Source: Acidobacteriota bacterium (GTDB taxonomy: Bacteria; Acidobacteriota; Vicinamibacteria; Vicinamibacterales; CAVVIG01). From it: 64,000 nucleotides of DNA. Position numbers and translations under genes: made by a program. Location: assembly GCA_003222395.1 (NCBI GenBank), contig QHWB01000052.1, positions 248,001-312,000 on the forward strand. Reading direction: 5' to 3'. The notes under the pieces were generated by a model. That model did no database searches. It was not told the origin of the DNA and saw only the letters and a program-made list of their open reading frames with translations. Positions 1-64,000 of the stretch are shown in pieces (the first letter of the stretch is position 1; each line of letters opens with the position of its first letter).

Positions 1-325
1 CGTTGCTCTGAATCGGACCGTAGTGCTCGAACGGCGCTCCTTCGGCGTGACCGTTCGCATATCGCGTCGCCACATAGAAGTTATCGAGCACCTTGGCTTT
101 CTCGCGCAACTCGTCTGGCGCCGATGGCAGCTCGCTCAACAATCGGGCGACGACGTGGCCCCACGCTTCCTGTCCGAGCGCGAGGTGCGTCGCTTTGACC
201 GCCATCTCCGCGGCCTGCTGGGCAGCGAAACACGCCCACTCGTGCCGACCGTCTCGCTGTGACGCGCGCGCCTGGTCCAAGTCCCGTTCGGCCTGCGCGA
301 ACCAGTCGCGAGCGCGATTTGGCAC
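1..325 (-). CDS. HEPN domain protein (partial, runs off left edge)
   Basis: A GTG start at 325 opens a frame that runs off the left edge, giving 108 residues. It reads as a HEPN domain: an N-terminal RARDWFAQAERDLDQAR helix, then WACFAAQQAAEMAVKA at about residues 30-45, which is the typical second helix. The region TRYANGHAEGAPFEHY (residues 87-102) is where HEPN proteins usually carry RYPD/RxxxxH. HEPN proteins are often paired with MNT nucleotidyltransferases as toxin-antitoxin or RNase systems. No partner is visible next to it here; an MNT gene lies far away at 35.3 kb. The activity is unknown and the 3' end is outside the window. Confidence 0.8.
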   Translation of the reverse strand, partial: MPNRARDWFAQAERDLDQARASQRDGRHEWACFAAQQAAEMAVKATHLALGQEAWGHVVARLLSELPSAPDELREKAKVLDNFYVATRYANGHAEGAPFEHYGPIQSN

Positions 326-521
326 GCGGCCGAGTGTACCAGACGGAGCGGCGTCGTTATAATTCACGCGCTGTCACCGGGTCACTGGTGTATTTCGCAA
401 TGCTCTCAGAGTCAGCCAACCCGAACGGGAAAGCGGAAACGCGCCGTTCGAGACGCGTCTGGCGCCGGCCGCGAGATGGAGATTCGAACGGCGTATACGA
501 CTGTGTCCTTGGCGTCGGCGG

Positions 522-956
522 TCAGATCTTCGCGGGGCGCGCGAACGGGACGATGTGTTCCCACTCGCTCGCGTCGGAGCGGGCGACGACCGCGACGACC
601 GGCTCGGTCTCGCTGAGATTGAACACTTCGTGCGGGACGCCCGGCTCGATGAAGATGAAATCGCCGGCCTCGTTTTCGATCGTGAATTCCAGCGACGGTC
701 CGTATTCGTGCCGGACGCGTCCCTGCAGGATGTAGAGCATCACCTCGAAGCCGACGTGGATGTGCGCCGCGGCGACGCCGCCGGGCGGAATGGTTGCGAC
801 GTTCATCGACAGCTGCTTCGCGTTGACGTTCTTCTCGGACAGGCCGCTCTTGTATCGAATGCCGTTCCATCCGCGGACGTTGCCACTCGCCCGGACCGCG
901 AAGATTCCGTCGCGCCCCTCCGCCGCCGCGACATCGGAACGTAAAATCTCGGTCAT
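522..956 (-). CDS. Cupin domain protein
   Basis: A 144-residue single-domain cupin. The first metal-binding motif is seen as HIHVGFEVMLYILQG with a following HEYG, and the second as PGVPHEVFNLSE, in a conserved beta-barrel order. The ATG at 956 is chosen because GGAGG lies 4-5 bases upstream; an in-frame GTG-type extension would run into the next gene. It is divergent from the kynureninase-like gene, with 76 bases between the starts. Small cupins are common near aromatic-acid gene clusters, where they can be dioxygenases, isomerases or sensors. Nothing in the sequence decides its substrate, and a role in tryptophan breakdown is inferred only from position. Confidence 0.8.
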   Translation of the reverse strand: MTEILRSDVAAAEGRDGIFAVRASGNVRGWNGIRYKSGLSEKNVNAKQLSMNVATIPPGGVAAAHIHVGFEVMLYILQGRVRHEYGPSLEFTIENEAGDFIFIEPGVPHEVFNLSETEPVVAVVARSDASEWEHIVPFARPAKI

Positions 957-1032
957 CGCATCCTCCGGCGTGTATCGTAGACGCGAATCTGGTTCGTGAC
1001 ACTCCGAACCTCGAACCCGAACGGTCAACAGC

Positions 1033-2253
1033 ATGCAATTGTCCACCGACCTCGAGGCCTGGCGCGCGGAATTTCCGATCCTGTCATCGACCGTCTACAT
1101 GATCAGCAACTCGCTCGGGGCGATGCCGCGCCGGACGGCGGACTCGCTGGCCGAGTACGCGCGCGTCTGGGCGGCGCGCGGCGTGCGCGCATGGGAGGAA
1201 CGGTGGTGGGAGATGGCGCGCGAAGTCGGCGACAAGGTCGCCGCCGTCATCGGTGCGCCGGCCGGCTCCGTCAGCATGCACGAGAACGTGACGACCGCGG
1301 CGATGGTCGCGCTTGGATGCGTGCGGCCGCCTGCCCTGAGCGCGGTCGAGGGGAGCCGGACGCGTAACCGGATCGTCTGTCTCGCCGCCGATTTCCCGTC
1401 TCTTGTCTACTTGTATCGCGCGCAGCAGCCGCTCGGCTTCGACGTCATCGTCGTTCCCGCCGATTCCGACTTCACCGTGCCGCTCGATCGGCTGCTCGGC
1501 GCGATTGACGAACGCACGGCGTTCGTCTCGTTCTCGCACGTGCTGTTCAAGACGTCGTACATCATGGACGCGGCGGCGATCGTGGCGCATGCGCGCGAGC
1601 GCGGCGCGCTCGTGATGCTCGATGGGTACCAGTCGGCGGGAATCATTCCGGTAGACGTCACCGCGCTCGGCGTCGACTTCTTCGTCGGCGGATGCCTCAA
1701 GTGGCTCTGCGGAGGGCCAGGCACGGCATTTCTCTACACGCGGCCCGATCTTCTTCACACCGTCGAGCCGCGATTCACCGGCTGGTTTGCTCATCGCAGC
1801 CCGTTCGCCTTCGACACCGGCGCGATCGACCCGCGCGGCGACGCCATGCGCATGATGAACGGCACGCCGTCGATTCCCGCGTACTACGCCGCGCTGCCCG
1901 GGCTGGAGATCATCGCGGAGGTCGGCGTCGACCGCATCCGCGCCAGATCGAAGCAGATGACCGCGCGCATCTTCGAGCTCGCCGATCGCTACGGCTTCCC
2001 GTCGATCGCCGCGCGCGATCCCGAACGGCTGGCGGGCACCGTCGCCGTCGATCCGCCCGACGCGCTGGCGGTGTCGCGCGCGCTGAAGGGGCGCGATTTC
2101 CTCGTCGACTTCCGGCCCGGCGTCGGCATTCGCCTCTCGCCGCACTTCTACAACACGACGGACGAGATCGACCGGCTGATGGCGGAGATGGCGCGCATCG
2201 TCGAGCACAAGGATTACGCGGCCGGCGCGACGTTGCGATCGCTCGTCACATGA
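1033..2253 (+). CDS. Kynureninase-like PLP enzyme (class V aminotransferase fold)
   Basis: A 406-residue fold-type I PLP enzyme. The PLP lysine is expected at K223 in GGCLKWLCGGPG, and the aspartate in ALVMLDGYQSAG precedes it in the usual place. Kynureninase cleaves L-kynurenine to anthranilate and alanine; the N-terminal NSLGAMPRRT and the GTPSIPAYYA motif fit that family. It overlaps the following amino acid permease by 4 bases (ATGA), so the two are one unit. Odd point: residues 101-107 (ALSAVEG) are the translation of a dispersed palindromic repeat inside the gene. A second, more divergent kynureninase-like gene lies at 10.7 kb, so the two probably differ in substrate or regulation. Confidence 0.82.
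   Translation: MQLSTDLEAWRAEFPILSSTVYMISNSLGAMPRRTADSLAEYARVWAARGVRAWEERWWEMAREVGDKVAAVIGAPAGSVSMHENVTTAAMVALGCVRPPALSAVEGSRTRNRIVCLAADFPSLVYLYRAQQPLGFDVIVVPADSDFTVPLDRLLGAIDERTAFVSFSHVLFKTSYIMDAAAIVAHARERGALVMLDGYQSAGIIPVDVTALGVDFFVGGCLKWLCGGPGTAFLYTRPDLLHTVEPRFTGWFAHRSPFAFDTGAIDPRGDAMRMMNGTPSIPAYYAALPGLEIIAEVGVDRIRARSKQMTARIFELADRYGFPSIAARDPERLAGTVAVDPPDALAVSRALKGRDFLVDFRPGVGIRLSPHFYNTTDEIDRLMAEMARIVEHKDYAAGATLRSLVT
1333..1353 (+). repeat. Intragenic palindromic repeat core, copy 1
   Basis: The 21 bases gccctgagcgcggtcgaggg(g) lie in frame within the kynureninase-like gene. A copy with 3 mismatches occurs at 18151-18171 inside another gene. Sequences of the type CCCTGAGC..GTCGA.GGG are a widespread dispersed repeat in many bacterial genomes. 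Here it adds an ALSAVEG loop without breaking the frame. Confidence 0.6.
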
Positions 2254-3635
2254 CGCGCCCCGCACACGACCACGAGGTCCGCAGCGAACAGGTGCTCGCG
2301 CGGCAGCTCTCGGCGCCGCAGCAGATCATGATGGCGCTCGGCGGTGCGATCGGCACGGGCCTCTTCCTCGCCAGCGGCCTTGCGGTGAACGTCGCCGGCC
2401 CGGCCGTCATCCTTTCCTATGCGATCGTTGCGGTGGTCGCCTTGCTGCTCGGCGCGGCGTTGACCGAGATGGCCGTGGCGCATCCCACGGCCGGCGCGTT
2501 CGGCGTGTACGCCGGCATGTACGTGTCGCCGTTTGCCGGCTACGCGGTGCGCGTCAGCTACTGGCTGATGGAGGTGATCGCCACGGGCGGGCAGCTGGTC
2601 GCCGCGTCGATCTATATGGGCTACTGGCTTCCCGCCGTGCCCGGCGCGCTATGGGTGCTCGTGTTCGCCGTCGCGCTCATCTACGTGAACTCCCGCGAGG
2701 TCGGTGAGCTCGGCGCCGTCGAGTACTGGCTCGTCATGATCAAGGTCGTGGCCATCGTCCTGTTCGTCGCGCTTGGCGTGCTCGTCCTCGCAGGCGTCAC
2801 CGGCGGCCCGGCGATCGGTCTGGCGAACGTGACGAATCAGGGCGGGTTCATGCCGTTCGGCCTCACTGGTGTGTGGCTTGCGTGCTGCTTCGTGATCTAT
2901 TCCTTCATCGGCGTGGAGATCGTCGGCGTCACGTCCGGAGAGGCGTCGGATCCGGCGCGGAGCATTCCTCGCGCGATGCGGCGGATGGTCGCCGGTCTCT
3001 CGCTGATCTACATCGTCACCGCGACGCTGCTCATCGCGCTGACGCCGTGGAACCAGCTCGGAATCGGCGAGAGCCCGTTCGTCAGCGTCCTGCGGCGGAT
3101 GGCCATCCCCGGCGCGGCCGGCGTGATGAATGCCGTCGTGCTGCTGGCCGCGCTTTCGAGCGCGAACGCGAACTTCTATCTGATCGCCCGCACGCTCTTC
3201 TCGCTGGCGCGCGCCGGGTTCGTTCCGCAGCGGCTCGGCGCGGTGAGCGCGCGCGGCGCGCCGGTCGCGGCGCTGCTCGTGTCGAGCGCCGGTCTCGGCG
3301 TCGCGGTGCTCGTGCGCGCATTCTGGCCGCAGTCGGCCTACGTGTGGTTCTTCGGCGCCGCGCTCTTCGGCGCGCTGTTCGTGTGGCTGATGATCTTCGT
3401 GACGCACATCGCGTTCCGCGCCCCGAGCGTGCCGATCGCCTCGTATGTCGGCGCCGCCCTCATCGCCGCGATGCTCGTCTCCACCTGGTGGGTGCCGGAC
3501 CTGCGATCGACGGTCGTGGCCGGCGGGCCGTGGATGCTCCTGCTCGCGATCGGTTACCGCGTGTCGTCGGCAAGACGCCGCGTGGCGGAAAATGTGCAAA
3601 GACGATCTCCGGTTTCGAATAGTACGGGACCGTAA
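2250..3635 (+). CDS. Amino acid permease (APC superfamily)
   Basis: A 461-residue inner-membrane transporter with about 12 hydrophobic segments. The first segment has the family signature MMALGGAIGTGLFLASG. GEASDPARSIPRAMR after the sixth segment is the conserved loop of the amino acid transporter (AAT) group that includes aromatic, proline and GABA permeases. Start at 2250 is fixed by the ATGA overlap with the kynureninase-like gene; longer frames upstream only read through that gene. Its place next to a kynureninase suggests uptake of tryptophan, kynurenine or a related aromatic amino acid, but the substrate cannot be read from the sequence. The C-terminus ends in a short basic tail. Confidence 0.88.
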   Translation: MTRPAHDHEVRSEQVLARQLSAPQQIMMALGGAIGTGLFLASGLAVNVAGPAVILSYAIVAVVALLLGAALTEMAVAHPTAGAFGVYAGMYVSPFAGYAVRVSYWLMEVIATGGQLVAASIYMGYWLPAVPGALWVLVFAVALIYVNSREVGELGAVEYWLVMIKVVAIVLFVALGVLVLAGVTGGPAIGLANVTNQGGFMPFGLTGVWLACCFVIYSFIGVEIVGVTSGEASDPARSIPRAMRRMVAGLSLIYIVTATLLIALTPWNQLGIGESPFVSVLRRMAIPGAAGVMNAVVLLAALSSANANFYLIARTLFSLARAGFVPQRLGAVSARGAPVAALLVSSAGLGVAVLVRAFWPQSAYVWFFGAALFGALFVWLMIFVTHIAFRAPSVPIASYVGAALIAAMLVSTWWVPDLRSTVVAGGPWMLLLAIGYRVSSARRRVAENVQRRSPVSNSTGP

Positions 3636-3662
3636 TAAATCGCCTCGATCGGTCCGGCTCTC

Positions 3663-3839
3663 GTAGCGCAGGCCTTCAGGCCGATGGGTTTCTTCGTTTG
3701 CACTCATCCGCGGCGACTTCAGGGCGGCGAGACTTCGTGCGGGCCACCCTCGCTCGGATCGCTCGCTAAAGCGCTGAGCCACGCGGCAACGGTGCGGATC
3801 ACGGTGCTCGGCTCGGCAGCCTTTCAAGGGCTGCGCTAC
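3663..3839. repeat. Pair of inverted dispersed repeats between convergent genes
   Basis: This 229-base gap between two convergent genes holds gtagcgcaggccttcaggcc at 3663-3682 and gcagcctttcaagggctgcgctac at 3816-3839. The two outer ends (gtagcgca... and ...tgcgctac) are inverted relative to each other. Related copies are at 10672 and 19836-19894. Placement in a convergent gap would suit a terminator-like role, but no U-tract is visible. Confidence 0.5.
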
Positions 3840-3864
3840 GGTCGATTTCGCAGCGCGTTCTCGA

Positions 3865-5388
3865 TCACGTCCGGTCGCGCATCTTCGCCAGCGCGCCGCG
3901 ATCCACTTTGCCCAGGTGCGTACGCGGCATCACGTCGAGGAATACGATGTCGCGCGGCGATTTGTAGTGATCGAGGCGCGACTTCGCGAACGCCTGCAGC
4001 TCTGCGCCGAGCGCCGGCGACGGTGACGCCGCGACGACGAAGGCACAGGCGCTGACGAGGCCGTCACGGCCGGTCGCGCCGACGACGGCGACCTCGCGAA
4101 CCGCGGGGTGCGCGAGCAGGCAGTTCTCCACTTCTCCAGGCGCGAGCCATCGGCCGTGAACCTTCAGCATGTCGTCGGTTCGCCCGCAGTACGTGTACGT
4201 GCCGTCGGCGTTGTATCGCAGCATGTCGCCCGAGACGCACCAGTCCCCGCGAAACACGCGCATCGTGTCGTCCATCTGCTGCCAGTAGCCAATCGCGCGC
4301 GATTCGCCCTTCACCCACAGCGCGCCGACCTCTCCATCGGCCACCTCGTGGCCGTCGGCGTCGCAGAGCTTCACCTCGAAGCCGGGCACGACGCGCCCGA
4401 GCGTGCCCGGCACCACGTCGCCCGGCCGATTCGAGATGAAGATGTGCCACATCTCCGCGGTGCCGAGGCCGTCGAGGAGCTCCACGCCGAAGGCCCGCAT
4501 CCAGCGATCGTGCAGTTCCAGCGGGAGCGGCTCGCCCGCCGAAGTCGCGAGCCGCACGCTCGACAGGTCCGCCGACGCGGCGCCGGCGTGCGCCACCATC
4601 TGCTGAATCATCGTCGGGACGTTGATCAAGATCGTCGGGCGGTGACGCGCGATCTGCGCGAAGAGCGCATCGGCGGTGCAGCGCTCCGGAAAGAGAACCG
4701 ACGACGCGCCGACCGAGAACGGAAAGAACAGGTTCGCGCCGGTCGCGTAGCCGAAGAACAGCTTCGGCACCGAGATCGTCACGTCATCCGGCCGGACGCC
4801 GAGCACGCGCTGTCCGTAGAGCAGCGTCGTGTTCACGTACGAGCGATGCGTCTGGACCACGCCCTTGGGACGACCGGTGGTGCCGCCGCTGAACAACCAG
4901 ATCGCCGCATCGTCGCGATGCGAGTCGAACGGCGCGAGCTCGCCTGGTCGCGACTCGAGGCGCGCCGACAATTCATCGCTCGCGACGGCGTACAGCCGCG
5001 GCGATCGTGGAAGGTCCCGGATCTGAACTTCGAACAGCTGCAGCCGATCGGCCGGCACGAACGCCGCGCTGGCTCTGGTGTATTCGAAGAAGTAGCGCAG
5101 CAGCTCCGGCGTCGTATCGGGGTTCACCATGACGGCCACGCTGCCGGCTCGCAGGATGCCGAACAGCGCCGCGACGAAGTCGACGCCGTCCGGCAGCGCC
5201 ACGATCACGCGTTCTTCCGGCCGGACGTCGTCCGCCGCGAGCACGTGCGCGAACTGCGCCGACCGCCGCTGCACGTCGGCGTACGAGAAGGTGCGCGCGT
5301 CGGTGCGGATGGCGATGCGATCGCCGCGTCCCTCCGCAACACGGGCGTCGAGCAGGTAGCCGGCAAGGTTGAGCCGGGTCGGGATCAC
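3865..5388 (-). CDS. Benzoate/2-aminobenzoate-CoA ligase family protein
   Basis: A 507-residue adenylate-forming enzyme that should activate an aromatic acid with ATP and CoA. SGGTTGRPKGVVQTHRS is the phosphate-binding loop. KLFFGYATGANLFFPFSVGA is typical of benzoate-CoA ligases. YCGRTDDMLKVHGRWLAPGEVE is the hinge region, and the catalytic lysine is in HLGKVDRGAL at the C-terminus. The GTG at 5388 is preferred: the family start NLAGYLLD follows it, and AGGA lies 6 bases upstream; an ATG at 5427 would overlap the divergent gene. Next to kynureninases and the aminobenzoyl-CoA flavoenzyme, anthranilate is the likely substrate, but benzoate or salicylate cannot be excluded. Confidence 0.85.
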   Translation of the reverse strand: MIPTRLNLAGYLLDARVAEGRGDRIAIRTDARTFSYADVQRRSAQFAHVLAADDVRPEERVIVALPDGVDFVAALFGILRAGSVAVMVNPDTTPELLRYFFEYTRASAAFVPADRLQLFEVQIRDLPRSPRLYAVASDELSARLESRPGELAPFDSHRDDAAIWLFSGGTTGRPKGVVQTHRSYVNTTLLYGQRVLGVRPDDVTISVPKLFFGYATGANLFFPFSVGASSVLFPERCTADALFAQIARHRPTILINVPTMIQQMVAHAGAASADLSSVRLATSAGEPLPLELHDRWMRAFGVELLDGLGTAEMWHIFISNRPGDVVPGTLGRVVPGFEVKLCDADGHEVADGEVGALWVKGESRAIGYWQQMDDTMRVFRGDWCVSGDMLRYNADGTYTYCGRTDDMLKVHGRWLAPGEVENCLLAHPAVREVAVVGATGRDGLVSACAFVVAASPSPALGAELQAFAKSRLDHYKSPRDIVFLDVMPRTHLGKVDRGALAKMRDRT

Positions 5389-5415
5389 GAGTCCTAGATT
5401 AAACTCGAACACGAG

Positions 5416-6189
5416 ATGCCAGTTCATTCGCTCGCGTCGCTGACGTCGCCCGCCGTGCGCGAGCTGCCGGCATCGCGGACGATCGCGGTGCTCCCGGCCG
5501 GCGCGATCGAGGCGCATGGGCCGCACCTGCCGCTCGGCACCGACGTGATCATCGCGGAGGCGATGGCGCGCGCCGGCGCCGACCGATTGTCGGCGCGAGG
5601 CCTTCACGTGCTGCTGCTGCCGGCGCTGGCAATCGCGCCGGCGCCGTTCGCGTCCGAGTTCGCGGGGACGCTCGATGCGCCGCCCGAAGCGACCACGATG
5701 ATCGTGAGTGGCGTCGTGCGCAGCCTCGGCGCGCATGGCATTCGTCTCGCGGCCATCGCGAACGCGCATCACGATCCGGCGCATGTGAATGCGCTGCGCC
5801 GCGCCGTCGCCGACATCTCCGCGTGCAGCCGCGACACGTTTCTCGTGTTTCCCGATCTGACGCGGCGGCGCTGGGCCGAACGCCTGACGCCCGAATTCCA
5901 GAGCGGTGCGTGTCACGCCGGCCGGTACGAAGGATCGATCGTCCTGGCCGAGCGTCCCGATCTCGTGCGCACGGATGTGATGGCTGCGCTCGCGCCGAAT
6001 CCGCGCTCGCTCGTCGATGCCATCCATCGGGGCGACACGACATTTGCAGCGGCCGGCGGCCCGGATGCGTACTTCGGATTCCCGGCGGAAGCCACCGCCG
6101 CGGAGGGGCGCGCGATCGTCGAGACGCTCGGCGCGATTCTCGCTGAAGCCGTTGTCGAAGCGATCGGTTCGGCAGGAGCCGTGTCGTGA
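5416..6189 (+). CDS. Creatininase-family amidohydrolase
   Basis: 257 residues with the metal-site motif GAIEAHGPHLPLGTDV (E32, H34 and D43 by count) and the later NAHHDPAHV and CHAGRYEGS motifs, which match the NxHxxN and HAGxxETS positions of creatininase (PF02633), with some changes. The family includes creatininase, the mycofactocin peptidase MftE and the archaeal formamide hydrolase ArfB. It is the first gene of a tight operon with RidA, enoyl-CoA hydratase and the aminobenzoyl-CoA flavoenzyme, and overlaps RidA by 4 bases. Because no kynurenine formamidase is found nearby, a formamide-hydrolase role on N-formylkynurenine is a good guess. Ring or amine hydrolysis later in the pathway is the alternative. 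Confidence 0.82.
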   Translation: MPVHSLASLTSPAVRELPASRTIAVLPAGAIEAHGPHLPLGTDVIIAEAMARAGADRLSARGLHVLLLPALAIAPAPFASEFAGTLDAPPEATTMIVSGVVRSLGAHGIRLAAIANAHHDPAHVNALRRAVADISACSRDTFLVFPDLTRRRWAERLTPEFQSGACHAGRYEGSIVLAERPDLVRTDVMAALAPNPRSLVDAIHRGDTTFAAAGGPDAYFGFPAEATAAEGRAIVETLGAILAEAVVEAIGSAGAVS

Positions 6190-6593
6190 GCGGGACGTTT
6201 GCGATCGTCAATCCTCCTGAGCTCGGCACGCCGCGCGGATTCGCGCACGGCCTCGTCGCGCCTGCCGGTGGCCGGCTGCTCTTCGTCGCCGGACAGACCG
6301 CGGGGGACGCGGCCCTGAAAGCGCCGCGCCCCGTGTTCGCGCAACAGTTCGACGACGCGCTCGCGCGCGTGCTGGCGGTCGTGCGGGCGGCTGGAGGACG
6401 ACCGGAGCAGATCGCGCGGATGACCGTGTACGTGACCGACATCGACGCCTATCGCGAAAGCCGTCCGGCGCTCCGCGATCTATGGCTGCGGCACATGGGA
6501 TCGCACCATCCCGCGATGGCGCTCGTCGCCGTCACCGCGCTCGTCGACGCGCAGGCGATGGTGGAGATCGAAGCGACGGCGGTCCTGGCGTGA
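6186..6593 (+). CDS. RidA family protein (enamine/imine deaminase type)
   Basis: 135 residues of the YjgF/YER057c/UK114 fold, which forms trimers. RidA proteins hydrolyse enamines and imines to ketones and ammonia; some relatives act in specific catabolic routes. Family segments seen are LLFVAGQTAGD, FDDALARVLAVVRAAGG, MTVYVTDIDAYRES, and a C-terminal HPAMALVAVTALVDAQAMVEIEATAVL. The arginine usual in canonical RidA (PxR..V/P) is not obvious, since HPAMALVAV holds the place, so this is probably a subfamily with a different substrate. It starts at a GTG overlapping the stop of the creatininase gene and ends overlapping the enoyl-CoA hydratase start. Confidence 0.85.
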   Translation: MSGTFAIVNPPELGTPRGFAHGLVAPAGGRLLFVAGQTAGDAALKAPRPVFAQQFDDALARVLAVVRAAGGRPEQIARMTVYVTDIDAYRESRPALRDLWLRHMGSHHPAMALVAVTALVDAQAMVEIEATAVLA

Positions 6594-7387
6594 AGACGCC
6601 CACGTCGTTTCTGTACGCGCAAGATGTCGCAACCGGCGTCGCGACGATCACGCTCAACCGTCCCGATCGTCTGAACGCGCTGACCTTCGACGTGTACGAC
6701 GAGCTCGGCACGACCTTTCGCGCTCTGAACATCGAATCCGGCGTGCGCGCGATCGTGATCACCGGCGCCGGCAAGGCGTTCTGTTCGGGCGGCGACGTCC
6801 GCGACATCATCGGCGCGCTCGTCGAGCGCGACGACCGCGGGCTCCTCGAGTTCACGCGGATGACGTGCGACCTCATCCTCGCGATCCGCCGGTGCCGCGT
6901 GCCTGTCGTCGCGGCGCTGAACGGCACGACTGCCGGCGCCGGCGCCGTGATGGCCACCGCGTGTGACGTCCGGATCGCGGCGGCTTCGGCGCGCATCGCG
7001 TTCCTCTTCACGAAAGTCGGTCTCTCGGGCGCCGACATGGGCGCCGCCTGGCTGCTGCCGCGCATCGTGGGCAGGGGCCGCGCCGCCGAGCTGCTGATGA
7101 GCGGCGACTTCATTTCGGCAGAAGAAGCGTTCCGCATCGGCCTCTACAACCGCGTCGTCGCCGACGGCGCGGCGCTCGCCGCGGCCACGACGTTCGCCGA
7201 GCAGCTGGCGCGCGGACCGTCGCTCGCGCTCGAAGTCACGAAGGACGCCATCGATCGCGAGGCGAGCCTCGATTTGTCCTCGGCGCTCGAGGCCGAGGCG
7301 AGGATCCAGGCGTCGCTGATGATGCAGGCCGACTTTCGCGAAGCCTACGCAGCCTTCGTCGCGAAACGCCCGCCGAAATTCGTGTGA
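6590..7387 (+). CDS. Enoyl-CoA hydratase/isomerase family protein
   Basis: A 265-residue crotonase-fold enzyme. [23 protein letters not shown] opens the fold. [17 protein letters not shown] forms the first half of the oxyanion hole, and [22 protein letters not shown] the second. [23 protein letters not shown] carries the usual active-site region. The GTG at 6590 overlaps the RidA stop. In this operon it likely hydrates or isomerises a ring-derived enoyl-CoA after the flavoenzyme has dearomatised 2-aminobenzoyl-CoA, in beta-oxidation-like steps. The C-terminal KRPPKF is typical of this family. The exact CoA ester is not decidable from the sequence. Confidence 0.85.
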
Positions 7388-9672
7388 TGCGGATCGTCTG
7401 CGTCGGCGGCGGCCCCGGCGGTCTGTACTTCGCCGTGCTGATGAAGAAAGCGGATCCCCGACACGAGATCCGCGTCATCGAACGCAATCGCCCCGACGAT
7501 ACGTTCGGATTCGGCGTCGTGTTCTCGGATGCGACGATGGCGGCCGTCGCCGACGCCGACTCGGAGGCCTACCGCGGCATCGCCCGGCACCTCGTACACT
7601 GGGACGACATCGAGGTGCACTATCGCGGCGAGCGCATCACGTCGACCGGCCACGGCTTCAGCGGCATGAGCCGCCACACGCTGTTGCGCGTGCTGCAGGA
7701 ACAGGCGTGCGCGGCGGGCATCGACCTGCTGTTCGAACGCGAGATCACGAGCCTCGCCGAGGTTCGCGACGCCGATCTCGCCGTCGCGGCGGACGGCCTC
7801 AACAGCACCGCGCGCCGCCTGCTCGGCGATCGGATCAGGACGACGATCGATGTGCGGCCGAACCGGTTCGTCTGGCTCGGAACGACGAAGCCGTTCCCCG
7901 CCTTCACGTTCTACTTCAAGAACGACAGTCATGGCCTCTGGCGCGTGCACGCGTACCAGTACGGTCCGGAACAGTCGACGTTCATCGTCGAGTGCGGCGA
8001 GGCGACGTGGAAGGCCGCGGGCATGGACCGCGCGTCGGAGCAGCAGACGGCCGACTTTCTCGAAGGACTGTTCGCCGAGGAGCTCGACGGCCATCAGCTG
8101 ATGACGAACCGCAGCATCTGGCGGCAGTTCCCGACGGTGCGCGTCGAACCATGGTGGAGCGACCAGGTCGTCCTGCTCGGCGACGCGGCGCACACGGCGC
8201 ACTTCTCGGTCGGGTCCGGGACGCGGATGGCGATGGAAGATGCCGTCGCCTTGCGCGATTGCCTCGTGCACGACACGGATGTGCGTTCTGCCCTGCGTGC
8301 GTACGAGGCGCGGCGCCGGCCGCAGGTCGAAAGCCTGCAGCGCGCCGCACAGGCGTCGCTGCAGTGGTTCGAAGACACCGAGCGGTACATGTCGCTGGAC
8401 CCGGTGCAGTTCACCTTCTCGCTGCTGACGCGATCGCTCAGGATCACGCACGAGGATCTGCGCGTCCGCGACCCGGCATTCCTCGCGCGCGTCGACGAAT
8501 CGGTGGCTCGTGATGCGGAGCGGCAGGTCGGACGAAGCGTGGGGGCTGGACGCCGGGGGCTGCCTCCGCCGATGTTCACACCGTTCCGGCTGCGCGATCT
8601 CGTGCTGCCGAACCGCGTCGTCGTTTCACCGATGTGTCAATACGTCGCGGACGATGGAACGATCGGAGATTGGCATCTGGTGCATCTGGGAAGCCGCGCG
8701 ATGGGCGGCGCCGGGCTCGTGATGGCGGAGATGACCGATGTGTCGCGAGAGGCGCGCATCTCGCCGTGGTGCGCCGGGCTGTATCGTCCGGAGCACGCCG
8801 CCGCGTGGAAGCGGATCGTCGAGTTCGTCCATCGCGAAACGCCGGCGGCGATCGGCGTGCAGCTCGGGCACGCGGGACGAAAAGGCGCGACACAGCGGTT
8901 ATGGGAAGGCGACAACGAGCCGCTGGCGGAGGGTGGATGGCCTCTCGTCTCCGCGTCGCCGATTCCGTACTTTGCGGACCGCAGCTCCGTGCCGCGCGAG
9001 ATGACGCGCGCCGACATGAACTGCGCCATCGCCGCCTTCGCCGACGCCGCCGGTCTCGCGCGCGATGCGGGCTTCGATCTGCTCGAAGTCCACATGGCGC
9101 ACGGATATCTGCTCGCGTCGTTCATCTCGCCGCTCACGAACACGCGCGCCGACGAGTACGGCGGCTCGCTCGACAATCGCATGCGGTTCCCGCTCGAAGT
9201 CTTCGACGCGTGCCGCTCGGTGTGGCCCGACGAGAAGCCGATGAGCGTCCGCATCAGCGCGGTCGACTGGATGCCAGGCGGAATGGAGCCGGACGACGCC
9301 GTCGCGGTCGCGCGAATGCTGAAGGCACACGGCTGCGACATCGTCGACGTCTCGGCGGGACAGACGGTACCCGATCAGCGGCCGGTATACGGCCGGCTGT
9401 TCCAGACGCCGTTCGCCGATCGAATCCGCCATCAGGTCGGCATGGCGACGATGGCGGTGGGAAACATCTCTTCCTACATGGACGTGAACACGATCGTCGC
9501 GGCGGGACGCGCCGACCTGTGCGTGCTCGCCCGCGCGCACCTCTTCGATCCGTACTGGACGCGCCATGCCGCATGGATGCTCGGATACCCGCTGCCCTGG
9601 CCGGATCCCTACAAGTCGGTCGAACGCTACAACCCGCGGTTCGAGTTCCGGTTCACGGGGGACAAAACTTGA
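7387..9672 (+). CDS. Fused FAD monooxygenase / old-yellow-enzyme oxidoreductase, 2-aminobenzoyl-CoA monooxygenase/reductase type
   Basis: 761 residues with two flavin domains. Residues 1-390 are a class A FAD monooxygenase: dinucleotide fold VGGGPGGLY at the N-terminus, FSDATM, and the second FAD motif [24 protein letters not shown]. From about residue 396 ([24 protein letters not shown]) an old yellow enzyme-like TIM barrel follows, with [40 protein letters not shown] and a C-terminal [11 protein letters not shown]. This architecture is known for 2-aminobenzoyl-CoA monooxygenase/reductase and bifunctional salicylyl-CoA 5-hydroxylase/oxidoreductase. It hydroxylates and then reduces the ring of anthraniloyl-CoA. 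A GTG at 7384 is an equally possible start, one codon earlier. The neighbours favour the anthraniloyl-CoA substrate. Confidence 0.88.
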
Positions 9673-9846
9673 AATTGCTGATTTCAGATTGCTGATTTCA
9701 GATTGATTTCAGATTGTCGATTGCAGATTGTCGATTTCAGATTGCAAAATCGATTTTCCGGACCAGGCAATCGGCAATCCATCGACAATCAATCAACAGT
9801 CAATCAGCAATCAATCAGCAATCTGCAATCAGAAATCTGAAATCTC
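9673..9846. repeat. AT-rich inverted repeat made of tandem short units
   Basis: The whole gap between the flavoenzyme stop and the dioxygenase start is a low-GC block in an otherwise GC-rich region. The left half repeats units like gatttcagattg(ct) and gattgtcg; the right half (about 9765-9846) holds their reverse complements, such as caatcagcaatc and gaaatctgaaatc. The two halves could fold into one long imperfect hairpin around 9750. The right arm ends on the start codon of the next gene, where no Shine-Dalgarno sequence is seen. A second block of similar build but different unit lies at 32678-32841. Confidence 0.75.
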
Positions 9847-10638
9847 ATGACAGATCCCGCCGTCACCTACAGCAGCTACCTGAAGATTGACGATCTGCTG
9901 TCGCTGCAGCAGCCGCGCTCGGAGGGGCCCGAGCCCGACGAGATGCTGTTCATCGTCATTCACCAGGTGTACGAGCTGTGGTTCAAAGAACTGCTGCACG
10001 AGTTCGATCGCGTCCGGCGGCTGCTCGAAGACGACGAGCCGCATCGGGCGCAGCACACGCTGAAGCGCATCCTCACGATCCTGAAAGTGATGGTCGCGCA
10101 GCTCGACATCCTGGAGACGATGACGCCGCTCGAGTTCTTCAGCTTCCGCCAGCGGCTCGAGGCCGCGAGCGGCTTTCAGTCCGATCAGTTCCGGCAGATC
10201 GAGTTTCTGCTCGGCGAGAAATCAGAACGTGCGATCCGGCGCTTTCCCGAGGGCAGCCGCGCGTCGGTCGCGCTGCGGCGGCGCTATCAGGAGCCGACGC
10301 TCTGGGATGCCTTCCTGCGCTACCTGTCGCGCGAGGGGTACCAAGTACCGGAGGCGCTCCTCACGCGCGACGTCGTCGCACCAGTGGAGGCGTCGGCCGA
10401 CCTGCAGCGGATGCTCGTGGAGATCTATCGCCGCGACACGAAAAACGCGGAGCTGTGCGAGCGGCTCGTCGATCTCGACGAGGGCATCCAGGAGTGGCGC
10501 TACCGGCACGTGAAGATGGTGGAACGAACGATTGGCGCCAAGCCCGGAACCGGCGGCTCGAGCGGCGCAGCGTATCTCCGCGAAACCATCGGTCGTCCTG
10601 CATTCCCGGATCTGTGGGAGATCCGATCGCAGTTGTGA
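9847..10638 (+). CDS. kynA: Tryptophan 2,3-dioxygenase
   Basis: 263 residues, a cytosolic haem enzyme that opens the indole ring of tryptophan to N-formylkynurenine. Signatures are TYSSYLKIDDLLSLQ, EMLFIVIHQVYELWFKELLHE (with the active-site region and aromatic residues), and MTPLEFFSFRQRLEAASGFQS. WRYRHVKMVERTIGAKPGTGGSSG near the C-terminus contains the proximal haem histidine and the GTGGS substrate loop. Length fits bacterial members of about 260-290 residues. The AUG directly follows the long inverted repeat without a clear ribosome site. It feeds kynureninase, 60 bases downstream. Confidence 0.95.
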   Translation: MTDPAVTYSSYLKIDDLLSLQQPRSEGPEPDEMLFIVIHQVYELWFKELLHEFDRVRRLLEDDEPHRAQHTLKRILTILKVMVAQLDILETMTPLEFFSFRQRLEAASGFQSDQFRQIEFLLGEKSERAIRRFPEGSRASVALRRRYQEPTLWDAFLRYLSREGYQVPEALLTRDVVAPVEASADLQRMLVEIYRRDTKNAELCERLVDLDEGIQEWRYRHVKMVERTIGAKPGTGGSSGAAYLRETIGRPAFPDLWEIRSQL

Positions 10639-10698
10639 GCGTGAGCAGATCAAGAGTGCGTTTCAAATCATGTAGCGCAGCCTTTAGTTGGCAACCAC

Positions 10699-11856
10699 AT
10701 GCCATTGGCTGATTACTACTCGCGCTTCCGCGTCGCGGAGCGTCTTCTCCTCACCGGCCACTCGCATCAGGCGTGGCCCGACGTGTCGTTCGACGCGCAG
10801 GAACGAGCGTGGCTCGATGCGGCGGAGATGGTCGACGACAAATGGGAACGCGCGCGGGAGCAGGCGGCGCGGGTGCAGACCGGCTTTCGCCGGCTGCTGG
10901 CCGATCCTGACGGCGACATCGCGCTCGGGCAGAACACGCACGAACTGGTGACGCGTCTGTTGTCCGCGCTCCCGCTCGGCCGGCGGCCCAGGCTGATCAC
11001 GTCGGACGGCGAGTTCCACACGATTCGGCGCCAGCTCGATCGACTTGCGGAGGAAGGGCTCGCGGTCGTGAAGGTCAGCGCGCGGCCCGCCGATACGCTC
11101 GCGGATCGCATGGCGGCCGCCGTCGACGACCGTACGGCGTGCGTGCTCGTGTCGTCAGTGCTGTTCGAGACGGCCGAGATCGTTCCCGACCTCGACGTCG
11201 TGGCGCGCGCGTGCGATCGACATGGCGTGACGCTGCTCGTCGATGCGTACCATCACTTGAACGTGGTGCCGTTCGATATCCGACGGTTGGGCCTGGAGAA
11301 CGCGTTCGTCACCGGCGGCGGCTATAAGTACTGTCAGCTCGGCGAGGGAAATTGTTTTCTGCGCGTGCCGCCAGGCTGCCATCTTCGTCCGGTCCTCACC
11401 GGCTGGTTCAGCGAGTTCGCCGACCTCGAGCAAGGCGGTGCGCGCGATCGCGTCGAGTACGGCGGCGGCGCGGCGCGCTTCGCGGGCGCGACCTACGATC
11501 CGGCGCCGCACTACCGCGGCGCCGCGGTGTTTGCATTTCACGTCGACCAGGAACTGACGGCCGAGCGGCTGCGGGCGATCAACCAGCGGCAGGTCGGGCT
11601 GCTGAAAGGCGCGTTCGAGTCGCTGGACCTCGATCCGTCCGTTGCGCGGGTCGAGCCGATGGCCGGCGATCGGCGTGCAGGATTTCTCGCGCTGCGGTCG
11701 CCGCGAGCGGGCGAGCTGTCGGCCGCGCTGCGCGGCCGCGGTGTGTTGACCGACTTCCGCGGCGACGTGTTGCGCCTTGGACCCGCGCCGTACTTGAGCG
11801 ACGACCAGCTGCGCGAAGCAGTCAAGGCACTTGAATCGGTCAGCGTCGTGCGGTGA
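10699..11856 (+). CDS. Kynureninase-like PLP enzyme, second copy
   Basis: 385 residues of the fold-type I PLP class, clearly different from the kynureninase-like gene at 1.0 kb. TGHSHQAWPDVS at the N-terminus and LLVDAYHHLNVVPFDI before the PLP site fit bacterial kynureninase-like proteins. The lysine is expected at K210 in GGGYKYCQLGEGN. It follows tryptophan 2,3-dioxygenase by 60 bases on the same strand and is the best candidate for the step that yields anthranilate. The gap holds a copy of the gtagcgcagccttt repeat. The last 17 bases overlap the convergent YceI gene. Whether the two enzymes are redundant or act on kynurenine and a modified kynurenine is open. Confidence 0.83.
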   Translation: MPLADYYSRFRVAERLLLTGHSHQAWPDVSFDAQERAWLDAAEMVDDKWERAREQAARVQTGFRRLLADPDGDIALGQNTHELVTRLLSALPLGRRPRLITSDGEFHTIRRQLDRLAEEGLAVVKVSARPADTLADRMAAAVDDRTACVLVSSVLFETAEIVPDLDVVARACDRHGVTLLVDAYHHLNVVPFDIRRLGLENAFVTGGGYKYCQLGEGNCFLRVPPGCHLRPVLTGWFSEFADLEQGGARDRVEYGGGAARFAGATYDPAPHYRGAAVFAFHVDQELTAERLRAINQRQVGLLKGAFESLDLDPSVARVEPMAGDRRAGFLALRSPRAGELSAALRGRGVLTDFRGDVLRLGPAPYLSDDQLREAVKALESVSVVR

Positions 11857-12472
11857 TCGAAAATGCGATGTCGAGCGCGTCCTTCACCGCGACGACGCCG
11901 CCGATCGAAATCGGTTTGATGCCGAACGCCGTCTGTTTGATTGCAAAGCGACCGTTGGCGGTCAACTCCCGACCGCGGAGCTCCACGCGGACAGGCGCCG
12001 TGACGGGCTGGGTCGTGTCCCGAATCGTGAGCCGGCCGGCTACGACAATGTCGAGCATCGCCCCGTCGCGACGTTTCGTCGTCACGCCGGCGCTCTCGAA
12101 CGTGATGCGCGGATAACGTGCGACATCGAGCACCTTGTCGCTCTCCATCGCCTGTTGCACCTTCGGTCGATCGTCGGGTGGCTCGTTGGCGCCGGTGACC
12201 TTCAGCGCCGACGCCGCGATGACGATCCGGATCTGCGAACGAGACGGATCGTCGGAATCGAGCTCGACGGCGCCGCTCTCGATCGGGCCGCTGACTTCGT
12301 GCGTGTGGCCGGCGATGAAACTGAACGCGCCGGCTTTACCAACCGCAATCGTGACGCGGCTTCTCGCCGCATCGACGCGATATGCCTCGGTCGCGGCGTC
12401 CGCCGGAACGGACCCGGGCCTCGTGACGAATGCGAACGCCACCGCGATCACCGGTCGCGCGGTCACCGACAT
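11840..12472 (-). CDS. YceI family periplasmic protein
   Basis: 210 residues. An N-terminal hydrophobic stretch (VIAVAFAFVTRPGSVPADA) acts as signal peptide. The YceI lipocalin-like barrel follows: YRVDAARSRVTIAVGKAGAFSFIAGHTHEVSG, then ALKVTG..., VARYPRITFESAGV and FAIKQTAFGIKPISIGGVVAVKDALDIAFSI at the end. YceI proteins bind polyisoprenoid lipids and are often near respiratory or stress genes. The ATG at 12472 has AAAGG upstream; a longer frame begins within a CACGAAA-type repeat. The 3' end overlaps the convergent kynureninase-like gene by 17 bases. Function here is not known. Confidence 0.85.
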   Translation of the reverse strand: MSVTARPVIAVAFAFVTRPGSVPADAATEAYRVDAARSRVTIAVGKAGAFSFIAGHTHEVSGPIESGAVELDSDDPSRSQIRIVIAASALKVTGANEPPDDRPKVQQAMESDKVLDVARYPRITFESAGVTTKRRDGAMLDIVVAGRLTIRDTTQPVTAPVRVELRGRELTANGRFAIKQTAFGIKPISIGGVVAVKDALDIAFSITARR

Positions 12473-12520
12473 AGTTGACCTTTTCGTCGTTTCGTGACTT
12501 TCGTGGCAGCGCATCGTGGT

Positions 12521-13684
12521 CTATTTCTTTTCGAGCCGCGCCGCGATCGCGCCGGCGATGGCGTGCGCGCCGCGCGCGTTCGGATGCCGGTCCCACCGCA
12601 AATGCCACTCCGGATCGATCTCGACCAACACGGACGGCACGCCGGCTTCATCGACGATCCGGTGCCGCAGGACCCGCTCGGACGGCGCTTCAGGACCCAG
12701 CTGCGGAATGACGACCAGCGGCTGCGCTCCACGCGCGCGCGCGAGCTCGACGGTCGCGCGAAGCACCTCGCGCGTCACCTGAATGCCTTGGCGAACCGTC
12801 GCATCGGTGCGATACGGCACGAGCAGACCGGCCAGCGCCGCGAGCCGCGACGCGTGTTCCGCTGGCAGCCACACCAGTCCCGGACCGAGATGCGGTCGGT
12901 CGTCGTCGAGATTGCGGCCGAACAGCGCGGTCATGAACAGCGTCACGATTGCAACCGGCTGTCGAAAGCGAGGCAGCTCTGTCTCGAGCCTCAGGTACGC
13001 CTGGTCGGTACTGTACCCGTGGACCGCAAGGTTTGCGGTCTGGATGCCGAGCATCGCGCCGACCTGGGCCGGCACCGTTTCGTCCCACGCCAATCCCTCG
13101 CCAAACATCACCGACTCGCCGGTGAACAGGAGCGTCGGCCGCGCCGGATCGACCGGTTCGTCGAGACGCCGGACGCGATATCCCGCGGGATCGATCGCGT
13201 ATTCGATGGTACGTCCGCCGATGACGCTGTAGCCGGTGCGTGCGGGGTCCAGCACCCAGCCCAGTCGCGGATCGGGACGGCGGCGCGGCTCTTCCTCGGG
13301 CAACAGCCATTCGGTCGGCCGGAGATCCACGCCGCGGATGACCAGTTCGCTCGCGCCGAGCGCCAGGACGGCGGCGATGCCGATGCCAGCGAAAAGACCA
13401 GGCTTCGTTCCGACAACCCGCCCGATCGGCCGGCGCGCGAGAAGCGCGAGCGAAACGCCGGTGGCACCAACGGCCAGGCGCACGAACGTCTCCAGCCGGA
13501 CGTACCAGTCACGAGGCATGAAGAAAGACGGGAGGAAATGTCGATCGAGCCAGGACTGGTTCGCCGCGACGGCGCACAGGACGAGCGCCGCGCCGACGAT
13601 CGTCGTCGCGATTTCTACCGTGAAACGACCGAGCGAGGACCGGGACGAGGCGATGCCGTCATTTCGAAACACGAACGGATTCAC
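12521..13684 (-). CDS. SGNH/GDSL-type hydrolase with N-terminal membrane segments
   Basis: 387 residues. Three hydrophobic stretches (about residues 22-40, 65-82 and 93-113) precede a soluble domain. The domain carries FTGESVMFGEGL, the block I GxS motif with its serine, an AVHGYSTDQAY block, and a C-terminal DRHPNARGAHAIA, where the Asp-His pair completes the catalytic triad. Such proteins act as esterases or acetyl hydrolases on glycans at the cell envelope. It is divergent from the ferritin-like gene by 29 bases. SGNH hydrolases recur beside carbamoyltransferase/DUF5989 genes in polysaccharide loci, which fits the genes that follow here. The precise substrate is unknown. Confidence 0.75.
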   Translation of the reverse strand: MNPFVFRNDGIASSRSSLGRFTVEIATTIVGAALVLCAVAANQSWLDRHFLPSFFMPRDWYVRLETFVRLAVGATGVSLALLARRPIGRVVGTKPGLFAGIGIAAVLALGASELVIRGVDLRPTEWLLPEEEPRRRPDPRLGWVLDPARTGYSVIGGRTIEYAIDPAGYRVRRLDEPVDPARPTLLFTGESVMFGEGLAWDETVPAQVGAMLGIQTANLAVHGYSTDQAYLRLETELPRFRQPVAIVTLFMTALFGRNLDDDRPHLGPGLVWLPAEHASRLAALAGLLVPYRTDATVRQGIQVTREVLRATVELARARGAQPLVVIPQLGPEAPSERVLRHRIVDEAGVPSVLVEIDPEWHLRWDRHPNARGAHAIAGAIAARLEKK

Positions 13685-13694
13685 AACTTCACAC

Positions 13695-13700
13695 TATGCT
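13695..13700 (+). promoter_or_regulatory. Putative -10 box for the ferritin-like gene
   Basis: TATGCT lies 13 bases before the ATG at 13714. It contains the upstream in-frame ATG at 13696, which makes that codon an unlikely start. No clear -35 is seen. Confidence 0.4.
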
Positions 13701-13713
13701 AGTCTCGCGAGTC

Positions 13714-14469
13714 ATGATGGCTGCAGTGAAACGAGGAGCGCCGCTCGACCGGATCATGCGGCCGATTCATCGATGGGTGTGGGGCGACGCCGACCGGCGC
13801 CTGCGCAAGCTGCTCGCGTTCGCCGAAGTAGAAACCGACGGCGGACGCGATATCCTGCGCGCCGCCGAAGTCACCCCGGATCCGCTGCTGCGGCGGCTCT
13901 ATCTCGAGCATGCGATCGACGAGCTGCATCACGGCGATCTGTTTCGTCAGCGCAGCCTCGCCCTCCTTCGGGCGCGGCAAAACCATCGCCGGGTTCTGCC
14001 CGACGGAAACCCGCTTCCCGGCGGCCACGGCCTCGACGATCTCCGCATCGACGGCGAACCCGATCATCGCCTTCTCGCGTTCCTGCACGTCGCAGAGAAA
14101 GCCGCCGCCGGCCGTTTCGCGATCTATCGCGAGATGGTCGACGACGATCCCGAGACGCGCGCGATCTTGGAACAGATCCTGCGCGACGAAGTGTTCCACA
14201 TGAACTACACGTACACGCAGCTCGCGCGCGTGTCTCCACAGGGCTACCGGCGCCACGTCTGGCATGCGCGCGCGAAACGGCTCTGGAATCGCTATCTGCG
14301 TCTCGCCGCAGCGATCGCCGCGGTGATCGGCAGCGCGATCCTGACAATCATCTATTTTGTGGTACTCCCGCCGTTCGCGTGGCTGGCCAGGCGCGCCGAG
14401 CGGCGGGAGCCGACCGGATGGACGCCCATCCCGCGCGACCGGCACGAATCGCCGAGGAGGCAGTACTGA
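13714..14469 (+). CDS. Ferritin-like di-iron protein with C-terminal membrane anchor
   Basis: 251 residues from the ATG at 13714. The earlier in-frame ATG at 13696 sits inside a likely -10 box. Helix motifs expected for a di-iron four-helix bundle are seen: AFAEVETDGGRDIL, EHAIDELHHGDLF (ExxH-like), EKAAAGRFAIYREMV and EQILRDEVFHMNYTYTQL (DExxH). A single hydrophobic segment follows at about LAAAIAAVIGSAILTIIYFVVLPPF, then a basic, proline-rich tail, so the bundle is probably tethered to the membrane. It is one base from the carbamoyltransferase start and probably co-transcribed. A role as hydroxylase or desaturase for a surface molecule is possible, but storage or oxidase roles are not excluded. 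Confidence 0.75.
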   Translation: MMAAVKRGAPLDRIMRPIHRWVWGDADRRLRKLLAFAEVETDGGRDILRAAEVTPDPLLRRLYLEHAIDELHHGDLFRQRSLALLRARQNHRRVLPDGNPLPGGHGLDDLRIDGEPDHRLLAFLHVAEKAAAGRFAIYREMVDDDPETRAILEQILRDEVFHMNYTYTQLARVSPQGYRRHVWHARAKRLWNRYLRLAAAIAAVIGSAILTIIYFVVLPPFAWLARRAERREPTGWTPIPRDRHESPRRQY

Positions 14470-14470
14470 C

Positions 14471-16282
14471 GTGAAGATCCTCGGCATCTCGGCGCACTAT
14501 CACGATTCCGCCGCGGCGCTCGTCGTCGACGGCGTGCCCGTCTGCGCGGTTCAGGAAGAGCGGCTGTCGCGGCGCAAGAACGACGCGTCGTTTCCGGTAA
14601 ACGCCATCGACTGGTGCCTCGAGCGCGCCGGGATCGATCCGGCGGATCTCGATGCCATCGTCTTCTACGAGCGCAGCATGCTGAAGTTCGAGCGGATTCT
14701 CACGTGCACGCTGCGTGCGTTCCCTCGATCGTGGCGATCGTTTCCGAATGCGATCAACAACACGCTCGGCGAGAAGGTCTGGGTGCGCGGCATCATCTCG
14801 TCTCACCTCGGGGTGCCGCGCCGGAAGATCTTCTTCACCGATCACCATGCGTCGCATGCGGCGGCCGCGTTCGTGACGGCGCCGACCCTCCGCGCGGCCA
14901 TCCTCACGGCTGACGGCGTCGGCGAGTGGGCCACGCTCACGGTCGGCCGCGGCGAGCGCCGCGCCGACGGCAGCACCGACATCGCTCTCGACCGCGAGAT
15001 CCGGTTCCCGCATTCGCTCGGGATGCTGTATTCCACGTTCACCGCGTACCTCGGTTTTGCGGTCAACGAGGACGAGTTCAAGGTGATGGGGCTCGCCGCC
15101 TACGGGCGGCCCGTCATGGCGGACCACGTCCGGAAGTTGATCCGGCCGACCGCGGACGGCGCGTTCGCGCTGGCGCCGGAGTACTTCGAGTTCCAGACGA
15201 CGGCGAGTCGATCGTATTCCTCGAAGTTCGTCGATCTGTTCGGACCGCCGCGCAACGCGTACGATCCGATCGATCTGCAGTCCTCGGAGGGGCAGCGCTT
15301 CGCCGACTGCGCGGCGAGCGTGCAGCGGGTGCTCGAGGACACGCTGCTGGACATCGCGCGGCGGCTCCGCCATGAGAGCGGTCTGCCGGATCTGTGTTTC
15401 GCCGGCGGCGTGGCGCTGAACGGCGTCGCGAACGCGCGGATCCTGGCCGAGTCCGGGTTCGAGCGCGTGTTCGTTCCGCCGGCGCCCGGCGATGCCGGTT
15501 GCGCGCTGGGTGCGGCGCTGTACGCCGATCGCATCTACTTCCGCAACCCGGATCGAAACGTTCCCGATCATCCGTTCTGGGGTCCCGCCGCCGACGCGGA
15601 CGAGCTCGCGCGCGCCGCGCGCGACGACAGCCAGCTCGTCGAGACGCTCGACGACGGCTCGCTCATCGAGCGCGTCGCCGACGAGCTCGCCGACGGGCGC
15701 ATCGTCGGCTGGATGGACGGCGCCTGCGAATTCGGGCCGCGGGCGCTCGGGCATCGCAGCATTCTGGCCGCGCCGCACGCGCGTGAGATGCGCGACCGGA
15801 TCAATCGCGACATCAAGTGCCGCGAAGAGTTCCGTCCGTTCGCGCCGGTCGTGCCGATCGAGGCGCTGGATCGCTTTTTCGACGTGCCGTCCGGCGGCGC
15901 GCGGCTGGCGCGCTTCATGTCGGGCGTCTTTCCGGTTCGGGACGAGTGGCGATCGCGGCTCGCCGCCGTCACGCACGTCGACGGGTCGGCGCGCGTCCAG
16001 GCGCTCGAACGCGAGATGGCGCCGCGGCTGCACGCGCTGCTCGACGCGTACGGCCGCCGCACCGGCATCCCGGTGCTGCTCAACACCTCGTTCAATGTCG
16101 CCGGAGAGCCGATCGTCACGCGTGTGCTGGAGGGATATACGACATTCCGCCGCTGCGGCCTCGACGTGCTCGTCGCCGGATCGACGTTGTTGATGAAGCG
16201 CGCGGCGGCGCCGGCCGCAAAGCCGCTGAAGGAGGACGAACAATGGTCGTCAGAAAGCGCAGCGGGATCCGGCGCCGTCTGA
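14471..16282 (+). CDS. Carbamoyltransferase (NodU/CmcH family)
   Basis: 603 residues from GTG 14471. The N-terminal ASKHA-like domain has MKILGISAHYHDSAAALV, TDHHASHAAAAFVTAP, LTADGVGEWATL and the NEDEFKVMGLAAYG motif. LCFAGGVALNGVANARIL and the C-terminal region GPRALGHRSILAAPHAREMRDRIN, FRPFAPVV and VLLNTSFNVAGEPIV are typical of the YrdC-like/Kae1-like carbamoyltransferases that move a carbamoyl group from carbamoyl phosphate onto sugars or antibiotics. The 3' end overlaps the DUF5989 gene by 40 bases in another frame. In many genomes this pair is found with SGNH hydrolase genes. A carbamoylated cell-surface glycan is the likely product, by inference. Confidence 0.92.
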   Translation: MKILGISAHYHDSAAALVVDGVPVCAVQEERLSRRKNDASFPVNAIDWCLERAGIDPADLDAIVFYERSMLKFERILTCTLRAFPRSWRSFPNAINNTLGEKVWVRGIISSHLGVPRRKIFFTDHHASHAAAAFVTAPTLRAAILTADGVGEWATLTVGRGERRADGSTDIALDREIRFPHSLGMLYSTFTAYLGFAVNEDEFKVMGLAAYGRPVMADHVRKLIRPTADGAFALAPEYFEFQTTASRSYSSKFVDLFGPPRNAYDPIDLQSSEGQRFADCAASVQRVLEDTLLDIARRLRHESGLPDLCFAGGVALNGVANARILAESGFERVFVPPAPGDAGCALGAALYADRIYFRNPDRNVPDHPFWGPAADADELARAARDDSQLVETLDDGSLIERVADELADGRIVGWMDGACEFGPRALGHRSILAAPHAREMRDRINRDIKCREEFRPFAPVVPIEALDRFFDVPSGGARLARFMSGVFPVRDEWRSRLAAVTHVDGSARVQALEREMAPRLHALLDAYGRRTGIPVLLNTSFNVAGEPIVTRVLEGYTTFRRCGLDVLVAGSTLLMKRAAAPAAKPLKEDEQWSSESAAGSGAV

Positions 16283-16458
16283 TCATGCTCGCGAGCGCCG
16301 GCGGGTCGATCGCCGATCTCGCCTACGGATTGTGGCACGGCGACTCCGGAAAGCGCTGGCTCGTGCCGCTCGCCGTGTTCCTCTGCCTGTTCGGGCTGAT
16401 TCTGATTCTGGCCACGACCGTCGAGGCGCTCGCGCCGTTCATCTACGCCATCTTCTGA
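16243..16458 (+). CDS. DUF5989 family small membrane protein
   Basis: 71 residues. A basic N-terminus (VVRKRSGIRRRL) is followed by ASAGGSIADLAYGLWHGDSGKRWLVPLAVFLCLFGLILILATTVEALAPFIYAIF in outline: an amphipathic stretch and one strong transmembrane helix. The layout and the WLVPL...LLILL...APFIY pattern fit DUF5989, a family almost always found beside NodU-type carbamoyltransferases. The ATG at 16243 has AAGGAGG about 7 bases upstream, although it lies inside the previous gene. Its stop overlaps the methyltransferase start (TGATG). Function is unknown; it may anchor or assist the carbamoyltransferase at the membrane. Confidence 0.82.
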   Translation: MVVRKRSGIRRRLIMLASAGGSIADLAYGLWHGDSGKRWLVPLAVFLCLFGLILILATTVEALAPFIYAIF

Positions 16459-17414
16459 TGGACGCATTTCGGGAGCTGCTCGCCTGCCCGTCGTGCGCAG
16501 GTGCGCTGACAATCGAGCTGGCCTGCCGCGCGTGCGGCAGTCGCTTCGACGCGCCAGACGGCATCCCAAACCTGCGGCTCCCCGCCGACGAACGCACCGA
16601 AACGGTGCGCCGGTTTTACGAGCGCGCGCCGTTCCCCGGCTATCCACCGCGCGACAGCCTTCACGCGCTCCGCCTTCGGGCCGAGCAAAACGCGTTCGCG
16701 CAGCTGCTCGATCGGGCCATCCCCGGAGACGCCCGCATCGTGGAGATCGGCTGCGGGACCGGTCAGCTGTGCCTGTATCTGGCGCGCGCGGATCGCATCG
16801 TCGTCGGCGCCGACCTGACGCGCGCCTCGCTCCTGCTGGGCGCGGCGGCCGCGCGACGCTTCGGGCTCCACCGCGTCCAGTTCGTCGAGACCGATCTCAA
16901 TCGGCCGGGCCTCAAGACCGGCGTCTTCGACGTCGTCTACTCAGCCGGCGTGCTCCATCACACGCCGAATCCGCGCGCGTCGTTCTCCCGCCTCGCGAAG
17001 CTCGCGCGCGCGGGCGGAATCATCGTCGTCGGCGTCTACAATGCGTTCGCGCGGCTGCCCTCGCGTGCTCGAAAGCTCGTCGCGCGCCTGTCAGGTTTCC
17101 GACTGATCCCGTTCGATCCGATCCTGCGCGCGCGACAAACCGAGGCGTCGCGACGGGAGGCCTGGCTGCGCGATCAATATCGACATCCTGAGGAACACAG
17201 TCACACGATCGGCGAAGTGCAGCGCTGGTTCACGGAGAACGACATCGAGTACCTGCGCGCGTATCCGAGCGCCGTGCTCGGCGACGAACCCGAGCATCTG
17301 TTTTCACGCGCGGCGGACAATTGGTCCGTCGAGAACTGGCTGGCGCAGCTCGGTTGGATGCGGACGCTGGGACGCGAGGGCGGTCTGTTCTTCAGCGTCG
17401 GTCGGCGTCGCTGA
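16458..17414 (+). CDS. SAM-dependent methyltransferase with N-terminal zinc ribbon
   Basis: 318 residues. The N-terminus has LLACPSCAGAL...LACRACGSRFDAPDGIPNL, a Trm112-like four-cysteine zinc ribbon. The Rossmann-like methyltransferase domain begins near residue 90 with IVEIGCGTGQLCLYLAR (motif I), then VVGADLTRASL, DVVYSAGVLHHTPNP (motif IV) and AGGIIVVGVYN. DQYRHPEEHSHTIGEVQRWF near the end is shared with methyltransferases of polysaccharide and secondary-product loci. It begins one base before the DUF5989 stop, so it belongs to the carbamoyltransferase operon and may methylate the same product. The acceptor is not identifiable from the sequence. Confidence 0.85.
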   Translation: MDAFRELLACPSCAGALTIELACRACGSRFDAPDGIPNLRLPADERTETVRRFYERAPFPGYPPRDSLHALRLRAEQNAFAQLLDRAIPGDARIVEIGCGTGQLCLYLARADRIVVGADLTRASLLLGAAAARRFGLHRVQFVETDLNRPGLKTGVFDVVYSAGVLHHTPNPRASFSRLAKLARAGGIIVVGVYNAFARLPSRARKLVARLSGFRLIPFDPILRARQTEASRREAWLRDQYRHPEEHSHTIGEVQRWFTENDIEYLRAYPSAVLGDEPEHLFSRAADNWSVENWLAQLGWMRTLGREGGLFFSVGRRR

Positions 17415-17420
17415 ACGGTT

Positions 17421-18302
17421 TTACCGTGGAGCGCCCAGCAGACCTTCGGCCTTCAGCATCAGGCCCATGCGAGTCTGGGCATCCTGCAGACCCTCGTCGT
17501 TGATTCGCTGCATCAAGGCGGCAAGATCGGCGGCCGCGCCGGCGGCGCTGGCGGTGTCTGTCGCCGCGCGGATTCTCTGAGCGGCCGCGACGGCCTGATC
17601 CACCCATTGCAGCACGTTCGAGAGTGACGAAGACACCTGCGCGGCCTGCGTCGTAATGTTGATCGTCGCGCCTTCGGCCCTGGCTGCGAAGTCGAGATGC
17701 TGCAGCGCGCCGGCCGCTGCTTTCCTGACGCCGTATCCGGCGCCAGGGCCGGCCCGTTCGACAGCGGGATCGAGCGCATTCAGGACGTGACCGGCGTGCA
17801 GCTTGATGTCGTCGAGACTCGTGCTGTTGACGGCGAGTCGCGCGTGCAACACCGCGACTCTGGCCTCATCGACCGCGACCGGCAGGAATCCACGCGCGCC
17901 GGGCGTGTCGCGCCAGTTGGTCATCACATGGCCGATATGGAGATGCGCCGGAATCGCTTCGACTCTCGTGACGAAGATGGCGTCGCCTTTCCATTCTCCC
18001 GTGAGCTTCACCGGCCGGCCGGCGTACAACGGAAGGCCCATCGCATCCTGATTTGCGATCGGCAACACGCGGTCGTTTCGATCGACAAGCACATATTTGG
18101 CCAGCGCGCCGATGCAGGCGAGGAGGCACTGTCGATCGGTCAACGCGCCGGCCCCGAGCGACGTCGAGGGGCTCGCACGATGGGACGCGCCGCACATGCT
18201 GTCGGAGATCCTGCCGGTGAACGTCTGCTCTGCTCCCGCCGGCATCCCGCTCGCGCACGCAAGGGACAAGGCCACGAGGACACGAAAACGCGAAGAAGAC
18301 AC
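17421..18302 (-). CDS. Secreted protein with GxISDSMCG...H domain, unknown function
   Basis: 293 residues from GTG 18302. The signal peptide (RVLVALSLACASGMPAGA) is followed by TFTGRISDSMCGASH, then CLLACIGALAKYVLVDRNDRVLPIANQDA and AGRPVKLTGEWKGDAIFVTRVE. This is an OB-like domain common in acidobacterial secreted proteins, with paired cysteines. The second half (about residues 105-290) is helical, with HIGHVMTNWRDTPGARGFLP, and has no family I recognise. Two oddities: the signal peptide codons are built on a CACGAAAACGCGAAG-type repeat, and residues around 44-51 (SPSTSLGAG) translate a dispersed palindromic repeat also found in the kynureninase-like gene. It is the last gene of the DUF1592 run. 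Confidence 0.65.
   Translation of the reverse strand: MSSSRFRVLVALSLACASGMPAGAEQTFTGRISDSMCGASHRASPSTSLGAGALTDRQCLLACIGALAKYVLVDRNDRVLPIANQDAMGLPLYAGRPVKLTGEWKGDAIFVTRVEAIPAHLHIGHVMTNWRDTPGARGFLPVAVDEARVAVLHARLAVNSTSLDDIKLHAGHVLNALDPAVERAGPGAGYGVRKAAAGALQHLDFAARAEGATINITTQAAQVSSSLSNVLQWVDQAVAAAQRIRAATDTASAAGAAADLAALMQRINDEGLQDAQTRMGLMLKAEGLLGAPR
18151..18171 (-). repeat. Intragenic palindromic repeat core, copy 2
   Basis: The 21 bases gccccgagcgacgtcgaggg(g) differ at 3 positions from 1333-1353. Read in frame on the minus strand they give STSLGA in the conserved spacer between the SDSMCG..H and CLLAC motifs, lengthening a loop without breaking the protein. Confidence 0.6.
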
Positions 18303-18313
18303 AGTAGAACCGG

Positions 18314-19954
18314 CTATTCAGCGGCGCCCAGTTTTTTCAGCAGCGCCACCGTGCTCGGGTGGGCCAGCTCGATCGGAGGCTCGAAGCCAAGAGAATCGGC
18401 GCCCGCCGGAGCGGCGGCTCGCCCTCTGCCGGCGGTTGAACCGAACATCGCCGCCAGGAGCGGCGTAATCCCACGCGTGTTCTTCATGTTGACCGCCGCG
18501 CCGTGCTCTGCGAGGAATTGCACGACCGTGTCGTGTCCGAGGGCCGCCGCGACGTGCATGGCGGTATCGCCCGTCTGGCTTGCCGCGTTCACGTCGCCGC
18601 CCAGATCGACCGCTGCCGCGACGGCGTCGCGCACGCGGCTTTCAGGTTCGACCTTGCCGAAATCGATCGTCTCGACTCCGCGCCGGCTCGCAGTCCTGCT
18701 CGATCCCATCCCGGCCGCGAGCATCACCGCATCGGCGCCGTTCGGCATCGTCAGCCGCGGATCGGCGCCGGCAGCCGCGAGCAGCCGCATGATGTCCGGC
18801 TCGAGGAACTTCGCCGCCAGCAGGTAAGGCGTTGATCCGATCAACGTCGCCGGCAGATTCCAATCCGTGGTGTCGCGCCGCATCGGCGTGCCCTTCGTCA
18901 TCCGAAGATTCGGATTGGCCCCGCGGCCGAGGAGTGCCTTCACCAGATTCAGATCGCTTCTCAGGATCGCGGCATGCAGCGCCGTGTATCCACTGCTCAG
19001 CGCGTTGGGATCCGCGCCGTGCTCCAGCAGACGCGCGGCAACGCCGCCGTTCGCGCTGTGGACGGCGAGGACGAGGGCGGTGACGCCGTCCGGCTGCGAA
19101 TCGTTCGGGTCGGCACCCGCCTTCAACAACAGGGTCGCGGACTGCTCGTCGCCGGCCCTGGCGGCGAACAGTAATGGCGTGGCGCCGCCGCGCAGCACTG
19201 TGTAGTTCAGCTCTTCCCGCCCCGCACGCTGCGTCTGCTCGCCGACGACGGTCTGGGCGTAGGTGAGGGAGCGGGCGCCAGTGTCGGCGCGGGCTTCGAT
19301 GAGGAGCTCGACGACTTCGGGATGCCGTTGTGCCACCGCCCACATCAGCGCGGTCTGCTGGTGCTCGTGTTCCTTCGCGTTGACGTCCGCGCCGTGAGCC
19401 AGCAGCGCCTTCACCGCCCCGGCATCGCCCGCGCGGGCGCACGTCATCAGCGCCGTCTCGCCGTTCAGCAGCGTTGCGCGCGCGTCGGCGCCGGCCGCGA
19501 GAAGCCGCTCGACCATCGCCGCGCTGCGGTTCGTGCACGCCAGATGAAGCGGAGTGGCCCCGAGATCGTTGGCGGCGTTCGCGCGCGCGCCAGCCCGGAT
19601 CAGCAGATCGGCGATCGCGAGGTCGTCGCGATGCGCCGCCCAATGGAGCGCGGTCGCGCCATCGCCCTGCGCCGCGTTCACGTCGATTCGCGCAGGCCGC
19701 TCCTGCAGCAGCGCGCGCACCGATTCAACATCTCTGTTCTTGACGGCCTCGATCAGCCGCAGATCCGCGGTCGCGGCTGCCGTGATCGCGCTCGACGTCA
19801 TGACGAGAACCGCCAAACAGACGGTCGCCAAACGCGCAGCGCAGCCCTTCAGGGCTGCCCCGCGCTCGTCGGCAGGCCTGAAGGCCTGGGCTACAGCCGG
19901 CCATTGGCGGCCGCGAACGCGCCGCCCCACATCACAGAGAAAGGATCCGCGCAT
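18314..19954 (-). CDS. Secreted ankyrin-repeat protein
   Basis: 546 residues. After an N-terminal region and the hydrophobic ATVCLAVLVMTSSAITAAATA, a run of about ten ankyrin repeats follows: GDGATALHWAAHRDDLAIADLLIRAGA, LGATPLHLACTNRSAAMVERLLAAGA, NGETALMTCARAG..., ending TGDTAMHVAAALGHDTVVQFLAEHGA and a C-terminal STVALLKKLGAAE. Ankyrin stacks bind partner proteins; in acidobacteria and planctomycetes such proteins often accompany DUF1592/DUF1552 pairs. The first 50 residues include AQAFRPADERGAALKGCAA, which is the read-through of a dispersed repeat at 19836-19894, so the native start may be further down near the signal peptide. It overlaps the DUF1552 gene by 23 bases. Confidence 0.85.
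   Translation of the reverse strand: MRGSFLCDVGRRVRGRQWPAVAQAFRPADERGAALKGCAARLATVCLAVLVMTSSAITAAATADLRLIEAVKNRDVESVRALLQERPARIDVNAAQGDGATALHWAAHRDDLAIADLLIRAGARANAANDLGATPLHLACTNRSAAMVERLLAAGADARATLLNGETALMTCARAGDAGAVKALLAHGADVNAKEHEHQQTALMWAVAQRHPEVVELLIEARADTGARSLTYAQTVVGEQTQRAGREELNYTVLRGGATPLLFAARAGDEQSATLLLKAGADPNDSQPDGVTALVLAVHSANGGVAARLLEHGADPNALSSGYTALHAAILRSDLNLVKALLGRGANPNLRMTKGTPMRRDTTDWNLPATLIGSTPYLLAAKFLEPDIMRLLAAAGADPRLTMPNGADAVMLAAGMGSSRTASRRGVETIDFGKVEPESRVRDAVAAAVDLGGDVNAASQTGDTAMHVAAALGHDTVVQFLAEHGAAVNMKNTRGITPLLAAMFGSTAGRGRAAAPAGADSLGFEPPIELAHPSTVALLKKLGAAE
19836..19894. repeat. Dispersed repeat read through in ankyrin gene N-terminus
   Basis: Two palindromic halves: gcagcccttcagggctgc and gcaggcctgaaggcctgggctac, joined by 13 bases. 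They match copies at 3663-3682, 3816-3839 and 10672-10685 in shape and sequence. On the minus strand they read VAQAFRPA and AALKGCAA in the leader of the ankyrin-repeat protein. Confidence 0.6.
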
Positions 19955-21275
19955 CGATTCTTCCCGTGCTGTCGCCGATCCGATCGCAGTGGACCCCGAA
20001 CTGATCCAGCAGCGTCAGGTGCAGATTGGCCAGCGGCGTGTTCCTGAACCGGATGTGCCGACCGCCCTTCAGATTCCCGGCGCCTCCGCCAGCCAGGATC
20101 AACGGGATATCAATCGGCGAATGGCTGTTGCTGTCGGCCATGCCCGCGCCGTACATCATCGTCGCGTGATCCAGCAGCGTGCCGTCGCCGTCAGGCGTTG
20201 CCCGCAGCTTCTCGAGGAAGCGGGCGAACATCTGCACGTGATACGCGTTGATCTTCGCAACCTTCGCGACCTTCTCGGGCTCCTGCTGGTGATGCGAGAT
20301 GGGGTGATGCGCGTCGGGCACGCCGATCTGCGGATACGTCATGCCGCTGTGCTCGTGGCCGACCATGAGGGTGATGACGCGCGTGAGGTCGCACTGAAAC
20401 GCCAGCACCTGCAAATCGAACATCAGATTCAGGTGATCTTCCCAGCTCGACGGAATGCCCGCGGGATGATCGACGAGCGGCAGCTCGCGATCGCTCTGCT
20501 CCTCAGCCACCTGGATGCGCTGCTCCACGCCCCGAATGGCGTCGAGATACTCGGCCAGCTTCGTCCGATCGCTCTGCGGGAGCACCCCCTGAAGGCCTGC
20601 GACTTCCTCGCTGACCGAGTCGAGCACGCTGCGCCGCTGGCGCAGCCGCGTGAGCCGCGCTTTCGGATCCGTGCTGGTGCTGTCGCCGAAGAGGCGCTCG
20701 AAGATCACGCGCGGGTTGTTCTGCGTCGGCAGCGGCGTGTTCTGGCTCTTCCAGCTGATCGTGTTGGTGTAAGGACACGCGAACCCGGTGTCGCACGCGC
20801 CCGCCGTCTCGCCGGATTCGATCGCCAGCTCGAGCGACGCCAGCTGCGTCAGCTTGCCGGTCTCCTGCGCCAGAATCTGATCCATCGAGATGCCGGCATC
20901 GAGCCACGTCTCGCTCAACGGGGGCGAGACGTCGGTCAGGAACCGCGTGCTCGCTTTCGCGTGCGCGCCGCCCGGGCGTCCGGGCGTCGGGATGCATTCC
21001 AGCCCGCTCACGACGAGCAGGTGCTCGCGAAACGGCGCCAGCGCGGACAGGGTTGGCGTGAGCTCGTAGGCCGCGCCTTCCGTCAACGGCAGGTAGTTCT
21101 TCATGATCATGCCGTTCGGCACGTACATGACGCCAAACCGATTGATCGGTCTGGCAGCCGTCTTCTGCATCGCCGAGAGCGCGGGCATCATGCTGTCGAG
21201 CAGCGGCAGCGCCAGCATCGAACCGAGGCCGCGCAACACCGTGCGCCGCGGGATCGCCTTTTTCGAGATGATCAT
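19932..21275 (-). CDS. DUF1552 domain protein
   Basis: 447 residues with a Tat-like or export leader: ISKKAIPRRTVLRGLGSMLALPLLDSMMPAL, where RRTVLRG is the twin-arginine region. The body fits DUF1552: RFGVMYVPNGM, LVVSGLEC, GGAHAKASTRFLTDVSPP, SLDQ-type ISMDQILAQ, SLELAIESGETAGACD, TISWKSQNTPLPTQNNPRVIFERLFGD and MYGAGMADSNSHSPIDIPLILAGGGAG. The family always pairs with DUF1592/DUF1587 cytochrome proteins in planctomycetes, verrucomicrobia and acidobacteria; no enzyme activity has been proven that I know of. It overlaps the upstream DUF1592 gene by 4 bases, so the pair is translationally coupled. An extracytoplasmic place is inferred from the leader. Confidence 0.92.
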   Translation of the reverse strand: MIISKKAIPRRTVLRGLGSMLALPLLDSMMPALSAMQKTAARPINRFGVMYVPNGMIMKNYLPLTEGAAYELTPTLSALAPFREHLLVVSGLECIPTPGRPGGAHAKASTRFLTDVSPPLSETWLDAGISMDQILAQETGKLTQLASLELAIESGETAGACDTGFACPYTNTISWKSQNTPLPTQNNPRVIFERLFGDSTSTDPKARLTRLRQRRSVLDSVSEEVAGLQGVLPQSDRTKLAEYLDAIRGVEQRIQVAEEQSDRELPLVDHPAGIPSSWEDHLNLMFDLQVLAFQCDLTRVITLMVGHEHSGMTYPQIGVPDAHHPISHHQQEPEKVAKVAKINAYHVQMFARFLEKLRATPDGDGTLLDHATMMYGAGMADSNSHSPIDIPLILAGGGAGNLKGGRHIRFRNTPLANLHLTLLDQFGVHCDRIGDSTGRIDARILSL

Positions 21276-23923
21276 CGTGGGACCTTTCCTGGACGCGCGG
21301 CCGCATCCGCCGGCTTTGTCCTAACCGCCTCCGCGCCGGAGGCGCTTCGGCCGGACTCGCCGCTCGCGACGGCCATGCTGAACGGTGTGCTCTTGACGAT
21401 TCCGGCGATGACCGACGACCACGAGTAATCGGCCGGTGCGGCGTCGCGCGCGACGGCCCGAATGGCGGGCATGTCGTGATAGTCGAGGCCGCGGCCGATC
21501 GCGTAGGCGAGCAGCTTCCCGCAGAGCGTACGGACGAAGTCTTCCTTGTGGCTGACGAGGAGCGTGCGGAGGCCGGCGACGCCTTCGAACCTGGTGCCGT
21601 CGGGAAACGACGCCGATGGATCGATCGGCGCGCCGTCGCTTGACGTGCGCCATTTTCCGACCGCGTCGAAATTCTCGAGCGCGAAGCCGAGCGGATCCAT
21701 CCGCTGGTGACACGACGCGCACGCCGGATTCTTCCGGTGCATCTCCATGCGCTCGCGAAGCGATCGAGGCTGGCCATCGACGCCGGCTTCTTTCAGCGCG
21801 GGAATGTCGGGCGGCGGCGGCGGCGGCGGAGCGCCGAGCAGGTTCGCGAGCAGCCACCGTCCGCGCATCGTGACGGACGTGCGATTGGGATACGAGGTGA
21901 CGGTCAACAGGCTCGCCTGGCCGAGGAGTCCTCCTCGGGCGCGGTCGGCGAAGGTGACGCGACGGAAATGGCTGCCGTAGATGTTGCGAAGTCCGTAGTG
22001 CGCAGCCAGCCGCTCGTTCAGAAATGAATAGTCGGCCGTCAGCAGCTCCACGACGCTGCGGTTCTCGCGTATCTGGCTGCCGACGAACAGCCTCGTTTCC
22101 TGCTCCATCGCGTCACGAAGGTTCTCGTCGAATTCCGGATACAGCTCCGTATCGGGCACGACGCCCGAGAGCTTGCTCAGCTCGAGCCATCGGGTGGCGA
22201 AGTTGTCGACGAGCGCTTTCGATCGCGGATCGCGAAGCATGCGCTGCACCTGCTGCTCCAGCGCCGCGGGATCGTGCAGCTTTCCGCGAGCCGCCGCCTC
22301 CCGCAGCTCGTCGTCCGGAATGCTGCTCCAGAGAAAGAACGACAGCCGCGACGCCAGATCGAGATCGCTGAGGCGATAGGCGGCGCCTGCCGCCAGGCCT
22401 GCGGGCTCGCGTTCCACGCGGAACAGGAAACTCGGAGCAGCCAGAATCCGCTCGATCCCGCGCTGGATGCCGGCGTCAAAGCTGTCTTCGGCCTGCCGTG
22501 AGCGAGGCACGCCGCCGAGTCGAAGGGCCCTGCCCTCGTTGTAAAAATCGAGGAGTGTCTGGATGTCGCTTTCGGTCAGCGGCCGCCGATAGGCGCGCGC
22601 CGCGAGCGTCGACAGAATCTTCTTCGCGCACGAGAGTCCTCTTTGATCCGGGGATCCCTTCCGCCCGGCCGTGTCGTGGGGACGGCAGATGAATGCCTTG
22701 CGGCGGCTCGGCGAGTCTCCGGCCGCCGGCACTCCGTACGGACCGCCGATCGACACGATTTCCACCGCAGGATTGCCGTGGTAATACTCGTTGGTCGTGC
22801 GTCCGAAACCGGTCTGCGGTGGCTGCAGCACGCCTTCGGGTTCCCAGAATCGCCTGACGAACGACACGCCGACTTCGTGAACACCGGCTTTCACCGGGAC
22901 GCGCACTTCCAGATGCGCGTCGGCCGTGTGCATGTACTCTTCGAATTCGGGATCGCCCTGCGTATTGCCGGCGAAGTTTTCCGGGTTCGTCATCCCTTTT
23001 GCTTCGCCGCCCACGGTGAACCGCTTCACCCGGACGCCGTCGAGACGGAAATCGAGCTGGTGCGGCTCGCCCATGCCGATGATGTAGTCGTACTCCTGCC
23101 GTCGCAGCAGGACCTTGATGGTGTACTCCGCGTCGAGCGGAAAGTCATATCGAATCAGCGCGCCGCCCTGCGAGCCGAACGGCAGATCGTCGCTCAGGCG
23201 CTCGTCCTGCACGAGCGCTTTGGAAATCTTGAACGTATCGATGACCGGTACGCGCGCGGGATCGCCGACGGCGAGCCGGCTGAGCGCGCGCGCGGCAGAC
23301 AGGTAATTTTCGAGCAGCGCCGGCGAGACCGACAATACGCTCGCGACGTTGTCGAAGCCTTCCTGATCCGATTCGTCAGACGACAGCAACGCACGTCCAT
23401 CGATCTCGAGACCCAGCAGATCGCGGATGGCGTTCGTGTACTCGTTGCGGTTCAGACGGTGAACCGGAACCCGGCCCGGATGCGGTTTCGCCGCCGCCGC
23501 CGCGTCCAGGTCACGTTCCAACGCCGCCGCGGCCGCATCGTAGGCCACGCCGTCCGGACGCGGCCGCCCGGGCGGCGGCATCTCGCGGGTGCGAAGCTTC
23601 GTGACGATCTTTTCCCACTGTTGCGCGTTGTCTCCAACGCGCTGCACGTCCAGGCTGTCGATCTCGAGGGCTGCCGTTTTCAGTCTCGCGTTGTGACACG
23701 TGACGCAGTACCTGTCGAGAAGGTTGGTCGCGTCGATTGAAGGCGTCGCGGGGCCGCGTGCGGACGCGGCGGACTGCATGGCCCGCGCGCTCACGGAGCG
23801 GGCGCCGATCAGACCGACTCCAACGAACACCAGCAGCGCCGAAGCGCCTGCCGCCCGAGCGAGGCGCCGGGATCCCCAACGCGGCAGCCGCGTTGGGGTG
23901 GAACGTGCCAATCCTTCTGGCAT
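21272..23923 (-). CDS. DUF1592/DUF1588/DUF1585 multi-domain cytochrome-like protein
   Basis: 883 residues. A signal region (ASALLVFVGVGLIGA) precedes a haem-binding CVTCH motif at residues 73-77. DUF1587 follows (VHRLNRNEYTNAIRDLLGLEID), then a beta-rich domain and the DUF1595/DUF1592 region (AYRRPLTESDIQTLLDFYNEG, SFLFRVEREP, YRLSDLDLASRLSFFLWSSIPDDEL). DUF1588 (RGGLLGQASLLTVTSYPNRTSVTMRGRWLL), a second CxxCH (PACASCHQRMDPLGFALENFDAVG) and DUF1585 near the C-terminus complete the set. It is thought to be a large periplasmic c-type redox protein, often linked to polymer breakdown. The first codons contain an 11-bp-arm hairpin at 23874-23898. Confidence 0.92.
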   Translation of the reverse strand: MPEGLARSTPTRLPRWGSRRLARAAGASALLVFVGVGLIGARSVSARAMQSAASARGPATPSIDATNLLDRYCVTCHNARLKTAALEIDSLDVQRVGDNAQQWEKIVTKLRTREMPPPGRPRPDGVAYDAAAAALERDLDAAAAAKPHPGRVPVHRLNRNEYTNAIRDLLGLEIDGRALLSSDESDQEGFDNVASVLSVSPALLENYLSAARALSRLAVGDPARVPVIDTFKISKALVQDERLSDDLPFGSQGGALIRYDFPLDAEYTIKVLLRRQEYDYIIGMGEPHQLDFRLDGVRVKRFTVGGEAKGMTNPENFAGNTQGDPEFEEYMHTADAHLEVRVPVKAGVHEVGVSFVRRFWEPEGVLQPPQTGFGRTTNEYYHGNPAVEIVSIGGPYGVPAAGDSPSRRKAFICRPHDTAGRKGSPDQRGLSCAKKILSTLAARAYRRPLTESDIQTLLDFYNEGRALRLGGVPRSRQAEDSFDAGIQRGIERILAAPSFLFRVEREPAGLAAGAAYRLSDLDLASRLSFFLWSSIPDDELREAAARGKLHDPAALEQQVQRMLRDPRSKALVDNFATRWLELSKLSGVVPDTELYPEFDENLRDAMEQETRLFVGSQIRENRSVVELLTADYSFLNERLAAHYGLRNIYGSHFRRVTFADRARGGLLGQASLLTVTSYPNRTSVTMRGRWLLANLLGAPPPPPPPDIPALKEAGVDGQPRSLRERMEMHRKNPACASCHQRMDPLGFALENFDAVGKWRTSSDGAPIDPSASFPDGTRFEGVAGLRTLLVSHKEDFVRTLCGKLLAYAIGRGLDYHDMPAIRAVARDAAPADYSWSSVIAGIVKSTPFSMAVASGESGRSASGAEAVRTKPADAAARPGKVPR
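23874..23898. repeat. Perfect 11-bp inverted repeat at the 5' end of the DUF1592 gene
   Basis: ccccaacgcgg, loop cag, ccgcgttgggg. It lies 25-50 bases inside the DUF1592 reading frame and encodes TRLPRWG. A hairpin this close to the start could slow translation or be a repeat insertion in the leader. Confidence 0.6.
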
Positions 23924-24004
23924 GCCGGTCTGTCCGCGCTCAGTATGCCTTACCCCACGGTGCGCGACAATTCGCGGCGCGAAGCCTCATCCGTCCGTCG
24001 GCCC

Positions 24005-24013
24005 TGTTATACT
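24005..24013 (+). promoter_or_regulatory. Extended -10 promoter element for the moxR gene
   Basis: TGTTATACT fits the extended -10 form TGnTATAAT with one mismatch. It lies in the short divergent region between the DUF1592 and moxR genes and would start RNA near 24020, about 23 bases before the first plausible moxR start. No good -35 is seen, as is usual for extended -10 promoters. Confidence 0.5.
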
Positions 24014-24042
24014 CCGCAGCATTCCCGTTCGGGGGTCACACC

Positions 24043-24945
24043 ATAGTTCCCGCCTCCATCGCCGACCTCCAGCAGCGATTAGCCGATCAGCATTACGTCG
24101 CGGATCGCGGTCTGGCGGTTCCGTTGTTTCTGGCGCTTCGGCTCAAACGGCCGCTGTTCCTCGAGGGCGAGGCCGGCGTCGGCAAGACCGCGCTCGCCGG
24201 GGCGGTGGCTGCCGCGCTCGGTACCGATCTGATCCGCCTTCAGTGCTACGAAGGCCTCGACGTCGGCCACGCACTGTACGAATGGGACTACGCACGGCAG
24301 CTGCTCGAGCTGCGCATTCTCGACGCGACCCACACGCTGACGCGCGAGAGCGCGCACCGCGATCTCTACAGCGACGCGTTTCTCATCAAGCGCCCGCTCC
24401 TCCAGGCGATTGATCCTCAACGCACGCGTCCGGCCGTCCTGCTGATCGACGAGATCGATCGCGCCGACGAGGAGTTCGAAGGATTCCTCCTCGAGCTGCT
24501 GGCGGAATACCAAATCACCATCCCCGAGCTCGGAACCGTGCGGGCAGCCGAGCGGCCGCTGGTCATCCTCACGTCCAACCGCACGCGCGAGGTGCACGAC
24601 GCGCTGAAACGCCGGTGTCTCTATCAATGGATTGGGTATCCATCGTTCGAGAAGGAGCTCGCGATCGTCCGTGAGCGCGCTCCAGCCGCGTCGACACGGC
24701 TTGCCCAGCGCGTCACCGCCATGGTGCAGGAGATGCGGACCGCGGATCTGTACAAAACACCCGGCGTGTCGGAGACGATCGATTGGGTGACCGCGCTCGT
24801 CGCGCTCGACCGCGACACGCTCGATGCGGGCACGGTCGAAGAAACACTCGGGGTCGTGCTGAAAGCGAAAGAAGATGTCGAGGCGCTCCGCGGACGACGG
24901 GCGGCGGAGCTGCTCGATCGCGCGATCGCGCGAACGGCGACTTAG
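24043..24945 (+). CDS. MoxR-family AAA+ ATPase (CoxD-like)
   Basis: About 300 residues. The N-terminal LQQRLADQHYVADRGLAVPLFLALRLKRPLFLEGEAGVGKT ends in Walker A, and AVLLIDEIDRADEEFEGFLLELL holds Walker B. TSNRTREVHDALKRRCLYQWIGYPS contains sensor 1 and the arginine finger. These ATPases act with VWA proteins as chaperones; the CoxD relative helps mature the copper/molybdenum site of CO dehydrogenase. The start is uncertain: no ATG, GTG or TTG lies in frame between the likely promoter at 24005 and the conserved domain. ATA at 24043, with GGGGGT upstream, or ATC at 24058 are the best candidates. It is followed by coxE-like and coxG-like genes. Confidence 0.85.
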   Translation: MVPASIADLQQRLADQHYVADRGLAVPLFLALRLKRPLFLEGEAGVGKTALAGAVAAALGTDLIRLQCYEGLDVGHALYEWDYARQLLELRILDATHTLTRESAHRDLYSDAFLIKRPLLQAIDPQRTRPAVLLIDEIDRADEEFEGFLLELLAEYQITIPELGTVRAAERPLVILTSNRTREVHDALKRRCLYQWIGYPSFEKELAIVRERAPAASTRLAQRVTAMVQEMRTADLYKTPGVSETIDWVTALVALDRDTLDAGTVEETLGVVLKAKEDVEALRGRRAAELLDRAIARTAT

Positions 24946-24966
24946 CGTGATGCACCGGTCCGGGCG

Positions 24967-26118
24967 ATGTCGCGACTCCTCGAGAATCTGCTGATCTTCG
25001 GACGCGTCCTGCGGCGCGCCGGCATCGACGTCCATCCCGGTCGTTTGCTCGACGTCATCGAAGCGCTCGAACAGGTGAACCTCGGCGCGCGCGACGACGT
25101 GTATTACACGTGCCGGACGCTGCTCGTCCATCGCCGGGAACAGATTCCGATCTTCGACCGCGCGTTCGCCGCATTCTGGCGGGCACAATCGGCAGCGGCG
25201 GTCCGCGACGGGTCGCGTCCCGATCGTTCGCGGCCTTCTGCCGTCGAGATCGAGGACGTTCTCGCGCCCGAAGTTCTGGCGTCGGACGAGCTCGCGTCGA
25301 TGGCCGACGCGGGCGATGAAGAACGGAGGGCGCAGACGCGAGATGGCCTGAAGATCTGGAGCGACGCGGGCGGCCTGGCGAACAAGGACTTCGCCGCATT
25401 CACGGGCGACGAGCTCGCGGCGGCGCGTGCCGCATTGTCTCGTCTCGTCTGGAATCCGGGTGAGCGCCGAACCCGCCGCTGGGTCCGCGGCCGCGGCTCA
25501 CGCATCGACCTTCGACGCGCCATCGGCGAGAGCCTTCGCACCGGCGGCGACATCGTGAAGCTCGCACGACGGACGCGGCGGGTGCATCCCCGTCCACTCG
25601 TCCTGCTCTGCGACGTGAGCGGATCGATGGAACGCTACACGCGCATGCTCCTGCACTTCGCGCACGCCATCACCTGGCGGCACCGCCGCGTCGAGGCGTT
25701 CCTCTTCTCCACACAGCTGACGCGTGTGTCGCGACAGCTCCGCTTGCCGCGCGCCGATGACGCGGTCGCGGCGGTGTCGCGGCTGGTGCCCGACTGGTCC
25801 GGAGGCACGCGCATCGGCGGCGCCGTGAAGCAGTTCCATCAACGATGGGGCCGTCGCGTACTGAACGGCGGTCCCGTCGTGCTGCTCATATCGGACGGTT
25901 GGGATCGCGGCGATCCAGGGGAGCTGGCCGAGCAGGTTGCGCGGCTCCAGAGAAGTTGTCATCGCCTCGTCTGGCTCAACCCGCTGATCGGGACGGCCGA
26001 CTACGCGCCGCTCACTCGCGGACTTCAGGCGGCGCTGCCGTTCGTCGACGATTTCCTGCCGGCTCGCACGTTGACGAACCTCGTCGACCTGGCCGCCCAC
26101 TTGAACGCGCTCCGCTGA
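24967..26118 (+). CDS. VWA domain CoxE-like protein
   Basis: 383 residues. The N-terminal half is helical and polar (LLIFGRVLRRAGIDVHPGRLLDVIEAL). The von Willebrand A domain starts near residue 208 with PLVLLCDVSGSMERYTRMLLHFAHA; DxSxS (D216) is the metal-dependent adhesion site. RIGGAVKQFHQRWGRRVLNGG and VVLLISDGWDRGDPGELAEQVARLQRSCHRLVWLNPLIG are typical of CoxE. Partner of the MoxR ATPase 21 bases upstream in the maturation of molybdenum hydroxylases. The three genes moxR, coxE and coxG run together toward the structural genes, which lie on the opposite strand. Confidence 0.9.
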   Translation: MSRLLENLLIFGRVLRRAGIDVHPGRLLDVIEALEQVNLGARDDVYYTCRTLLVHRREQIPIFDRAFAAFWRAQSAAAVRDGSRPDRSRPSAVEIEDVLAPEVLASDELASMADAGDEERRAQTRDGLKIWSDAGGLANKDFAAFTGDELAAARAALSRLVWNPGERRTRRWVRGRGSRIDLRRAIGESLRTGGDIVKLARRTRRVHPRPLVLLCDVSGSMERYTRMLLHFAHAITWRHRRVEAFLFSTQLTRVSRQLRLPRADDAVAAVSRLVPDWSGGTRIGGAVKQFHQRWGRRVLNGGPVVLLISDGWDRGDPGELAEQVARLQRSCHRLVWLNPLIGTADYAPLTRGLQAALPFVDDFLPARTLTNLVDLAAHLNALR

Positions 26119-26139
26119 GCGGGCGCGAAAGGATCGCTG

Positions 26140-26574
26140 ATGGACGTTTCCGGCTCCTACACGTTCAACGCTTCGCGGGAACGCGTGTGGGCTCTGCTCA
26201 TGGACCCTGCAGTCCTGTCGTCGTGCGTTCCCGGATGCGATCGATTCGAGCCCGACGGCGAGGACCGCTACAAGGTCACGATGACGGTCGGTCTCGCGGC
26301 CATCACCGGAACGTACGAAGGCACCGTCGTCCTGACCGACCGGATCGAACACACGTCGTACCGTCTCATAGTCGAAGGTCAGGGTCGGCCGGGCTTCGTC
26401 AAGGGCACGTCGGCGATCGTGCTGCGCCCCGACGAAGCGACGACCATCGTGGACGTCACCGCCACGGTGCAGACGGGCGGACCGATCGCACGCGTGGGGC
26501 AGCGGTTGATCGGCGGCGTGGCGAAAATGATGCTCGACAGATTCTTCGCGTGTCTGAAGTCGAAGCTCGTGTGA
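26140..26574 (+). CDS. CoxG-like SRPBCC family protein
   Basis: 144 residues of the START/SRPBCC fold: MDVSGSYTFNASRERVWALLMDPAVLSSCVPGCDRFE, MTVGLAAITGTYEGTVVL and GGPIARVGQRLIGGVAKMMLDRFFACLKSKL. CoxG proteins help anchor CO dehydrogenase to the membrane; other members of the family assist assembly of related molybdenum hydroxylases. No C-terminal membrane helix is present, so it looks like the short form. It ends 8 bases before the stop of the convergent lipoprotein gene. Third gene of the maturation half of the cox-like system. Confidence 0.87.
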   Translation: MDVSGSYTFNASRERVWALLMDPAVLSSCVPGCDRFEPDGEDRYKVTMTVGLAAITGTYEGTVVLTDRIEHTSYRLIVEGQGRPGFVKGTSAIVLRPDEATTIVDVTATVQTGGPIARVGQRLIGGVAKMMLDRFFACLKSKLV

Positions 26575-26582
26575 AAGGCGCT

Positions 26583-27587
26583 CTAGAACCCGCACGCACC
26601 GTGCGGCAAGAGTCGCGCGCCGCTGTCGGTGGCTTCGGCGACGTTCCCACGGTCATCATGAATTTTCAGCTTGACGGTCAAGGTGAACCATGGGTTGCCC
26701 GGCGGCATGGGCGGTGGCGGCAACAAGCTGCAGTCCACAGCGGGGTTCGTCAAGAGGGGTCCTGATGTCGTCTGTGCGAAAGTTCCAGCAACGGCGTACG
26801 ACCAGTCGTACGCGACGATATTTCCGGGCGCCGACGATGTGTTGCCGTCGAATGTGCAATTGAGCGTTCGGCCGCCGTTCGACATCTCACAGGTTTCTGT
26901 CTCTGTCGGCCCGGTGACCCCGAATCTCGCGATCGCGACCGACGGCTTCGTCACTGACAAGACGGCCGACACAGATGCGCCGCCATATGATGCGGTGATC
27001 GTGGCAGAGAGCCCTCCCCCTCCTGGTCGCGTCGAGATCGAGAACCTCGTGCTCGTCTCGCCAGCGCTCACCGTGACGCTCGCTGGCATGATCACGGGAC
27101 CGGAGCTCGACAAAGCCACGAGAGCGCCGCCCGCCGGCGCCGCCGCCGTCAGCGTCGCGGTTGCCGTGACCGCGTCTCCTTCAACAACGCTCGAAGCACT
27201 GAGCGAGATGCCGGCGAGGGCGGCTCGCGCCGTCACGGTGAGCGCGGCGGATTGAACACTGCTCCCACTCATGGTGGCGATGATCGTGGCCGTGCCGGGT
27301 GCCACGGCGGTCACAGTGAATGTGGCGCTCGACGATCCGCCCTGGATCGTTACGGTCCCCGGCACCGTCGCAACCGCCGGGTTGCTGCTTGACAGGGCGA
27401 TGTTCACGCTGCCGGTCTGTGGAGCATTGAGCGAAACGGTGCCTTGCGTCGTCGCTCCGGCGGGCACGCTTGAGGCACCAAGGACGACATTCATCGTGGA
27501 GTTCGGATTTGTCGGAGAGGTCGAACTACCGCATTGAACCGTCGCGAGCATCGCCAAGAGCGTAAGACCACGAGCGATCAGCTTCAT
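26583..27587 (-). CDS. Putative lipoprotein with bacterial Ig-like repeats
   Basis: 334 residues. The leader MKLIARGLTLLAMLATVQCGSS ends in a cysteine at residue 19 that may be lipid-modified, although TVQC is a weak lipobox. Two Ig-like units follow (SVPAGATTQGTVSLNAPQTG... and SSVVEGDAVTATATLTAAAPAGG...), then a PKD-like or unrelated C-terminal domain with IVAYDWSYAVAGTFAQ and WFTLTVKLKIHDDRGNVAEATDSG. The same unit pattern is seen in the 1,012-residue protein at 52.6 kb. It is a surface or periplasmic protein of unknown role. It lies between the two halves of the cox-like locus on the coxM side; a direct link with that enzyme is not supported. Confidence 0.72.
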   Translation of the reverse strand: MKLIARGLTLLAMLATVQCGSSTSPTNPNSTMNVVLGASSVPAGATTQGTVSLNAPQTGSVNIALSSSNPAVATVPGTVTIQGGSSSATFTVTAVAPGTATIIATMSGSSVQSAALTVTARAALAGISLSASSVVEGDAVTATATLTAAAPAGGALVALSSSGPVIMPASVTVSAGETSTRFSISTRPGGGGLSATITASYGGASVSAVLSVTKPSVAIARFGVTGPTETETCEMSNGGRTLNCTFDGNTSSAPGNIVAYDWSYAVAGTFAQTTSGPLLTNPAVDCSLLPPPPMPPGNPWFTLTVKLKIHDDRGNVAEATDSGARLLPHGACGF

Positions 27588-27879
27588 GAGAACCTGATCG
27601 GTTCAACTCCAGTGCCAGGACGTCATCGTCAGAAATCCCCGGCAAATCTCACCCCATGTGTAATTGACTGCCCAGCTGTGGGTCGCGGCTTGCACACTCG
27701 AGGCTGCAAGTCGGGTGTGACAGCCCGCGAGCATCGCTGATCCCGGCATGGCGATGATTCGACCGATCCTTGGCGTGGCGCCAATCGAAATGGTGATGTC
27801 TGAATTACGCTGCCCGGAGTGTTATGTTTCGCGTTGATTGCCTTCCAGACACGCGTCGTCGCAGGGCGTTCGAATCACA

Positions 27880-28737
27880 CTAGCTCGCACGTTCCAACGC
27901 CCGCGTCAGCGCGCGTTCGGTGAAGACGGGAATCATCGCGCGCCGATACTCCTCGCTCGCGTGGATGTCGGAGTTCACCGGCTCCAGCTTCGCGCCTGCG
28001 ACGCGCGCGGCCGCTTCGATCGTCTGCTTCGACGCCGGTTTCCCGGTCAGCGCCTGCTCCACTTCGGCCAGACGCGTGGCGTGCGAGCTCGCGCCCGTCA
28101 ATCCGATCCGCGCCGACCGGATCACGCCGTCGCTCACGCCGAGCGCCGCCGCGACGCCGACGATCGCGAAATGCGACGCGCGCTGATAGAGCTTCGCGTA
28201 CGCCGCCGATTTGACGGGATTGAACTGCACGCTGACGATGATTTCGTCCGCGGCGAGATCGACCGTGAACAGGCCGCGGAAGAAATCGGACGCCTTCACC
28301 GTTCGCACGCCGTTCGGCGCCTTGAGACTGATGTCCGCGTCGAGCGCGAGCATCACGGCCGGGTAGTCCGCGGCCGGATCGGCGTGAGCGAGGCTGCCGC
28401 CGAGCGTGCCGCGATTCCGGACCTGCGGATCGCCGATTCCTGCCGCCGCTTCCGAAACGATCGGACACGCCTGCCGCAGCAGCGCCGACGTTGCGACCTC
28501 GTGGTGAACCGTGCCGGCGCCAATCTCGATCCGGTCGCCCTGTTTGCGGATGCCCGACAGCCCCGGGATGCGCGCGATGTCGATCAGTACTTTCGGCTCG
28601 CTCAGACGAAGTTTCATGAGCGGCACCAGACTGTGGCCGCCGGCGATGAACTTTCCGGCGCCGTTGGTGGCGCGCAGCTTCGCCAGCGCATCGTCGAGCG
28701 ACGCGGCGCGGCTGTACTCGAATGCCGCCGGTATCAC
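27880..28737 (-). CDS. CO-dehydrogenase-like FAD subunit (CoxM type)
   Basis: 285 residues from GTG 28737. FAD-binding motifs are GKFIAGGHSLVPLMKLRL and IGDPQVRNRGTLGGSLAHADPAADYPAVML; the C-terminal CO-dehydrogenase flavoprotein domain carries ASHFAIVGVAAAL and IGLTGASSHATRLAEVEQAL. It passes electrons from the iron-sulfur subunit to an acceptor. The GTGA overlap with the coxL stop fixes the start and the order coxS-coxL-coxM; this differs from the coxM-S-L order of classical aerobic CO oxidisers. The 292 bases downstream hold nothing I can recognise. Confidence 0.9.
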   Translation of the reverse strand: MIPAAFEYSRAASLDDALAKLRATNGAGKFIAGGHSLVPLMKLRLSEPKVLIDIARIPGLSGIRKQGDRIEIGAGTVHHEVATSALLRQACPIVSEAAAGIGDPQVRNRGTLGGSLAHADPAADYPAVMLALDADISLKAPNGVRTVKASDFFRGLFTVDLAADEIIVSVQFNPVKSAAYAKLYQRASHFAIVGVAAALGVSDGVIRSARIGLTGASSHATRLAEVEQALTGKPASKQTIEAAARVAGAKLEPVNSDIHASEEYRRAMIPVFTERALTRALERAS

Positions 28738-31097
28738 GACTGACCTCCCTGGATGATGCGCCACAGCTTCTCGGGCCGAAGCATCATGTCGATATGCTTC
28801 ACGCCGAACCCGCTGAGCGCGTCCACTGTGGCGGATACGACGCTCGGCGTCGCGCCGAGCGTGCCCGCTTCGCCAACGCCTTTCGCGCCGAGCGGGTTGA
28901 CCGGCGTCGGCGTCACGGTGGCGTCGAGCTCGAAGCGCGGGAAATCGATGGCGCGCGGGATCGCGTAATCCATGAACGACCCGGTGACCAGCTGACCGTC
29001 TTCGTTGTACACGACCTCTTCGATCATGGCCTGCCCGATGCCCTGCGCGAGGCCGCCGTGAATCTGACCTTCGACGATCAGCGGGTTGATGAGATTTCCA
29101 GCGTCGTCGACGGCGACGAGCTTGAGGAGCGTCGGCTCACCGGTCTTGCGATCGATCTCCACCATCGAGATATGGCATCCGAACGGATACGTGTTGTTGC
29201 TCGGTTCGAAGAACGCTTCGTCGCTCAAGCCAGGCTCGAGCCCTTCGGGCAGCGGTACCGGTCGATACGCATACGCGGCGACACTCGCGAACGGTTTGCC
29301 CGAGGCCGGCGATCCCTTCACTGAAATCGTGCCGTTCTCGAAGACGACATCGTCCTCGTGCGCTTCGAGAAGCGCGGCGGCGAACTTCGCCATCTTCGCC
29401 TTCACCTTGGAGCCCGCCATGTGCAACGCCGTCCCGCCGACCGCCTGCGACCGGCTGCCGAACGTGCCGATGCCCTGCTTCACGACGCCGGTATCGCCGT
29501 GAAGGATCGTGATGTGCTCGAACGGCACGCCGAACTGATCGGCGAGCATTTGCGCGAAGGTCGTCTCGTTGCCCTGACCGTGCGGCGATGCGCCCGTTGT
29601 CGCGCTGATGCGGCCGTCGCGCTCGATCGTCACCTGCGAATGCTCCCATCCACCGGTCGGCAGCGCGGCGGACGGACCGAGGCCGCAGACTTCGACGTAC
29701 ATCGAGAGACCCAGACCGACGAGCCTTCCTTCGGCGCGAGCCTTGTCGCGCTCCGCCTTCAACCGATCCCACTGCGCATTTTTCAGCGCGCGGTCGAGCG
29801 CCTTCTCGTAGTCGCCCGAGTCGTACACGGCGCCGGTCTGCGTCGCGAACGGAAATTGACTCGGTTGGATGAAGTTCTTGCGGCGGAGCTCCGCAGGATC
29901 CATCTTCAGTTCGCGCGCGAGCATGTCCATCGCGCGCTCGACGAAGTAGGTCGCTTCGGGGCGTCCGGCGCCGCGATACGCATCGGTCGGCGTCTTGTTG
30001 GTGAATACCTCCGTGACCGTGGCGCGGATCGCCGGGATGTTGTAGGTCGCGTTCGCCATCATCGTCGTCAGCGTCGGGATGGCGGCTGTGAGGAGCATGT
30101 TGTAGGCGCCGATGTCGGCGATGAGCCGAAGCTTCAACCCGACCACCGTGCCGTCGCGCTTGGCCGCGAGATCCACGTACCCGAGGATGTCGCGGCCGTG
30201 CGTCGTGGCGACGAACGCTTCGGATCGGTCTTCCGTCCACTTCACGGGAATGCCGAGGCGTTTCGACACGGCCGCCGCGACGTACTCTTCGCCGTAAATG
30301 TTGATCTTCGCGCCGAACCCGCCGCCCACCTCCGGCGCGATCGCGCGAACCTGATTCTCGCCAAGGCCGGTCAACGCCGCGATGAACGTTCGCAGGATGT
30401 GCGGGTTCTGCGTCGACGACCAGATGGTCATCGTGCCCTTGCCCGGCTCGTAGTGCGCGACCACGCCGCGCGGCTCCATCGCGGTCGGCGCAAGGCGCTG
30501 GTTCACCATCCGCTGCGAGATCACGAGGTCGGCCCTGGCGAACGCTTCATCGATCGCGGAATCGTCGACCTTCCCGTCGGCGCTCACGCCGGTGCCGGCC
30601 GGCACCAGCGGGACGGCGAGGTTGTTCGGAAAAGCCGGATGAATCACCGTCGGCTTGCCGGTCATCGCGAGCTCGACATCCACCACGGCGGGCAGCGGAT
30701 CGTACGACACGACGATCGCGTCGACCGCGTCGCGCGCGACGAACCGATCGCGAGCGACGACGACGGCGACCGGCTCGCCCGAGAAGCGGACCGTGTCGAC
30801 TGCGACCGCACGATGTTCGGGCGATGGGAACGGCGTCCCGATGGGCATCGGCGCGAGGAATTCGGCGACCTGCGCGCCGGTGAAGACGGCTTCGACGCCG
30901 TCCATGGCCTCGGCGGCGCGGGTGTCGACGGAACGGATGCGTGCGTGCGCGACGTCGCTCCGCTTGAAGGCGATGTACTGCATGCCGACGAGCGCGATGT
31001 CGTCGACGTACGTCGCACGTCCCTGAATGAGTCGCGGATCTTCGCGGCGCTTGACGCGTTCGCCGACGAGCTTGGGTAACACGGGAGACACGGCCAT
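28734..31097 (-). CDS. Molybdenum hydroxylase large subunit (CoxL type, form II-like)
   Basis: 787 residues of the xanthine oxidase/CO dehydrogenase molybdopterin subunit. LVGERVKRREDPRLIQGRATYVDDI opens the family. GGGFGAKINIYGEEYV and the active-site loop TDAYRGAGRPEATY (A373-R379) follow; the catalytic glutamate is E743 in GVGEAG. True form I CO dehydrogenase carries AYRCSFR with a copper-binding cysteine; AYRGAGR marks form II, whose substrate is not settled. Some may still oxidise CO slowly, others act on N-heterocycles or aldehydes. The ATG at 31097 lies 4 bases after the coxS stop. Maturation genes are at 24-26.6 kb on the other strand. Confidence 0.92.
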   Translation of the reverse strand: MAVSPVLPKLVGERVKRREDPRLIQGRATYVDDIALVGMQYIAFKRSDVAHARIRSVDTRAAEAMDGVEAVFTGAQVAEFLAPMPIGTPFPSPEHRAVAVDTVRFSGEPVAVVVARDRFVARDAVDAIVVSYDPLPAVVDVELAMTGKPTVIHPAFPNNLAVPLVPAGTGVSADGKVDDSAIDEAFARADLVISQRMVNQRLAPTAMEPRGVVAHYEPGKGTMTIWSSTQNPHILRTFIAALTGLGENQVRAIAPEVGGGFGAKINIYGEEYVAAAVSKRLGIPVKWTEDRSEAFVATTHGRDILGYVDLAAKRDGTVVGLKLRLIADIGAYNMLLTAAIPTLTTMMANATYNIPAIRATVTEVFTNKTPTDAYRGAGRPEATYFVERAMDMLARELKMDPAELRRKNFIQPSQFPFATQTGAVYDSGDYEKALDRALKNAQWDRLKAERDKARAEGRLVGLGLSMYVEVCGLGPSAALPTGGWEHSQVTIERDGRISATTGASPHGQGNETTFAQMLADQFGVPFEHITILHGDTGVVKQGIGTFGSRSQAVGGTALHMAGSKVKAKMAKFAAALLEAHEDDVVFENGTISVKGSPASGKPFASVAAYAYRPVPLPEGLEPGLSDEAFFEPSNNTYPFGCHISMVEIDRKTGEPTLLKLVAVDDAGNLINPLIVEGQIHGGLAQGIGQAMIEEVVYNEDGQLVTGSFMDYAIPRAIDFPRFELDATVTPTPVNPLGAKGVGEAGTLGATPSVVSATVDALSGFGVKHIDMMLRPEKLWRIIQGGQS

Positions 31098-31101
31098 GCT
31101 T

Positions 31102-31563
31102 TTACCTCTTGGTGGCGGCGTGCTGAATGGCGTTGACGATGTGCTGGTAGCCGGTGCAGCGGCAGAAATTTCCGGTGATGCCTTCGCGGATTTCACGCTC
31201 GGAGGGCGACGGGTTGTCCTTCAGCAGCGTGACCGCCGCCATGATCATTCCAGGCGTGCAGAAGCCGCACTGAAGGCCATGCTCTTCCCAGAACCCCTGC
31301 TGCAGCGGATGCAGCTGGCCATTTGTGGCCAGACCCTCGATGGTGGTGATCTCCGAGCCGTCGGCCTGCACGGCGAAGATGGTGCACGATTTCGCGCTGC
31401 GGCCGTCGATCATGACGGTACAGGCGCCGCACTGGCTCGTATCGCATCCGATATGCGTGCCTGTCAGGCGCAGCTGGTCGCGCAGGAAGTACACGAGCAG
31501 CACACGCGGGTCGACGGTCGCTTTGCGAACCTTGCCGTTGACGGTCATTGAAACTTGCGACAT
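31102..31563 (-). CDS. CO-dehydrogenase-like [2Fe-2S] subunit (CoxS type)
   Basis: 153 residues. The N-terminal plant-type ferredoxin domain has [18 protein letters not shown] with the downstream C of SAKSC. The C-terminal helical domain has [17 protein letters not shown] and [15 protein letters not shown] for the second cluster. These are the eight cysteines usual for the family. Start ATG 31563 is supported by GAGGAC 5 bases upstream; an upstream in-frame ATG at 31593 has no such site. First gene of the coxS-L-M run. It carries electrons from the molybdenum site to FAD. Confidence 0.93.
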
Positions 31564-31621
31564 GAGTTGTCCTCGTGGGGCGAAACGCGCCATAGCCTAT
31601 CTCAAAAACTGTCGCCTTGAG

Positions 31622-31996
31622 TTACCCTCCCGGATGAACCGCGGTCGCGGCGAGCGTCTGAACCACGCAGAAGAGGTTGCCGTCCGGGTCTTCCAGCACC
31701 ACGAAATCGGCGCCTGGCCGATATCTCCATGGATAACGCGTCGCTCCGAGCTTGATGAGCCGCTCCACCTCTGCGCCTTGATCATCGGTGTAGAGATCGA
31801 GGTGCAAGCGACTTCTTCCCGTTCGCTTCTTTCGGACGCGGTTCAAGGACAGATTGGGCGGTCGGCCGTCAGGATCTCGAAGAACGACCCAGCCGTCCCT
31901 CGGCGGCTCTCTCGGGACGTAGTGCAGCGCTTCCTGCCAGAACGCCAACATCCTGTCGAACTCGACACACGCGATCACGATCGAGCCAATTCTCAT
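31622..31996 (-). CDS. VOC (glyoxalase-like) protein
   Basis: 124 residues of the vicinal oxygen chelate fold, Glyoxalase_6 type: IGSIVIACVEFDRMLAFWQEALHYVPR at the start, WVVLRDPDGRPPNLSLNRV in the middle, RLHLDLYTDDQGAEVERLIKLGA as the second half, and FVVLEDPDGNLFCVVQ at the end. Members of this type often act in antibiotic resistance or bind small molecules; the metal ligand E/H pair is only partly conserved. It is upstream of and co-directional with coxS, with 58 bases between, so co-transcription is possible. Substrate unknown. Confidence 0.85.
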   Translation of the reverse strand: MRIGSIVIACVEFDRMLAFWQEALHYVPREPPRDGWVVLRDPDGRPPNLSLNRVRKKRTGRSRLHLDLYTDDQGAEVERLIKLGATRYPWRYRPGADFVVLEDPDGNLFCVVQTLAATAVHPGG

Positions 31997-32025
31997 GTTC
32001 CAGCTCCAGACGCGGCGCTCGCGCT

Positions 32026-32475
32026 TCAGACACCAAGCCTTCCAAGCATCGGTTTGATGTCGACGACGGGAGTGCCATCGATGGCTTCAATCGGTCCGAT
32101 CAGCAGTCGGGTTCCGTCGATTCTTTTCACGGTTACGGGATGCAGCCCGAGCGGGTTCGGACGGTCCGGAGATCGCGTCGCGAAGACACCTGTGAGACGA
32201 CGACGCCTGTCACCGCGAGGACGGACCTCGAGCACGTGACGGCGCGCCTGATGGAGCCACGTCACGACGACGATCTCGTCGCCGACGGCGATCCCATCGA
32301 GGCCCTTTGCCACCGACGGACGCACTTCGAGCCAGGCATCGGGCGCGCCCTCCCGACCTTGCCTCGGCGCTTCCGACCGGCTCTTCAGCGTCGAGCGAAT
32401 GACGCCGATGGCGTGGAGCCGATGGTCGGCCGCGATCGGCGCAGCCGGCTTCGTCGCGGTTTTCGTGCGAGCCAT
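32026..32475 (-). CDS. TrmO/TsaA-like SAM-dependent protein
   Basis: 149 residues. IGVIRSTLKSRSEAPRQG, GLDGIAVGDEIVVVTWLHQARR and VFATRSPDRPNPLGLHPVTVKRIDG match the TsaA/TrmO beta-barrel, where SPxRPNPLGL is the SAM-binding signature. TrmO methylates t6A37 of some tRNAs in E. coli; more distant relatives have no proven role. A basic leader (ARTKTATKPAAPIAA) of about 15 residues precedes the domain. The length is shorter than E. coli TrmO (about 235 residues), as in the single-domain members found in many bacteria. Co-directional with the VOC gene, 29 bases away. Confidence 0.85.
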   Translation of the reverse strand: MARTKTATKPAAPIAADHRLHAIGVIRSTLKSRSEAPRQGREGAPDAWLEVRPSVAKGLDGIAVGDEIVVVTWLHQARRHVLEVRPRGDRRRRLTGVFATRSPDRPNPLGLHPVTVKRIDGTRLLIGPIEAIDGTPVVDIKPMLGRLGV

Positions 32476-32677
32476 TCCTGTACGTCTCCTCTCGTTTGTC
32501 GGATGCTATTAGCATGGAGGTTCGATGAGTAAGAGTTACGTGGTGGCCGAGGATGCGCGCGATGCAAACGCCACGACGCCTCGCTGTCGCTGCCGTCCGT
32601 CAGGGCCGCGATTGCGAAGGGGCGGCCGCTTATCGCCGCCTTCGGCGACAGCATCGTCACGACGCCGGCCGGAGGAC

Positions 32678-32841
32678 AATTCGGGAATCGGGTAATCGGG
32701 TAATCGGGTAATTGGGTAATCGGGTAATCGGGGTCAGACCAATCGAATCAATCGATCAATCAATTACCCGATTACCAGATTATCCAATTACCAGATTCCC
32801 GAATTACCAGATTCCCGAATTGCCAGATTCCCGAATTGCCA
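32678..32841. repeat. Inverted repeat made of tandem aatcgggt units
   Basis: The left arm (about 32678-32735) repeats gggtaatc: six near-identical units with one T change. The right arm (about 32759-32841) repeats attaccaga/attcccgaatt units that are the reverse complement. A 20-base AT-rich centre (aatcgaatcaatcgatcaat) separates them. The block can form one long hairpin. It ends 21 bases before the PQQ dehydrogenase start. Built on the same plan as 9673-9846 but with a different unit. Confidence 0.8.
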
Positions 32842-32849
32842 AGCTGAGC

Positions 32850-32855
32850 TACAAT
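32850..32855 (+). promoter_or_regulatory. Putative -10 box directly before PQQ dehydrogenase
   Basis: TACAAT, one mismatch from TATAAT, 7 bases before the ATG at 32863. RNA starting 6-8 bases downstream would begin at or near the start codon, so the message may be leaderless. No Shine-Dalgarno sequence is seen. Confidence 0.45.
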
Positions 32856-32862
32856 TCGCGCC

Positions 32863-34608
32863 ATGAAACGTTATCAGTTGTCGGCCTTCGCGGGCATTGC
32901 CGCCGCCGCGCTCGCGGCGGCGACGGTCTCCGGCCAGTACGCCATGACGGTCAACAGAGACCGATTGGTCAACGCGCAGAACGAGCCGCAGAACTGGCTG
33001 ATGATGAACGGCGATTACGCCTCGACGCGGTACTCGAAGCTGACGCAAATCAACCGCGACAACGTCAAGAATCTTCGGCTGGTCTGGGCCATGGCGCTCG
33101 GCGGCATGCAGGACGTCGGGCAGAACGGACCGGAGAGCGAAATCCATCCGCTGGTCGATAACGGCTTCCTCTACACGAGCGACGGCTGGGGCACGCTCTA
33201 CAAAATCGACGGGAGGAATCCGAACAAGGGCGAATTCGTCTGGGTGACGGACCCCGGCGTGAAGCACCAGGGCAACCTGCCGCGCACGCGCGGCATCGCG
33301 CTCTGGGAAGATCTCGTGATCGCCAATCTGCCCGACGGCCGTGTGATTGCGGCGAACCGCAACACCGGCGAGATCGTGTGGGACAAGATGGTGGCGACGA
33401 CCAACGAATTCGGCAGTAAGGAACGATTCAACGCGGCGCCGATCGCCGCCGACGGCAAAGTGATCGTGGCCAACGGAGCCGGCGACGCGAAGACCCGCGG
33501 ATGGATCGCGGCGCTCGACGCGCGTTCGGGCAAGGAGCTCTGGCGCTGGTACGTCGTGCCGAAGCCGGGCGATCCGGGCAGCGAAACGTGGAAGGACAAG
33601 ACCAATGCGTGGAAGACCGGCGGCGGCGGCCTCTGGCAAACCGGCTCGTACGATCCGGCGACGAAGCTCACGATCTGGGGCACGGGCAACCCGGTGCCGA
33701 TCTACGATCCGCAGGCGCGTCCCGGCGACAATCTGTACACGAACTCTGTGGTCGCGGTGAACGTCGACACAGGTGTGCTGGCCTGGCACTTCCAGTACAC
33801 CCCGAACGATTCGTGGGACTTCGACGAAGTCGGCGTCCACATGTTGTACGACGCGACGATCAACGGCCGAAGCCGGAAGGTCGTCGGTCACTTCGCGCGC
33901 AACGGGTTCTACTACTCGATCGATCGCACCAACGGCGAGTTCCTCCGAGGCGGGCAGTACGTCAACGACTTGAACTGGACGAAAGGACTCAATCCGAAGA
34001 CCGGCAAGCCGCTCGACTACGATCCGAAGCTCGACGTGCAGATCTACAATCCCGAGGCGCGGGCGCTGCGCGGCGACGGCAGCAAGCGCACGTGTCCGAC
34101 CTGGCACGGCGGCATCGCGCACCAGCCGACCGCCTACAATCCCGTGAAGAACATCGCGTACGGCGTCGGCATCGAGGGGTGCTTCTCGTCCAACGGCGCG
34201 GCCGTCGCGTTCCTGTCGCCCGAAGGCGGGATCGACGAAAAGAAAAGCGAGAAGCGCACCTACAGCAGCGACCTCTACTACGGCGCGATCACCGCGTTCG
34301 ACACGATCAACCACAAGGTGCTGGCCAAGGCGGTCACCGACATCGAGGTCCGATCGGGCGCGACCGACACGGCCGGCGGTCTCGTGTTCACCGCGTTACA
34401 AGATGGTTGGGTCGTCGCCTACAACGACGAGACGCTCGAGGAGCTGTGGCGCTTCAACGTCGGCACGCCGCTGAAGGGCGCGCCGGTGACGTACTCCATC
34501 GGGCCGAAGCAGTATCTCACCGTGCAATCCGGCGGACGCCACCTGCATCCGGTGAAGTTCGACAAGCTGGAGAATTCGAGTTACCTGTTTGTGTTTGCGT
34601 TGAACTGA
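32863..34608 (+). CDS. PQQ-dependent alcohol dehydrogenase-like quinoprotein
   Basis: 581 residues. A signal peptide (SAFAGIAAAALAAATVSG) leads to an eight-bladed PQQ propeller: WLMMNGDYASTRYSKLTQINRDNVKNLRLVWAM, several blade motifs of the form GxxLWR/AALDARSGKELWRWYV, and GGGGLWQTGSYDPATKLTIWGTGNP. The catalytic aspartate is expected in TPNDSWDFDEVG at D319. A second aspartate at 321 gives D-x-D, the pattern linked to lanthanide use in XoxF and PedH, whereas calcium enzymes have Ala or Ser there. It oxidises an alcohol or polyol in the periplasm and passes electrons to a cytochrome; one is encoded next to it, convergent. No fused haem domain is present. Confidence 0.9.
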   Translation: MKRYQLSAFAGIAAAALAAATVSGQYAMTVNRDRLVNAQNEPQNWLMMNGDYASTRYSKLTQINRDNVKNLRLVWAMALGGMQDVGQNGPESEIHPLVDNGFLYTSDGWGTLYKIDGRNPNKGEFVWVTDPGVKHQGNLPRTRGIALWEDLVIANLPDGRVIAANRNTGEIVWDKMVATTNEFGSKERFNAAPIAADGKVIVANGAGDAKTRGWIAALDARSGKELWRWYVVPKPGDPGSETWKDKTNAWKTGGGGLWQTGSYDPATKLTIWGTGNPVPIYDPQARPGDNLYTNSVVAVNVDTGVLAWHFQYTPNDSWDFDEVGVHMLYDATINGRSRKVVGHFARNGFYYSIDRTNGEFLRGGQYVNDLNWTKGLNPKTGKPLDYDPKLDVQIYNPEARALRGDGSKRTCPTWHGGIAHQPTAYNPVKNIAYGVGIEGCFSSNGAAVAFLSPEGGIDEKKSEKRTYSSDLYYGAITAFDTINHKVLAKAVTDIEVRSGATDTAGGLVFTALQDGWVVAYNDETLEELWRFNVGTPLKGAPVTYSIGPKQYLTVQSGGRHLHPVKFDKLENSSYLFVFALN

Positions 34609-34660
34609 CGCCTGCGCGGCGGGACGGGCAGGAAGGGCGGGATTGTCCCGCCCATCCTGC

Positions 34661-35200
34661 CTACTTGAATTCCCGACACGCCTCCACGTCCGAGCCCCAG
34701 TACTCGATGCATTTGGCGCGATCCATCGGACCTTTGCCGACGACCTTCTGCAGCAGGAAGTCGGTGACGAGCTCGATCTCGCGCGGCTGAAAGGTCGCCG
34801 GCGGATCCGGCATCGGCGTCTTGAGGTCGGCCTGCTTCATGCCGCAGCGGCCGTCTGTATAAGCGAACTTGTCGAATGCCGGCATGCCGGTTCCGGGACG
34901 GCCGCACTTGATCGTCTGAATCAGCCTCGCGCGATCGAGCCTCGTTTCGCGCAGGTTCGAGCCGTCCGGCATCTGACTGTCCATCTTGCGTCCGTCGGCC
35001 GCCCAGCCGTGGCACGCCTGGCAATCTCCCTTCTGCAGGTAGAGCCTCATGCCTTCGGCGACGTCGCCCGCGTCCCGCGCTTGCGCATGCGCTGTCGGAA
35101 CAGCGACCGTTCCGGCCGTGAGCGAGACGATGCGGCCGGCGTTTGCCGGAATTGCAATCACGACGATCGCGGCCGCGATGAATTGAACTGCCACACGCAT
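34661..35200 (-). CDS. Periplasmic c-type cytochrome
   Basis: 179 residues. The signal peptide covers AVQFIAAAIVVIAIPANAG. A single haem motif CQACHGWAADG lies at about residue 57, with the axial methionine probably in GTGMPAFDKFAYTDGRCG or TPMPDPPATFQ. The C-terminus has extra cysteines (RAKCIEYWGSDVEACREF) that may pair. Start ATG 35200 has AGGAG 7 bases upstream; a longer frame upstream of it reads into the next gene. It sits tail-to-tail with the PQQ dehydrogenase, 52 bases apart, and could be its electron acceptor, though the opposite strands mean separate control. Confidence 0.87.
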   Translation of the reverse strand: MRVAVQFIAAAIVVIAIPANAGRIVSLTAGTVAVPTAHAQARDAGDVAEGMRLYLQKGDCQACHGWAADGRKMDSQMPDGSNLRETRLDRARLIQTIKCGRPGTGMPAFDKFAYTDGRCGMKQADLKTPMPDPPATFQPREIELVTDFLLQKVVGKGPMDRAKCIEYWGSDVEACREFK

Positions 35201-35270
35201 GTCTGACTCCTCGACGTGTCGAGTGTACTGCCTTCCGTGCGTTCCGCAACCGCGTGGCACACTCGCCGCG

Positions 35271-35740
35271 ATGATCAAGTTCGGCAAGCCCGTATCGTCC
35301 GACGTGGAGGCCCGCTTGCCCCGCCTGATCGATTCGCTCGCGAGCGACGAGCGAATCGAAGCCGTCTGGCTCTTCGGCTCGCGCCCACGCAACGAAGCCG
35401 ATCAGCTGAGCGACGTCGACATCGCCGTGCGCGCGGGCGACACGCTTGACGCTCGCGCCCTGTCGAGCGGCGCGCTCGAGTGGACGGGCCTGGCGATGGA
35501 AGTACTCGGGTCGCCGTCGCAGCCCTGAATCGGCTTGGGTCGGCCATCTGGCACGCGATCCTTCGCGACGCGCGCCTCCTCTGGGCCCGCATTCCCGAGA
35601 CTGCCGCCGACTTCGCGGCGCGGACGTTGAAGGAATACCTCGCTCTGAAGCCTTATCTCGACCGCTACGATCGCGATCTGTTCCGCCAGTCTGCGATGAC
35701 GATCGATCGCGAGCTGATCGCCGCACTCGGAGCAACTTGA
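35271..35740 (+). pseudogene. MNT-type nucleotidyltransferase, frameshifted
   Basis: From ATG 35271 the first frame gives MIKFGKPVSSDVEARLPRLI, then AVWLFGSRPRNEADQLSDVDIAV: the GSxxxx..SDxD motif of minimal nucleotidyltransferases. It stops at 35528. The expected C-terminal part (RVAVAALNRLGSAIWHAILRDARLLW...FRQSAMTIDRELIAAL) continues in the next frame to 35740, so one base was lost or gained near 35500-35520. Together they make about 156 residues, normal for the MNT antitoxin-like family. The usual HEPN partner is not adjacent; one is at the left edge of the window. Either the gene is dead or the shift is a sequencing or assembly error. Confidence 0.78.
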
Positions 35741-35791
35741 AAGTCGATGAATTCGAATTCCTGCCTGCTCGTCCTCACGCTGGCGCTCGCG
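35741..35791 (+). repeat. 51-bp direct repeat, left copy
   Basis: 49 of 51 bases match 37597-37647. The left copy starts one base after the nucleotidyltransferase stop and holds the start codon and signal-peptide codons of the CE15 esterase (MNSNSCLLVLTLALA), after which the frame is unrelated. It is a truncated copy of the esterase start. Confidence 0.85.
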
Positions 35792-35923
35792 ATTCTCTCC
35801 AGTCTGACACGGCGAAAGTCATGGGGATGCGCGAGACGTGTTTGCGACGCCGGCTCGTCTGCGCGCGCAAGGAAGGCATGGCCATTCGCCGAGTCCGTGG
35901 AGCCCAGCGAATGGCCGTCGCGT

Positions 35924-37317
35924 CTATTGGATCGTCAGTGTTGCCACGACCGGAAAGTGATCAGAGACATCGATTTGCCCGTTTCTCTGCCGCTCGATCC
36001 TCATGCTCACCAAAGATAAGGTCGCGTCTGGTGAGCGGAAAATGTAATCGAAGTGACTTCCGTTGACATGCGTGGGTTCAGATAGGTTGCCTGCGGGAGT
36101 CGCTTTTCCGCCATTCACTGCCTCAGTCCAGAGATCGACGTACGCGGCGGTCATCCCGGTTGGGCCGCTGATCTCCGACGCACCTGGCAGTGCGTTGAAA
36201 TCGCCCGCGATCACGTGGGGCGCGGCCTTGCCGGCTGCCCAGAGCTTCAAGTCGTCAACCTGCGCTTGGCGTTGGTTCGCGGTACAGCCGTCCGGCGGCG
36301 GGCAGAGATGGGTGGTGAAAAATGTCACCGGGCGGCTGGTAGGGCCAATGAGCAGTGTCACAGCCCCGACGGAACGGTACCCATCTGGGCTTTCAAAGGG
36401 AAGCTGGTGACGCTCCGGCGGCGCCTGTTTTTGGAAACCGGCGGTTCCTTGACCTGGTTGGCCGCACGGTTTTTCGCTCGACCGCCATAGCAGCAGCTCG
36501 CCAGTCGTGCCCGTCGCTGCAGAACCATCCGGCGCGATAAAAAGGCTCTCCCAACACTGCTGCGTCTTCGCTTCGAGCCCGACCGTTATGTCGTGCTCGA
36601 TACGCGCCGGCTGGTCCTCACAACAACTACCATCAGGATTCTTATATGGACTTCTCTGGTTCTCAACTTCATTGAGGGACACGATGTCGGCATGATTGTT
36701 CATGTTCACCAGGTAAGTCGTGATCTCATCAAGACTGTTGACACAGTCCCAGTGACCCGAGGGTGGAGTGGTCGGGCATTCTTCTCGCCCCTTGTGGATA
36801 TTCCATTGCACAACCGTAATCTGCGTCGACGACGCTCCGCCACCCTGGAACATCGCGTTTGCAAATGACGCGGACGCGCCCAGAAGCGATGCATCGGCCA
36901 TCAACGGATACTTCGGGCTGACGACACTAACACGGTGTTCGCCGTGTACGTCGTTTCCGTTCGATAGTTGTTGCTCTCGCGCACTTCGGCGATGGTGCCG
37001 GCGCCTAGTTTGATCGACCACTTGATGAGCGTGTAGTCGTGCGTCGCGACGTCGCTCAATCCCACGAAGCGGCCATTCGTCGTATTTTCGTTCGCAGTGA
37101 ACTCCACATAACCATCTCCCGACGCGAAGGACTGCTGCGAGTTCCCGCCAGCTGCACAGCCGTCGCAGCCGGCGTTCTTCTGGAGCCCGTTGTTGTTCGG
37201 GCCGATCGGTATCGCATCAACCAAGTTTGTCCATACGACGGGCACTGCGGCTGTCGCAGTTCCCATCGTCAGAGCGACGACCGCCATCGTGATCGTTGCA
37301 ATGCGTCCACGTCTCAT
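35924..37317 (-). pseudogene. Secreted lectin-like plus endonuclease/exonuclease/phosphatase protein, frameshifted
   Basis: The first frame (from ATG 37317) encodes a signal peptide (TITMAVVALTMGTATA) and a beta-sandwich domain, VWTNLVDAIPIGPNNNGLQKNAGCDGCAAGG...GDGYVEFT. It shifts by one base near 36930, and the second frame goes on with SPKYPLMADASLLGASASFANAMF, the end of the same sandwich domain, then ITVVQWNIHKGRE, HADIVSLNEVE, FFTTHLCP, HVIAGDFNALPG and DYIFRSP...SDHFPV, the motifs of an endonuclease/exonuclease/phosphatase enzyme. About 20 residues of the sandwich domain also seem to be missing. The enzyme half is intact from about 36850 on and could be expressed alone only with a new start. 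GC content is lower than in the flanks. Confidence 0.75.
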
Positions 37318-37596
37318 CGCAGCTCCTTTGCGGCTACGCCGCGCATGTACGGCCGTGGCGACTGGCAATGACGGTGCCGATGTGAAGCGTGAGATTTCGG
37401 ACGAGCGGTGCGAGCAAGCGTGAGACGGTTCGGGCGTTCAGCCGAGCGATGTGGCTCGTGCTCTTTTCGACGACGGCTTCGATCCGAGTACTATCACGCG
37501 ACCGTCGTGAGCTCGCTACAGAGCCTCGCAGGAATCGCGCAACTAGGCGAGAACTCACCTCTCTGCGCATCGCTCGGACCGCAGAGTAGGGTTGAC

Positions 37597-37647
37597 AAGT
37601 CGATGAATTCGAATTCCTGGCTGCTCGTCCTCACGCTGGCGCTTGCG
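37597..37647 (+). repeat. 51-bp direct repeat, right copy
   Basis: Second copy of 35741-35791, 1,856 bases away, with 2 mismatches. It covers the start of the intact CE15 esterase gene. The 280 bases before it (37318-37596) hold no gene I recognise. Confidence 0.85.
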
Positions 37648-39018
37648 GCGCAGCCGGCACCGAAGGAATGGACCGCGGCCGAGGATCATCGCCACATGAT
37701 GGAGCGGCTTGGCATCACGGCGCTCCGTCCGGGGCCGAGCGGCAACGAGCAGGCGCCGAATCACGCCAACTACGACGAGGCGCGGGCGAATCCCTTCCCC
37801 GATCTGCCGGAAGTCCTCACTCTGAAGAACGGCCGGAAGGTCACGACCGCCGACATGTGGTGGAACGAGCGACGGCCCGAGATCGTCGAGGACTTCGCAT
37901 CCGAAGTGATCGGCCGCGTGCCGACGAACGTTCCGAAAGTCACGTGGACGGTTGCGGCCGCGATGGAAACGACGATCGGGAAATATCCCGTCGTCGGTCG
38001 GCAGCTCGCGGGCCGCGTGGACAACTCTTCGTATCCTGCCATTACCGTCGACATTCAGATGATCGTCGTCACGCCTGCCGGCGTGAAGCGGCCAGTGCCG
38101 GTGATGATCATGTTCGGTGGCCGTGGATTGCCCGGGCTTCCGGGATTCGTCCCAGCCGGTAGTCGCGGCCGAAATGACGCCGGTGCTGCAACGGGGGCTG
38201 ACTCTCCTGCGACCGAGCAGTTGATCGCCGACGGGTGGGGCTACGTCGCAATCAGCCCGGCCAGCATCCAGGCGGACAACGGCGCTGGATTGACCAAAGG
38301 CATCATCGGTCTCGTCAACAAGGGCCAGCCGCGCAAGCCGGACGACTGGGGCGCGCTACGCGCGTGGGCTTGGGGCGCATCACGTGCGCTCGATTATCTG
38401 GAAACCGACAGGCTCGTCGACGCGAAGACAGTCGGAATCGAGGGTGTGTCGCGCTATGGCAAGGCGGCCCTGGTCGCGATGGCGTTCGACACGCGGTTCG
38501 CCGTGGCGCTCGTCGCCTCCTCTGGTGAAGGCGGCGCGAAGCTGCATCGCCGCAACTGGGGTGAAGCTGTAGAGAATCTCACGGCCTCGGGTGAATACCA
38601 TTGGATGGCCGGGAACTTCCTCAAGTACGGCGCAGCCGATGCCGCGTTCGGCAGCAGGAACGCCGGCGATCTTCCTGTCGATGCGCATGAACTGATCGCG
38701 CTCTGCGCGCCGCGGCCGACGTTCATCAGCTACGGGATTCCCGAGAAGGGCGACGCGAAGTGGCTCGACCACCAGGGCAGCTACATGGCAGCGATCGCTG
38801 CCGGTCCGGTGTTCAGACTGCTCGGCGCAAGAGATCTCGGCAGATCAGATGACTACAAGACCGAGAAGATGCCGGGCGTGAACGTGGGACTGCTCGATGG
38901 ACAGCTGGCCTGGCGGCAGCATGACGGCGGACACACCGACGGACCGAACTGGCAGTATTTCATTCCGTGGGCGGACAAGTTCCTCAAACATACGCCGGCA
39001 GCGCGCAGGGGTCCGTAG
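37603..39018 (+). CDS. Glucuronoyl esterase-like protein (CE15 family)
   Basis: 471 residues. Signal peptide NSNSWLLVLTLALAAQPA. The alpha/beta hydrolase fold has the CE15 nucleophile motif GVSRYGKAAL (S283), VALVASSGEGGAKLHRRNWGE, EYHWMAGNF, DAHELIALCAPRPTFISYG and a C-terminal HDGGHTDGPNWQ with the catalytic histidine. CE15 enzymes cut the ester between lignin alcohols and the 4-O-methyl-glucuronic acid of xylan, outside the cell. The usual GCSR is GVSR here, so the disulfide that spans the active site in fungal and some bacterial members is absent. Its first 45 bases are duplicated at 35747, before the inserted lectin-nuclease gene. Confidence 0.9.
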   Translation: MNSNSWLLVLTLALAAQPAPKEWTAAEDHRHMMERLGITALRPGPSGNEQAPNHANYDEARANPFPDLPEVLTLKNGRKVTTADMWWNERRPEIVEDFASEVIGRVPTNVPKVTWTVAAAMETTIGKYPVVGRQLAGRVDNSSYPAITVDIQMIVVTPAGVKRPVPVMIMFGGRGLPGLPGFVPAGSRGRNDAGAATGADSPATEQLIADGWGYVAISPASIQADNGAGLTKGIIGLVNKGQPRKPDDWGALRAWAWGASRALDYLETDRLVDAKTVGIEGVSRYGKAALVAMAFDTRFAVALVASSGEGGAKLHRRNWGEAVENLTASGEYHWMAGNFLKYGAADAAFGSRNAGDLPVDAHELIALCAPRPTFISYGIPEKGDAKWLDHQGSYMAAIAAGPVFRLLGARDLGRSDDYKTEKMPGVNVGLLDGQLAWRQHDGGHTDGPNWQYFIPWADKFLKHTPAARRGP

Positions 39019-39027
39019 ATTGAAGCG

Positions 39028-40425
39028 TTACAATCTCGTCCGCAAGTGGAACGATTTCGGCCGCGTCAGCGCCTCGTAGCCGAGGCGCGACAGCGAGCAG
39101 CCGCGGCCGGAATCTCTGACGCCGGTCCACGGCAGCGCAGGGTCGAGATAGTCGCACCGGTTCAGGAACCACGTGCCCGTGTCGACGCGATCCCCGATGC
39201 TGACCGCCGCGTCCACGTCGGTCGTCCAGATCGATGCCGTGAGCCCGTAGCGGCTGTCGTTCATCAGCGCGATCGCCTCGTCATCGTCGTTGACCGCCAT
39301 CAGCCCGACAACGGGACCAAAGGTCTCTTCGGTCATCACCTTCATGCGGTGGTCGACGTCGACGAGCAGCTGCGGCGCGAGGTACGGCGTGCCTTCGCGG
39401 TCGGCCGGAAATTCACGCGCGTCGATCAGGCCGCGGGCGCCGCGGCCGATCGCCTCCGCGATCTGCGAGCGGACGAATGCGGCCGCGCTCGATCGAACCA
39501 TCGGGCCCAGCGTCGTGTCCGATTCGAACGGATTGCCGAGGCGGTACTGGCGCGTCTCGGCGACGAAGCCTTCGACGAATCGATCGTAGACGTCGCGGTG
39601 GACGTAGATGCGCTCGATGGCACAGCACGACTGCCCCGCGTTGAAGTACGTGCCGTCGACGAGATTCGCGATTGTGCCTTCGAGCGGCGCGTCCGGTCGG
39701 ACGTACGCGGGATCCTTCCCGCCGAGCTCCAGATTCGTCGCGATGAACTGGCGCGCCGCGGCCTGCTGCACCGCGCAGCCTCCGTCGACCGACCCGGTGA
39801 ACGACACGAAGGCGACGCGGCCGTCCCCGATCATCCCGGCGATGTCGTCGTGGCGAGCCTGCACGTGCTGGAAGACGCGTCCGGGAAGCCCCGCTTCACT
39901 GAACGCTTCGGCGTAGCGATCGGCGACGAGCGGCGTCTGCTGTGAGACCTTGAGGATCACGCTGTTGCCGGCCATCAGCGCCGGGATGACAGCGTTGACG
40001 GAGGCGAGGTACGGATAATTCCACGGCGCCAGCACGAGCACCACGCCGAGCGGCTCGCGCCGGATGAAGCGGCGAAAACCTTCCTTCGGCTCCAGCGCGA
40101 TGTCGGCCAGCGCGCCCTCGGCGACGCCGATCATGTAGGCGGCGCGCTCCTGAAATCCCCGTCGAATCTCCAGCGGACTCTGGGCGAGGGGCCGCCCCAT
40201 CTGCCACGTCAGCTCGGTCGCGATTCGATCGGCGCGGCCGACCATCAGCTCCACCGCGCGGCGGCAGATCGCGGCGCGCTCGTCGATGGACACGTTCTTC
40301 CAGCTCCTTTGAGCCGCGACCGCCCGCTCGAGCATCGCATCGAGATCGCCACGCGACGCCAGCTCGATCTCCGCGCACACCGATCCGTCGACGGGACTAA
40401 TCGTTCGCTGGAGCTCTCTCGTCAT
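39028..40425 (-). CDS. Aldehyde dehydrogenase family protein
   Basis: 465 residues. VVLVLAPWNYPYLASVNAVIPALMAGNSVILKVSQQTP carries the family active-site asparagine region. FTGSVDGGCAVQQAAA and NLELGGKDPAYV hold the glycine motif and glutamate; the catalytic cysteine lies in NAGQSCCAIERIYVH. EETFGPVVGLMAV and LTASIWTTDVD complete the fold. NAD(P)-dependent oxidation of an aldehyde is certain as a family trait. It is last in a run with an SDR, a glutamine-synthetase-like ligase and a permease, so its substrate may be a gamma-glutamyl-amino-aldehyde, as for PuuC. It ends 10 bases from the convergent CE15 gene. Confidence 0.9.
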   Translation of the reverse strand: MTRELQRTISPVDGSVCAEIELASRGDLDAMLERAVAAQRSWKNVSIDERAAICRRAVELMVGRADRIATELTWQMGRPLAQSPLEIRRGFQERAAYMIGVAEGALADIALEPKEGFRRFIRREPLGVVLVLAPWNYPYLASVNAVIPALMAGNSVILKVSQQTPLVADRYAEAFSEAGLPGRVFQHVQARHDDIAGMIGDGRVAFVSFTGSVDGGCAVQQAAARQFIATNLELGGKDPAYVRPDAPLEGTIANLVDGTYFNAGQSCCAIERIYVHRDVYDRFVEGFVAETRQYRLGNPFESDTTLGPMVRSSAAAFVRSQIAEAIGRGARGLIDAREFPADREGTPYLAPQLLVDVDHRMKVMTEETFGPVVGLMAVNDDDEAIALMNDSRYGLTASIWTTDVDAAVSIGDRVDTGTWFLNRCDYLDPALPWTGVRDSGRGCSLSRLGYEALTRPKSFHLRTRL

Positions 40426-40517
40426 GATTTCCGGTCAAGACTTTCGAAATTCTCCCCACGTGGCGCGAGCCTTTCGGGCGAGTGGCCACGCTCGGCTGAA
40501 AGCCTCGCGCTGCCTGA

Positions 40518-41291
40518 TCATTCCGGCGTGACGTAGGCGGCCGTGATGCCGCCGTCGACGAGGAACTCCGTCCCCGTCACGAACGACGAATCGTCCGACG
40601 CCAGGAACAGCGCCGCGCGGGCGATTTCTGCCGCAGTGCCAAAGCGCCCCATCGGAATGTGAACGAGGCGGCGCTGCTTCTTCGCGTCGGTGTCGAGGAA
40701 CTTCATCAGGAGCTCGGTCCGCAGCGGCCCGGGGCAGAGCGCGTTGACGCGGATGCTCTCGCGCGCGTGCACGACCGCGAGCTCGCGCGTGAGCGCGAGC
40801 ACCGCGCCTTTACTGGCGGTGTACGCCACCTGCGGTGTCGCCGCGCCGAGCACGGCGACGAACGACGCCGTGTTGATGATCGATCCGCCGCCAGCCCGCC
40901 GTATCGCGGGAATCCCGTACTTGCATCCGAGGAACACGCCCTTGGCGTTGACGTTCATCGTCAAATCCCAGATCGCTTCGTCGGTCGACACCGCATCGTC
41001 GTCTTTGCCGTGCATGATGCCGGCGTTGTTGAAGAGCACGTTCAGCTTGCCGAACGTCTGCTCCGCCGCGTCGATCATCTTCGCCGCATCGGCCGCCTTC
41101 GCGACGTCGGCGTGGACGAACACCGCGCGTCCGCCGCTCTTCTCGATGGCGGCGACGGTCTCCTGTCCGCCCAGGTCCTCGATGTCGGCGACGACGACCG
41201 ACGCCCCTTCGGCCGCGAACAACACTGCCGATTCCCTGCCGATCCCGCTTCCGGCGCCTGTGATCAGCGCGACTTTTCCGTCGAGACGCAT
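40518..41291 (-). CDS. Short-chain dehydrogenase/reductase
   Basis: 257 residues of the classical SDR type. GKVALITGAGSGIGRESAV is the cofactor-binding Rossmann motif (TGxxxGIG), with VVVADIEDLG suggesting NAD by the aspartate after the second strand. FNNAGIMHG is the NNAG motif. The catalytic SYK triad is S in IINTASFVAV and Y/K in VAYTASKGAV. GTEFLVDGGITAAYV ends it. ATG 41291 is the natural start; a longer frame crosses the repeat block. In this operon it may oxidise an alcohol derived from an amino alcohol before the aldehyde dehydrogenase step. The exact substrate is not known. Confidence 0.9.
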   Translation of the reverse strand: MRLDGKVALITGAGSGIGRESAVLFAAEGASVVVADIEDLGGQETVAAIEKSGGRAVFVHADVAKAADAAKMIDAAEQTFGKLNVLFNNAGIMHGKDDDAVSTDEAIWDLTMNVNAKGVFLGCKYGIPAIRRAGGGSIINTASFVAVLGAATPQVAYTASKGAVLALTRELAVVHARESIRVNALCPGPLRTELLMKFLDTDAKKQRRLVHIPMGRFGTAAEIARAALFLASDDSSFVTGTEFLVDGGITAAYVTPE

Positions 41292-41303
41292 TTCACTTCC
41301 AAC

Positions 41304-41434
41304 TAGATCCGGGGGGCTTCGCCCCCGCGGACCCCCCACGCGTCGCTCGCGGGGGCCCCGTTGCCCCGCTCCGCTCCGGCGGGCGCGCCTGTGGCGCGCG
41401 TGGCAACCAGCAACCCTCAACCAGCAACCAGCAA
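41304..41434. repeat. GC-rich hairpins and CAACCAG tandem units within an operon
   Basis: The gap between the ligase and SDR genes holds ggggggcttcgccccc (41311-41326), a further imperfect pair cccccc/gggggg, the palindromic ggcgcgcctgtggcgcgcgtgg, and four copies of CAACCAGCAACC-like units at 41403-41434. It is a compound of repeats with no room for a gene. The first hairpin could end or process transcription inside the operon. Confidence 0.6.
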
Positions 41435-42850
41435 CTATATCCGCTCGTAATATCGCCGCCGCTCCCAGTCGGTCACCGCGCGCGTGAACGCCGCCTGCTC
41501 GGTTCTGTAGAAATGCGCGTAATGCTCCACCACGTCGGCGCCGAACGCGGCGGCGGCGAATTCGCTCGCGGCAAATCGATCGGTCGACTCGTGAAGCGTT
41601 GCGGGGACATGCGGCAGATCGCGCGCGGCGTACATGTCGCCGGCAAAGCACTCGGGTGGATCGATGCGGTTTCTGATTCCGTCCAGCCCCGACGCGAGCG
41701 CAGCGGCGAACGCGAGATAGGGATTACAGTCGGCGCCGGGAATGCGGCACTCGATGCGCAGGCTTGCGCCGCTGCCGACGACTCGAAACGCGGCCGTGCG
41801 GTTGTCGTAGCTCCATGCAAGCCGTGTCGGCGCCCATGATGCGTCGACGTACCTCTTGTACGAGTTGACCGTCGGCGCGTAGAACACCATCACGTCGGGC
41901 ACATGGGCAATCCAGCCGCCAAGGAACCATCTGAACACGTCGGAACCCTTCACCGGTCCGACGTCGATGTTGCCGAAGAACGCGTTCTCGCCATCGCGCC
42001 AGAGGCTGAAATGCGTGTGGCAGCTGGAGCCGGCGCGGTCGGCCGCAAACTTCGCCATGAACGTGACCGACTGTCCCATCTGTTCGGCCACTTCCTTCAC
42101 GCACTGTTTGTAGATCACATGGCGGTCGGCCATCTGCAGCGTTTCGGCGTAGCGGACATTTACTTCATGCTGGCCGAGTCCCCATTCGCCCTTCGACGTT
42201 TCGACCGGCACTCCGGACGCTTTCAGATGTCGCCTGACGGCGGCGGTGAACGGCTCGGTCCGCGTGCCCTGAAGGATGTGATAGTCCTCGAGATACCAGC
42301 CCGCCGGCTGCAGACCGCGATAATCCATCTCGGCGGCCTGACGGTAGCTGTGTTGAAAGACGTAGTACTCCAACTCCGACGCCGCATACGCTGTGAAGCC
42401 GAGATCGCGCGCCGATTCGGTCTGCCTCCGCAGGATCGAACGCGGCGCGACGCGAACAGCCTCGCCGCTCTCGTCTCTCACATCGCACTGCACGAGCGCG
42501 GTTTTCTCGAGCCAGCTCGCGGTCACGAGCGTGCTCAAATCGGGTACGAGGTGGAAATCTCCGTAGCCCTGTTCCCAGTTCGCGAACCGGTAGCCGGCAA
42601 CCGGGTCCATCTCCATGTCGGTCGTGAGCAGGTAATTGCAGCCGTGCGTGCCGTGAACCGCGGTCTCGTCGACGAACATCTCCGCGTCGTATCGCTTGCC
42701 GAGCAGCCGGCCGTAATGATCCGTGAAGCCGACGACGACGGTCTCGATGCTGCCGCGCTCGACGAGATTGCGCAGCTCGTCGAGCGTCAACCGTCCCCGC
42801 GGTGTGCCTCGCGGCCATCGCCGCTCGGCTATCTTCCCGGAGTCGTCCAC
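41435..42850 (-). CDS. Glutamine-synthetase-like gamma-glutamylamine ligase
   Basis: 471 residues, glutamine synthetase class I-like. GFTDHYGRLLGKRY and the N-terminal beta-grasp domain come first. ASELEYYVFQHSYRQA carries the metal-binding ExE; GEWGLGQHEVNVRYAETLQMADRHVIYKQ, FMAKFAADRAGSSCHTHFSLWRDGENAF, NSYKRYVDASWAPTRLAWSYDNRTAAFRV and RIECRIPGADCNPYLAFAAAL are typical of the PuuA/GlnT group rather than true nitrogen-assimilation GlnA. Such enzymes join glutamate to amines such as putrescine, ethanolamine or ethylamine with ATP. It overlaps the permease stop by 22 bases. Together with the aldehyde dehydrogenase this suggests an amine route. Confidence 0.88.
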   Translation of the reverse strand: MDDSGKIAERRWPRGTPRGRLTLDELRNLVERGSIETVVVGFTDHYGRLLGKRYDAEMFVDETAVHGTHGCNYLLTTDMEMDPVAGYRFANWEQGYGDFHLVPDLSTLVTASWLEKTALVQCDVRDESGEAVRVAPRSILRRQTESARDLGFTAYAASELEYYVFQHSYRQAAEMDYRGLQPAGWYLEDYHILQGTRTEPFTAAVRRHLKASGVPVETSKGEWGLGQHEVNVRYAETLQMADRHVIYKQCVKEVAEQMGQSVTFMAKFAADRAGSSCHTHFSLWRDGENAFFGNIDVGPVKGSDVFRWFLGGWIAHVPDVMVFYAPTVNSYKRYVDASWAPTRLAWSYDNRTAAFRVVGSGASLRIECRIPGADCNPYLAFAAALASGLDGIRNRIDPPECFAGDMYAARDLPHVPATLHESTDRFAASEFAAAAFGADVVEHYAHFYRTEQAAFTRAVTDWERRRYYERI

Positions 42851-44310
42851 ACTGGACCTCGAAATCTATAGCGCTCGAACAAGAAGTACCACACGCTCAG
42901 CACCATCGTCAGGCCGCCGATCGTCTTCGCCGCCCGCATGCCGTCGGGGATGCTGAGGATGACGGCGATGAACACCACCCACACGATCGCGATGATGTTG
43001 ACGGCGGCGCCGTAACGTCCGAGATGCCACGGGCCGCGCGGCGGCTCCGACGCCGTGCCCCTCGATCGCCACGCAAGATACACCGGGATGATGTAGGAAA
43101 AGTACAAGCCGATGACGCTCACCGAGGTGACGACGGCATAGGTGCCGCTGCCGATCGTCGCGGCGAACGCCACGACGACGCACAGCCAGATCGCCGGCGC
43201 CGGCGTCGAATGGCGGCTGACGCGTTTCCAGAGCTTCGAGCCGGGAAGCCCGCCGTCGCGCGCGAACGCGTAGATCGTTCGCGAGCTCCACGTCACCGCC
43301 GAGAGACCACAGAACCACATCGCCATGGCCGCGAGCGCGGTCGCCAGTCCACCCGCGCGCGCGCCGAGCGCCTGCTCGAGGATCGCGATCACCGCGGGCA
43401 CGTCGTGGCCGCTCGCATCGCGGGCATTCAACACCGCCGGGATGCTTCTGATCGCCAGCGTGAGCCCAATCAGCAGCACGTAGCCGACGACCGCGGACAC
43501 GGCGACCGCGAGGACGATACCCCACGGCACGCGGCGTCTCGGATCGATCGTTTCCTCCGACACGCTCGCCGACGCATCGTACCCGGTGAAGGTCCATTGT
43601 GCCTGCAGCAGTCCCACGATGAACGCCCACCAGTACGGCCAGCCTTCCGCGTTCGACGTCGTCCTCAGAAAGAAGAACGTGAGCGGCTGCTTCGGCGCCA
43701 GTACGAACAGCGCGCCGACGATCGCCACGACGCCGACAACGTGGACGGTCACGCTCAAGTCGTTGAGCCAGGCAACGAGACGGATGCCGAAGTGGTTGAT
43801 GACGGCATGCGACAGCAGGATGGCGGCGTATACGCCAAGGATGCCGCTCGACGTCAGCGGCAAGCCGACGAGCGGCGTCACGAACAACGCCGCGCCGTAG
43901 TCGATGCCGGCGATCGCGGCGAGTTGTCCCGCGATATTGAACCACGCGGTGAACCAGCCCCATCCGCGGCCGCCGAGCCGGCACGCCCAGTGACACATCG
44001 CGCCGGAAGTCGGAACCGCCGACGCGAGCTCCGCCATGCTCAGCGCAACGGTCATCGTGAACAGGGCGACGAGCGGCCAGCCGAACGCCATTTCCGCCGG
44101 TCCGCCCATCACGAGTCCATGTGGATACAGCGTGACGGCGCCGGTGAGGATCGAGATGATCGAGAACGACAGCGCAAAGTTCGAGAAGCCGCCGATCGTC
44201 CGAAAGAGCTCCTGAGCATATCCGAGCTTTCCGAGCTCGCGCGCATCCTCGTCAGGCTGTCGGGTGGCGCGTGCGACAGATTTGACGAGGACGTGCTCGG
44301 CGTGCCGCAT
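42829..44310 (-). CDS. Amino acid/amine permease (APC superfamily)
   Basis: 493 residues with about 12 membrane segments. YAQELFRTIGGFSNFALSFSIISILTGAVTLYPHGL opens the transporter in the manner of amine and GABA permeases of the ACT group (Pfam AA_permease_2). Other conserved parts are MAELASAVPTSGAMCHWACRL, WTFTGYDASASVSEETIDPRRRVPWGIV and FARDGGLPGSKLWKRVS. ATG 44310 is chosen; a GTG at 44325 would add five residues but has no better ribosome site. It is first or second in the amine operon, so import of an amine or amino acid that the GS-like ligase then modifies is likely. Confidence 0.88.
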   Translation of the reverse strand: MRHAEHVLVKSVARATRQPDEDARELGKLGYAQELFRTIGGFSNFALSFSIISILTGAVTLYPHGLVMGGPAEMAFGWPLVALFTMTVALSMAELASAVPTSGAMCHWACRLGGRGWGWFTAWFNIAGQLAAIAGIDYGAALFVTPLVGLPLTSSGILGVYAAILLSHAVINHFGIRLVAWLNDLSVTVHVVGVVAIVGALFVLAPKQPLTFFFLRTTSNAEGWPYWWAFIVGLLQAQWTFTGYDASASVSEETIDPRRRVPWGIVLAVAVSAVVGYVLLIGLTLAIRSIPAVLNARDASGHDVPAVIAILEQALGARAGGLATALAAMAMWFCGLSAVTWSSRTIYAFARDGGLPGSKLWKRVSRHSTPAPAIWLCVVVAFAATIGSGTYAVVTSVSVIGLYFSYIIPVYLAWRSRGTASEPPRGPWHLGRYGAAVNIIAIVWVVFIAVILSIPDGMRAAKTIGGLTMVLSVWYFLFERYRFRGPVWTTPGR

Positions 44311-44331
44311 CGATGATTCCGGCACGTGCCG

Positions 44332-44823
44332 CTAGTCACCGAGCGGGAGGAAGCAGCCTGGCATTGCCGCGAGAGCGCCGTGAAAGAGCTGCGCATCGAC
44401 TGCGCCGGTATCCCATGAGATCCAGGAAGTCGCCGTCAGACGAATGGTAACGTCGTCGAGCGCATGAAAAACAGGACCAATCCTGGCGTCCGACAACGCC
44501 GCCGCGCTCATGTATCGCAGGTGAACGCGGCGGTTCAATTCCTGGGCCCCCTCGCCCGTGATGATCTCGGCGTTGCCCGATGCCGTCACGCCGCGTTCGC
44601 ATCCGGCTTTGCGAGAGTCGACCATCAGCGAGGCCTTTGGCCGCGCCGCGACGTTCCGCGCCTTCCGGCTCCGGGATGACGTCGCGACGTAGAAGAACTG
44701 GTCCTCGTGCAAATACCAGACAGCCGTCAGATGGATCGACCCGTCCGGATTCTCGGTGCCGATCGAGGCGATCAATCGACCCTTCAGGAATTCGCGGATC
44801 TGATCTTTCGTGAGCTCGAACAT
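44332..44823 (-). CDS. Pyridoxamine 5'-phosphate oxidase family protein
   Basis: 163 residues of the split-barrel flavin/F420-binding fold: IREFLKGRLIASIGTENPDGSIHLTAVWYLHEDQFFYVATSSRSRKARNVAARPKASLMVD in outline. The pattern fits the large TIGR03618-type group, which bind FMN or F420 and reduce small molecules or simply bind cofactor. ATG 44823 has GGAGG 7 bases upstream. It lies 21 bases upstream of the permease on the same strand and may be co-transcribed. No substrate can be named; the C-terminal half (TATSWISWDTGAVDAQLF) has no catalytic motif I recognise. Confidence 0.82.
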   Translation of the reverse strand: MFELTKDQIREFLKGRLIASIGTENPDGSIHLTAVWYLHEDQFFYVATSSRSRKARNVAARPKASLMVDSRKAGCERGVTASGNAEIITGEGAQELNRRVHLRYMSAAALSDARIGPVFHALDDVTIRLTATSWISWDTGAVDAQLFHGALAAMPGCFLPLGD

Positions 44824-44902
44824 GTGCTCCTCCATGGAGGACGCCCGAGCGAAGGCGCAAATCCTACATCGTTTCGGCGGCCCGATTGCGTCGCGTTGCG
44901 CA

Positions 44903-44908
44903 TATTCT
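44903..44908 (+). promoter_or_regulatory. Putative -10 box before the phosphatase-superfamily gene
   Basis: TATTCT, 7 bases before the ATG at 44916. Same spacing as for the PQQ dehydrogenase, so the message may be leaderless. Confidence 0.4.
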
Positions 44909-44915
44909 ATCGGCC

Positions 44916-46148
44916 ATGTCACACCGACGAACGCCGCCGACCCGTCGTCTCGTCATCGTTCTGTCCGCCGTCTGCATGGTCGTCAGCGTCCTCGTTGGCG
45001 TCGCAGCGTTTTCGCTGGCCCAGCCGGCCGCGCCAGCCGGCCGCCGCACGGAGAACGTCGTCCTCGTCACGCTCGACGGCGCCCGGACGCAGGAGATCTT
45101 CGGTGGCCTCGACCTCGACATCCTCCGATCGACGCTTCGGAGCGACGCACGCGTGGAAGAGACGCGCGCGTATCAGCGCTACTGGGCGCCGACCGTCGAG
45201 GCGCGCCGCGAGCGGCTGATGCCGTTCTTCTGGTCCACGCTGATGACGCGGCACGGCTCGATTGCGGGCAACGTCGCGCGCGGCAGCTCGGTGCGCGTCA
45301 CGAATCGCCATCGGTTCTCCTATCCCGGGTACGCTGAAATCCTCGTCGGCGAAGCGCACGACGATGTGATCGACAGCAACGACAAGCGGCGCAACCCGTA
45401 CCCGACCGTGCTGGAGTTCTTCCGTCGCAGGCTCGGCCTCGACGCGCCTCAGGTTGCCGCATTTGCGTCGTGGGATACGTTCGGCTGGATCGTGGAGCAC
45501 GAGACCGGCACGATCACTTCGAACGCCGGGTTCGACCGCTATGACCCGCCTTCGCCGGCAGCGGCGGCTTCGGCGAGGCAAGCCCTGCCTTCGCCGGCAG
45601 CGGCGGCGCAGGCCCGCGATGACGCGACGATCGATCTTCTGAACCGGCTGCAGACGGAAACGCTCACGCCGTGGGATGCTGCGCGCCACGACGCGTATAC
45701 GTTCCGCTTCGCGATGACACACCTGAAGGCGTTCCGGCCGCGAGTGCTGTACATCGCGTTCGACGAGACCGACGACTGGGCGCACGACGGCCGCTACGAT
45801 CGCGTGCTCGACTCGCTGCACGGCATCGACGATCACCTGCGCGAGCTCTGGACCGCTCTCGAAGGCGACGCCGGCTATCGGGATCGCACGGCACTTGTCA
45901 TCACAGCGGATCATGGACGCGGCAACACCGCCGCGGACTGGCGCGATCACGGAAGCAGGATCGCCGGCGCCGAGCAGATCTGGATGGCGTTCGCCGGCCC
46001 CGACTGGCCTGTGCGCGGCGAGTGGCGCGACAGCGAACCGATCTATCAGAATCAGGTGGCGGCGACGCTTGCGCAGGCGCTCGGCCTCGACTACGCGGGC
46101 GAACGTCCCAACGCAGGCCGACCGATTGCGAAGCTGCTGTCGCGATGA
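44916..46148 (+). CDS. Alkaline-phosphatase-superfamily hydrolase
   Basis: 410 residues. Signal peptide (LVIVLSAVCMVVSVLVGVAAFSLA). The metal-binding core is ENVVLVTLDGARTQEIFGG (first Asp and nucleophile region), then RHRFSYPGYAEILVGE, YIAFDETDDWAHDGRYDRVL (Asp and His ligands) and ALVITADHGRGN (Asp-His). These match the sulfatase/phosphodiesterase/phosphoglyceromutase-like clan; which ester it cuts is not readable. Residues about 212-232 (PSPAAAASARQALPSPAAAA) come from a 19-bp tandem repeat and sit in a loop that relatives probably lack. It overlaps the sulfatase by 4 bases, so the two are coupled. Confidence 0.82.
   Translation: MSHRRTPPTRRLVIVLSAVCMVVSVLVGVAAFSLAQPAAPAGRRTENVVLVTLDGARTQEIFGGLDLDILRSTLRSDARVEETRAYQRYWAPTVEARRERLMPFFWSTLMTRHGSIAGNVARGSSVRVTNRHRFSYPGYAEILVGEAHDDVIDSNDKRRNPYPTVLEFFRRRLGLDAPQVAAFASWDTFGWIVEHETGTITSNAGFDRYDPPSPAAAASARQALPSPAAAAQARDDATIDLLNRLQTETLTPWDAARHDAYTFRFAMTHLKAFRPRVLYIAFDETDDWAHDGRYDRVLDSLHGIDDHLRELWTALEGDAGYRDRTALVITADHGRGNTAADWRDHGSRIAGAEQIWMAFAGPDWPVRGEWRDSEPIYQNQVAATLAQALGLDYAGERPNAGRPIAKLLSR
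45549..45607 (+). repeat. 19-bp exact tandem repeat inside the phosphatase-superfamily gene
   Basis: ccttcgccggcagcggcgg occurs at 45549-45567 and 45589-45607, 40 bases apart. The middle part (cggcgaggcaagccctgccttcgccg) is a near inverted repeat. It is read in frame as a low-complexity Ala/Pro loop. Confidence 0.7.
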
Positions 46149-47713
46149 GAGGACCCGCGCGAACGCACGCCGGAGAGATGCGCAGGATCGCTGCGGCACT
46201 AGTCGTCGCCGCGCTCGTTGGCCTGCGGCCGGCGGGCGAGGAACGTCCGAACATCCTCTTCATCATGTCCGACGATCACGCCGCGCACGCGATCGGCGCG
46301 TACGGGTCGCGCGTGAACCAGACGCCGCACCTCGACCGGCTGGCCCGCGAAGGGGCGATCTTCACGAGCGTCTTCGCGACGAATTCGATCTGCACGCCGA
46401 GCCGCGCGGCAATCCTCACGGGACAGTACTCGCACGTCAACGGCGTGACGATGTTCAACCGCTTCGACAGCTCTCGCACGACCGTGGCCCGCCTGCTGCA
46501 GGCGGGCGGCTACTACACGGGCATGATCGGGAAGTGGCACCTCGGAAGCGATCCGGTCGGCTTCGATCGATGGGAGATCCTGCCGGGTCAGGGCGCGTAC
46601 GTGAATCCGATTCTGTATACCGCCAACGGCGAGAAAACGTACACCGGGTACGTGACCGACGTCATTACCGACCTCGCGCTCGAGTTCATGAAGAGCCGGC
46701 CGCGCAACCGGCCGTTCTTCCTGATGATGCATCACAAGGCGCCGCATCGGCCGTGGGAACCCGATGCTGCTCATGGATCGCGGTTCACCGATCGCTGGAT
46801 CCCCGAGCCGGAGACGTTCTGGGATGCGTACGACACTCGAACCGACGCCCTCCACGAGAACCAGCAGCGCGTCGCGAAGGACTTGACGCGACGCGACCTG
46901 AAGCTTCAGCCGCCGCCCGGTCTCGCGGGCGCCGCGCTCACGGCGTGGCTGACGACGAAACCGGATTCGGTGACGACGACCGAGAATGGCAAGACGGTCA
47001 CGCTGACCGGCGAAGCGCTTGTTCGCTGGAAATACCAGCGCTACATGCAGGATTACCTGGCGACGGTGCAGTCGGTCGACGACAGCGTCGGACGGGTGCT
47101 CGAGTTCCTCGACCGCAACGCGCTCGCGAAGAACACCATCGTCATCTACACGAGCGATCAGGGCTTCTTCCTCGGCGACCATGGACTGTTCGACAAGCGC
47201 TTCATGTACGAGGAGTCGGTGCGGATGCCGTTCCTCGTCCGATGGCCCGCGGTTATCAAACCGGATACGCGAAGCGATCGAATCGGCTTGAACGTCGACT
47301 TCGCACCGACCTTCCTCGACCTGGCGCGGCTGCCCGTGCCCGCGGACATGCAGGGCCGCAGTCTGTTGCCCCTGATGCGCGGCAAGGCTCCGGCCGACTG
47401 GCGCACGTCGATGTATTACCGCTACTACCACGATCCGGGCGATCACAACACGCGCGCGCACTACGGCGTCCGCACCGCCACGCACAAGCTGATTTATTTC
47501 TGGAAGAAGGATCAATGGGAGCTGTTCGATCTCGTGAACGATCCGTTCGAGCTGCATAACCTGTACGGCCAGCCCGGGCAGGAGAAACTGACGGCCATGA
47601 TGAAGGCCGAGCTGCTGCGATTGAAGCGGGCCGTACGAGACGATGACCAGCTTGCCAGCGAGCAGCTGCCGAACGGCGTCGACGGGACCGTCGCAGCGCT
47701 GCGCGGAAAATAA
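46145..47713 (+). CDS. Sulfatase (S1 family, formylglycine type)
   Basis: 522 residues. A short leader (IAAALVVAALVGLRPAGE) suggests export. NILFIMSDDHAAHAIGAYG holds the calcium aspartates. NSICTPSRAAILTG has the C-x-P-S-R signature; C83 is the residue to be turned into formylglycine. GKWHLGSDPVGFD follows in the usual place. FFLMMHHKAPHRPWEP and IVIYTSDQGFFLGDHGLFDKRFMYEESVRMPFLVRWP complete the S1 site. Typical substrates are sulfated sugars, such as N-acetylglucosamine 6-sulfate or glycosaminoglycan units; the nearby nagA/nagB genes fit that. The formylglycine-generating enzyme is not in the window. Overlaps the upstream gene by 4 bases. Confidence 0.93.
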   Translation: MRGPARTHAGEMRRIAAALVVAALVGLRPAGEERPNILFIMSDDHAAHAIGAYGSRVNQTPHLDRLAREGAIFTSVFATNSICTPSRAAILTGQYSHVNGVTMFNRFDSSRTTVARLLQAGGYYTGMIGKWHLGSDPVGFDRWEILPGQGAYVNPILYTANGEKTYTGYVTDVITDLALEFMKSRPRNRPFFLMMHHKAPHRPWEPDAAHGSRFTDRWIPEPETFWDAYDTRTDALHENQQRVAKDLTRRDLKLQPPPGLAGAALTAWLTTKPDSVTTTENGKTVTLTGEALVRWKYQRYMQDYLATVQSVDDSVGRVLEFLDRNALAKNTIVIYTSDQGFFLGDHGLFDKRFMYEESVRMPFLVRWPAVIKPDTRSDRIGLNVDFAPTFLDLARLPVPADMQGRSLLPLMRGKAPADWRTSMYYRYYHDPGDHNTRAHYGVRTATHKLIYFWKKDQWELFDLVNDPFELHNLYGQPGQEKLTAMMKAELLRLKRAVRDDDQLASEQLPNGVDGTVAALRGK

Positions 47714-47766
47714 ACTTGCGTGCTCGAGTGGCCCGTCCTTGCCGAATCGGGACCGGCCCCGCGCTC

Positions 47767-47846
47767 CACGAAAATCACGGAAACACGAAAATCACGAAAC
47801 AAACCAACGTTTTCGTGCGTTTCGTGATTTCGTGTGTTTCGTCGCC
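47767..47846. terminator. CACGAAA-type hairpin in a convergent gap
   Basis: The left arm is cacgaaaatcacggaaacacgaaaatcacgaaac and the right arm ttttcgtgcgtttcgtgatttcgtgtgtttcgtc. They form a long imperfect stem built of CACGAAA units. It lies between the convergent sulfatase and MFS genes, so a two-way terminator is plausible. Related sequence is found at 12482-12510 and 18262-18302. Confidence 0.5.
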
Positions 47847-47887
47847 ATCCCGCGGTGGTACTGGGTTCGGCGAAGACAGTCCACTAT

Positions 47888-49192
47888 CTATTCCCGCGAA
47901 ATGTCTCGGTTCGTGTAGTCGGGCAGCAACGACGCCGCCGCGACGCTGATCAGCGCGCACACGAAAATGAACCACGCGATCGCGTAGCCGGACGCGTACC
48001 TGCTGAGCAGCCAGGTCGCGATGATCGGCGACGGCCCGCCGGCAATCACCGACGCGAGCTGATATCCGAGCGACGCGCCGCTGTAACGCAGCCGTCCGGT
48101 GAAGCATTCGGCGATCAAGGCGGCCTGCGGTCCGTACATCATGTCGTGCGGGATGAGCGACACCACGACGGCGAGGAAGACGAGCGCTGGCGCTCTCGTG
48201 TCGAGCATCGCGAAGTAGACGAATCCGAACAGGCCCGTCAGCGCGGCGCCGAGCATGTACACGCGCTTTCGTCCGATCCGATCGGACAGGTGACCGAACA
48301 ACGGGATCGACACGAACGACACAACCGAAGCAGCCAGCACGGCGACGAGCAGGAAGTCGCGTCCGATGTTCAGCGTCGTCGTGCCATACGCGAACACGAA
48401 CGCCGTGAAGAGGTAGAACGGCGCCTGCTCTCCCATGCGGCACAACGCGGTCAGGGCGATCTCTTTCGGATGCCGTCTCATCACCTCGACGATCGGCGTC
48501 GGTTCGACTTTGTTCTCGGCGACGAGACGCGTGAACACCGGCGTCTCGCGAATGCCCAGACGGATGTAGAACCCCACGGCGACGAGCACGATGCTGAGCA
48601 GGAACGGAATGCGCCAGCCCCACACGAGGAATCGATCGCCCGAGATCGCGCTGAATGCCAGCACCGCCAGATTCGCGAGGAAGAGTCCGGCCGGAACGCC
48701 GAACTGCGGCCACGACGCAATGAAGCCGCGATGTCTGGTCGTTCTCGCCCACTCCATCGCGAGCAGAACGGAACCGCCCCATTCGCCGCCGACGCCGACA
48801 CCCTGTACGAACCGCAGGACGGTGAGGATGACCGCGCCCCAGATCCCGATGCGTTGATACGTCGGCACCAGCGCCACGAGGAACGTGGCAATCCCCATGA
48901 GCAGCAGCGACGCGATGAGCGTCGACTTTCGGCCGATGCGGTCGCCGTAGTGGCCGAAGATCGCCGCGCCGACCGGCCGCGCGACGAAGCCGACCGCGTA
49001 GACCGCAAACGCTTCGAGCGTGCCGACCAGCGGATCCGATCGCGGGAAGAAGAGGCGGGCGAACACCAGCCCCGTGACGGTGCTGTAGAGAAAGAAATCG
49101 TACCACTCGATCGCGGTGCCGACCGTGCTCGCGAGCACCGCGCGCCGCAGCTGAATGCGGTGGTCCTGCTCAGAAAGAGAAATCGATCTCAC
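47888..49192 (-). CDS. MFS transporter, metabolite:H+ symporter type
   Basis: 434 residues, 12 membrane segments. VGTAIEWYDFFLYSTVTGLVFARLFFP is the MHS-family first segment. DRIGRKSTLIASLLLMG is the MFS motif between segments 2 and 3, repeated later as LSDRIGRKRVYMLGAALTG. RFVQGVGVGGEWGGSVLLAMEWA lies in segment 4. Relatives move organic acids such as alpha-ketoglutarate, shikimate or citrate, or betaines. It is last in the nag operon and overlaps the SSS symporter stop by 4 bases. Substrate unknown. Confidence 0.9.
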   Translation of the reverse strand: MRSISLSEQDHRIQLRRAVLASTVGTAIEWYDFFLYSTVTGLVFARLFFPRSDPLVGTLEAFAVYAVGFVARPVGAAIFGHYGDRIGRKSTLIASLLLMGIATFLVALVPTYQRIGIWGAVILTVLRFVQGVGVGGEWGGSVLLAMEWARTTRHRGFIASWPQFGVPAGLFLANLAVLAFSAISGDRFLVWGWRIPFLLSIVLVAVGFYIRLGIRETPVFTRLVAENKVEPTPIVEVMRRHPKEIALTALCRMGEQAPFYLFTAFVFAYGTTTLNIGRDFLLVAVLAASVVSFVSIPLFGHLSDRIGRKRVYMLGAALTGLFGFVYFAMLDTRAPALVFLAVVVSLIPHDMMYGPQAALIAECFTGRLRYSGASLGYQLASVIAGGPSPIIATWLLSRYASGYAIAWFIFVCALISVAAASLLPDYTNRDISRE

Positions 49193-50820
49193 ATCGCGAG
49201 CAACATCGCCGTCGCGGCGACCAGCACCAGCACCATCAGCCAGCCGACCGCAAATCCTCCGAGGTCGGCGCGAAACGCTCGCAGTCCGCGCTGCCGCGCG
49301 GCGCGCCCCACGTGCAGCAGGTGGACGAGAAGGAGTGGACGGGTCGCTTCATCGTCGCTCGACGTCTCCAATCGTCCGAAGAACGAACCGATCGCCTCGG
49401 CCGGTTCAGGCGACGTCAGCAGGCTCACGATTACGAGCGCGGCAATGCCGGCGAGAAGGGCGGCGAGAAACACGTTCGCGTCCCAATAATCCAGCCGCTG
49501 CCCTTTGAGACGGTACAACGCGAAGTTCGTCGTCAGCGCCGACAACAGGCTCGCGAGGGCGCCCCATCGGTTCGCGCGGCGCCACAACACGCCGCCGAGC
49601 ACGCTGATGCCGACGAACGTCGCCAGCGTTTCGGTGAGCAGAAACGTGTACAGCACGCTCTGGATGAGAAACACCGCATACAGAACCCCGATGACGGTGA
49701 TGGCCAGGCCGCTCACACGCCCGACCCATAAATAATGATGGTCGGGCCGGTCCGGCATGAGCCGTCGTCTATAGAGTCCTTCGGTGAACAAGGCGCCGCT
49801 GTCGACCAGGAACGCGGAGCACGCCGACATGTTCGTGGCGAGAATCGACGCGATCAGCAGTCCGAGCGCGCCCGGAAACAGCAGCTGCCGGCACGCGAAG
49901 CCGAACGCGTTCTCCGGATCGCGGAGCAGCGCGGCATCGCCGCGCCCCTGCGCCATCATCGCGCCGACGATCAGCCCCACGAGCATCCAGCCGACCGTGC
50001 AGACGCGCTTCACGTAGTTGCCGTAGAACATGCCGATGCGGCAGGTGCGCTCGTCGCGCCCCGTGCCGACCGCCGCGACCATGTGCGGCTGCGCCATGAT
50101 GCCGACCAGACCGTTGATCGTCAGCATGAGAATCACCCACGGTCCGATCCCCGACGGCGTCGACAGCGAGAAGCGAAAAGGCGCGAGCGACGCCTTCATC
50201 CCCGCGAGACCGCCGACGACGCTCCAGCCGAGCGGAATCAACATGAAGGAGAGCACGATGATGAGAAAGCCCTGGAAGAGATCGGTCCAGGCCGCGGAAA
50301 TCAATCCGCCCACGAAGCTGTAGAGGATGAACATCACCGTCATCGCCACGACGATCGGGTTGACGCCGACCGTGCCGCCGGTCGCCTGGCTGATCACCTT
50401 GCCCGCGCCTTTCAGCATGCCGCTCGTCTCGATGACGAAGAAACAGATGGCGAACACGATGTAGATGGCGGCCATCCATGGACCGTAGCGGTCTTCGGTG
50501 AACTCCGCCATCGTGGTCCGCCGGATCCGGCGGAACACCGGCGCCATGATCCAGTAGAACGGCGTGATGAACAGGTTCTTCCACTGGAACCAGATGCCTG
50601 ACGCGCCGGCGGTGTAGACGGCGCCCGCGAGCGCGACGGGCATTTCCGCGTGCGTGCCGGCGCCGAAGCTCTGCGCGATCATCAGCCACGGACCGAACCG
50701 CCGTCCGCCGAGGAAGTACTCGCTGGTGCGGCGCACGCGATACCCGGCGGCGAGACCGATCGCCGTGACGATGACGAGATAGGCGATGAGAACGGTCCAG
50801 TCGAGCGCCGTGATGTTCAA
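49189..50820 (-). CDS. Sodium:solute symporter (SSS family)
   Basis: 543 residues with about 13 membrane segments. ALDWTVLIAYLVIVTAIGLAAGYRVRRTSEYFLGGRRFGPWLMIAQSFGAGT is the SSS start, with the sodium-site region after the first helix. GGLISAAWTDLFQGFLIIV, ASILATNMSACSAFLVDSGALFTEGLYRR and YAVFLIQSVLYTFLLTETLATFVGISVLGGVLWRRAN are conserved parts. SSS proteins import sugars, amino acids or vitamins with sodium. Being between MFS and nagA suggests an amino sugar or a product of it. A soluble loop (LETSSDDEATRPLLLVHLLHVGRAARQRG) precedes the last helix. Confidence 0.9.
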   Translation of the reverse strand: MNITALDWTVLIAYLVIVTAIGLAAGYRVRRTSEYFLGGRRFGPWLMIAQSFGAGTHAEMPVALAGAVYTAGASGIWFQWKNLFITPFYWIMAPVFRRIRRTTMAEFTEDRYGPWMAAIYIVFAICFFVIETSGMLKGAGKVISQATGGTVGVNPIVVAMTVMFILYSFVGGLISAAWTDLFQGFLIIVLSFMLIPLGWSVVGGLAGMKASLAPFRFSLSTPSGIGPWVILMLTINGLVGIMAQPHMVAAVGTGRDERTCRIGMFYGNYVKRVCTVGWMLVGLIVGAMMAQGRGDAALLRDPENAFGFACRQLLFPGALGLLIASILATNMSACSAFLVDSGALFTEGLYRRRLMPDRPDHHYLWVGRVSGLAITVIGVLYAVFLIQSVLYTFLLTETLATFVGISVLGGVLWRRANRWGALASLLSALTTNFALYRLKGQRLDYWDANVFLAALLAGIAALVIVSLLTSPEPAEAIGSFFGRLETSSDDEATRPLLLVHLLHVGRAARQRGLRAFRADLGGFAVGWLMVLVLVAATAMLLAM

Positions 50821-50821
50821 G

Positions 50822-51796
50822 TCACGCGCTCACGCGCTGAACGCCCAACGTTCCACTTTCAGCATTCCACTCGGCGGTGACCGTGCCGGCAGTCGTCATG
50901 CCGAGACAGCTCGCCGGGATGGCCGACGCCATCGGAGCGACATCATCGATCGGCAGGCCGGTGAACCGCACGGTATTCGCGATCGCGCGATCGAGCGTCA
51001 GCGCGGAGCCTGCCAGATACGGCGTTCCAGGCAACGACACGCGGCCATCGGCGGCGAGCTCGGAGGTCACGTTGCCGATCGTGTACCTTCCCGGCGCGCA
51101 GCCGGCGGCGGCCACGGCGTCGGTGACGAGAATCATGCGCCGTTCGCCTTTCGCGCGCACCATCGCCTTCACGGTCGCCGGCGGAAGATGATGCCCGTCG
51201 ACGATCACGCTGGCCAGCACCGCATCGGCGGCGAGCAGCTCCCAGATGACGTTCGGATGCCGCGGAAGCATCTGCGCACAGCCGTTTCCCAGATGCGTCG
51301 CGAGCGTCGCCCCGGCGGCGATCGCATCGGCGAGTTGTCCGGGCGTCGCGGCGGTGTGCCCGATCGCCGCGCGCACGCCGGACGCGACGAGATGTTCGAT
51401 GAGGCGCACCGCGCCGGCGACTTCAGGCGCAAGCGTGACGAGGACGATGCGGCCGCCGGCGGCATCCTGGCGGCGATTGAAGTCGTCGATGGTCGCGGGC
51501 TTCACGTGCTCTCGCGGATGCGCGCCCCGGGTGCCATCCTCCGGCGACACGTACGGTCCCTCCATGTGAATGCCGGCAATGGCCGGACAGGTCATGCGCG
51601 ACAGCACGCGCGCGCTCGCCGCGAACTGCTCGAAGCTCGAGGTGATGAGCGTCGGCAGGCAGCGGGTCACGCCGGTGCTCCGCATCCGCTGCAGCGCTTC
51701 GCCGGCTCGATCGGCTGTCAGGTCGGCCGCGTTGAAATCGACGCCGCCGAAGCCGTTCACCTGAAGATCGAACAGGCCCGGCAGCTCGACGGTCAC
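50822..51796 (-). CDS. nagA: N-acetylglucosamine-6-phosphate deacetylase, short form
   Basis: 324 residues from GTG 51796, which overlaps the nagB stop by 4 bases. [39 protein letters not shown] (metal glutamate), [39 protein letters not shown] (histidine), [10 protein letters not shown] and [16 protein letters not shown] (catalytic aspartate) are all present. Typical NagA is about 380 residues and begins with a 45-50 residue beta-sandwich segment, which is missing here; the coding space before the start is taken by nagB. So it is either a natural short form or N-terminally worn. It converts GlcNAc-6-P to GlcN-6-P. Confidence 0.85.
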
Positions 51797-52623
51797 GACT
51801 CGTCGCTCTCGAGGATCTCGCCGCGGCTCGCGCTCGCCAGCAGTGCCGCGGAATCGCGATCGAGATAGAGAGTCGTGTTCGCGTGCGTTTGCAGAATCGA
51901 CGCGGGCGCCATCGGCGACACGTCGCCATCGACCGACGCCTTCACCGCATCGGCCTTTCGCGCGTCGGGAACGACGCAGATGATCTCGCGCGACTTCAGA
52001 ATCTGACGGACCGTCATCGAAATCGCCTGCGCGGGCACCTCGGCGACCGATCTGAACCACCCTTCGCCGACCTGCTGCCGCCGGCACGCCTCGTCCAGCG
52101 TGACGACGATGTACGGGCGCTCCGATGCGAAGTCGGCCGGGGGATCGTTGAACGCGAGATGCCCATTCTCGCCGATTCCGACGAACGCGACGTCGATCTC
52201 GCCGGCGGCGAGCTCGCGTCCGACGCGATCGGCCACGAGCGCCGCGTCGCGTTCGCCGTCGAGCAGATGGTAGCGGAGCATGCCGGTCGGCTCGATCAAC
52301 CGGTCGAGAAGGTATTTCCGGAAGCTCGCGGGATGTTCGATCGAGAGCCCGACGTACTCGTCGAGATGAAACATCTCGACGCGGGCCCAGTCGATGCCAG
52401 GCGCTTTGGTGAGCGCGGCAAGGAACTCGAACTGCGACGCGCCAGTGGCCGCCACGATCCGCGCATGCCCGCGACGCGCGATGGCGTCGCGCACCGTCCG
52501 GCTCGCGTGCCGGGCGGCTGCGCGGCTCATCGTCGAACGATCGATGTACGTCTTGATTCTCGAGAGGTGCCCCCTCGGCGCGGACGAGGGATTGTACGCC
52601 TTAATAGGAGACGCGCACCGCAA
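51793..52623 (-). CDS. nagB: Glucosamine-6-phosphate deaminase-like protein
   Basis: About 250-276 residues. Sugar-phosphate isomerase fold with [61 protein letters not shown] and [53 protein letters not shown]. It turns GlcN-6-P into fructose-6-P and ammonia. The start is unclear: homology should begin near [15 protein letters not shown] (about 52557), but the frame has only a TTG at 52623 and an ATG at 52530, which would cut the first strand. The TTG start would overlap the upstream surface-protein stop by 23 bases. Confidence 0.87.
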
Positions 52624-55600
52624 TCCAGTCGAGCCAGAAGTCGCGCGACGTCGAGTTCGCCACGTCTGTCACCCTGACCCGGAAGTTCGCGTTGGAGAGC
52701 TCCGCCGGCGTCCAACTGCGGCCCCAGCTGTTCGCCGCGCCGCCCAGGACGAGCGTTTTCATCGTCGTCGGCAGCGTCGACGTCGTCAGCGCCGCCGTCC
52801 AGGAAACGCCGCCGTCCCATGAGAGCTCCACGCACATTTTGGGAGAGCCGGACGTCGAGTCGGTGCGAGCGTCGAGACGCACCTCGATGCCTTTGACGCC
52901 GGCACCGGCAGGCAACGCGATCCCGTAGTTGAAGAAGCGGTGTCTGTCGCGCGCCGTACTGGCGCACGACATGCTCGAAGCCGTGCCGCTGTTCATATCC
53001 GCGGCGCTCGCGGCGTCATCTGCCTGCGCGTTCGCCGGGCTGCTCTCGAAGCCGTCGCCGTCGCCGCCGCTGTCGGCCGCATTCGCGGAAGGGCTGCGGA
53101 ACCCGGTATTGGTGGCCCCCGCGAGCACGGTGATCGTCGCCGACTGGCTCACGCCGTACGTACCCGTGATCGTTACCGATGTATCCGCCGTGACGGGTGA
53201 TGTGGTGATGGTGAAGCTCGCGAAGCCCTGGCCGGCGGGCACGGTGACGCTCGCCGATACCTGCGCGGCCGAGGGGTTGCTGCTCGAGAGCGTCACGTTC
53301 GCTCCACCCGCCGGCGCTGAACCGGTGAGGAACACTGTCGCGGAAATGTTATTGCCGCCGGTCGTGCCGCTCACGCTCGGCGTCACCGAGCTGAGTGTCG
53401 GTGGGGCGTTCGGGTCCGGATACACGCTGATCCACTGGCTCTTCGTGACCGATCCCGACTGTGCGCTGATCTGAACCGACGTGAACGTGCTCACCGGGCT
53501 CGTCGTGATCGTGAAACTGTTCGCGCTGTTGCTGGCCGCCACGACGACACTGGCGGGGACCCGCGCAGCGGGATCGCTGCTGGAGAGGAAAACCGTCGTG
53601 CCGCCCGTCGGCGCGGGCGTCGCGAGTCCAACTGTTCCGTGTAGAGATGCGCCGCCGATCACCGACACCGCGTCGAGTCCCATCGCGTAGAGATCGGGAA
53701 CCGCCGGTTGGCTCGGATCAATCTGCAGCACGGCTCCGTGCATACCGGAGTCAGCGCCATAGGACGCCTGGATCATGACCCAGTACGTCTGGCTGACCTG
53801 CGGTGCCGTGATGGTGAAGTTGGCGCTCGTGCTGCCGGCAGGCACGGTGATGCCGCCCGGCGGCGTCACCACTTGGCCTTCCATGCTTCCATTCACCCAC
53901 ACCGACGCGCCGCCGGCAGGAGCTGGACCGGTCAGCGTCACTGTCCCTGTCGTCGTGTGCCCGCCGAGCACACTCGGAGTCTGCAGTGTGACGGTCGAGA
54001 GGCTCGGCGCAGGAGCGGGCGTGCCGGCCGGCAACAGCGTGAGCCTGGTCTCGGGCGCGCGATAGTGATCGTTGTTCGTGCCCGTATTGATGGTGATCGG
54101 GACGGTCGATGCGACCGGAGACGTGGCGATCGCAAAACCGGCCGCCGTTGCGCCTTCGGGCACCACGACTGTTGCGGGCGGCCGAACCAGCGAGGTGTCG
54201 CTGCTCACCAACGTGACCTCGATGCCTGCAGTCGGCGCCGGCTGCTGCAGCGTGACTATTCCCGTCACCGAGCTGCCGCCGATGACGCTGTCCTTGTTCA
54301 GGGCGAGGCTGAAGAGCAGCGGGTACATTGCGAGCGAATTCTGCTGCCATCCGGTCCCGTACGCAGCGCGCAGGGTTCCCACAGTCGCACCATGCACCGC
54401 AGTCGTCGTGATAGGCGACACGATCGCGTCGGTTGCACCCGCGGGGATCACGACGCTCTGCGGCACTTCCACGTGCGGGATATCACTGGCAATTCGAACC
54501 AGCGCGCCGCCGGCCGGCGCCGGCGAATTCAACGTGACTCGCCCCTGCGTCGAGCGGCCGCCATACACGGCGCTCGGTTGATTGAGCAGCCAGAACAGAT
54601 TCAGACCCGGCGGCGTCGGCGGCGAGGCTACTACACGGAAGTTCAGTCCCGCAGACCACGGTCCGTATACCAATCCGTGCTGTGCGCGTACGCGCCAGTA
54701 GTACGTGCCCGGCGCCAGATCGGAGACCAGCACGTAATCCGATCGGCTGATGTTCTGGATGAACAGCACGCCGAACGAACCGCTGAACGTCGGATCGGTA
54801 TCCACGTCGACGTCGTAGCCCGGTATCTGAGGATTGGGAGTGTCGGACCAGTCGAACGCGAATGGAAGCGAGACCGTGGCGCCGCCCGACGGAGACAGCG
54901 GCATTGGCGGTGGAGGAACCGGCGCGGTGTTGGCGATCTTGACGTTCAGCGTCGCCGAGGGCAGTCCGCGAACGTTGTCGTAAGAAACCGCGCGCACACG
55001 ATAGTAGACGTTCGGGATCTCATTGCCCCAGCCCGCCAGGAAGCTCGTTCCGAACTCCATCGGGCTCGTGCTGAGCGTCAACGGGTAGGAGAAGCTCGAC
55101 TCGTCGTCGGCCTCGAGCACGTAATACTGCGCGCCCGCCACCGCGGTCCATGTGATCGTGAACGTCTCGTAGGCGTGGAATTGCGATCCGTTGCCGGGAG
55201 TCGTAATCGTCGGCGTGCCGCTCGGCGCCGGACCGAGGCCGGTGATCGTGAAGGTTCGGACCGCCGACCACGCCGAGTCGATGAAGCCCGTCGCTCCACC
55301 AACATTCTGTGTCGCTTTGACTCTCCAGAAGTACGTCCCGTTCGGAACACCGCTCACGCGGTCCTGTGTGGGCACCGGATCTCCGTTGCGCGTGTCGGTA
55401 AAGCCTGACGCGATCACTACGGTGAACGCCGATGTCGTCCCTACTTGCCACGTGTAACTCACGATCGGTCCATCCGGATCGACGACCGGTGACCACTTCA
55501 GCCCGACGGGTTGTACCAGCGATGCGCCGTTCGCCGGCTCGATGAGCGCCGGCGCCGCCGGCGCGGTCTGGGCGGTCACCCGGATTCCTGATGCGGCGAA

Positions 55601-55639
55601 GGCGAGCAGAAGCGCGACAGCAATCGACCTGGGCTTCAT
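52601..55639 (-). CDS. Large secreted protein with fibronectin/Ig-like repeats
   Basis: 1,012 residues from ATG 55639. Signal peptide [21 protein letters not shown]. Residues 25-340 are three or four fibronectin III-like units ([42 protein letters not shown]). Then about five repeats of roughly 90 residues have the pattern SVxGGxxxTGTVTLxxPAPAGGAxVxLSS, then [23 protein letters not shown]. The C-terminal 160 residues ([40 protein letters not shown] and [15 protein letters not shown]) look like a ligand-binding sandwich. It is probably a surface adhesin or glycan binder at the head of the nag operon. No sorting signal at the C-terminus is recognised. Confidence 0.82.
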
Positions 55640-56047
55640 GGCGAACGACCTCCAATCATCCCCGGTGACTGAACGCTTCGATCGCAGGATGCAGTTGTGC
55701 GTTGCTGCGAGGGCGACGAACGATAGCCATCGCCGTGCCGCCATTCCACGCGCATCGATCGAGAGTGGGTACGCGTATATGTCATGGAGTTTCCATCCGA
55801 GTCACATGGATGCGGTTCGAGGTTGCAACAGAGGCTGCTGCATCGAGTGGAAAGCGGTGTAGCTCACACCGTGAGTGAGTTGAATCCTGACACTTCGGCG
55901 AAGCGTTTCGTCGTGTTCAGATGAATTCGGGGATCTGGATCGTCCCGGAAGATCGATACGGTCGAGCGTCGTTGATTCCATGGGTGACGTGGGCCGGGAA
56001 TTGCCACAGCCGTCACCCGACGGCGTGCGCTGTGCGCCGCGTGGTCG
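55640..56047. other. Intergenic region, 408 bases
   Basis: Upstream of the large secreted protein gene and downstream of the conserved secreted protein gene, both on the minus strand. GC content is lower than in the flanking genes. I see no gene, repeat or clear promoter in it. Confidence 0.5.
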
Positions 56048-57094
56048 TTACTTCGGCTGGCTCTTGCGCGCGGCCTCGCGCTCCTCGAAGCGGTGGCCGC
56101 GAAGCATGTCGGGGATCGCCTCGTTCCCTTCGTGGCACGCGTACTCGTAGATCAATTCGTTCTTCAGCTTCAGCGGAATCATCACGGTCCACGGCGCGGT
56201 CCACGTCGCCGGGTCGTTCACCGTGAACTGGTATTCGAGGATCTCCGGCCCGACGCGCGTGAAGCGCTCGGCGAGCCGCAGGTTCTCGTGCGACCCCATG
56301 AAATCGCTCTTCGGCGAGAAGTTCGTCGTGTCGACGACGAGCGTGTCGCCTTCCCAGTGTCCGCGCGAGTCGCCGTTCCAGCTGCGGATGCGGGCGTCGA
56401 GGTGCGGGCGGCCGTCGAGCGGAATGATGCGCGCGTCGTGCGCCATCTCGCTGAGGATGGTGACGTAGCCGGGCGACTGGATGATTTGGAAGTAACTGTT
56501 GTAACCGGCCTGCAGTCGAGGAACGCCGAAGTTCACGCACCGCTCGCCGAGCGCGAATACTTCCGGATCTTCGAAGGCGTGGGCCTTGCGGTACTCGATC
56601 TCCCCCGCGCGGCGCTTCTGCGCCTCCGCGGTCATCGGCGGGAGGTGGCCGTCGGGCGGATCGACGAGAAGCGACGTCCGGCGATCGTGCCAGTCGCGTT
56701 CGACGAGCCAGAACTGGTTGTAGTTGCCGGTGCCCGAATCGTACGACTTGGGGTTGGAGATGCCGTTGAGGACGGCGAGAATCAGCCCGTCGCCGAACTG
56801 CGCGTCGCCATCGTTCTCGAAGATCTTTGCGGCGAACTTCTGGAGCTCGGCCACCTCCGCGTCCGTCAGATGTGTCTTGCCTTCCCACTGCTTCGGCCGC
56901 TGCAGCGGCGTCACTGTGTTGTTCGCCCACACGCCTTGAAAATCGGGAAGGCCGTCGGCCGTTCGGTGCAGCACCCAGTGCGTCGTCGCGTCTGCCTTCG
57001 ACACGCGGGTTTGCGCCTGAGGTGCCGACGTCGCGGCGGCTGCCGCGAGCGTGAGCACGAGGAAACCGAACCTGGGACGATGAGTCACGGCCAT
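56048..57094 (-). CDS. Conserved secreted protein, unknown function
   Basis: 348 residues. Signal peptide RFGFLVLTLAAAAATSAPQAQ. The body has the recurrent acidobacterial pattern TADGLPDFQGVWANNTVTPLQRP, GERCVNFGVPRLQAGYNSYFQIIQSPGYVTILSEMAHDARIIPLDGRPHL, then IRSWNGDSRGHWEGDTLVVDTTNFSPKSDF, LAERFTRVGPEILEYQFTVNDPATWTAPWTVMIPL and CHEGNEAIPDMLRGHR. I know this set from many uncharacterised secreted proteins but no proven function. WNGDSRGHWEGDTLVVDTTNF suggests a beta-rich repeat. It is alone in its transcription unit. Confidence 0.75.
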   Translation of the reverse strand: MAVTHRPRFGFLVLTLAAAAATSAPQAQTRVSKADATTHWVLHRTADGLPDFQGVWANNTVTPLQRPKQWEGKTHLTDAEVAELQKFAAKIFENDGDAQFGDGLILAVLNGISNPKSYDSGTGNYNQFWLVERDWHDRRTSLLVDPPDGHLPPMTAEAQKRRAGEIEYRKAHAFEDPEVFALGERCVNFGVPRLQAGYNSYFQIIQSPGYVTILSEMAHDARIIPLDGRPHLDARIRSWNGDSRGHWEGDTLVVDTTNFSPKSDFMGSHENLRLAERFTRVGPEILEYQFTVNDPATWTAPWTVMIPLKLKNELIYEYACHEGNEAIPDMLRGHRFEEREAARKSQPK

Positions 57095-57249
57095 GTTGCA
57101 GTCTCCTCGCCAGACCTTACCACGTCCGGCAATCGGCGCACATACGGAAGAAATCGCGCGCTTCAGTTCACGTGGCGCCGGCGAGTGACCGGGCGGCGCT
57201 CGTGTATTCTTGCATCAGGCAACCGTGTTCGCGCTTCGGAGATCCAGTC

Positions 57250-58161
57250 ATGCCTGACGTCGTCATCACGTTGAATCGGTCCGACATCGGCGCGGCAATC
57301 GACGAGGCGCTCGACGCGATCGCGCTGGAGCCGCTCGTCGCCGGCAAGCGGGTCGCGATCAAGCCGAACGAGACCTGGGCTTCCGAAGAGGACAAGGCGG
57401 GCATCACTCAGCCAGACACACTCCGAGCGGTGCTCCGCAACGTCAAGCGCTTCGGCCCGCGCGAGCTGATCGTGACCGGCGGATCCGGCGCGGCAGAAAC
57501 CGATGACGTGTTTCGCGTCTCGGGGTTGATGGATGTCGTACAGGAGATCGGCGCCACGTTCGTCGATCACAATCGGCCGCCGTTCATATCCGTCGATCTC
57601 GCTTACGCGCCCGGCCGCGACGTAAAGGGGCCGCAGCGGGCGATCATGGTCAATCCGCGCGTGCTCGAATACGACACGCTCATCGTGCTCAGTCAGTTGA
57701 AGCTGCACGAGACCGCGACGGTGACGCTCGCGCTGAAGAACGTCGCGATGTCGTATCCCGCCGCCGACTACTACGGCCATCCGCGGTCGACGCAGAAGCA
57801 CGACAATCGCTTCTTCGACGACATGCATTCGTTCATCGCCGCAATGGCCAGGCGGTTTCCGATCGATCTCGCGATCACGGTGGGGCATCCGGCGATGATC
57901 GCGACCGGACCGCTCGGCGGACATGCAGTCGAAACCGGCATCGTCATCGCGAGCACCGACGCGCTCGCCGCCGATGTCGTCGGCGCGCGACTTCTCGGAT
58001 TCAAGCTGCAGGCGGTGCGGCACCTGTGGGAAGCCAGCCGGCTGGGGATCGGCGAAGCCGACGAAGAGCGCATGCGCTTCCCCCGGCTATCGTTGCGCGA
58101 CGCGATCGAAGCGTTCACGCTCGTCGCCTACGGCGAGCGGCTCACGTTCGAGCATGAATGA
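57250..58161 (+). CDS. DUF362 domain protein
   Basis: 303 residues from ATG 57250 (GGAG 9 bases upstream). GKRVAIKPNETWASEEDKAGITQPDTLRAVLRNVKRFGPRELIVTGGSGAAETDDVF, DTLIVLSQLKLHETATVTLALKNVAMSYPAADYYGHPR and VIASTDALAADVVGARLLGFK are the DUF362 core; the KNxxG/G region and HETATVTLALKN are conserved. There is no ferredoxin cysteine motif, unlike the longer members. No activity is proven; these proteins may act on quinones or metals. Unlinked by strand to the gene before it. A TATTCT near 57205 may be its -10 box. Confidence 0.85.
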   Translation: MPDVVITLNRSDIGAAIDEALDAIALEPLVAGKRVAIKPNETWASEEDKAGITQPDTLRAVLRNVKRFGPRELIVTGGSGAAETDDVFRVSGLMDVVQEIGATFVDHNRPPFISVDLAYAPGRDVKGPQRAIMVNPRVLEYDTLIVLSQLKLHETATVTLALKNVAMSYPAADYYGHPRSTQKHDNRFFDDMHSFIAAMARRFPIDLAITVGHPAMIATGPLGGHAVETGIVIASTDALAADVVGARLLGFKLQAVRHLWEASRLGIGEADEERMRFPRLSLRDAIEAFTLVAYGERLTFEHE

Positions 58162-58173
58162 TCGGTCGGTCAC

Positions 58174-58265
58174 TCATTCGCGGAACGTCTTGATCCGTCC
58201 CCATTCCAGGTAGCGTGGACCGACCGGCGTGTAGTACGGACCACGAATCTCGGTAATGCCCTGCG
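58174..58265 (-). other. Possible C-terminal gene remnant
   Basis: On the minus strand this reads TEIRGPYYTPVGPRYLEW and ends GRIKTFRE at a stop. The residue mix looks like real protein, unlike the frame before it, and could be the end of a lost gene. No family is recognised. Confidence 0.25.
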
Positions 58266-58417
58266 TTCGTGGCTTGCTCTCGCGCGTGTTGCTGCGTAAG
58301 AACGCGAACGGTCGATCAGATGATGGCGGTTTCACAACGCTCGACGGGTGCTGGTCCCGTGGCAAAGACGTTCCCGCGTTCTGCCAGCACGACAGTTCTC
58401 GTCGGTAGGTACCGGCC

Positions 58418-59137
58418 GTGCAGAGGATCGTACACGTGCAGCAGCCGTCGCGCGCCGATGCGGACCCGAGGCCAATCGCAAGGCAACGAATTCCGACATG
58501 GATGAAGTGGCTCTATACCGCATTTGCCGCAGCGGTCGCTCCGGTGTATGCGCGCCAGTATGGCTGGCGGAATTTCCTCTGGTTTTCCGACGTCGCCTTG
58601 TTTGCCACGGTCCCGGCTTTGTGGCTCGAACATCCACTCCTCAGCAGCATGCAGACCGTCAGCCTCACGGTCCCGGAAGCCGGCTGGGCGATCGATTTCG
58701 CTGCACACCTGTTCGCTGGAAGACGACCAATCGGCCTCGCCGATTACATGTTCGATCCGAAGATCCGCCGCAGTATTCGGGCGATATCGTTGTTCCACCT
58801 CTGGCTTCCACCATTGCTCATGTGGACAGTGAGCCGATTGGGATACGACCGGCGGGCCTTACGAGCGCAGACGCTGGCGACGTGGGCGTTGCTGGTGACG
58901 ACGTATCACGTGACCGAGCCGGGCGACGACATCAATTGGGTGTACGGCTTGAGCGGATCGCCGCAGCATCGCATCAATCCGACGATCTACCTGCTCCTCG
59001 TCATGGCCGTCTACCCGATCGCCTTTCATTGGCCGGCGCACGTGGCGTTCACGCGGATATTTCCTGCGCCATCCGATATCAATCGCCCTTGCTCGTCAGC
59101 CACCACCACAGGAGACAGAATCCGGCAGCGCTCATGA
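58418..59137 (+). CDS. Membrane protein, unknown function
   Basis: 239 residues from GTG 58418, or 211 from the ATG at 58502. About five hydrophobic segments: MKWLYTAFAAAVAPVYA, NFLWFSDVALFATVPALWL, SMQTVSLTVPEAGWAIDFAAHL, ISLFHLWLPPLLMWTV and INPTIYLLLVMAVYPIAF, with LGYDRRALRAQTLATWALLVTTYHVTEPGDDINWVYG between. Conserved polar pairs (FSD, DDINWVYG) suggest a family known only as membrane-associated proteins. The segment before MKW is not typical of a leader, so the later start is likely. The last 25 residues look unrelated and overlap the NRAMP remnant. Confidence 0.7.
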   Translation: MQRIVHVQQPSRADADPRPIARQRIPTWMKWLYTAFAAAVAPVYARQYGWRNFLWFSDVALFATVPALWLEHPLLSSMQTVSLTVPEAGWAIDFAAHLFAGRRPIGLADYMFDPKIRRSIRAISLFHLWLPPLLMWTVSRLGYDRRALRAQTLATWALLVTTYHVTEPGDDINWVYGLSGSPQHRINPTIYLLLVMAVYPIAFHWPAHVAFTRIFPAPSDINRPCSSATTTGDRIRQRS

Positions 59138-59300
59138 TCGCGGCGGTGAGCACTCCAAGCGTGTTCGCGGCGATCAATTCGACACCGGCGAGATCGGCGC
59201 CAGCCGTAAAGGTGTTGGCGACGAACAGCAGCGCGCACGCGCCCCACAGCACCCAGCGTGGGTAGCGAGCGCGCAGCAGTAGAAACAGAATCACCGGTAA
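59079..59300 (-). pseudogene. NRAMP-type metal transporter remnant with internal deletion
   Basis: On the minus strand the frame reads RARYPRWVLWGACALLFVANTFTAGADLAG, close to the NRAMP segment RxxYPRW...LLxVANTxNxGADL, then at once VELIAANTLGVLTAAIMSAAGFCLLWWW, which fits the last helix of the same family. Full-length proteins have some 300 residues between these parts, so the middle is deleted. The start is also missing; what lies upstream in the frame is not like NRAMP. It is a decayed manganese/iron transporter gene, by comparison with remembered family sequences. Confidence 0.6.
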
Positions 59301-59578
59301 TGATGCACCTTCCGAATTAGAAGGGCGGTAGACTGCGTAGGGCCAAGGCGACGGCCGATCCGGACGGTTCGCGACAGGCTCTGGAGTGAATGAGGGATCG
59401 TTTGCCGGCTCTTCTGCGGTACACCGAGAGCATCCGCCACGCGCAGAAGCACACCGGGACCAATCCATTTATTTATTCGCACGGGCTTGCGCTCTGGCAT
59501 TGAGGTTGAAGACCTATCGCTCAGTACCTTATAGAAGGTTGAGTGGTTCGCCACCTCATCCAACCATGAAGTAGCAGG
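59138..59578. other. Region of 441 bases with only the NRAMP remnant
   Basis: Between the membrane protein and the GH13 gene. The left third is the NRAMP remnant. The rest (59301-59578) shows no gene I can support; the last part is AT-richer and probably holds the GH13 promoter, with AGCAGG just before the start codon. Confidence 0.5.
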
Positions 59579-61186
59579 ATGACGCCTTGGTACAAGAATG
59601 CGGTCCTCTACTGCCTCGACGTGGAGACGTTCTGCGATGCCGACGGCGACGGCGTCGGTGACTTTCTCGGTCTCGGTCGGAAATTGCCGTACCTGGCGGA
59701 GCTCGGCGTCGACTGCGTCTGGCTGATGCCGTTCTATGCGACCGCGAATCGCGACGACGGGTACGACGTCACGGATCACTGTGCCGTCGATCCGCGGCTT
59801 GGCACGCTGCACGATTTCGACGACTTCGTTCGAGCAGCGGCGCGGCTCGACATCCGTGTGATCGTCGATCTCGTCGTCAACCACACGTCGATCGATCATC
59901 CGTGGTTTCAGGCCGCCAGATCCGACCCGCACTCGTGCCGTCGGGCGTACTACGTGTGGTCGGCCGATCGTCCGGCGCACACACGCGAACGGCTCGTGTT
60001 TCCAGGATTTCAGCAGGAATCGTGGAGTTGGGATGCCCAGGCCGGCGCCTGGTATCACCATCGGTTCTACGAGCACGAACCCGATCTGAATATGGACTGC
60101 GCGGAGGTCCGCGAAGAAATCCGAAGGATCGTCGCGTTCTGGCTTGGTCGTGGAATTTCGGGATACAGAGTCGATGCGGTCCCGTTCATCATCGAGCGCG
60201 TCGGTCCGGACGGCCGAACGAGCCACGAAGTCTTTGCCGATCTCTCGGCGCTGCGCCGGATGAGCGACGCCGTCAACCGCGACGCGGTGCTCATCGGCGA
60301 GGCCAACGTGCCGCCGCCCGCAGTGTCTTCGTATTTCGGATCCGGCGATCGTCTCCATGTGATGCTCGATTTCCTGATGGCCCAGCGCCTCTTTCTCGCC
60401 CTCGCCACCCACGACGCAGGTCCTATCGTCGAGACCTTGACCGGACGTCCCGACATTCCGACCGAGTGCACCTGGGGTGAGTTCCTTCGCAATCACGACG
60501 AGCTGGATCTTGCCCGCTTGAGCGAATCGGAGCGCGCACAGGTTTTTGCGGCGTTCGGGCCTCGCACCGACATGCAGATCTACGGGCGCGGTCTTCGCCG
60601 GCGGCTCGCGACGATGCTCGGCGGCGACCGCAATCGCATCGCGCTGGCGTTCAGTCTGCAATTCACTCTGCCCGGGTGCCCGGTGATCTTTTACGGCAAT
60701 GAAATCGGAATGGGCGAGGAGCTCGCGTTACCCGAACGACTGCCGGTTCGTACGCCGATGCAATGGACCGATGCGCGCGGCGCCGGCTTCTCGAACGCGC
60801 CTGAGGAGAGATTCGTGCGGCCGCTCGTGCGCGACGAGCCCTTCAGCGCGGCGCACGTCAACGTCGACGCTCAGCGGCAGGATCCTGCGTCGCTGCTCAA
60901 CGTCGTCAGGGGACTCATTGCCGCCCGGAAACAGTGTCTCGAGATCGGCGTCGGAAGCTGCACGATCCTGCCGGCCGACCCGCCCGTGCTGATGCACCGG
61001 TGCGATTACGGGTCGGACAGCGTCTTGTTCGTCCACAATCTCCTCAATGCGCCGCGGACGGTTCGGCTCGAGGGTGCCGACGCGCGCGAGGCAGCCGTCG
61101 TCGTTGCTTCTTCCGGCGTCGAGCTCGACCCCTGCCGTCGCGAGATCGACCTCGCGGCGTACGGCTACGCGTGGCTGCGACTGTGA
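59579..61186 (+). CDS. GH13 family glycosidase/transglycosylase, trehalose synthase-like
   Basis: 535 residues of the alpha-amylase superfamily. WYKNAVLYCLDVETFCDADGDGVGDFLGLGRKLPYLAELGVDCVWLMPFY is the trehalose synthase-like N-terminus. VIVDLVVNHTS is conserved region I. GYRVDAVPF gives the nucleophile D199, VLIGEAN the acid/base E241, and LRNHDELD the third aspartate D307. The GCPVIFYGNEIGMGEE and RTPMQWTDARGAGFS motifs are typical of TreS and GH13_16-like enzymes. It probably interconverts maltose and trehalose or cuts small alpha-glucans in the cytosol; no kinase domain is fused. The 3' end overlaps the convergent exporter gene by 22 bases. Confidence 0.9.
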   Translation: MTPWYKNAVLYCLDVETFCDADGDGVGDFLGLGRKLPYLAELGVDCVWLMPFYATANRDDGYDVTDHCAVDPRLGTLHDFDDFVRAAARLDIRVIVDLVVNHTSIDHPWFQAARSDPHSCRRAYYVWSADRPAHTRERLVFPGFQQESWSWDAQAGAWYHHRFYEHEPDLNMDCAEVREEIRRIVAFWLGRGISGYRVDAVPFIIERVGPDGRTSHEVFADLSALRRMSDAVNRDAVLIGEANVPPPAVSSYFGSGDRLHVMLDFLMAQRLFLALATHDAGPIVETLTGRPDIPTECTWGEFLRNHDELDLARLSESERAQVFAAFGPRTDMQIYGRGLRRRLATMLGGDRNRIALAFSLQFTLPGCPVIFYGNEIGMGEELALPERLPVRTPMQWTDARGAGFSNAPEERFVRPLVRDEPFSAAHVNVDAQRQDPASLLNVVRGLIAARKQCLEIGVGSCTILPADPPVLMHRCDYGSDSVLFVHNLLNAPRTVRLEGADAREAAVVVASSGVELDPCRREIDLAAYGYAWLRL

Positions 61187-63324
61187 GCGGCGACTCGTTT
61201 CAGCTCTGCACCACCGAGCAGCGGTAGAACGAACAAGTTCGCCAGGATGTCGATGATCGTGCCGAAAACGACGACCAATCCAAAGCGCTGGGTCGGTGGG
61301 AAGTCCGAGAGAACGAAAATCGCAAAGCCGGCTGCAATGATCACGTCCGAATAGACAATTCCTCGCCACTGCTCCTCGCGTGCGGACACCCACGCGCTCC
61401 ACCCCGTCTTCCCGTCGCGCCCGGCCCGCCGAACGCCGAACATCAGGTGGACCATCGAATCGATCGCCATGCCGATGCAGACGTTCGTGGCCGGTGCAGA
61501 AATGATGTCGACCGGGACGTGGAGAAGCCCGACGCCGCCCAACATGCAAAGCGGCACGAGCGACAGGCTGACAATCATCGCAGCGGCGCCGCGGATCGTT
61601 CGGGCAACGATCCAGGCGACGACCGTGAACAACACAATCAGCCAGAACAGACCCGTCACCAGGCTGGATGCGACCAGCGTCGCCAGCTCTCCCTGCAAGC
61701 GATAGATGCCGCCGACGAGCACCGGTTTGAAACCATTGCGGCGGACGATCGCGCGGAGATCGTTCACGACGTCGACGCGCGGCTTGTCGCGGCCGCGCTC
61801 GATCATCCGAAGATAGAAGGCCGCCTGCGTACGATCGCTGGTGACGAACGTGCGGGCGATCCGATCGTGTTCAGGTTCCTCCATGATTTTGAGCAGGTGC
61901 TCCGACGAGAGGAGAAAGGCGAGCGGGCGCCGGCGCCCCTCCGCCATGAGCACGGGGAGCGAAACGACGGTCCCGACTCCTTTGTGATCTTCGAGTCCGG
62001 TCTGCAGGCCCCACATCTGCTTGTAAGCGTCCTTCGAGTTCAACGTGCTGCCATCCGCCGCCGCGACGACCAGCGTGAGCGGGTTCGAGCCGCCGTTGCG
62101 ATCCACGTATTCCAGCCCGTCGCGGAGCTCCTGATGCGGTTTGAAGTACTCCAGCAGGTTGGGATCGGTGTTCAGGCGCGTAAGGCCCAATCCGAGGCCG
62201 AGGCTCACCACGATCACGCCCGTTGACAGAGGGACGAACCGGCGCGACCAGAACCGCCGTCCCGGTCCCATTTCCATCACTGCGCTGTCGCGCGGCACCG
62301 CCCACCTCAGAAATGCCGGATACATGAGGTACGCACACAGCAGCGCCAGCGCGCTTCCAAGTACGCCGCCGAACCCCAGTTCGCGCAGCGGCTTCGCCTG
62401 AACGAACAGCAGGCTGCCGAATCCGAGCGACGCGCAGACCATCGACCAGAACGACGCGGGAAAGGTCATTCGACGGGCCGCCGCCGCGAGATCGTGCGCC
62501 CGCCTGCCGGTCTTGGAGGCGAGCGTCTGCCAGTTGAACGTCATGTACACGAGGTGCGACAAGGCGATCACGAACACGATGGTCCCGAGGTTCGCCGTCA
62601 GCACCCCGATCTTCTTGCCGAAGAGCGACTGCACCAGCAACGTCGACAATACCGCGCTCATGCACGTCGCGAGCATCCCGATGAACAACCGCGCCGACCG
62701 GAACACCCACCACATCGTCACGCCGAACAGGACGACGGCCGTCAGGCTGAAGTAGATGAAGTCGTGCACGATGCTGCGGCGAATCATCTCCACCACGTAC
62801 GGGGCGCCTGCAATCCGGATTCGAAAATCGTCGCGATCGAATTCGTGAACGACGCGTTCCACCTGCGGAATGAGTCGTTCCGTCTCGTTTCCCGGGGTCA
62901 ACACGATGACGTTGCTGGAGCGGTGGTTTTCGGCGATCAACAGTCGGCTCCAGAACGGACTGGCTTGCGCATCGCCGAAATCCTTCGGTCCATCGGCGAG
63001 ACTTCGTACGCCGGTCACCGATCTGATGGCTGCAATCCGCCCGGTGAGCTGTCGCAGCTTGTCGAGGTAACGCTCCGAGGAGATGTCGGATGACGAAACG
63101 CTGAGAATGAGCTGACTGCCGGACGGGAACCGCCGGTCAATCGTGTTCGATTCCTGCAGCTGCGGGTCATCCGACGAAAAGAAGAAATGCTGATCCACGC
63201 GCGGCGTGAGGTCGACGACGGCGTAGACGAGAACGAGCAGGACGACTGCGGCGGCGAGCGCCAACCAGTGTGCCCGTGAGCCGCTTGGCTTCGAACCGGC
63301 CGTCACCGCTCGCGGCTGCTGCAT
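61165..63324 (-). CDS. RND/MMPL family exporter
   Basis: 719 residues from ATG 63324. Twelve membrane segments in two halves: the first after HWLALAAAVVLLVLVYAVVDL and a 160-residue periplasmic loop (STRxxR-like RRFPSGSQLILSVSSSD), then FIYFSLTAVVLFGVTMWWVFRSARLF and FVIALSHLVYMTFNW. The second half has RFVPLSTGVIVVSLGLGLGLTRLNTDPNLLEYFKPHQ and a C-terminal set with PATNVCIGMAIDSMVHLMFGVRR. The HxxH/MMPL sterol-sensing type arrangement fits hopanoid or lipid exporters of the HpnN kind. The cargo is not known; no periplasmic adaptor is seen beside it. Confidence 0.88.
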   Translation of the reverse strand: MQQPRAVTAGSKPSGSRAHWLALAAAVVLLVLVYAVVDLTPRVDQHFFFSSDDPQLQESNTIDRRFPSGSQLILSVSSSDISSERYLDKLRQLTGRIAAIRSVTGVRSLADGPKDFGDAQASPFWSRLLIAENHRSSNVIVLTPGNETERLIPQVERVVHEFDRDDFRIRIAGAPYVVEMIRRSIVHDFIYFSLTAVVLFGVTMWWVFRSARLFIGMLATCMSAVLSTLLVQSLFGKKIGVLTANLGTIVFVIALSHLVYMTFNWQTLASKTGRRAHDLAAAARRMTFPASFWSMVCASLGFGSLLFVQAKPLRELGFGGVLGSALALLCAYLMYPAFLRWAVPRDSAVMEMGPGRRFWSRRFVPLSTGVIVVSLGLGLGLTRLNTDPNLLEYFKPHQELRDGLEYVDRNGGSNPLTLVVAAADGSTLNSKDAYKQMWGLQTGLEDHKGVGTVVSLPVLMAEGRRRPLAFLLSSEHLLKIMEEPEHDRIARTFVTSDRTQAAFYLRMIERGRDKPRVDVVNDLRAIVRRNGFKPVLVGGIYRLQGELATLVASSLVTGLFWLIVLFTVVAWIVARTIRGAAAMIVSLSLVPLCMLGGVGLLHVPVDIISAPATNVCIGMAIDSMVHLMFGVRRAGRDGKTGWSAWVSAREEQWRGIVYSDVIIAAGFAIFVLSDFPPTQRFGLVVVFGTIIDILANLFVLPLLGGAELKRVAAHSRSHA

Positions 63325-63415
63325 TCGACACGCCAGGCTACTGGCGAGCCAGCACGACGAGGGTGTATGGCTGAGAAGAAATGGGACGTGCGCATGGATC
63401 CGGGCGCCCGCCGGC

Positions 63416-63706
63416 TCAGCGGCTCCGGGAAGCGAGTCGCCTTTTCCTGGCGGCGGCGCGACGTTGCAGGATTCGTTTCGCTCGCTCGAGCTCGCGCCGT
63501 CGCGTCGCCGAGAGCCCCTTGCCACCGCGGTTGATGAAGTACTGGATCATGCGAACGGCAGACCCCAGGCCTTTGGGCGAGACGTCCTTGCGCGCCATCG
63601 TCCGGGCGATCTGGGATGCCGATCCGGCGAAGGTCCGTTTGGGCGGGTGCGTCGAGTCGGTCGTCACCTGTCTGACCCAGCGGCGCTTCGATCGTCTGAT
63701 CGCCAT
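63416..63706 (-). CDS. DUF3175 family small basic protein
   Basis: 96 residues, strongly basic. SKRRWVRQVTTDSTHPPKRTFAGSASQIARTMAR, then SAVRMIQYFINRGGKGLSATRRRELERAKRIL, fit DUF3175, where NfyINRAGkxL and LexAK are conserved. Many members are in soil bacteria and their role is unknown; the charge suggests nucleic-acid binding. Start ATG 63706 has AGGA 5 bases upstream and a TATTCT box 8 bases before the ATG. The stop of the upstream cyclase gene is 6 bases away, so it may be co-transcribed or have its own promoter. Confidence 0.75.
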   Translation of the reverse strand: MAIRRSKRRWVRQVTTDSTHPPKRTFAGSASQIARTMARKDVSPKGLGSAVRMIQYFINRGGKGLSATRRRELERAKRILQRRAAARKRRLASRSR

Positions 63707-63712
63707 TGTTTC

Positions 63713-64000
63713 CTAGAATACGCCCAGCGCGTTGAACGGCGTGGCGGTGCCGCCGGTAATCTTCGTCAGCTGCACCGTCATGAAGAAATCCCAGCGCTTG
63801 AGGCGCGCCGCTTCCTGAGCCGCATCCTCGAAATACCCGTTGTCGACGAGCGGCATGCCCATGATCGCGATCGACAGCGTATGCACCGGGCGGTTCGACG
63901 CTTCGCCGCTGCCGCCCGCCACGCCGGAGGGCTGGACGTCGTTGACCGCGTCGCTGCCGAGCAGCGAGACGTCGCGCTGCTTCAGCCACGGCATCACGGA
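63713..64000 (-). CDS. Cyclase family protein, C-terminal part (partial)
   Basis: The last 95 residues of a gene that enters from the right edge. VMPWLKQRDVSLLGSDAVNDVQPSG and RPVHTLSIAIMGMPLVDNGYFEDAAQEAARLKRWDFFMTVQLTKITGGTATPFNALGVF fit the larger cyclase (PF04199) proteins of about 330 residues, the fold that includes kynurenine formamidase KynB. Metal-binding histidines of the family lie in the missing part. It ends 6 bases before the DUF3175 start. It is 52 kb from the kynurenine genes, so a link with them is weak. Confidence 0.75.
   Translation of the reverse strand, partial: SVMPWLKQRDVSLLGSDAVNDVQPSGVAGGSGEASNRPVHTLSIAIMGMPLVDNGYFEDAAQEAARLKRWDFFMTVQLTKITGGTATPFNALGVF
63715..63720 (-). 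promoter_or_regulatory. Putative -10 box before the DUF3175 gene
   Basis: TATTCT on the minus strand, 8 bases before the ATG at 63706 and within the last codons of the cyclase gene. Confidence 0.3.

Follow-up and report, generated by a model that had tools for sequence, protein, structure and literature searches.

Which enzyme removes the formyl group between tryptophan 2,3-dioxygenase (TDO) and kynureninase at a locus where no KynB-type formamidase is encoded nearby? The question is raised by an operon in a 64,000-nucleotide stretch of Acidobacteriota DNA (hereafter the window), the first gene of which encodes a creatininase-family protein that we call Cren. Based on gene patterns across genomes, we consider it likely that Cren is an N-formyl-L-kynurenine formamidase replacing KynB. 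The sequence-only reading of this DNA had put forward the creatininase-family protein as a candidate N-formylkynurenine hydrolase, and a survey of two phyla supports it as a candidate.

The operon and the pathway locus

The genes considered here are as follows.

1033..2253, + strand: second kynureninase-like protein (TIGR01814 124.7 bits, under the cut-off of 246.4)
3865..5391, - strand: benzoate-CoA ligase family, divergent from Cren (TIGR02262 467 bits, cut-off 375)
5416..6189, + strand: Cren, metal hydrolase of the creatininase family (PF02633) and candidate formamidase for N-formylkynurenine; opens the operon
6186..6593, + strand: RidA family (PF01042, family scan), presumed to act as an enamine/imine deaminase in the anthraniloyl-CoA branch
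6590..7387, + strand: ECH, enoyl-CoA hydratase/crotonase family (NF006107 363 bits, cut-off 330)
7384..9672, + strand: ACMR, fusion of an FAD monooxygenase with an old-yellow-enzyme reductase (NF006101 1109 bits, cut-off 1078)
9847..10638, + strand: TDO (PF03301; TIGR03036 288 bits, under the cut-off of 390.7)
10699..11856, + strand: kynureninase-like PLP protein (in Pfam, the C-terminal KYNU_C domain only)

In the list of open reading frames, the adjacent frames of Cren, RidA, ECH and ACMR share 4-base overlaps, and frames and family scans agree on an operon headed by the creatininase-family gene, as had been claimed at the outset; TDO and then the kynureninase-like gene lie downstream of it. 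The extent first given, 5416-9672, describes the operon genes correctly, but the pathway locus is wider, at about 1033-11856. The NCBI model matching ACMR is named salicylyl-CoA 5-hydroxylase; we presume the ACMR of the window to be a 2-aminobenzoyl-CoA monooxygenase/reductase, and the ligase-family gene to encode an anthranilate-CoA ligase. The true start of this ligase gene may lie a few codons inside the frame. No match to PF04199 (KynB-type) was found near the operon; of seven genome-wide, the nearest, at about 63944, straddles the window end some 54 kb away, which bears out the earlier claim that no such formamidase is nearby.

We infer the substrate, reaction and metal mechanism of Cren as follows. 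Cren has the creatininase fold and, as a metal-dependent hydrolase, would deformylate N-formyl-L-kynurenine, the TDO product, to kynurenine and formate; kynureninase would then convert kynurenine to anthranilate, the ligase would produce anthraniloyl-CoA, and ACMR, RidA and ECH with their partners would carry out ring degradation. Cren in place of KynB would thus be a non-orthologous replacement.

Cren as a creatininase-family protein

Profile score, fold and metal-ligand positions all place Cren in PF02633 (169.9 bits, cut-off 31.3, over residues 8-246 in the family scan). Its AF2 model (pLDDT 97.3) matches structures of the creatininase family (3no4, the 3a6 series, 1j2t, 3lub) with Z of 23.5-25.1, the next family reaching 10.3. 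Among 64 Cren sequences E32, H34, D43, H118, H167 and E172 are invariant and D120 nearly so, with E in some; in this order they align with creatininase E34, H36, D45, H120, H178, E183 and E122, among which the E/H/D/H/E positions are presumably metal ligands. The motifs NAHHDPAHV and CHAGRYEGS, pointed out earlier as altered, are indeed present, but their alteration was partly misread: where the alignment places the metal and catalytic residues of creatininase, Cren is conserved, and it is the substrate-contact positions that differ. At the level of equivalog models, Cren is neither a creatininase proper (TIGR04448 65.9 bits, cut-off 235) nor MftE (TIGR03964, the nearest NCBIfam model, 94.1 bits, cut-off 172), and family scans at E<=0.001 gave no match to the KynB profiles PF04199 and TIGR03035.

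Two motifs mark the clade, one NxHxDP-like and one SGACHAGxYE-like, the second in strict form in 52 of 76 sequences, and its records are labelled Acidobacteria, Gemmatimonadetes, Planctomycetota, Eisenbacteria and Myxococcales/Polyangiaceae. In a tree of 33 of the 64 Cren sequences and five others, with two paralogues from the same genome left out, Cren and a relative from genome G466 form one group (100/98) with that relative inside; the outgroups stand on very long branches, so that finer branching is not claimed. We think it reasonably probable that the creatininase family holds, in this motif-marked clade replacing KynB, a type of N-formylkynurenine formamidase new to the papers searched; among the open-access PMC papers listed, titles and abstract openings yielded no creatininase-family kynurenine formamidase, and a search there on the active-site residues listed no paper. 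The clade may also act on further anthranilate-like substrates that carry an N-formyl or N-acyl group; the G466 cluster with its hydantoinase-like genes is a hint of this.

Distribution of Cren, TDO and KynB

We surveyed 347 genomes of the same phylum and 130 of Gemmatimonadota, scoring for Cren the best 7 and the best 20 first-look candidates per genome, respectively, so that some Cren were possibly missed. In the former set Cren occurs in at least 25 genomes, TDO in 95 and both in at least 24 (Fisher p=6e-14), and in the latter Cren in at least 31, TDO in 77 and both in at least 30 (p=2e-7). Species share ancestry, so that all p-values given here overstate independence. Cren is therefore nested within TDO in the two phyla surveyed. 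It lies within 12 kb of TDO in 23 of the 31 Gemmatimonadota, and one locus (L167) has the gene order kynureninase-TDO-Cren. Counting against the formamidase reading, genome G183 has Cren and kynureninase with no TDO found; and among Gemmatimonadota ACMR genomes a test of Cren against TDO only gave no significant association (p=0.10).

A KynB gene within 8 kb of TDO, which we call TDO-adjacent, is present in 1 of 54 genomes with both Cren and TDO vs 29 of 118 with TDO and without Cren (p=7e-5). We judged this comparison to be confounded by pathway type and therefore repeated it among genomes with both ACMR and TDO. Cren is present in 29 of 54 such Gemmatimonadota and a TDO-adjacent KynB in 13, with one genome having both; any KynB-like match is found in 4 of the 29 with Cren vs 19 of the 25 without (p=5e-6). 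Cren and TDO-adjacent KynB are thus close to mutually exclusive, also within this pathway type. G466, with a TDO-adjacent KynB plus the Cren relative beside ACMR and the hydantoinase-like genes, counts against our reading. In 11 of 25 Cren genomes of the same phylum there is no KynB-like match at E<=1e-25. Absence of KynB alone was rejected as proof for Cren, since 37 TDO-bearing genomes (18 of 95 in the same phylum and 19 of 77 in Gemmatimonadota) have neither Cren nor a KynB-like match and other formamidases must therefore exist; four of the Gemmatimonadota (G458, G476, G517, G520) have ACMR and TDO with neither, at uncut ACMR loci. On the whole, the survey of Cren against kynB, with nesting in TDO and near-exclusion of TDO-adjacent KynB, came out largely in favour of the earlier proposal.

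Alternative roles

Cren might instead act downstream, opening or trimming the de-aromatised CoA ring; IolN, a creatininase-family enzyme, hydrolyses a cyclic diketone. Such a role was our first expectation from an operon so rich in anthraniloyl-CoA genes, Cren sharing it with RidA, ECH and ACMR. Cren adjoins the divergent CoA ligase in 56 of 80 loci and is followed by an SDR gene in 59, while TDO is within the locus in 30, so that a role nearer anthranilate is possible. Moreover, Cren occurs in 16 of 18 ACMR-fusion genomes of the same phylum and ACMR in 30 of 31 Gemmatimonadota Cren genomes, and Cren genomes without the fusion may keep the module as separate enzymes (L169, L178, L185). However, the module also exists without Cren. 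Among 12 of the 13 Gemmatimonadota with TDO-adjacent KynB (the thirteenth, G466, was examined separately), no ACMR locus has Cren; ten have ECH, ACAD and ligase by ACMR and two are cut by contig ends. Four TDO-less ACMR genomes, of six without Cren, carry ECH, ACAD and RidA by ACMR, two of them also the ligase, and nine proteobacterial plasmid clusters have ECH, ACAD, SDR and RidA by ACMR and no creatininase, the best plasmid match of Cren being 35% identical and annotated MftE. The two ACMR-fusion genomes of the same phylum that do not have Cren fall among the three with no TDO match, and Cren reaches just 19 bits against the IolN model (cut-off 245). Cren thus seems dispensable for anthraniloyl-CoA ring breakdown, which weakens a downstream-only role to the point where we regard it as unlikely. 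Some Cren-less loci also count against the formamidase reading: in G025, G197 and G075, TDO occurs together with a version of the module in which the monooxygenase stands alone, and Sagittula (L247) and Thalassospira (L248) each have a single operon that combines TDO and kynureninase with the module and includes neither Cren nor KynB.

The formamidase step could also fall to a KynB-like cyclase-family protein elsewhere in the same genome (C34:35667-36290), or to an unseen alpha/beta hydrolase, with Cren doing something else. The earlier claim of a missing formamidase is correct near the operon; the notion of a genome devoid of KynB had to be rejected on account of this gene. The protein matches TIGR03035 over its full length and solved kynurenine formamidases at 1e-26, and G025, G197 and G075, with TDO and no Cren, have only such a KynB-like gene. 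The match of 139.5 bits is, however, under the curated cut-off of 223, a better PDB match is 1r61, a 'metal-dependent hydrolase' (9e-41), and the neighbours, read by eye, are glgC- and eno-like rather than kyn genes. A tree of 24 sequences (G263 and G346 left out, long branches for G071 and G466) separates the protein from TDO-adjacent KynB with support 93/81. Two genomes of the same family without a TDO match (G229, G269) carry copies at 76 and 74% identity, Methanosarcina acetivorans, a control genome, has a KynB-like match and no TDO match, and a gene of this kind is absent from 11 Cren genomes. The coexistence of Cren with a kynB elsewhere in the genome therefore tells only weakly against Cren, this gene standing across a branch of the tree and being carried by TDO-less relatives, and we find it improbable that it, or an unseen hydrolase, supplies the step.

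Equally improbable, in our estimate, is that N-formylkynurenine is first cleaved by the divergent kynureninase, leaving N-formylanthranilate for Cren to deformylate: the ligase so often beside Cren is of the anthranilate type, the kynureninase-like protein at 10699-11856 shows only its C-terminal domain in Pfam, and one Cren relative with ACMR and ligase has KynB beside TDO in its genome (L216, L217), but some Cren clusters (L167-L170) carry Kyn1, the other type of kynureninase, in its place.

Comparison with known systems

The formamidase reading gives Cren the same reaction and the same place in the pathway, after TDO and before kynureninase, as KynB (PF04199/TIGR03035), from a different family, since Cren matches PF02633 only. 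If true, it would account for the formamidase reaction missing from the tryptophan-to-anthraniloyl-CoA route, without TDO-linked KynB, of many uncultured bacteria, and would assign a role to a delimited clade of genes annotated 'creatininase family protein'.

The Pseudomonas putida creatininase (1j2t, 1q3k and the 3a6 series) has a fold like that of Cren (1j2t Z 24.5, rmsd 2.6), and its metal and catalytic positions align at an identity of just 22-24%; the position of its Trp154 is Pro146 in Cren, and its Trp174 seems to fall within a two-residue deletion. The mycofactocin peptidase MftE differs from Cren in gene neighbourhood. The 2-aminobenzoate (anthranilate) operon of Azoarcus evansii, described by Schuehle et al. 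in 2001, reportedly contains a CoA ligase, the ACMR fusion, a RidA-like protein and beta-oxidation-type enzymes, a gene set like that of the window; it is not known to have a creatininase, TDO or kynureninase.

Also related in the proposed chemistry are two enzymes acting on riboflavin precursors, compared with Cren here by description rather than by sequence: ArfB of archaea, a formamide hydrolase of the creatininase family, and BrbF, which we take to belong to PF02633. No dedicated BrbF or ArfB model was among the family-scan matches of Cren. BrbF of Sinorhizobium meliloti carries a creatininase-family annotation and has been demonstrated to hydrolyse a formamide; the same article, in which the word 'kynurenine' is absent, describes BrbF and ArfB as having no sequence similarity (PMC9478397). 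Should Cren act as proposed, the creatininase family would gain another formamide hydrolase after BrbF (and ArfB).

Organization of the locus

Open reading frames and family profile scans show that the window (G000, C64:248001-312000) contains a compact locus for tryptophan breakdown, with the following genes:

1033-3635, plus strand: second kynureninase-like gene (TIGR01814 124.7 bits, below cut-off), then a permease-like gene (by eye)
3865-5391, minus strand: benzoate-CoA-ligase-family gene, divergent from Cren
5416-6189, plus strand: Cren, creatininase-family protein, a clear PF02633 member
6186-6593, plus strand: RidA
6590-7387, plus strand: enoyl-CoA hydratase family (ECH)
7384-9672, plus strand: ACMR, fused FAD monooxygenase and old-yellow-enzyme reductase
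9847-10638, plus strand: tryptophan 2,3-dioxygenase (TDO), 3' of ACMR
10699-11856, plus strand: kynureninase-like gene, after TDO

The consecutive frames of Cren, RidA, ECH and ACMR overlap by 4 bases, and the two kynureninase-like proteins of the locus are of different type.

KynB-like genes of this genome

The sequence-only reading had proposed that Cren takes the place of a missing KynB, the usual kynurenine formamidase. The premise needs softening, since the genome does carry one full-length TIGR03035 match, at C34:35667-36290 (139.5 bits, cut-off 223), although this gene is not linked to TDO. It matches the ‘metal-dependent hydrolase’ 1r61 (9e-41) better than solved kynurenine formamidases (1e-26), and its 3' neighbours resemble glgC and eno by eye. 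The same type of gene is carried, at 76 and 74% identity, by G229 and G269, two genomes of the same family with no TDO match, and in a tree of 24 proteins one branch (93/81) splits 10 TDO-adjacent or high-scoring KynB from 8 KynB-like proteins of Cren genomes. TIGR03035 also matches two fragments of another protein of this genome (<39 bits). PF04199 finds seven places in the genome, none near the Cren operon. The last bases of the window (~63944-64000, minus strand) hold part of a PF04199 (cyclase-family) protein that extends beyond it (C64:311944-312438, 61 bits) and is absent from the genome's TIGR03035 matches. Among 14 named control genomes, Deinobacterium has both a sub-cut-off KynB-like match (1e-25) and TDO, Methanosarcina only the former and Caulobacter only the latter; such KynB-like matches are thus not specific to TDO bearers.

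Distribution of Cren and KynB

Every search covered 347 genomes of the own phylum, Acidobacteriota, and 130 Gemmatimonadota, the phylum of G380 (thresholds: Cren E<=1e-40, TDO 1e-20, KynB-like 1e-25), with Cren scored among the best 7 first-look candidates per genome in the former and up to 20 in the latter. Many of these genomes are fragmented, and the p-values overstate independence because the genomes are related.

In the own phylum, TDO was found in 95 genomes, Cren in 25 and a KynB-like match (E<=1e-25) in 122; TDO is present in 24 of the 25 Cren genomes, the exception, G183, having kynureninase (L059). KynB lies within 8 kb of TDO in 12 genomes, and KynB either TDO-adjacent or above the curated cut-off occurs in 16 of the 95 TDO genomes, 0 of 24 with Cren (p=0.0095; related genomes). 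Neither Cren nor such a KynB is present in 55 of the 95, of which 37 have a weak KynB-like match. The ACMR fusion was found in 18 genomes: this one, 16 near full-length and a split match in G287. The two without Cren, G131 and G199, have no TDO match. In G131, where genome searches found neither TDO nor Cren, an ACMR-SDR-ECH-RidA module follows trpF-, trpB- and trpA-like biosynthesis genes by eye (L058, C191:65-10318). Nine Cren genomes are without the fusion; all nine have TDO, and some carry an unfused-enzyme module (L169, L178, L185). At L178 (G221:C5, 1805-4350) a stand-alone old-yellow-enzyme-like and a ferritin-like protein lie beside the Cren module by eye; the latter may be an oxygenase subunit substituting for the ACMR monooxygenase half.

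Among the Gemmatimonadota, Cren occurs in 31 genomes, TDO in 77 and both in 30; the one Cren genome without TDO, G505, has its cluster end with the contig at ACMR (L218). ACMR is present in 61, and TDO accompanies it in 29 of 30 with Cren vs 25 of 31 without (p=0.10). Of the 54 genomes with ACMR and TDO, 29 have Cren, 13 a TDO-adjacent KynB, 1 both and 13 neither; any KynB-like match occurs in 4 of 29 with Cren vs 19 of 25 without (p=5e-6; related genomes). In six of the 54, no Cren and no KynB-like match was found; of these six, G448 and G479 have ACMR close to a contig end. At L266 (G458:C7, 7257-17800) the module stands with TDO and kynureninase, and searches of that genome found no Cren and no KynB-like match, which points to yet another formamidase.

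The supposed alternation of Cren with kynB largely holds: Cren is nearly exclusive with TDO-adjacent KynB (0/12 in the own phylum; 1/18 in Gemmatimonadota, G466), but TDO genomes with neither Cren nor any KynB-like match exist (18/95; 19/77).

A scan of named genome contigs with the Cren alignment gave 281 relatives, of which the best 80 were kept; contig ends interrupt many of these loci, and the set is not additive with the surveyed genomes because they overlap (L065 = G183, L134 = G031, Gemmatirosa L208 = G475). Among these best 80, TDO lies in the locus in 30 and elsewhere in the record's genome in 44 of the other 50; the six without TDO are all titled MAG. A divergent ligase lies within 600 bases of Cren in 56, SDR 3' of it in 59, ACMR in 38 and kynureninase in 32; a C34-type KynB-like gene was found in 0 of the 80.

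Modules without Cren

By these data, Cren seems not to be needed for downstream ring breakdown. Thirteen Gemmatimonadota have ACMR, TDO and a TDO-adjacent KynB. ACMR loci were fetched for 12: 10 have ECH, ACAD and ligase by ACMR (9 also RidA), 2 are cut by contig ends, and Cren is in none. In the thirteenth, G466, a Cren relative adjoins ACMR; at L217 (C22:5490-13746) ACMR, whose frame opens with a luciferase-like stretch by eye, forms one run with this Cren relative, which reads RGECHAG where Cren has SGACHAG, with two genes that resemble hydantoinase B and hydantoinase A by eye, and with a CoA ligase. G+C is 70.2% at L217 vs 68.0% at L216. The run may represent a further route, for N-acyl-anthranilates or hydantoins, or its contig may be a contaminant.

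Four of the six TDO-less Gemmatimonadota with ACMR and without Cren were fetched: all four have ECH, ACAD, SDR and RidA by ACMR and a kynureninase-like match nearby, two a ligase match and two a weak KynB-like match, and Cren is in none of the four loci. At L270 and L271 (G422:C29, G502:C70; no TDO match) kynureninase-like and permease genes lie by the ACMR module, with weak KynB-like matches (25-26%); kynurenine is perhaps imported from outside.

Eleven of 95 ACMR plasmid records were examined. The nine proteobacterial ones have SDR, ECH, ACAD and RidA by ACMR and, in eight, a ligase (none seen in Ensifer L210); no creatininase was found in the nine clusters by tblastn, nor by name in the eight annotated. 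The TDO match of S. meliloti L252 is short and weak. Gemmatirosa L208 and Streptomyces L253 have ACMR and a partial module, and no Cren was found at these ACMR loci. Sagittula L247 and Thalassospira L248 hold TDO and kynureninase in one operon with the module. Cren is absent from G025, G197 and G075, where TDO and kynureninase accompany ligase, RidA, ECH, ACAD and a stand-alone monooxygenase; these three genomes and the two plasmid operons must use another formamidase. At L202 (G084:C1, 6885-8747) one 620-residue frame encodes an ACMSD-like amidohydrolase (by eye) together with TDO; kynurenine 3-monooxygenase-like and kynureninase-like genes lie 3' of it.

The best separator of genomes sharing ACMR and TDO is the presence of either Cren or TDO-linked KynB, the pattern that a replaced formamidase would give. 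We consider it probable that Cren, a predicted formamidase, hydrolyses N-formylkynurenine; it would then stand in KynB's place in these bacteria. It seems very improbable that the formamide on which Cren acts is N-formylanthranilate rather than N-formylkynurenine.

Comparison with known creatininase-family enzymes

Cren falls below the equivalog cut-offs of the creatininase, MftE and IolN models. Its predicted model (pLDDT 97.3) retrieves creatininase-family structures at Z 23.5-25.1 and all others at <=10.3. Six residues are invariant across 64 aligned Cren (E32, H34, D43, H118, H167, E172), and a seventh, D120, is almost so; in this order the seven pair with E34, H36, D45, H120, H178, E183 and E122 of solved creatininase, which we take to have active-site roles. 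Mutants of W154, W174 and E122 are named in creatininase PDB titles. The Trp154 position aligns with Pro146 of Cren, and a two-residue deletion seems to cover Trp174. Because the aligned active-site residues are conserved and the two Trp positions changed, the alignment indicates that Cren keeps the catalytic machine but not the creatinine pocket. One report describes BrbF and ArfB as without sequence similarity to each other, and BrbF, annotated as a creatininase, as hydrolysing a formamide (PMC9478397).
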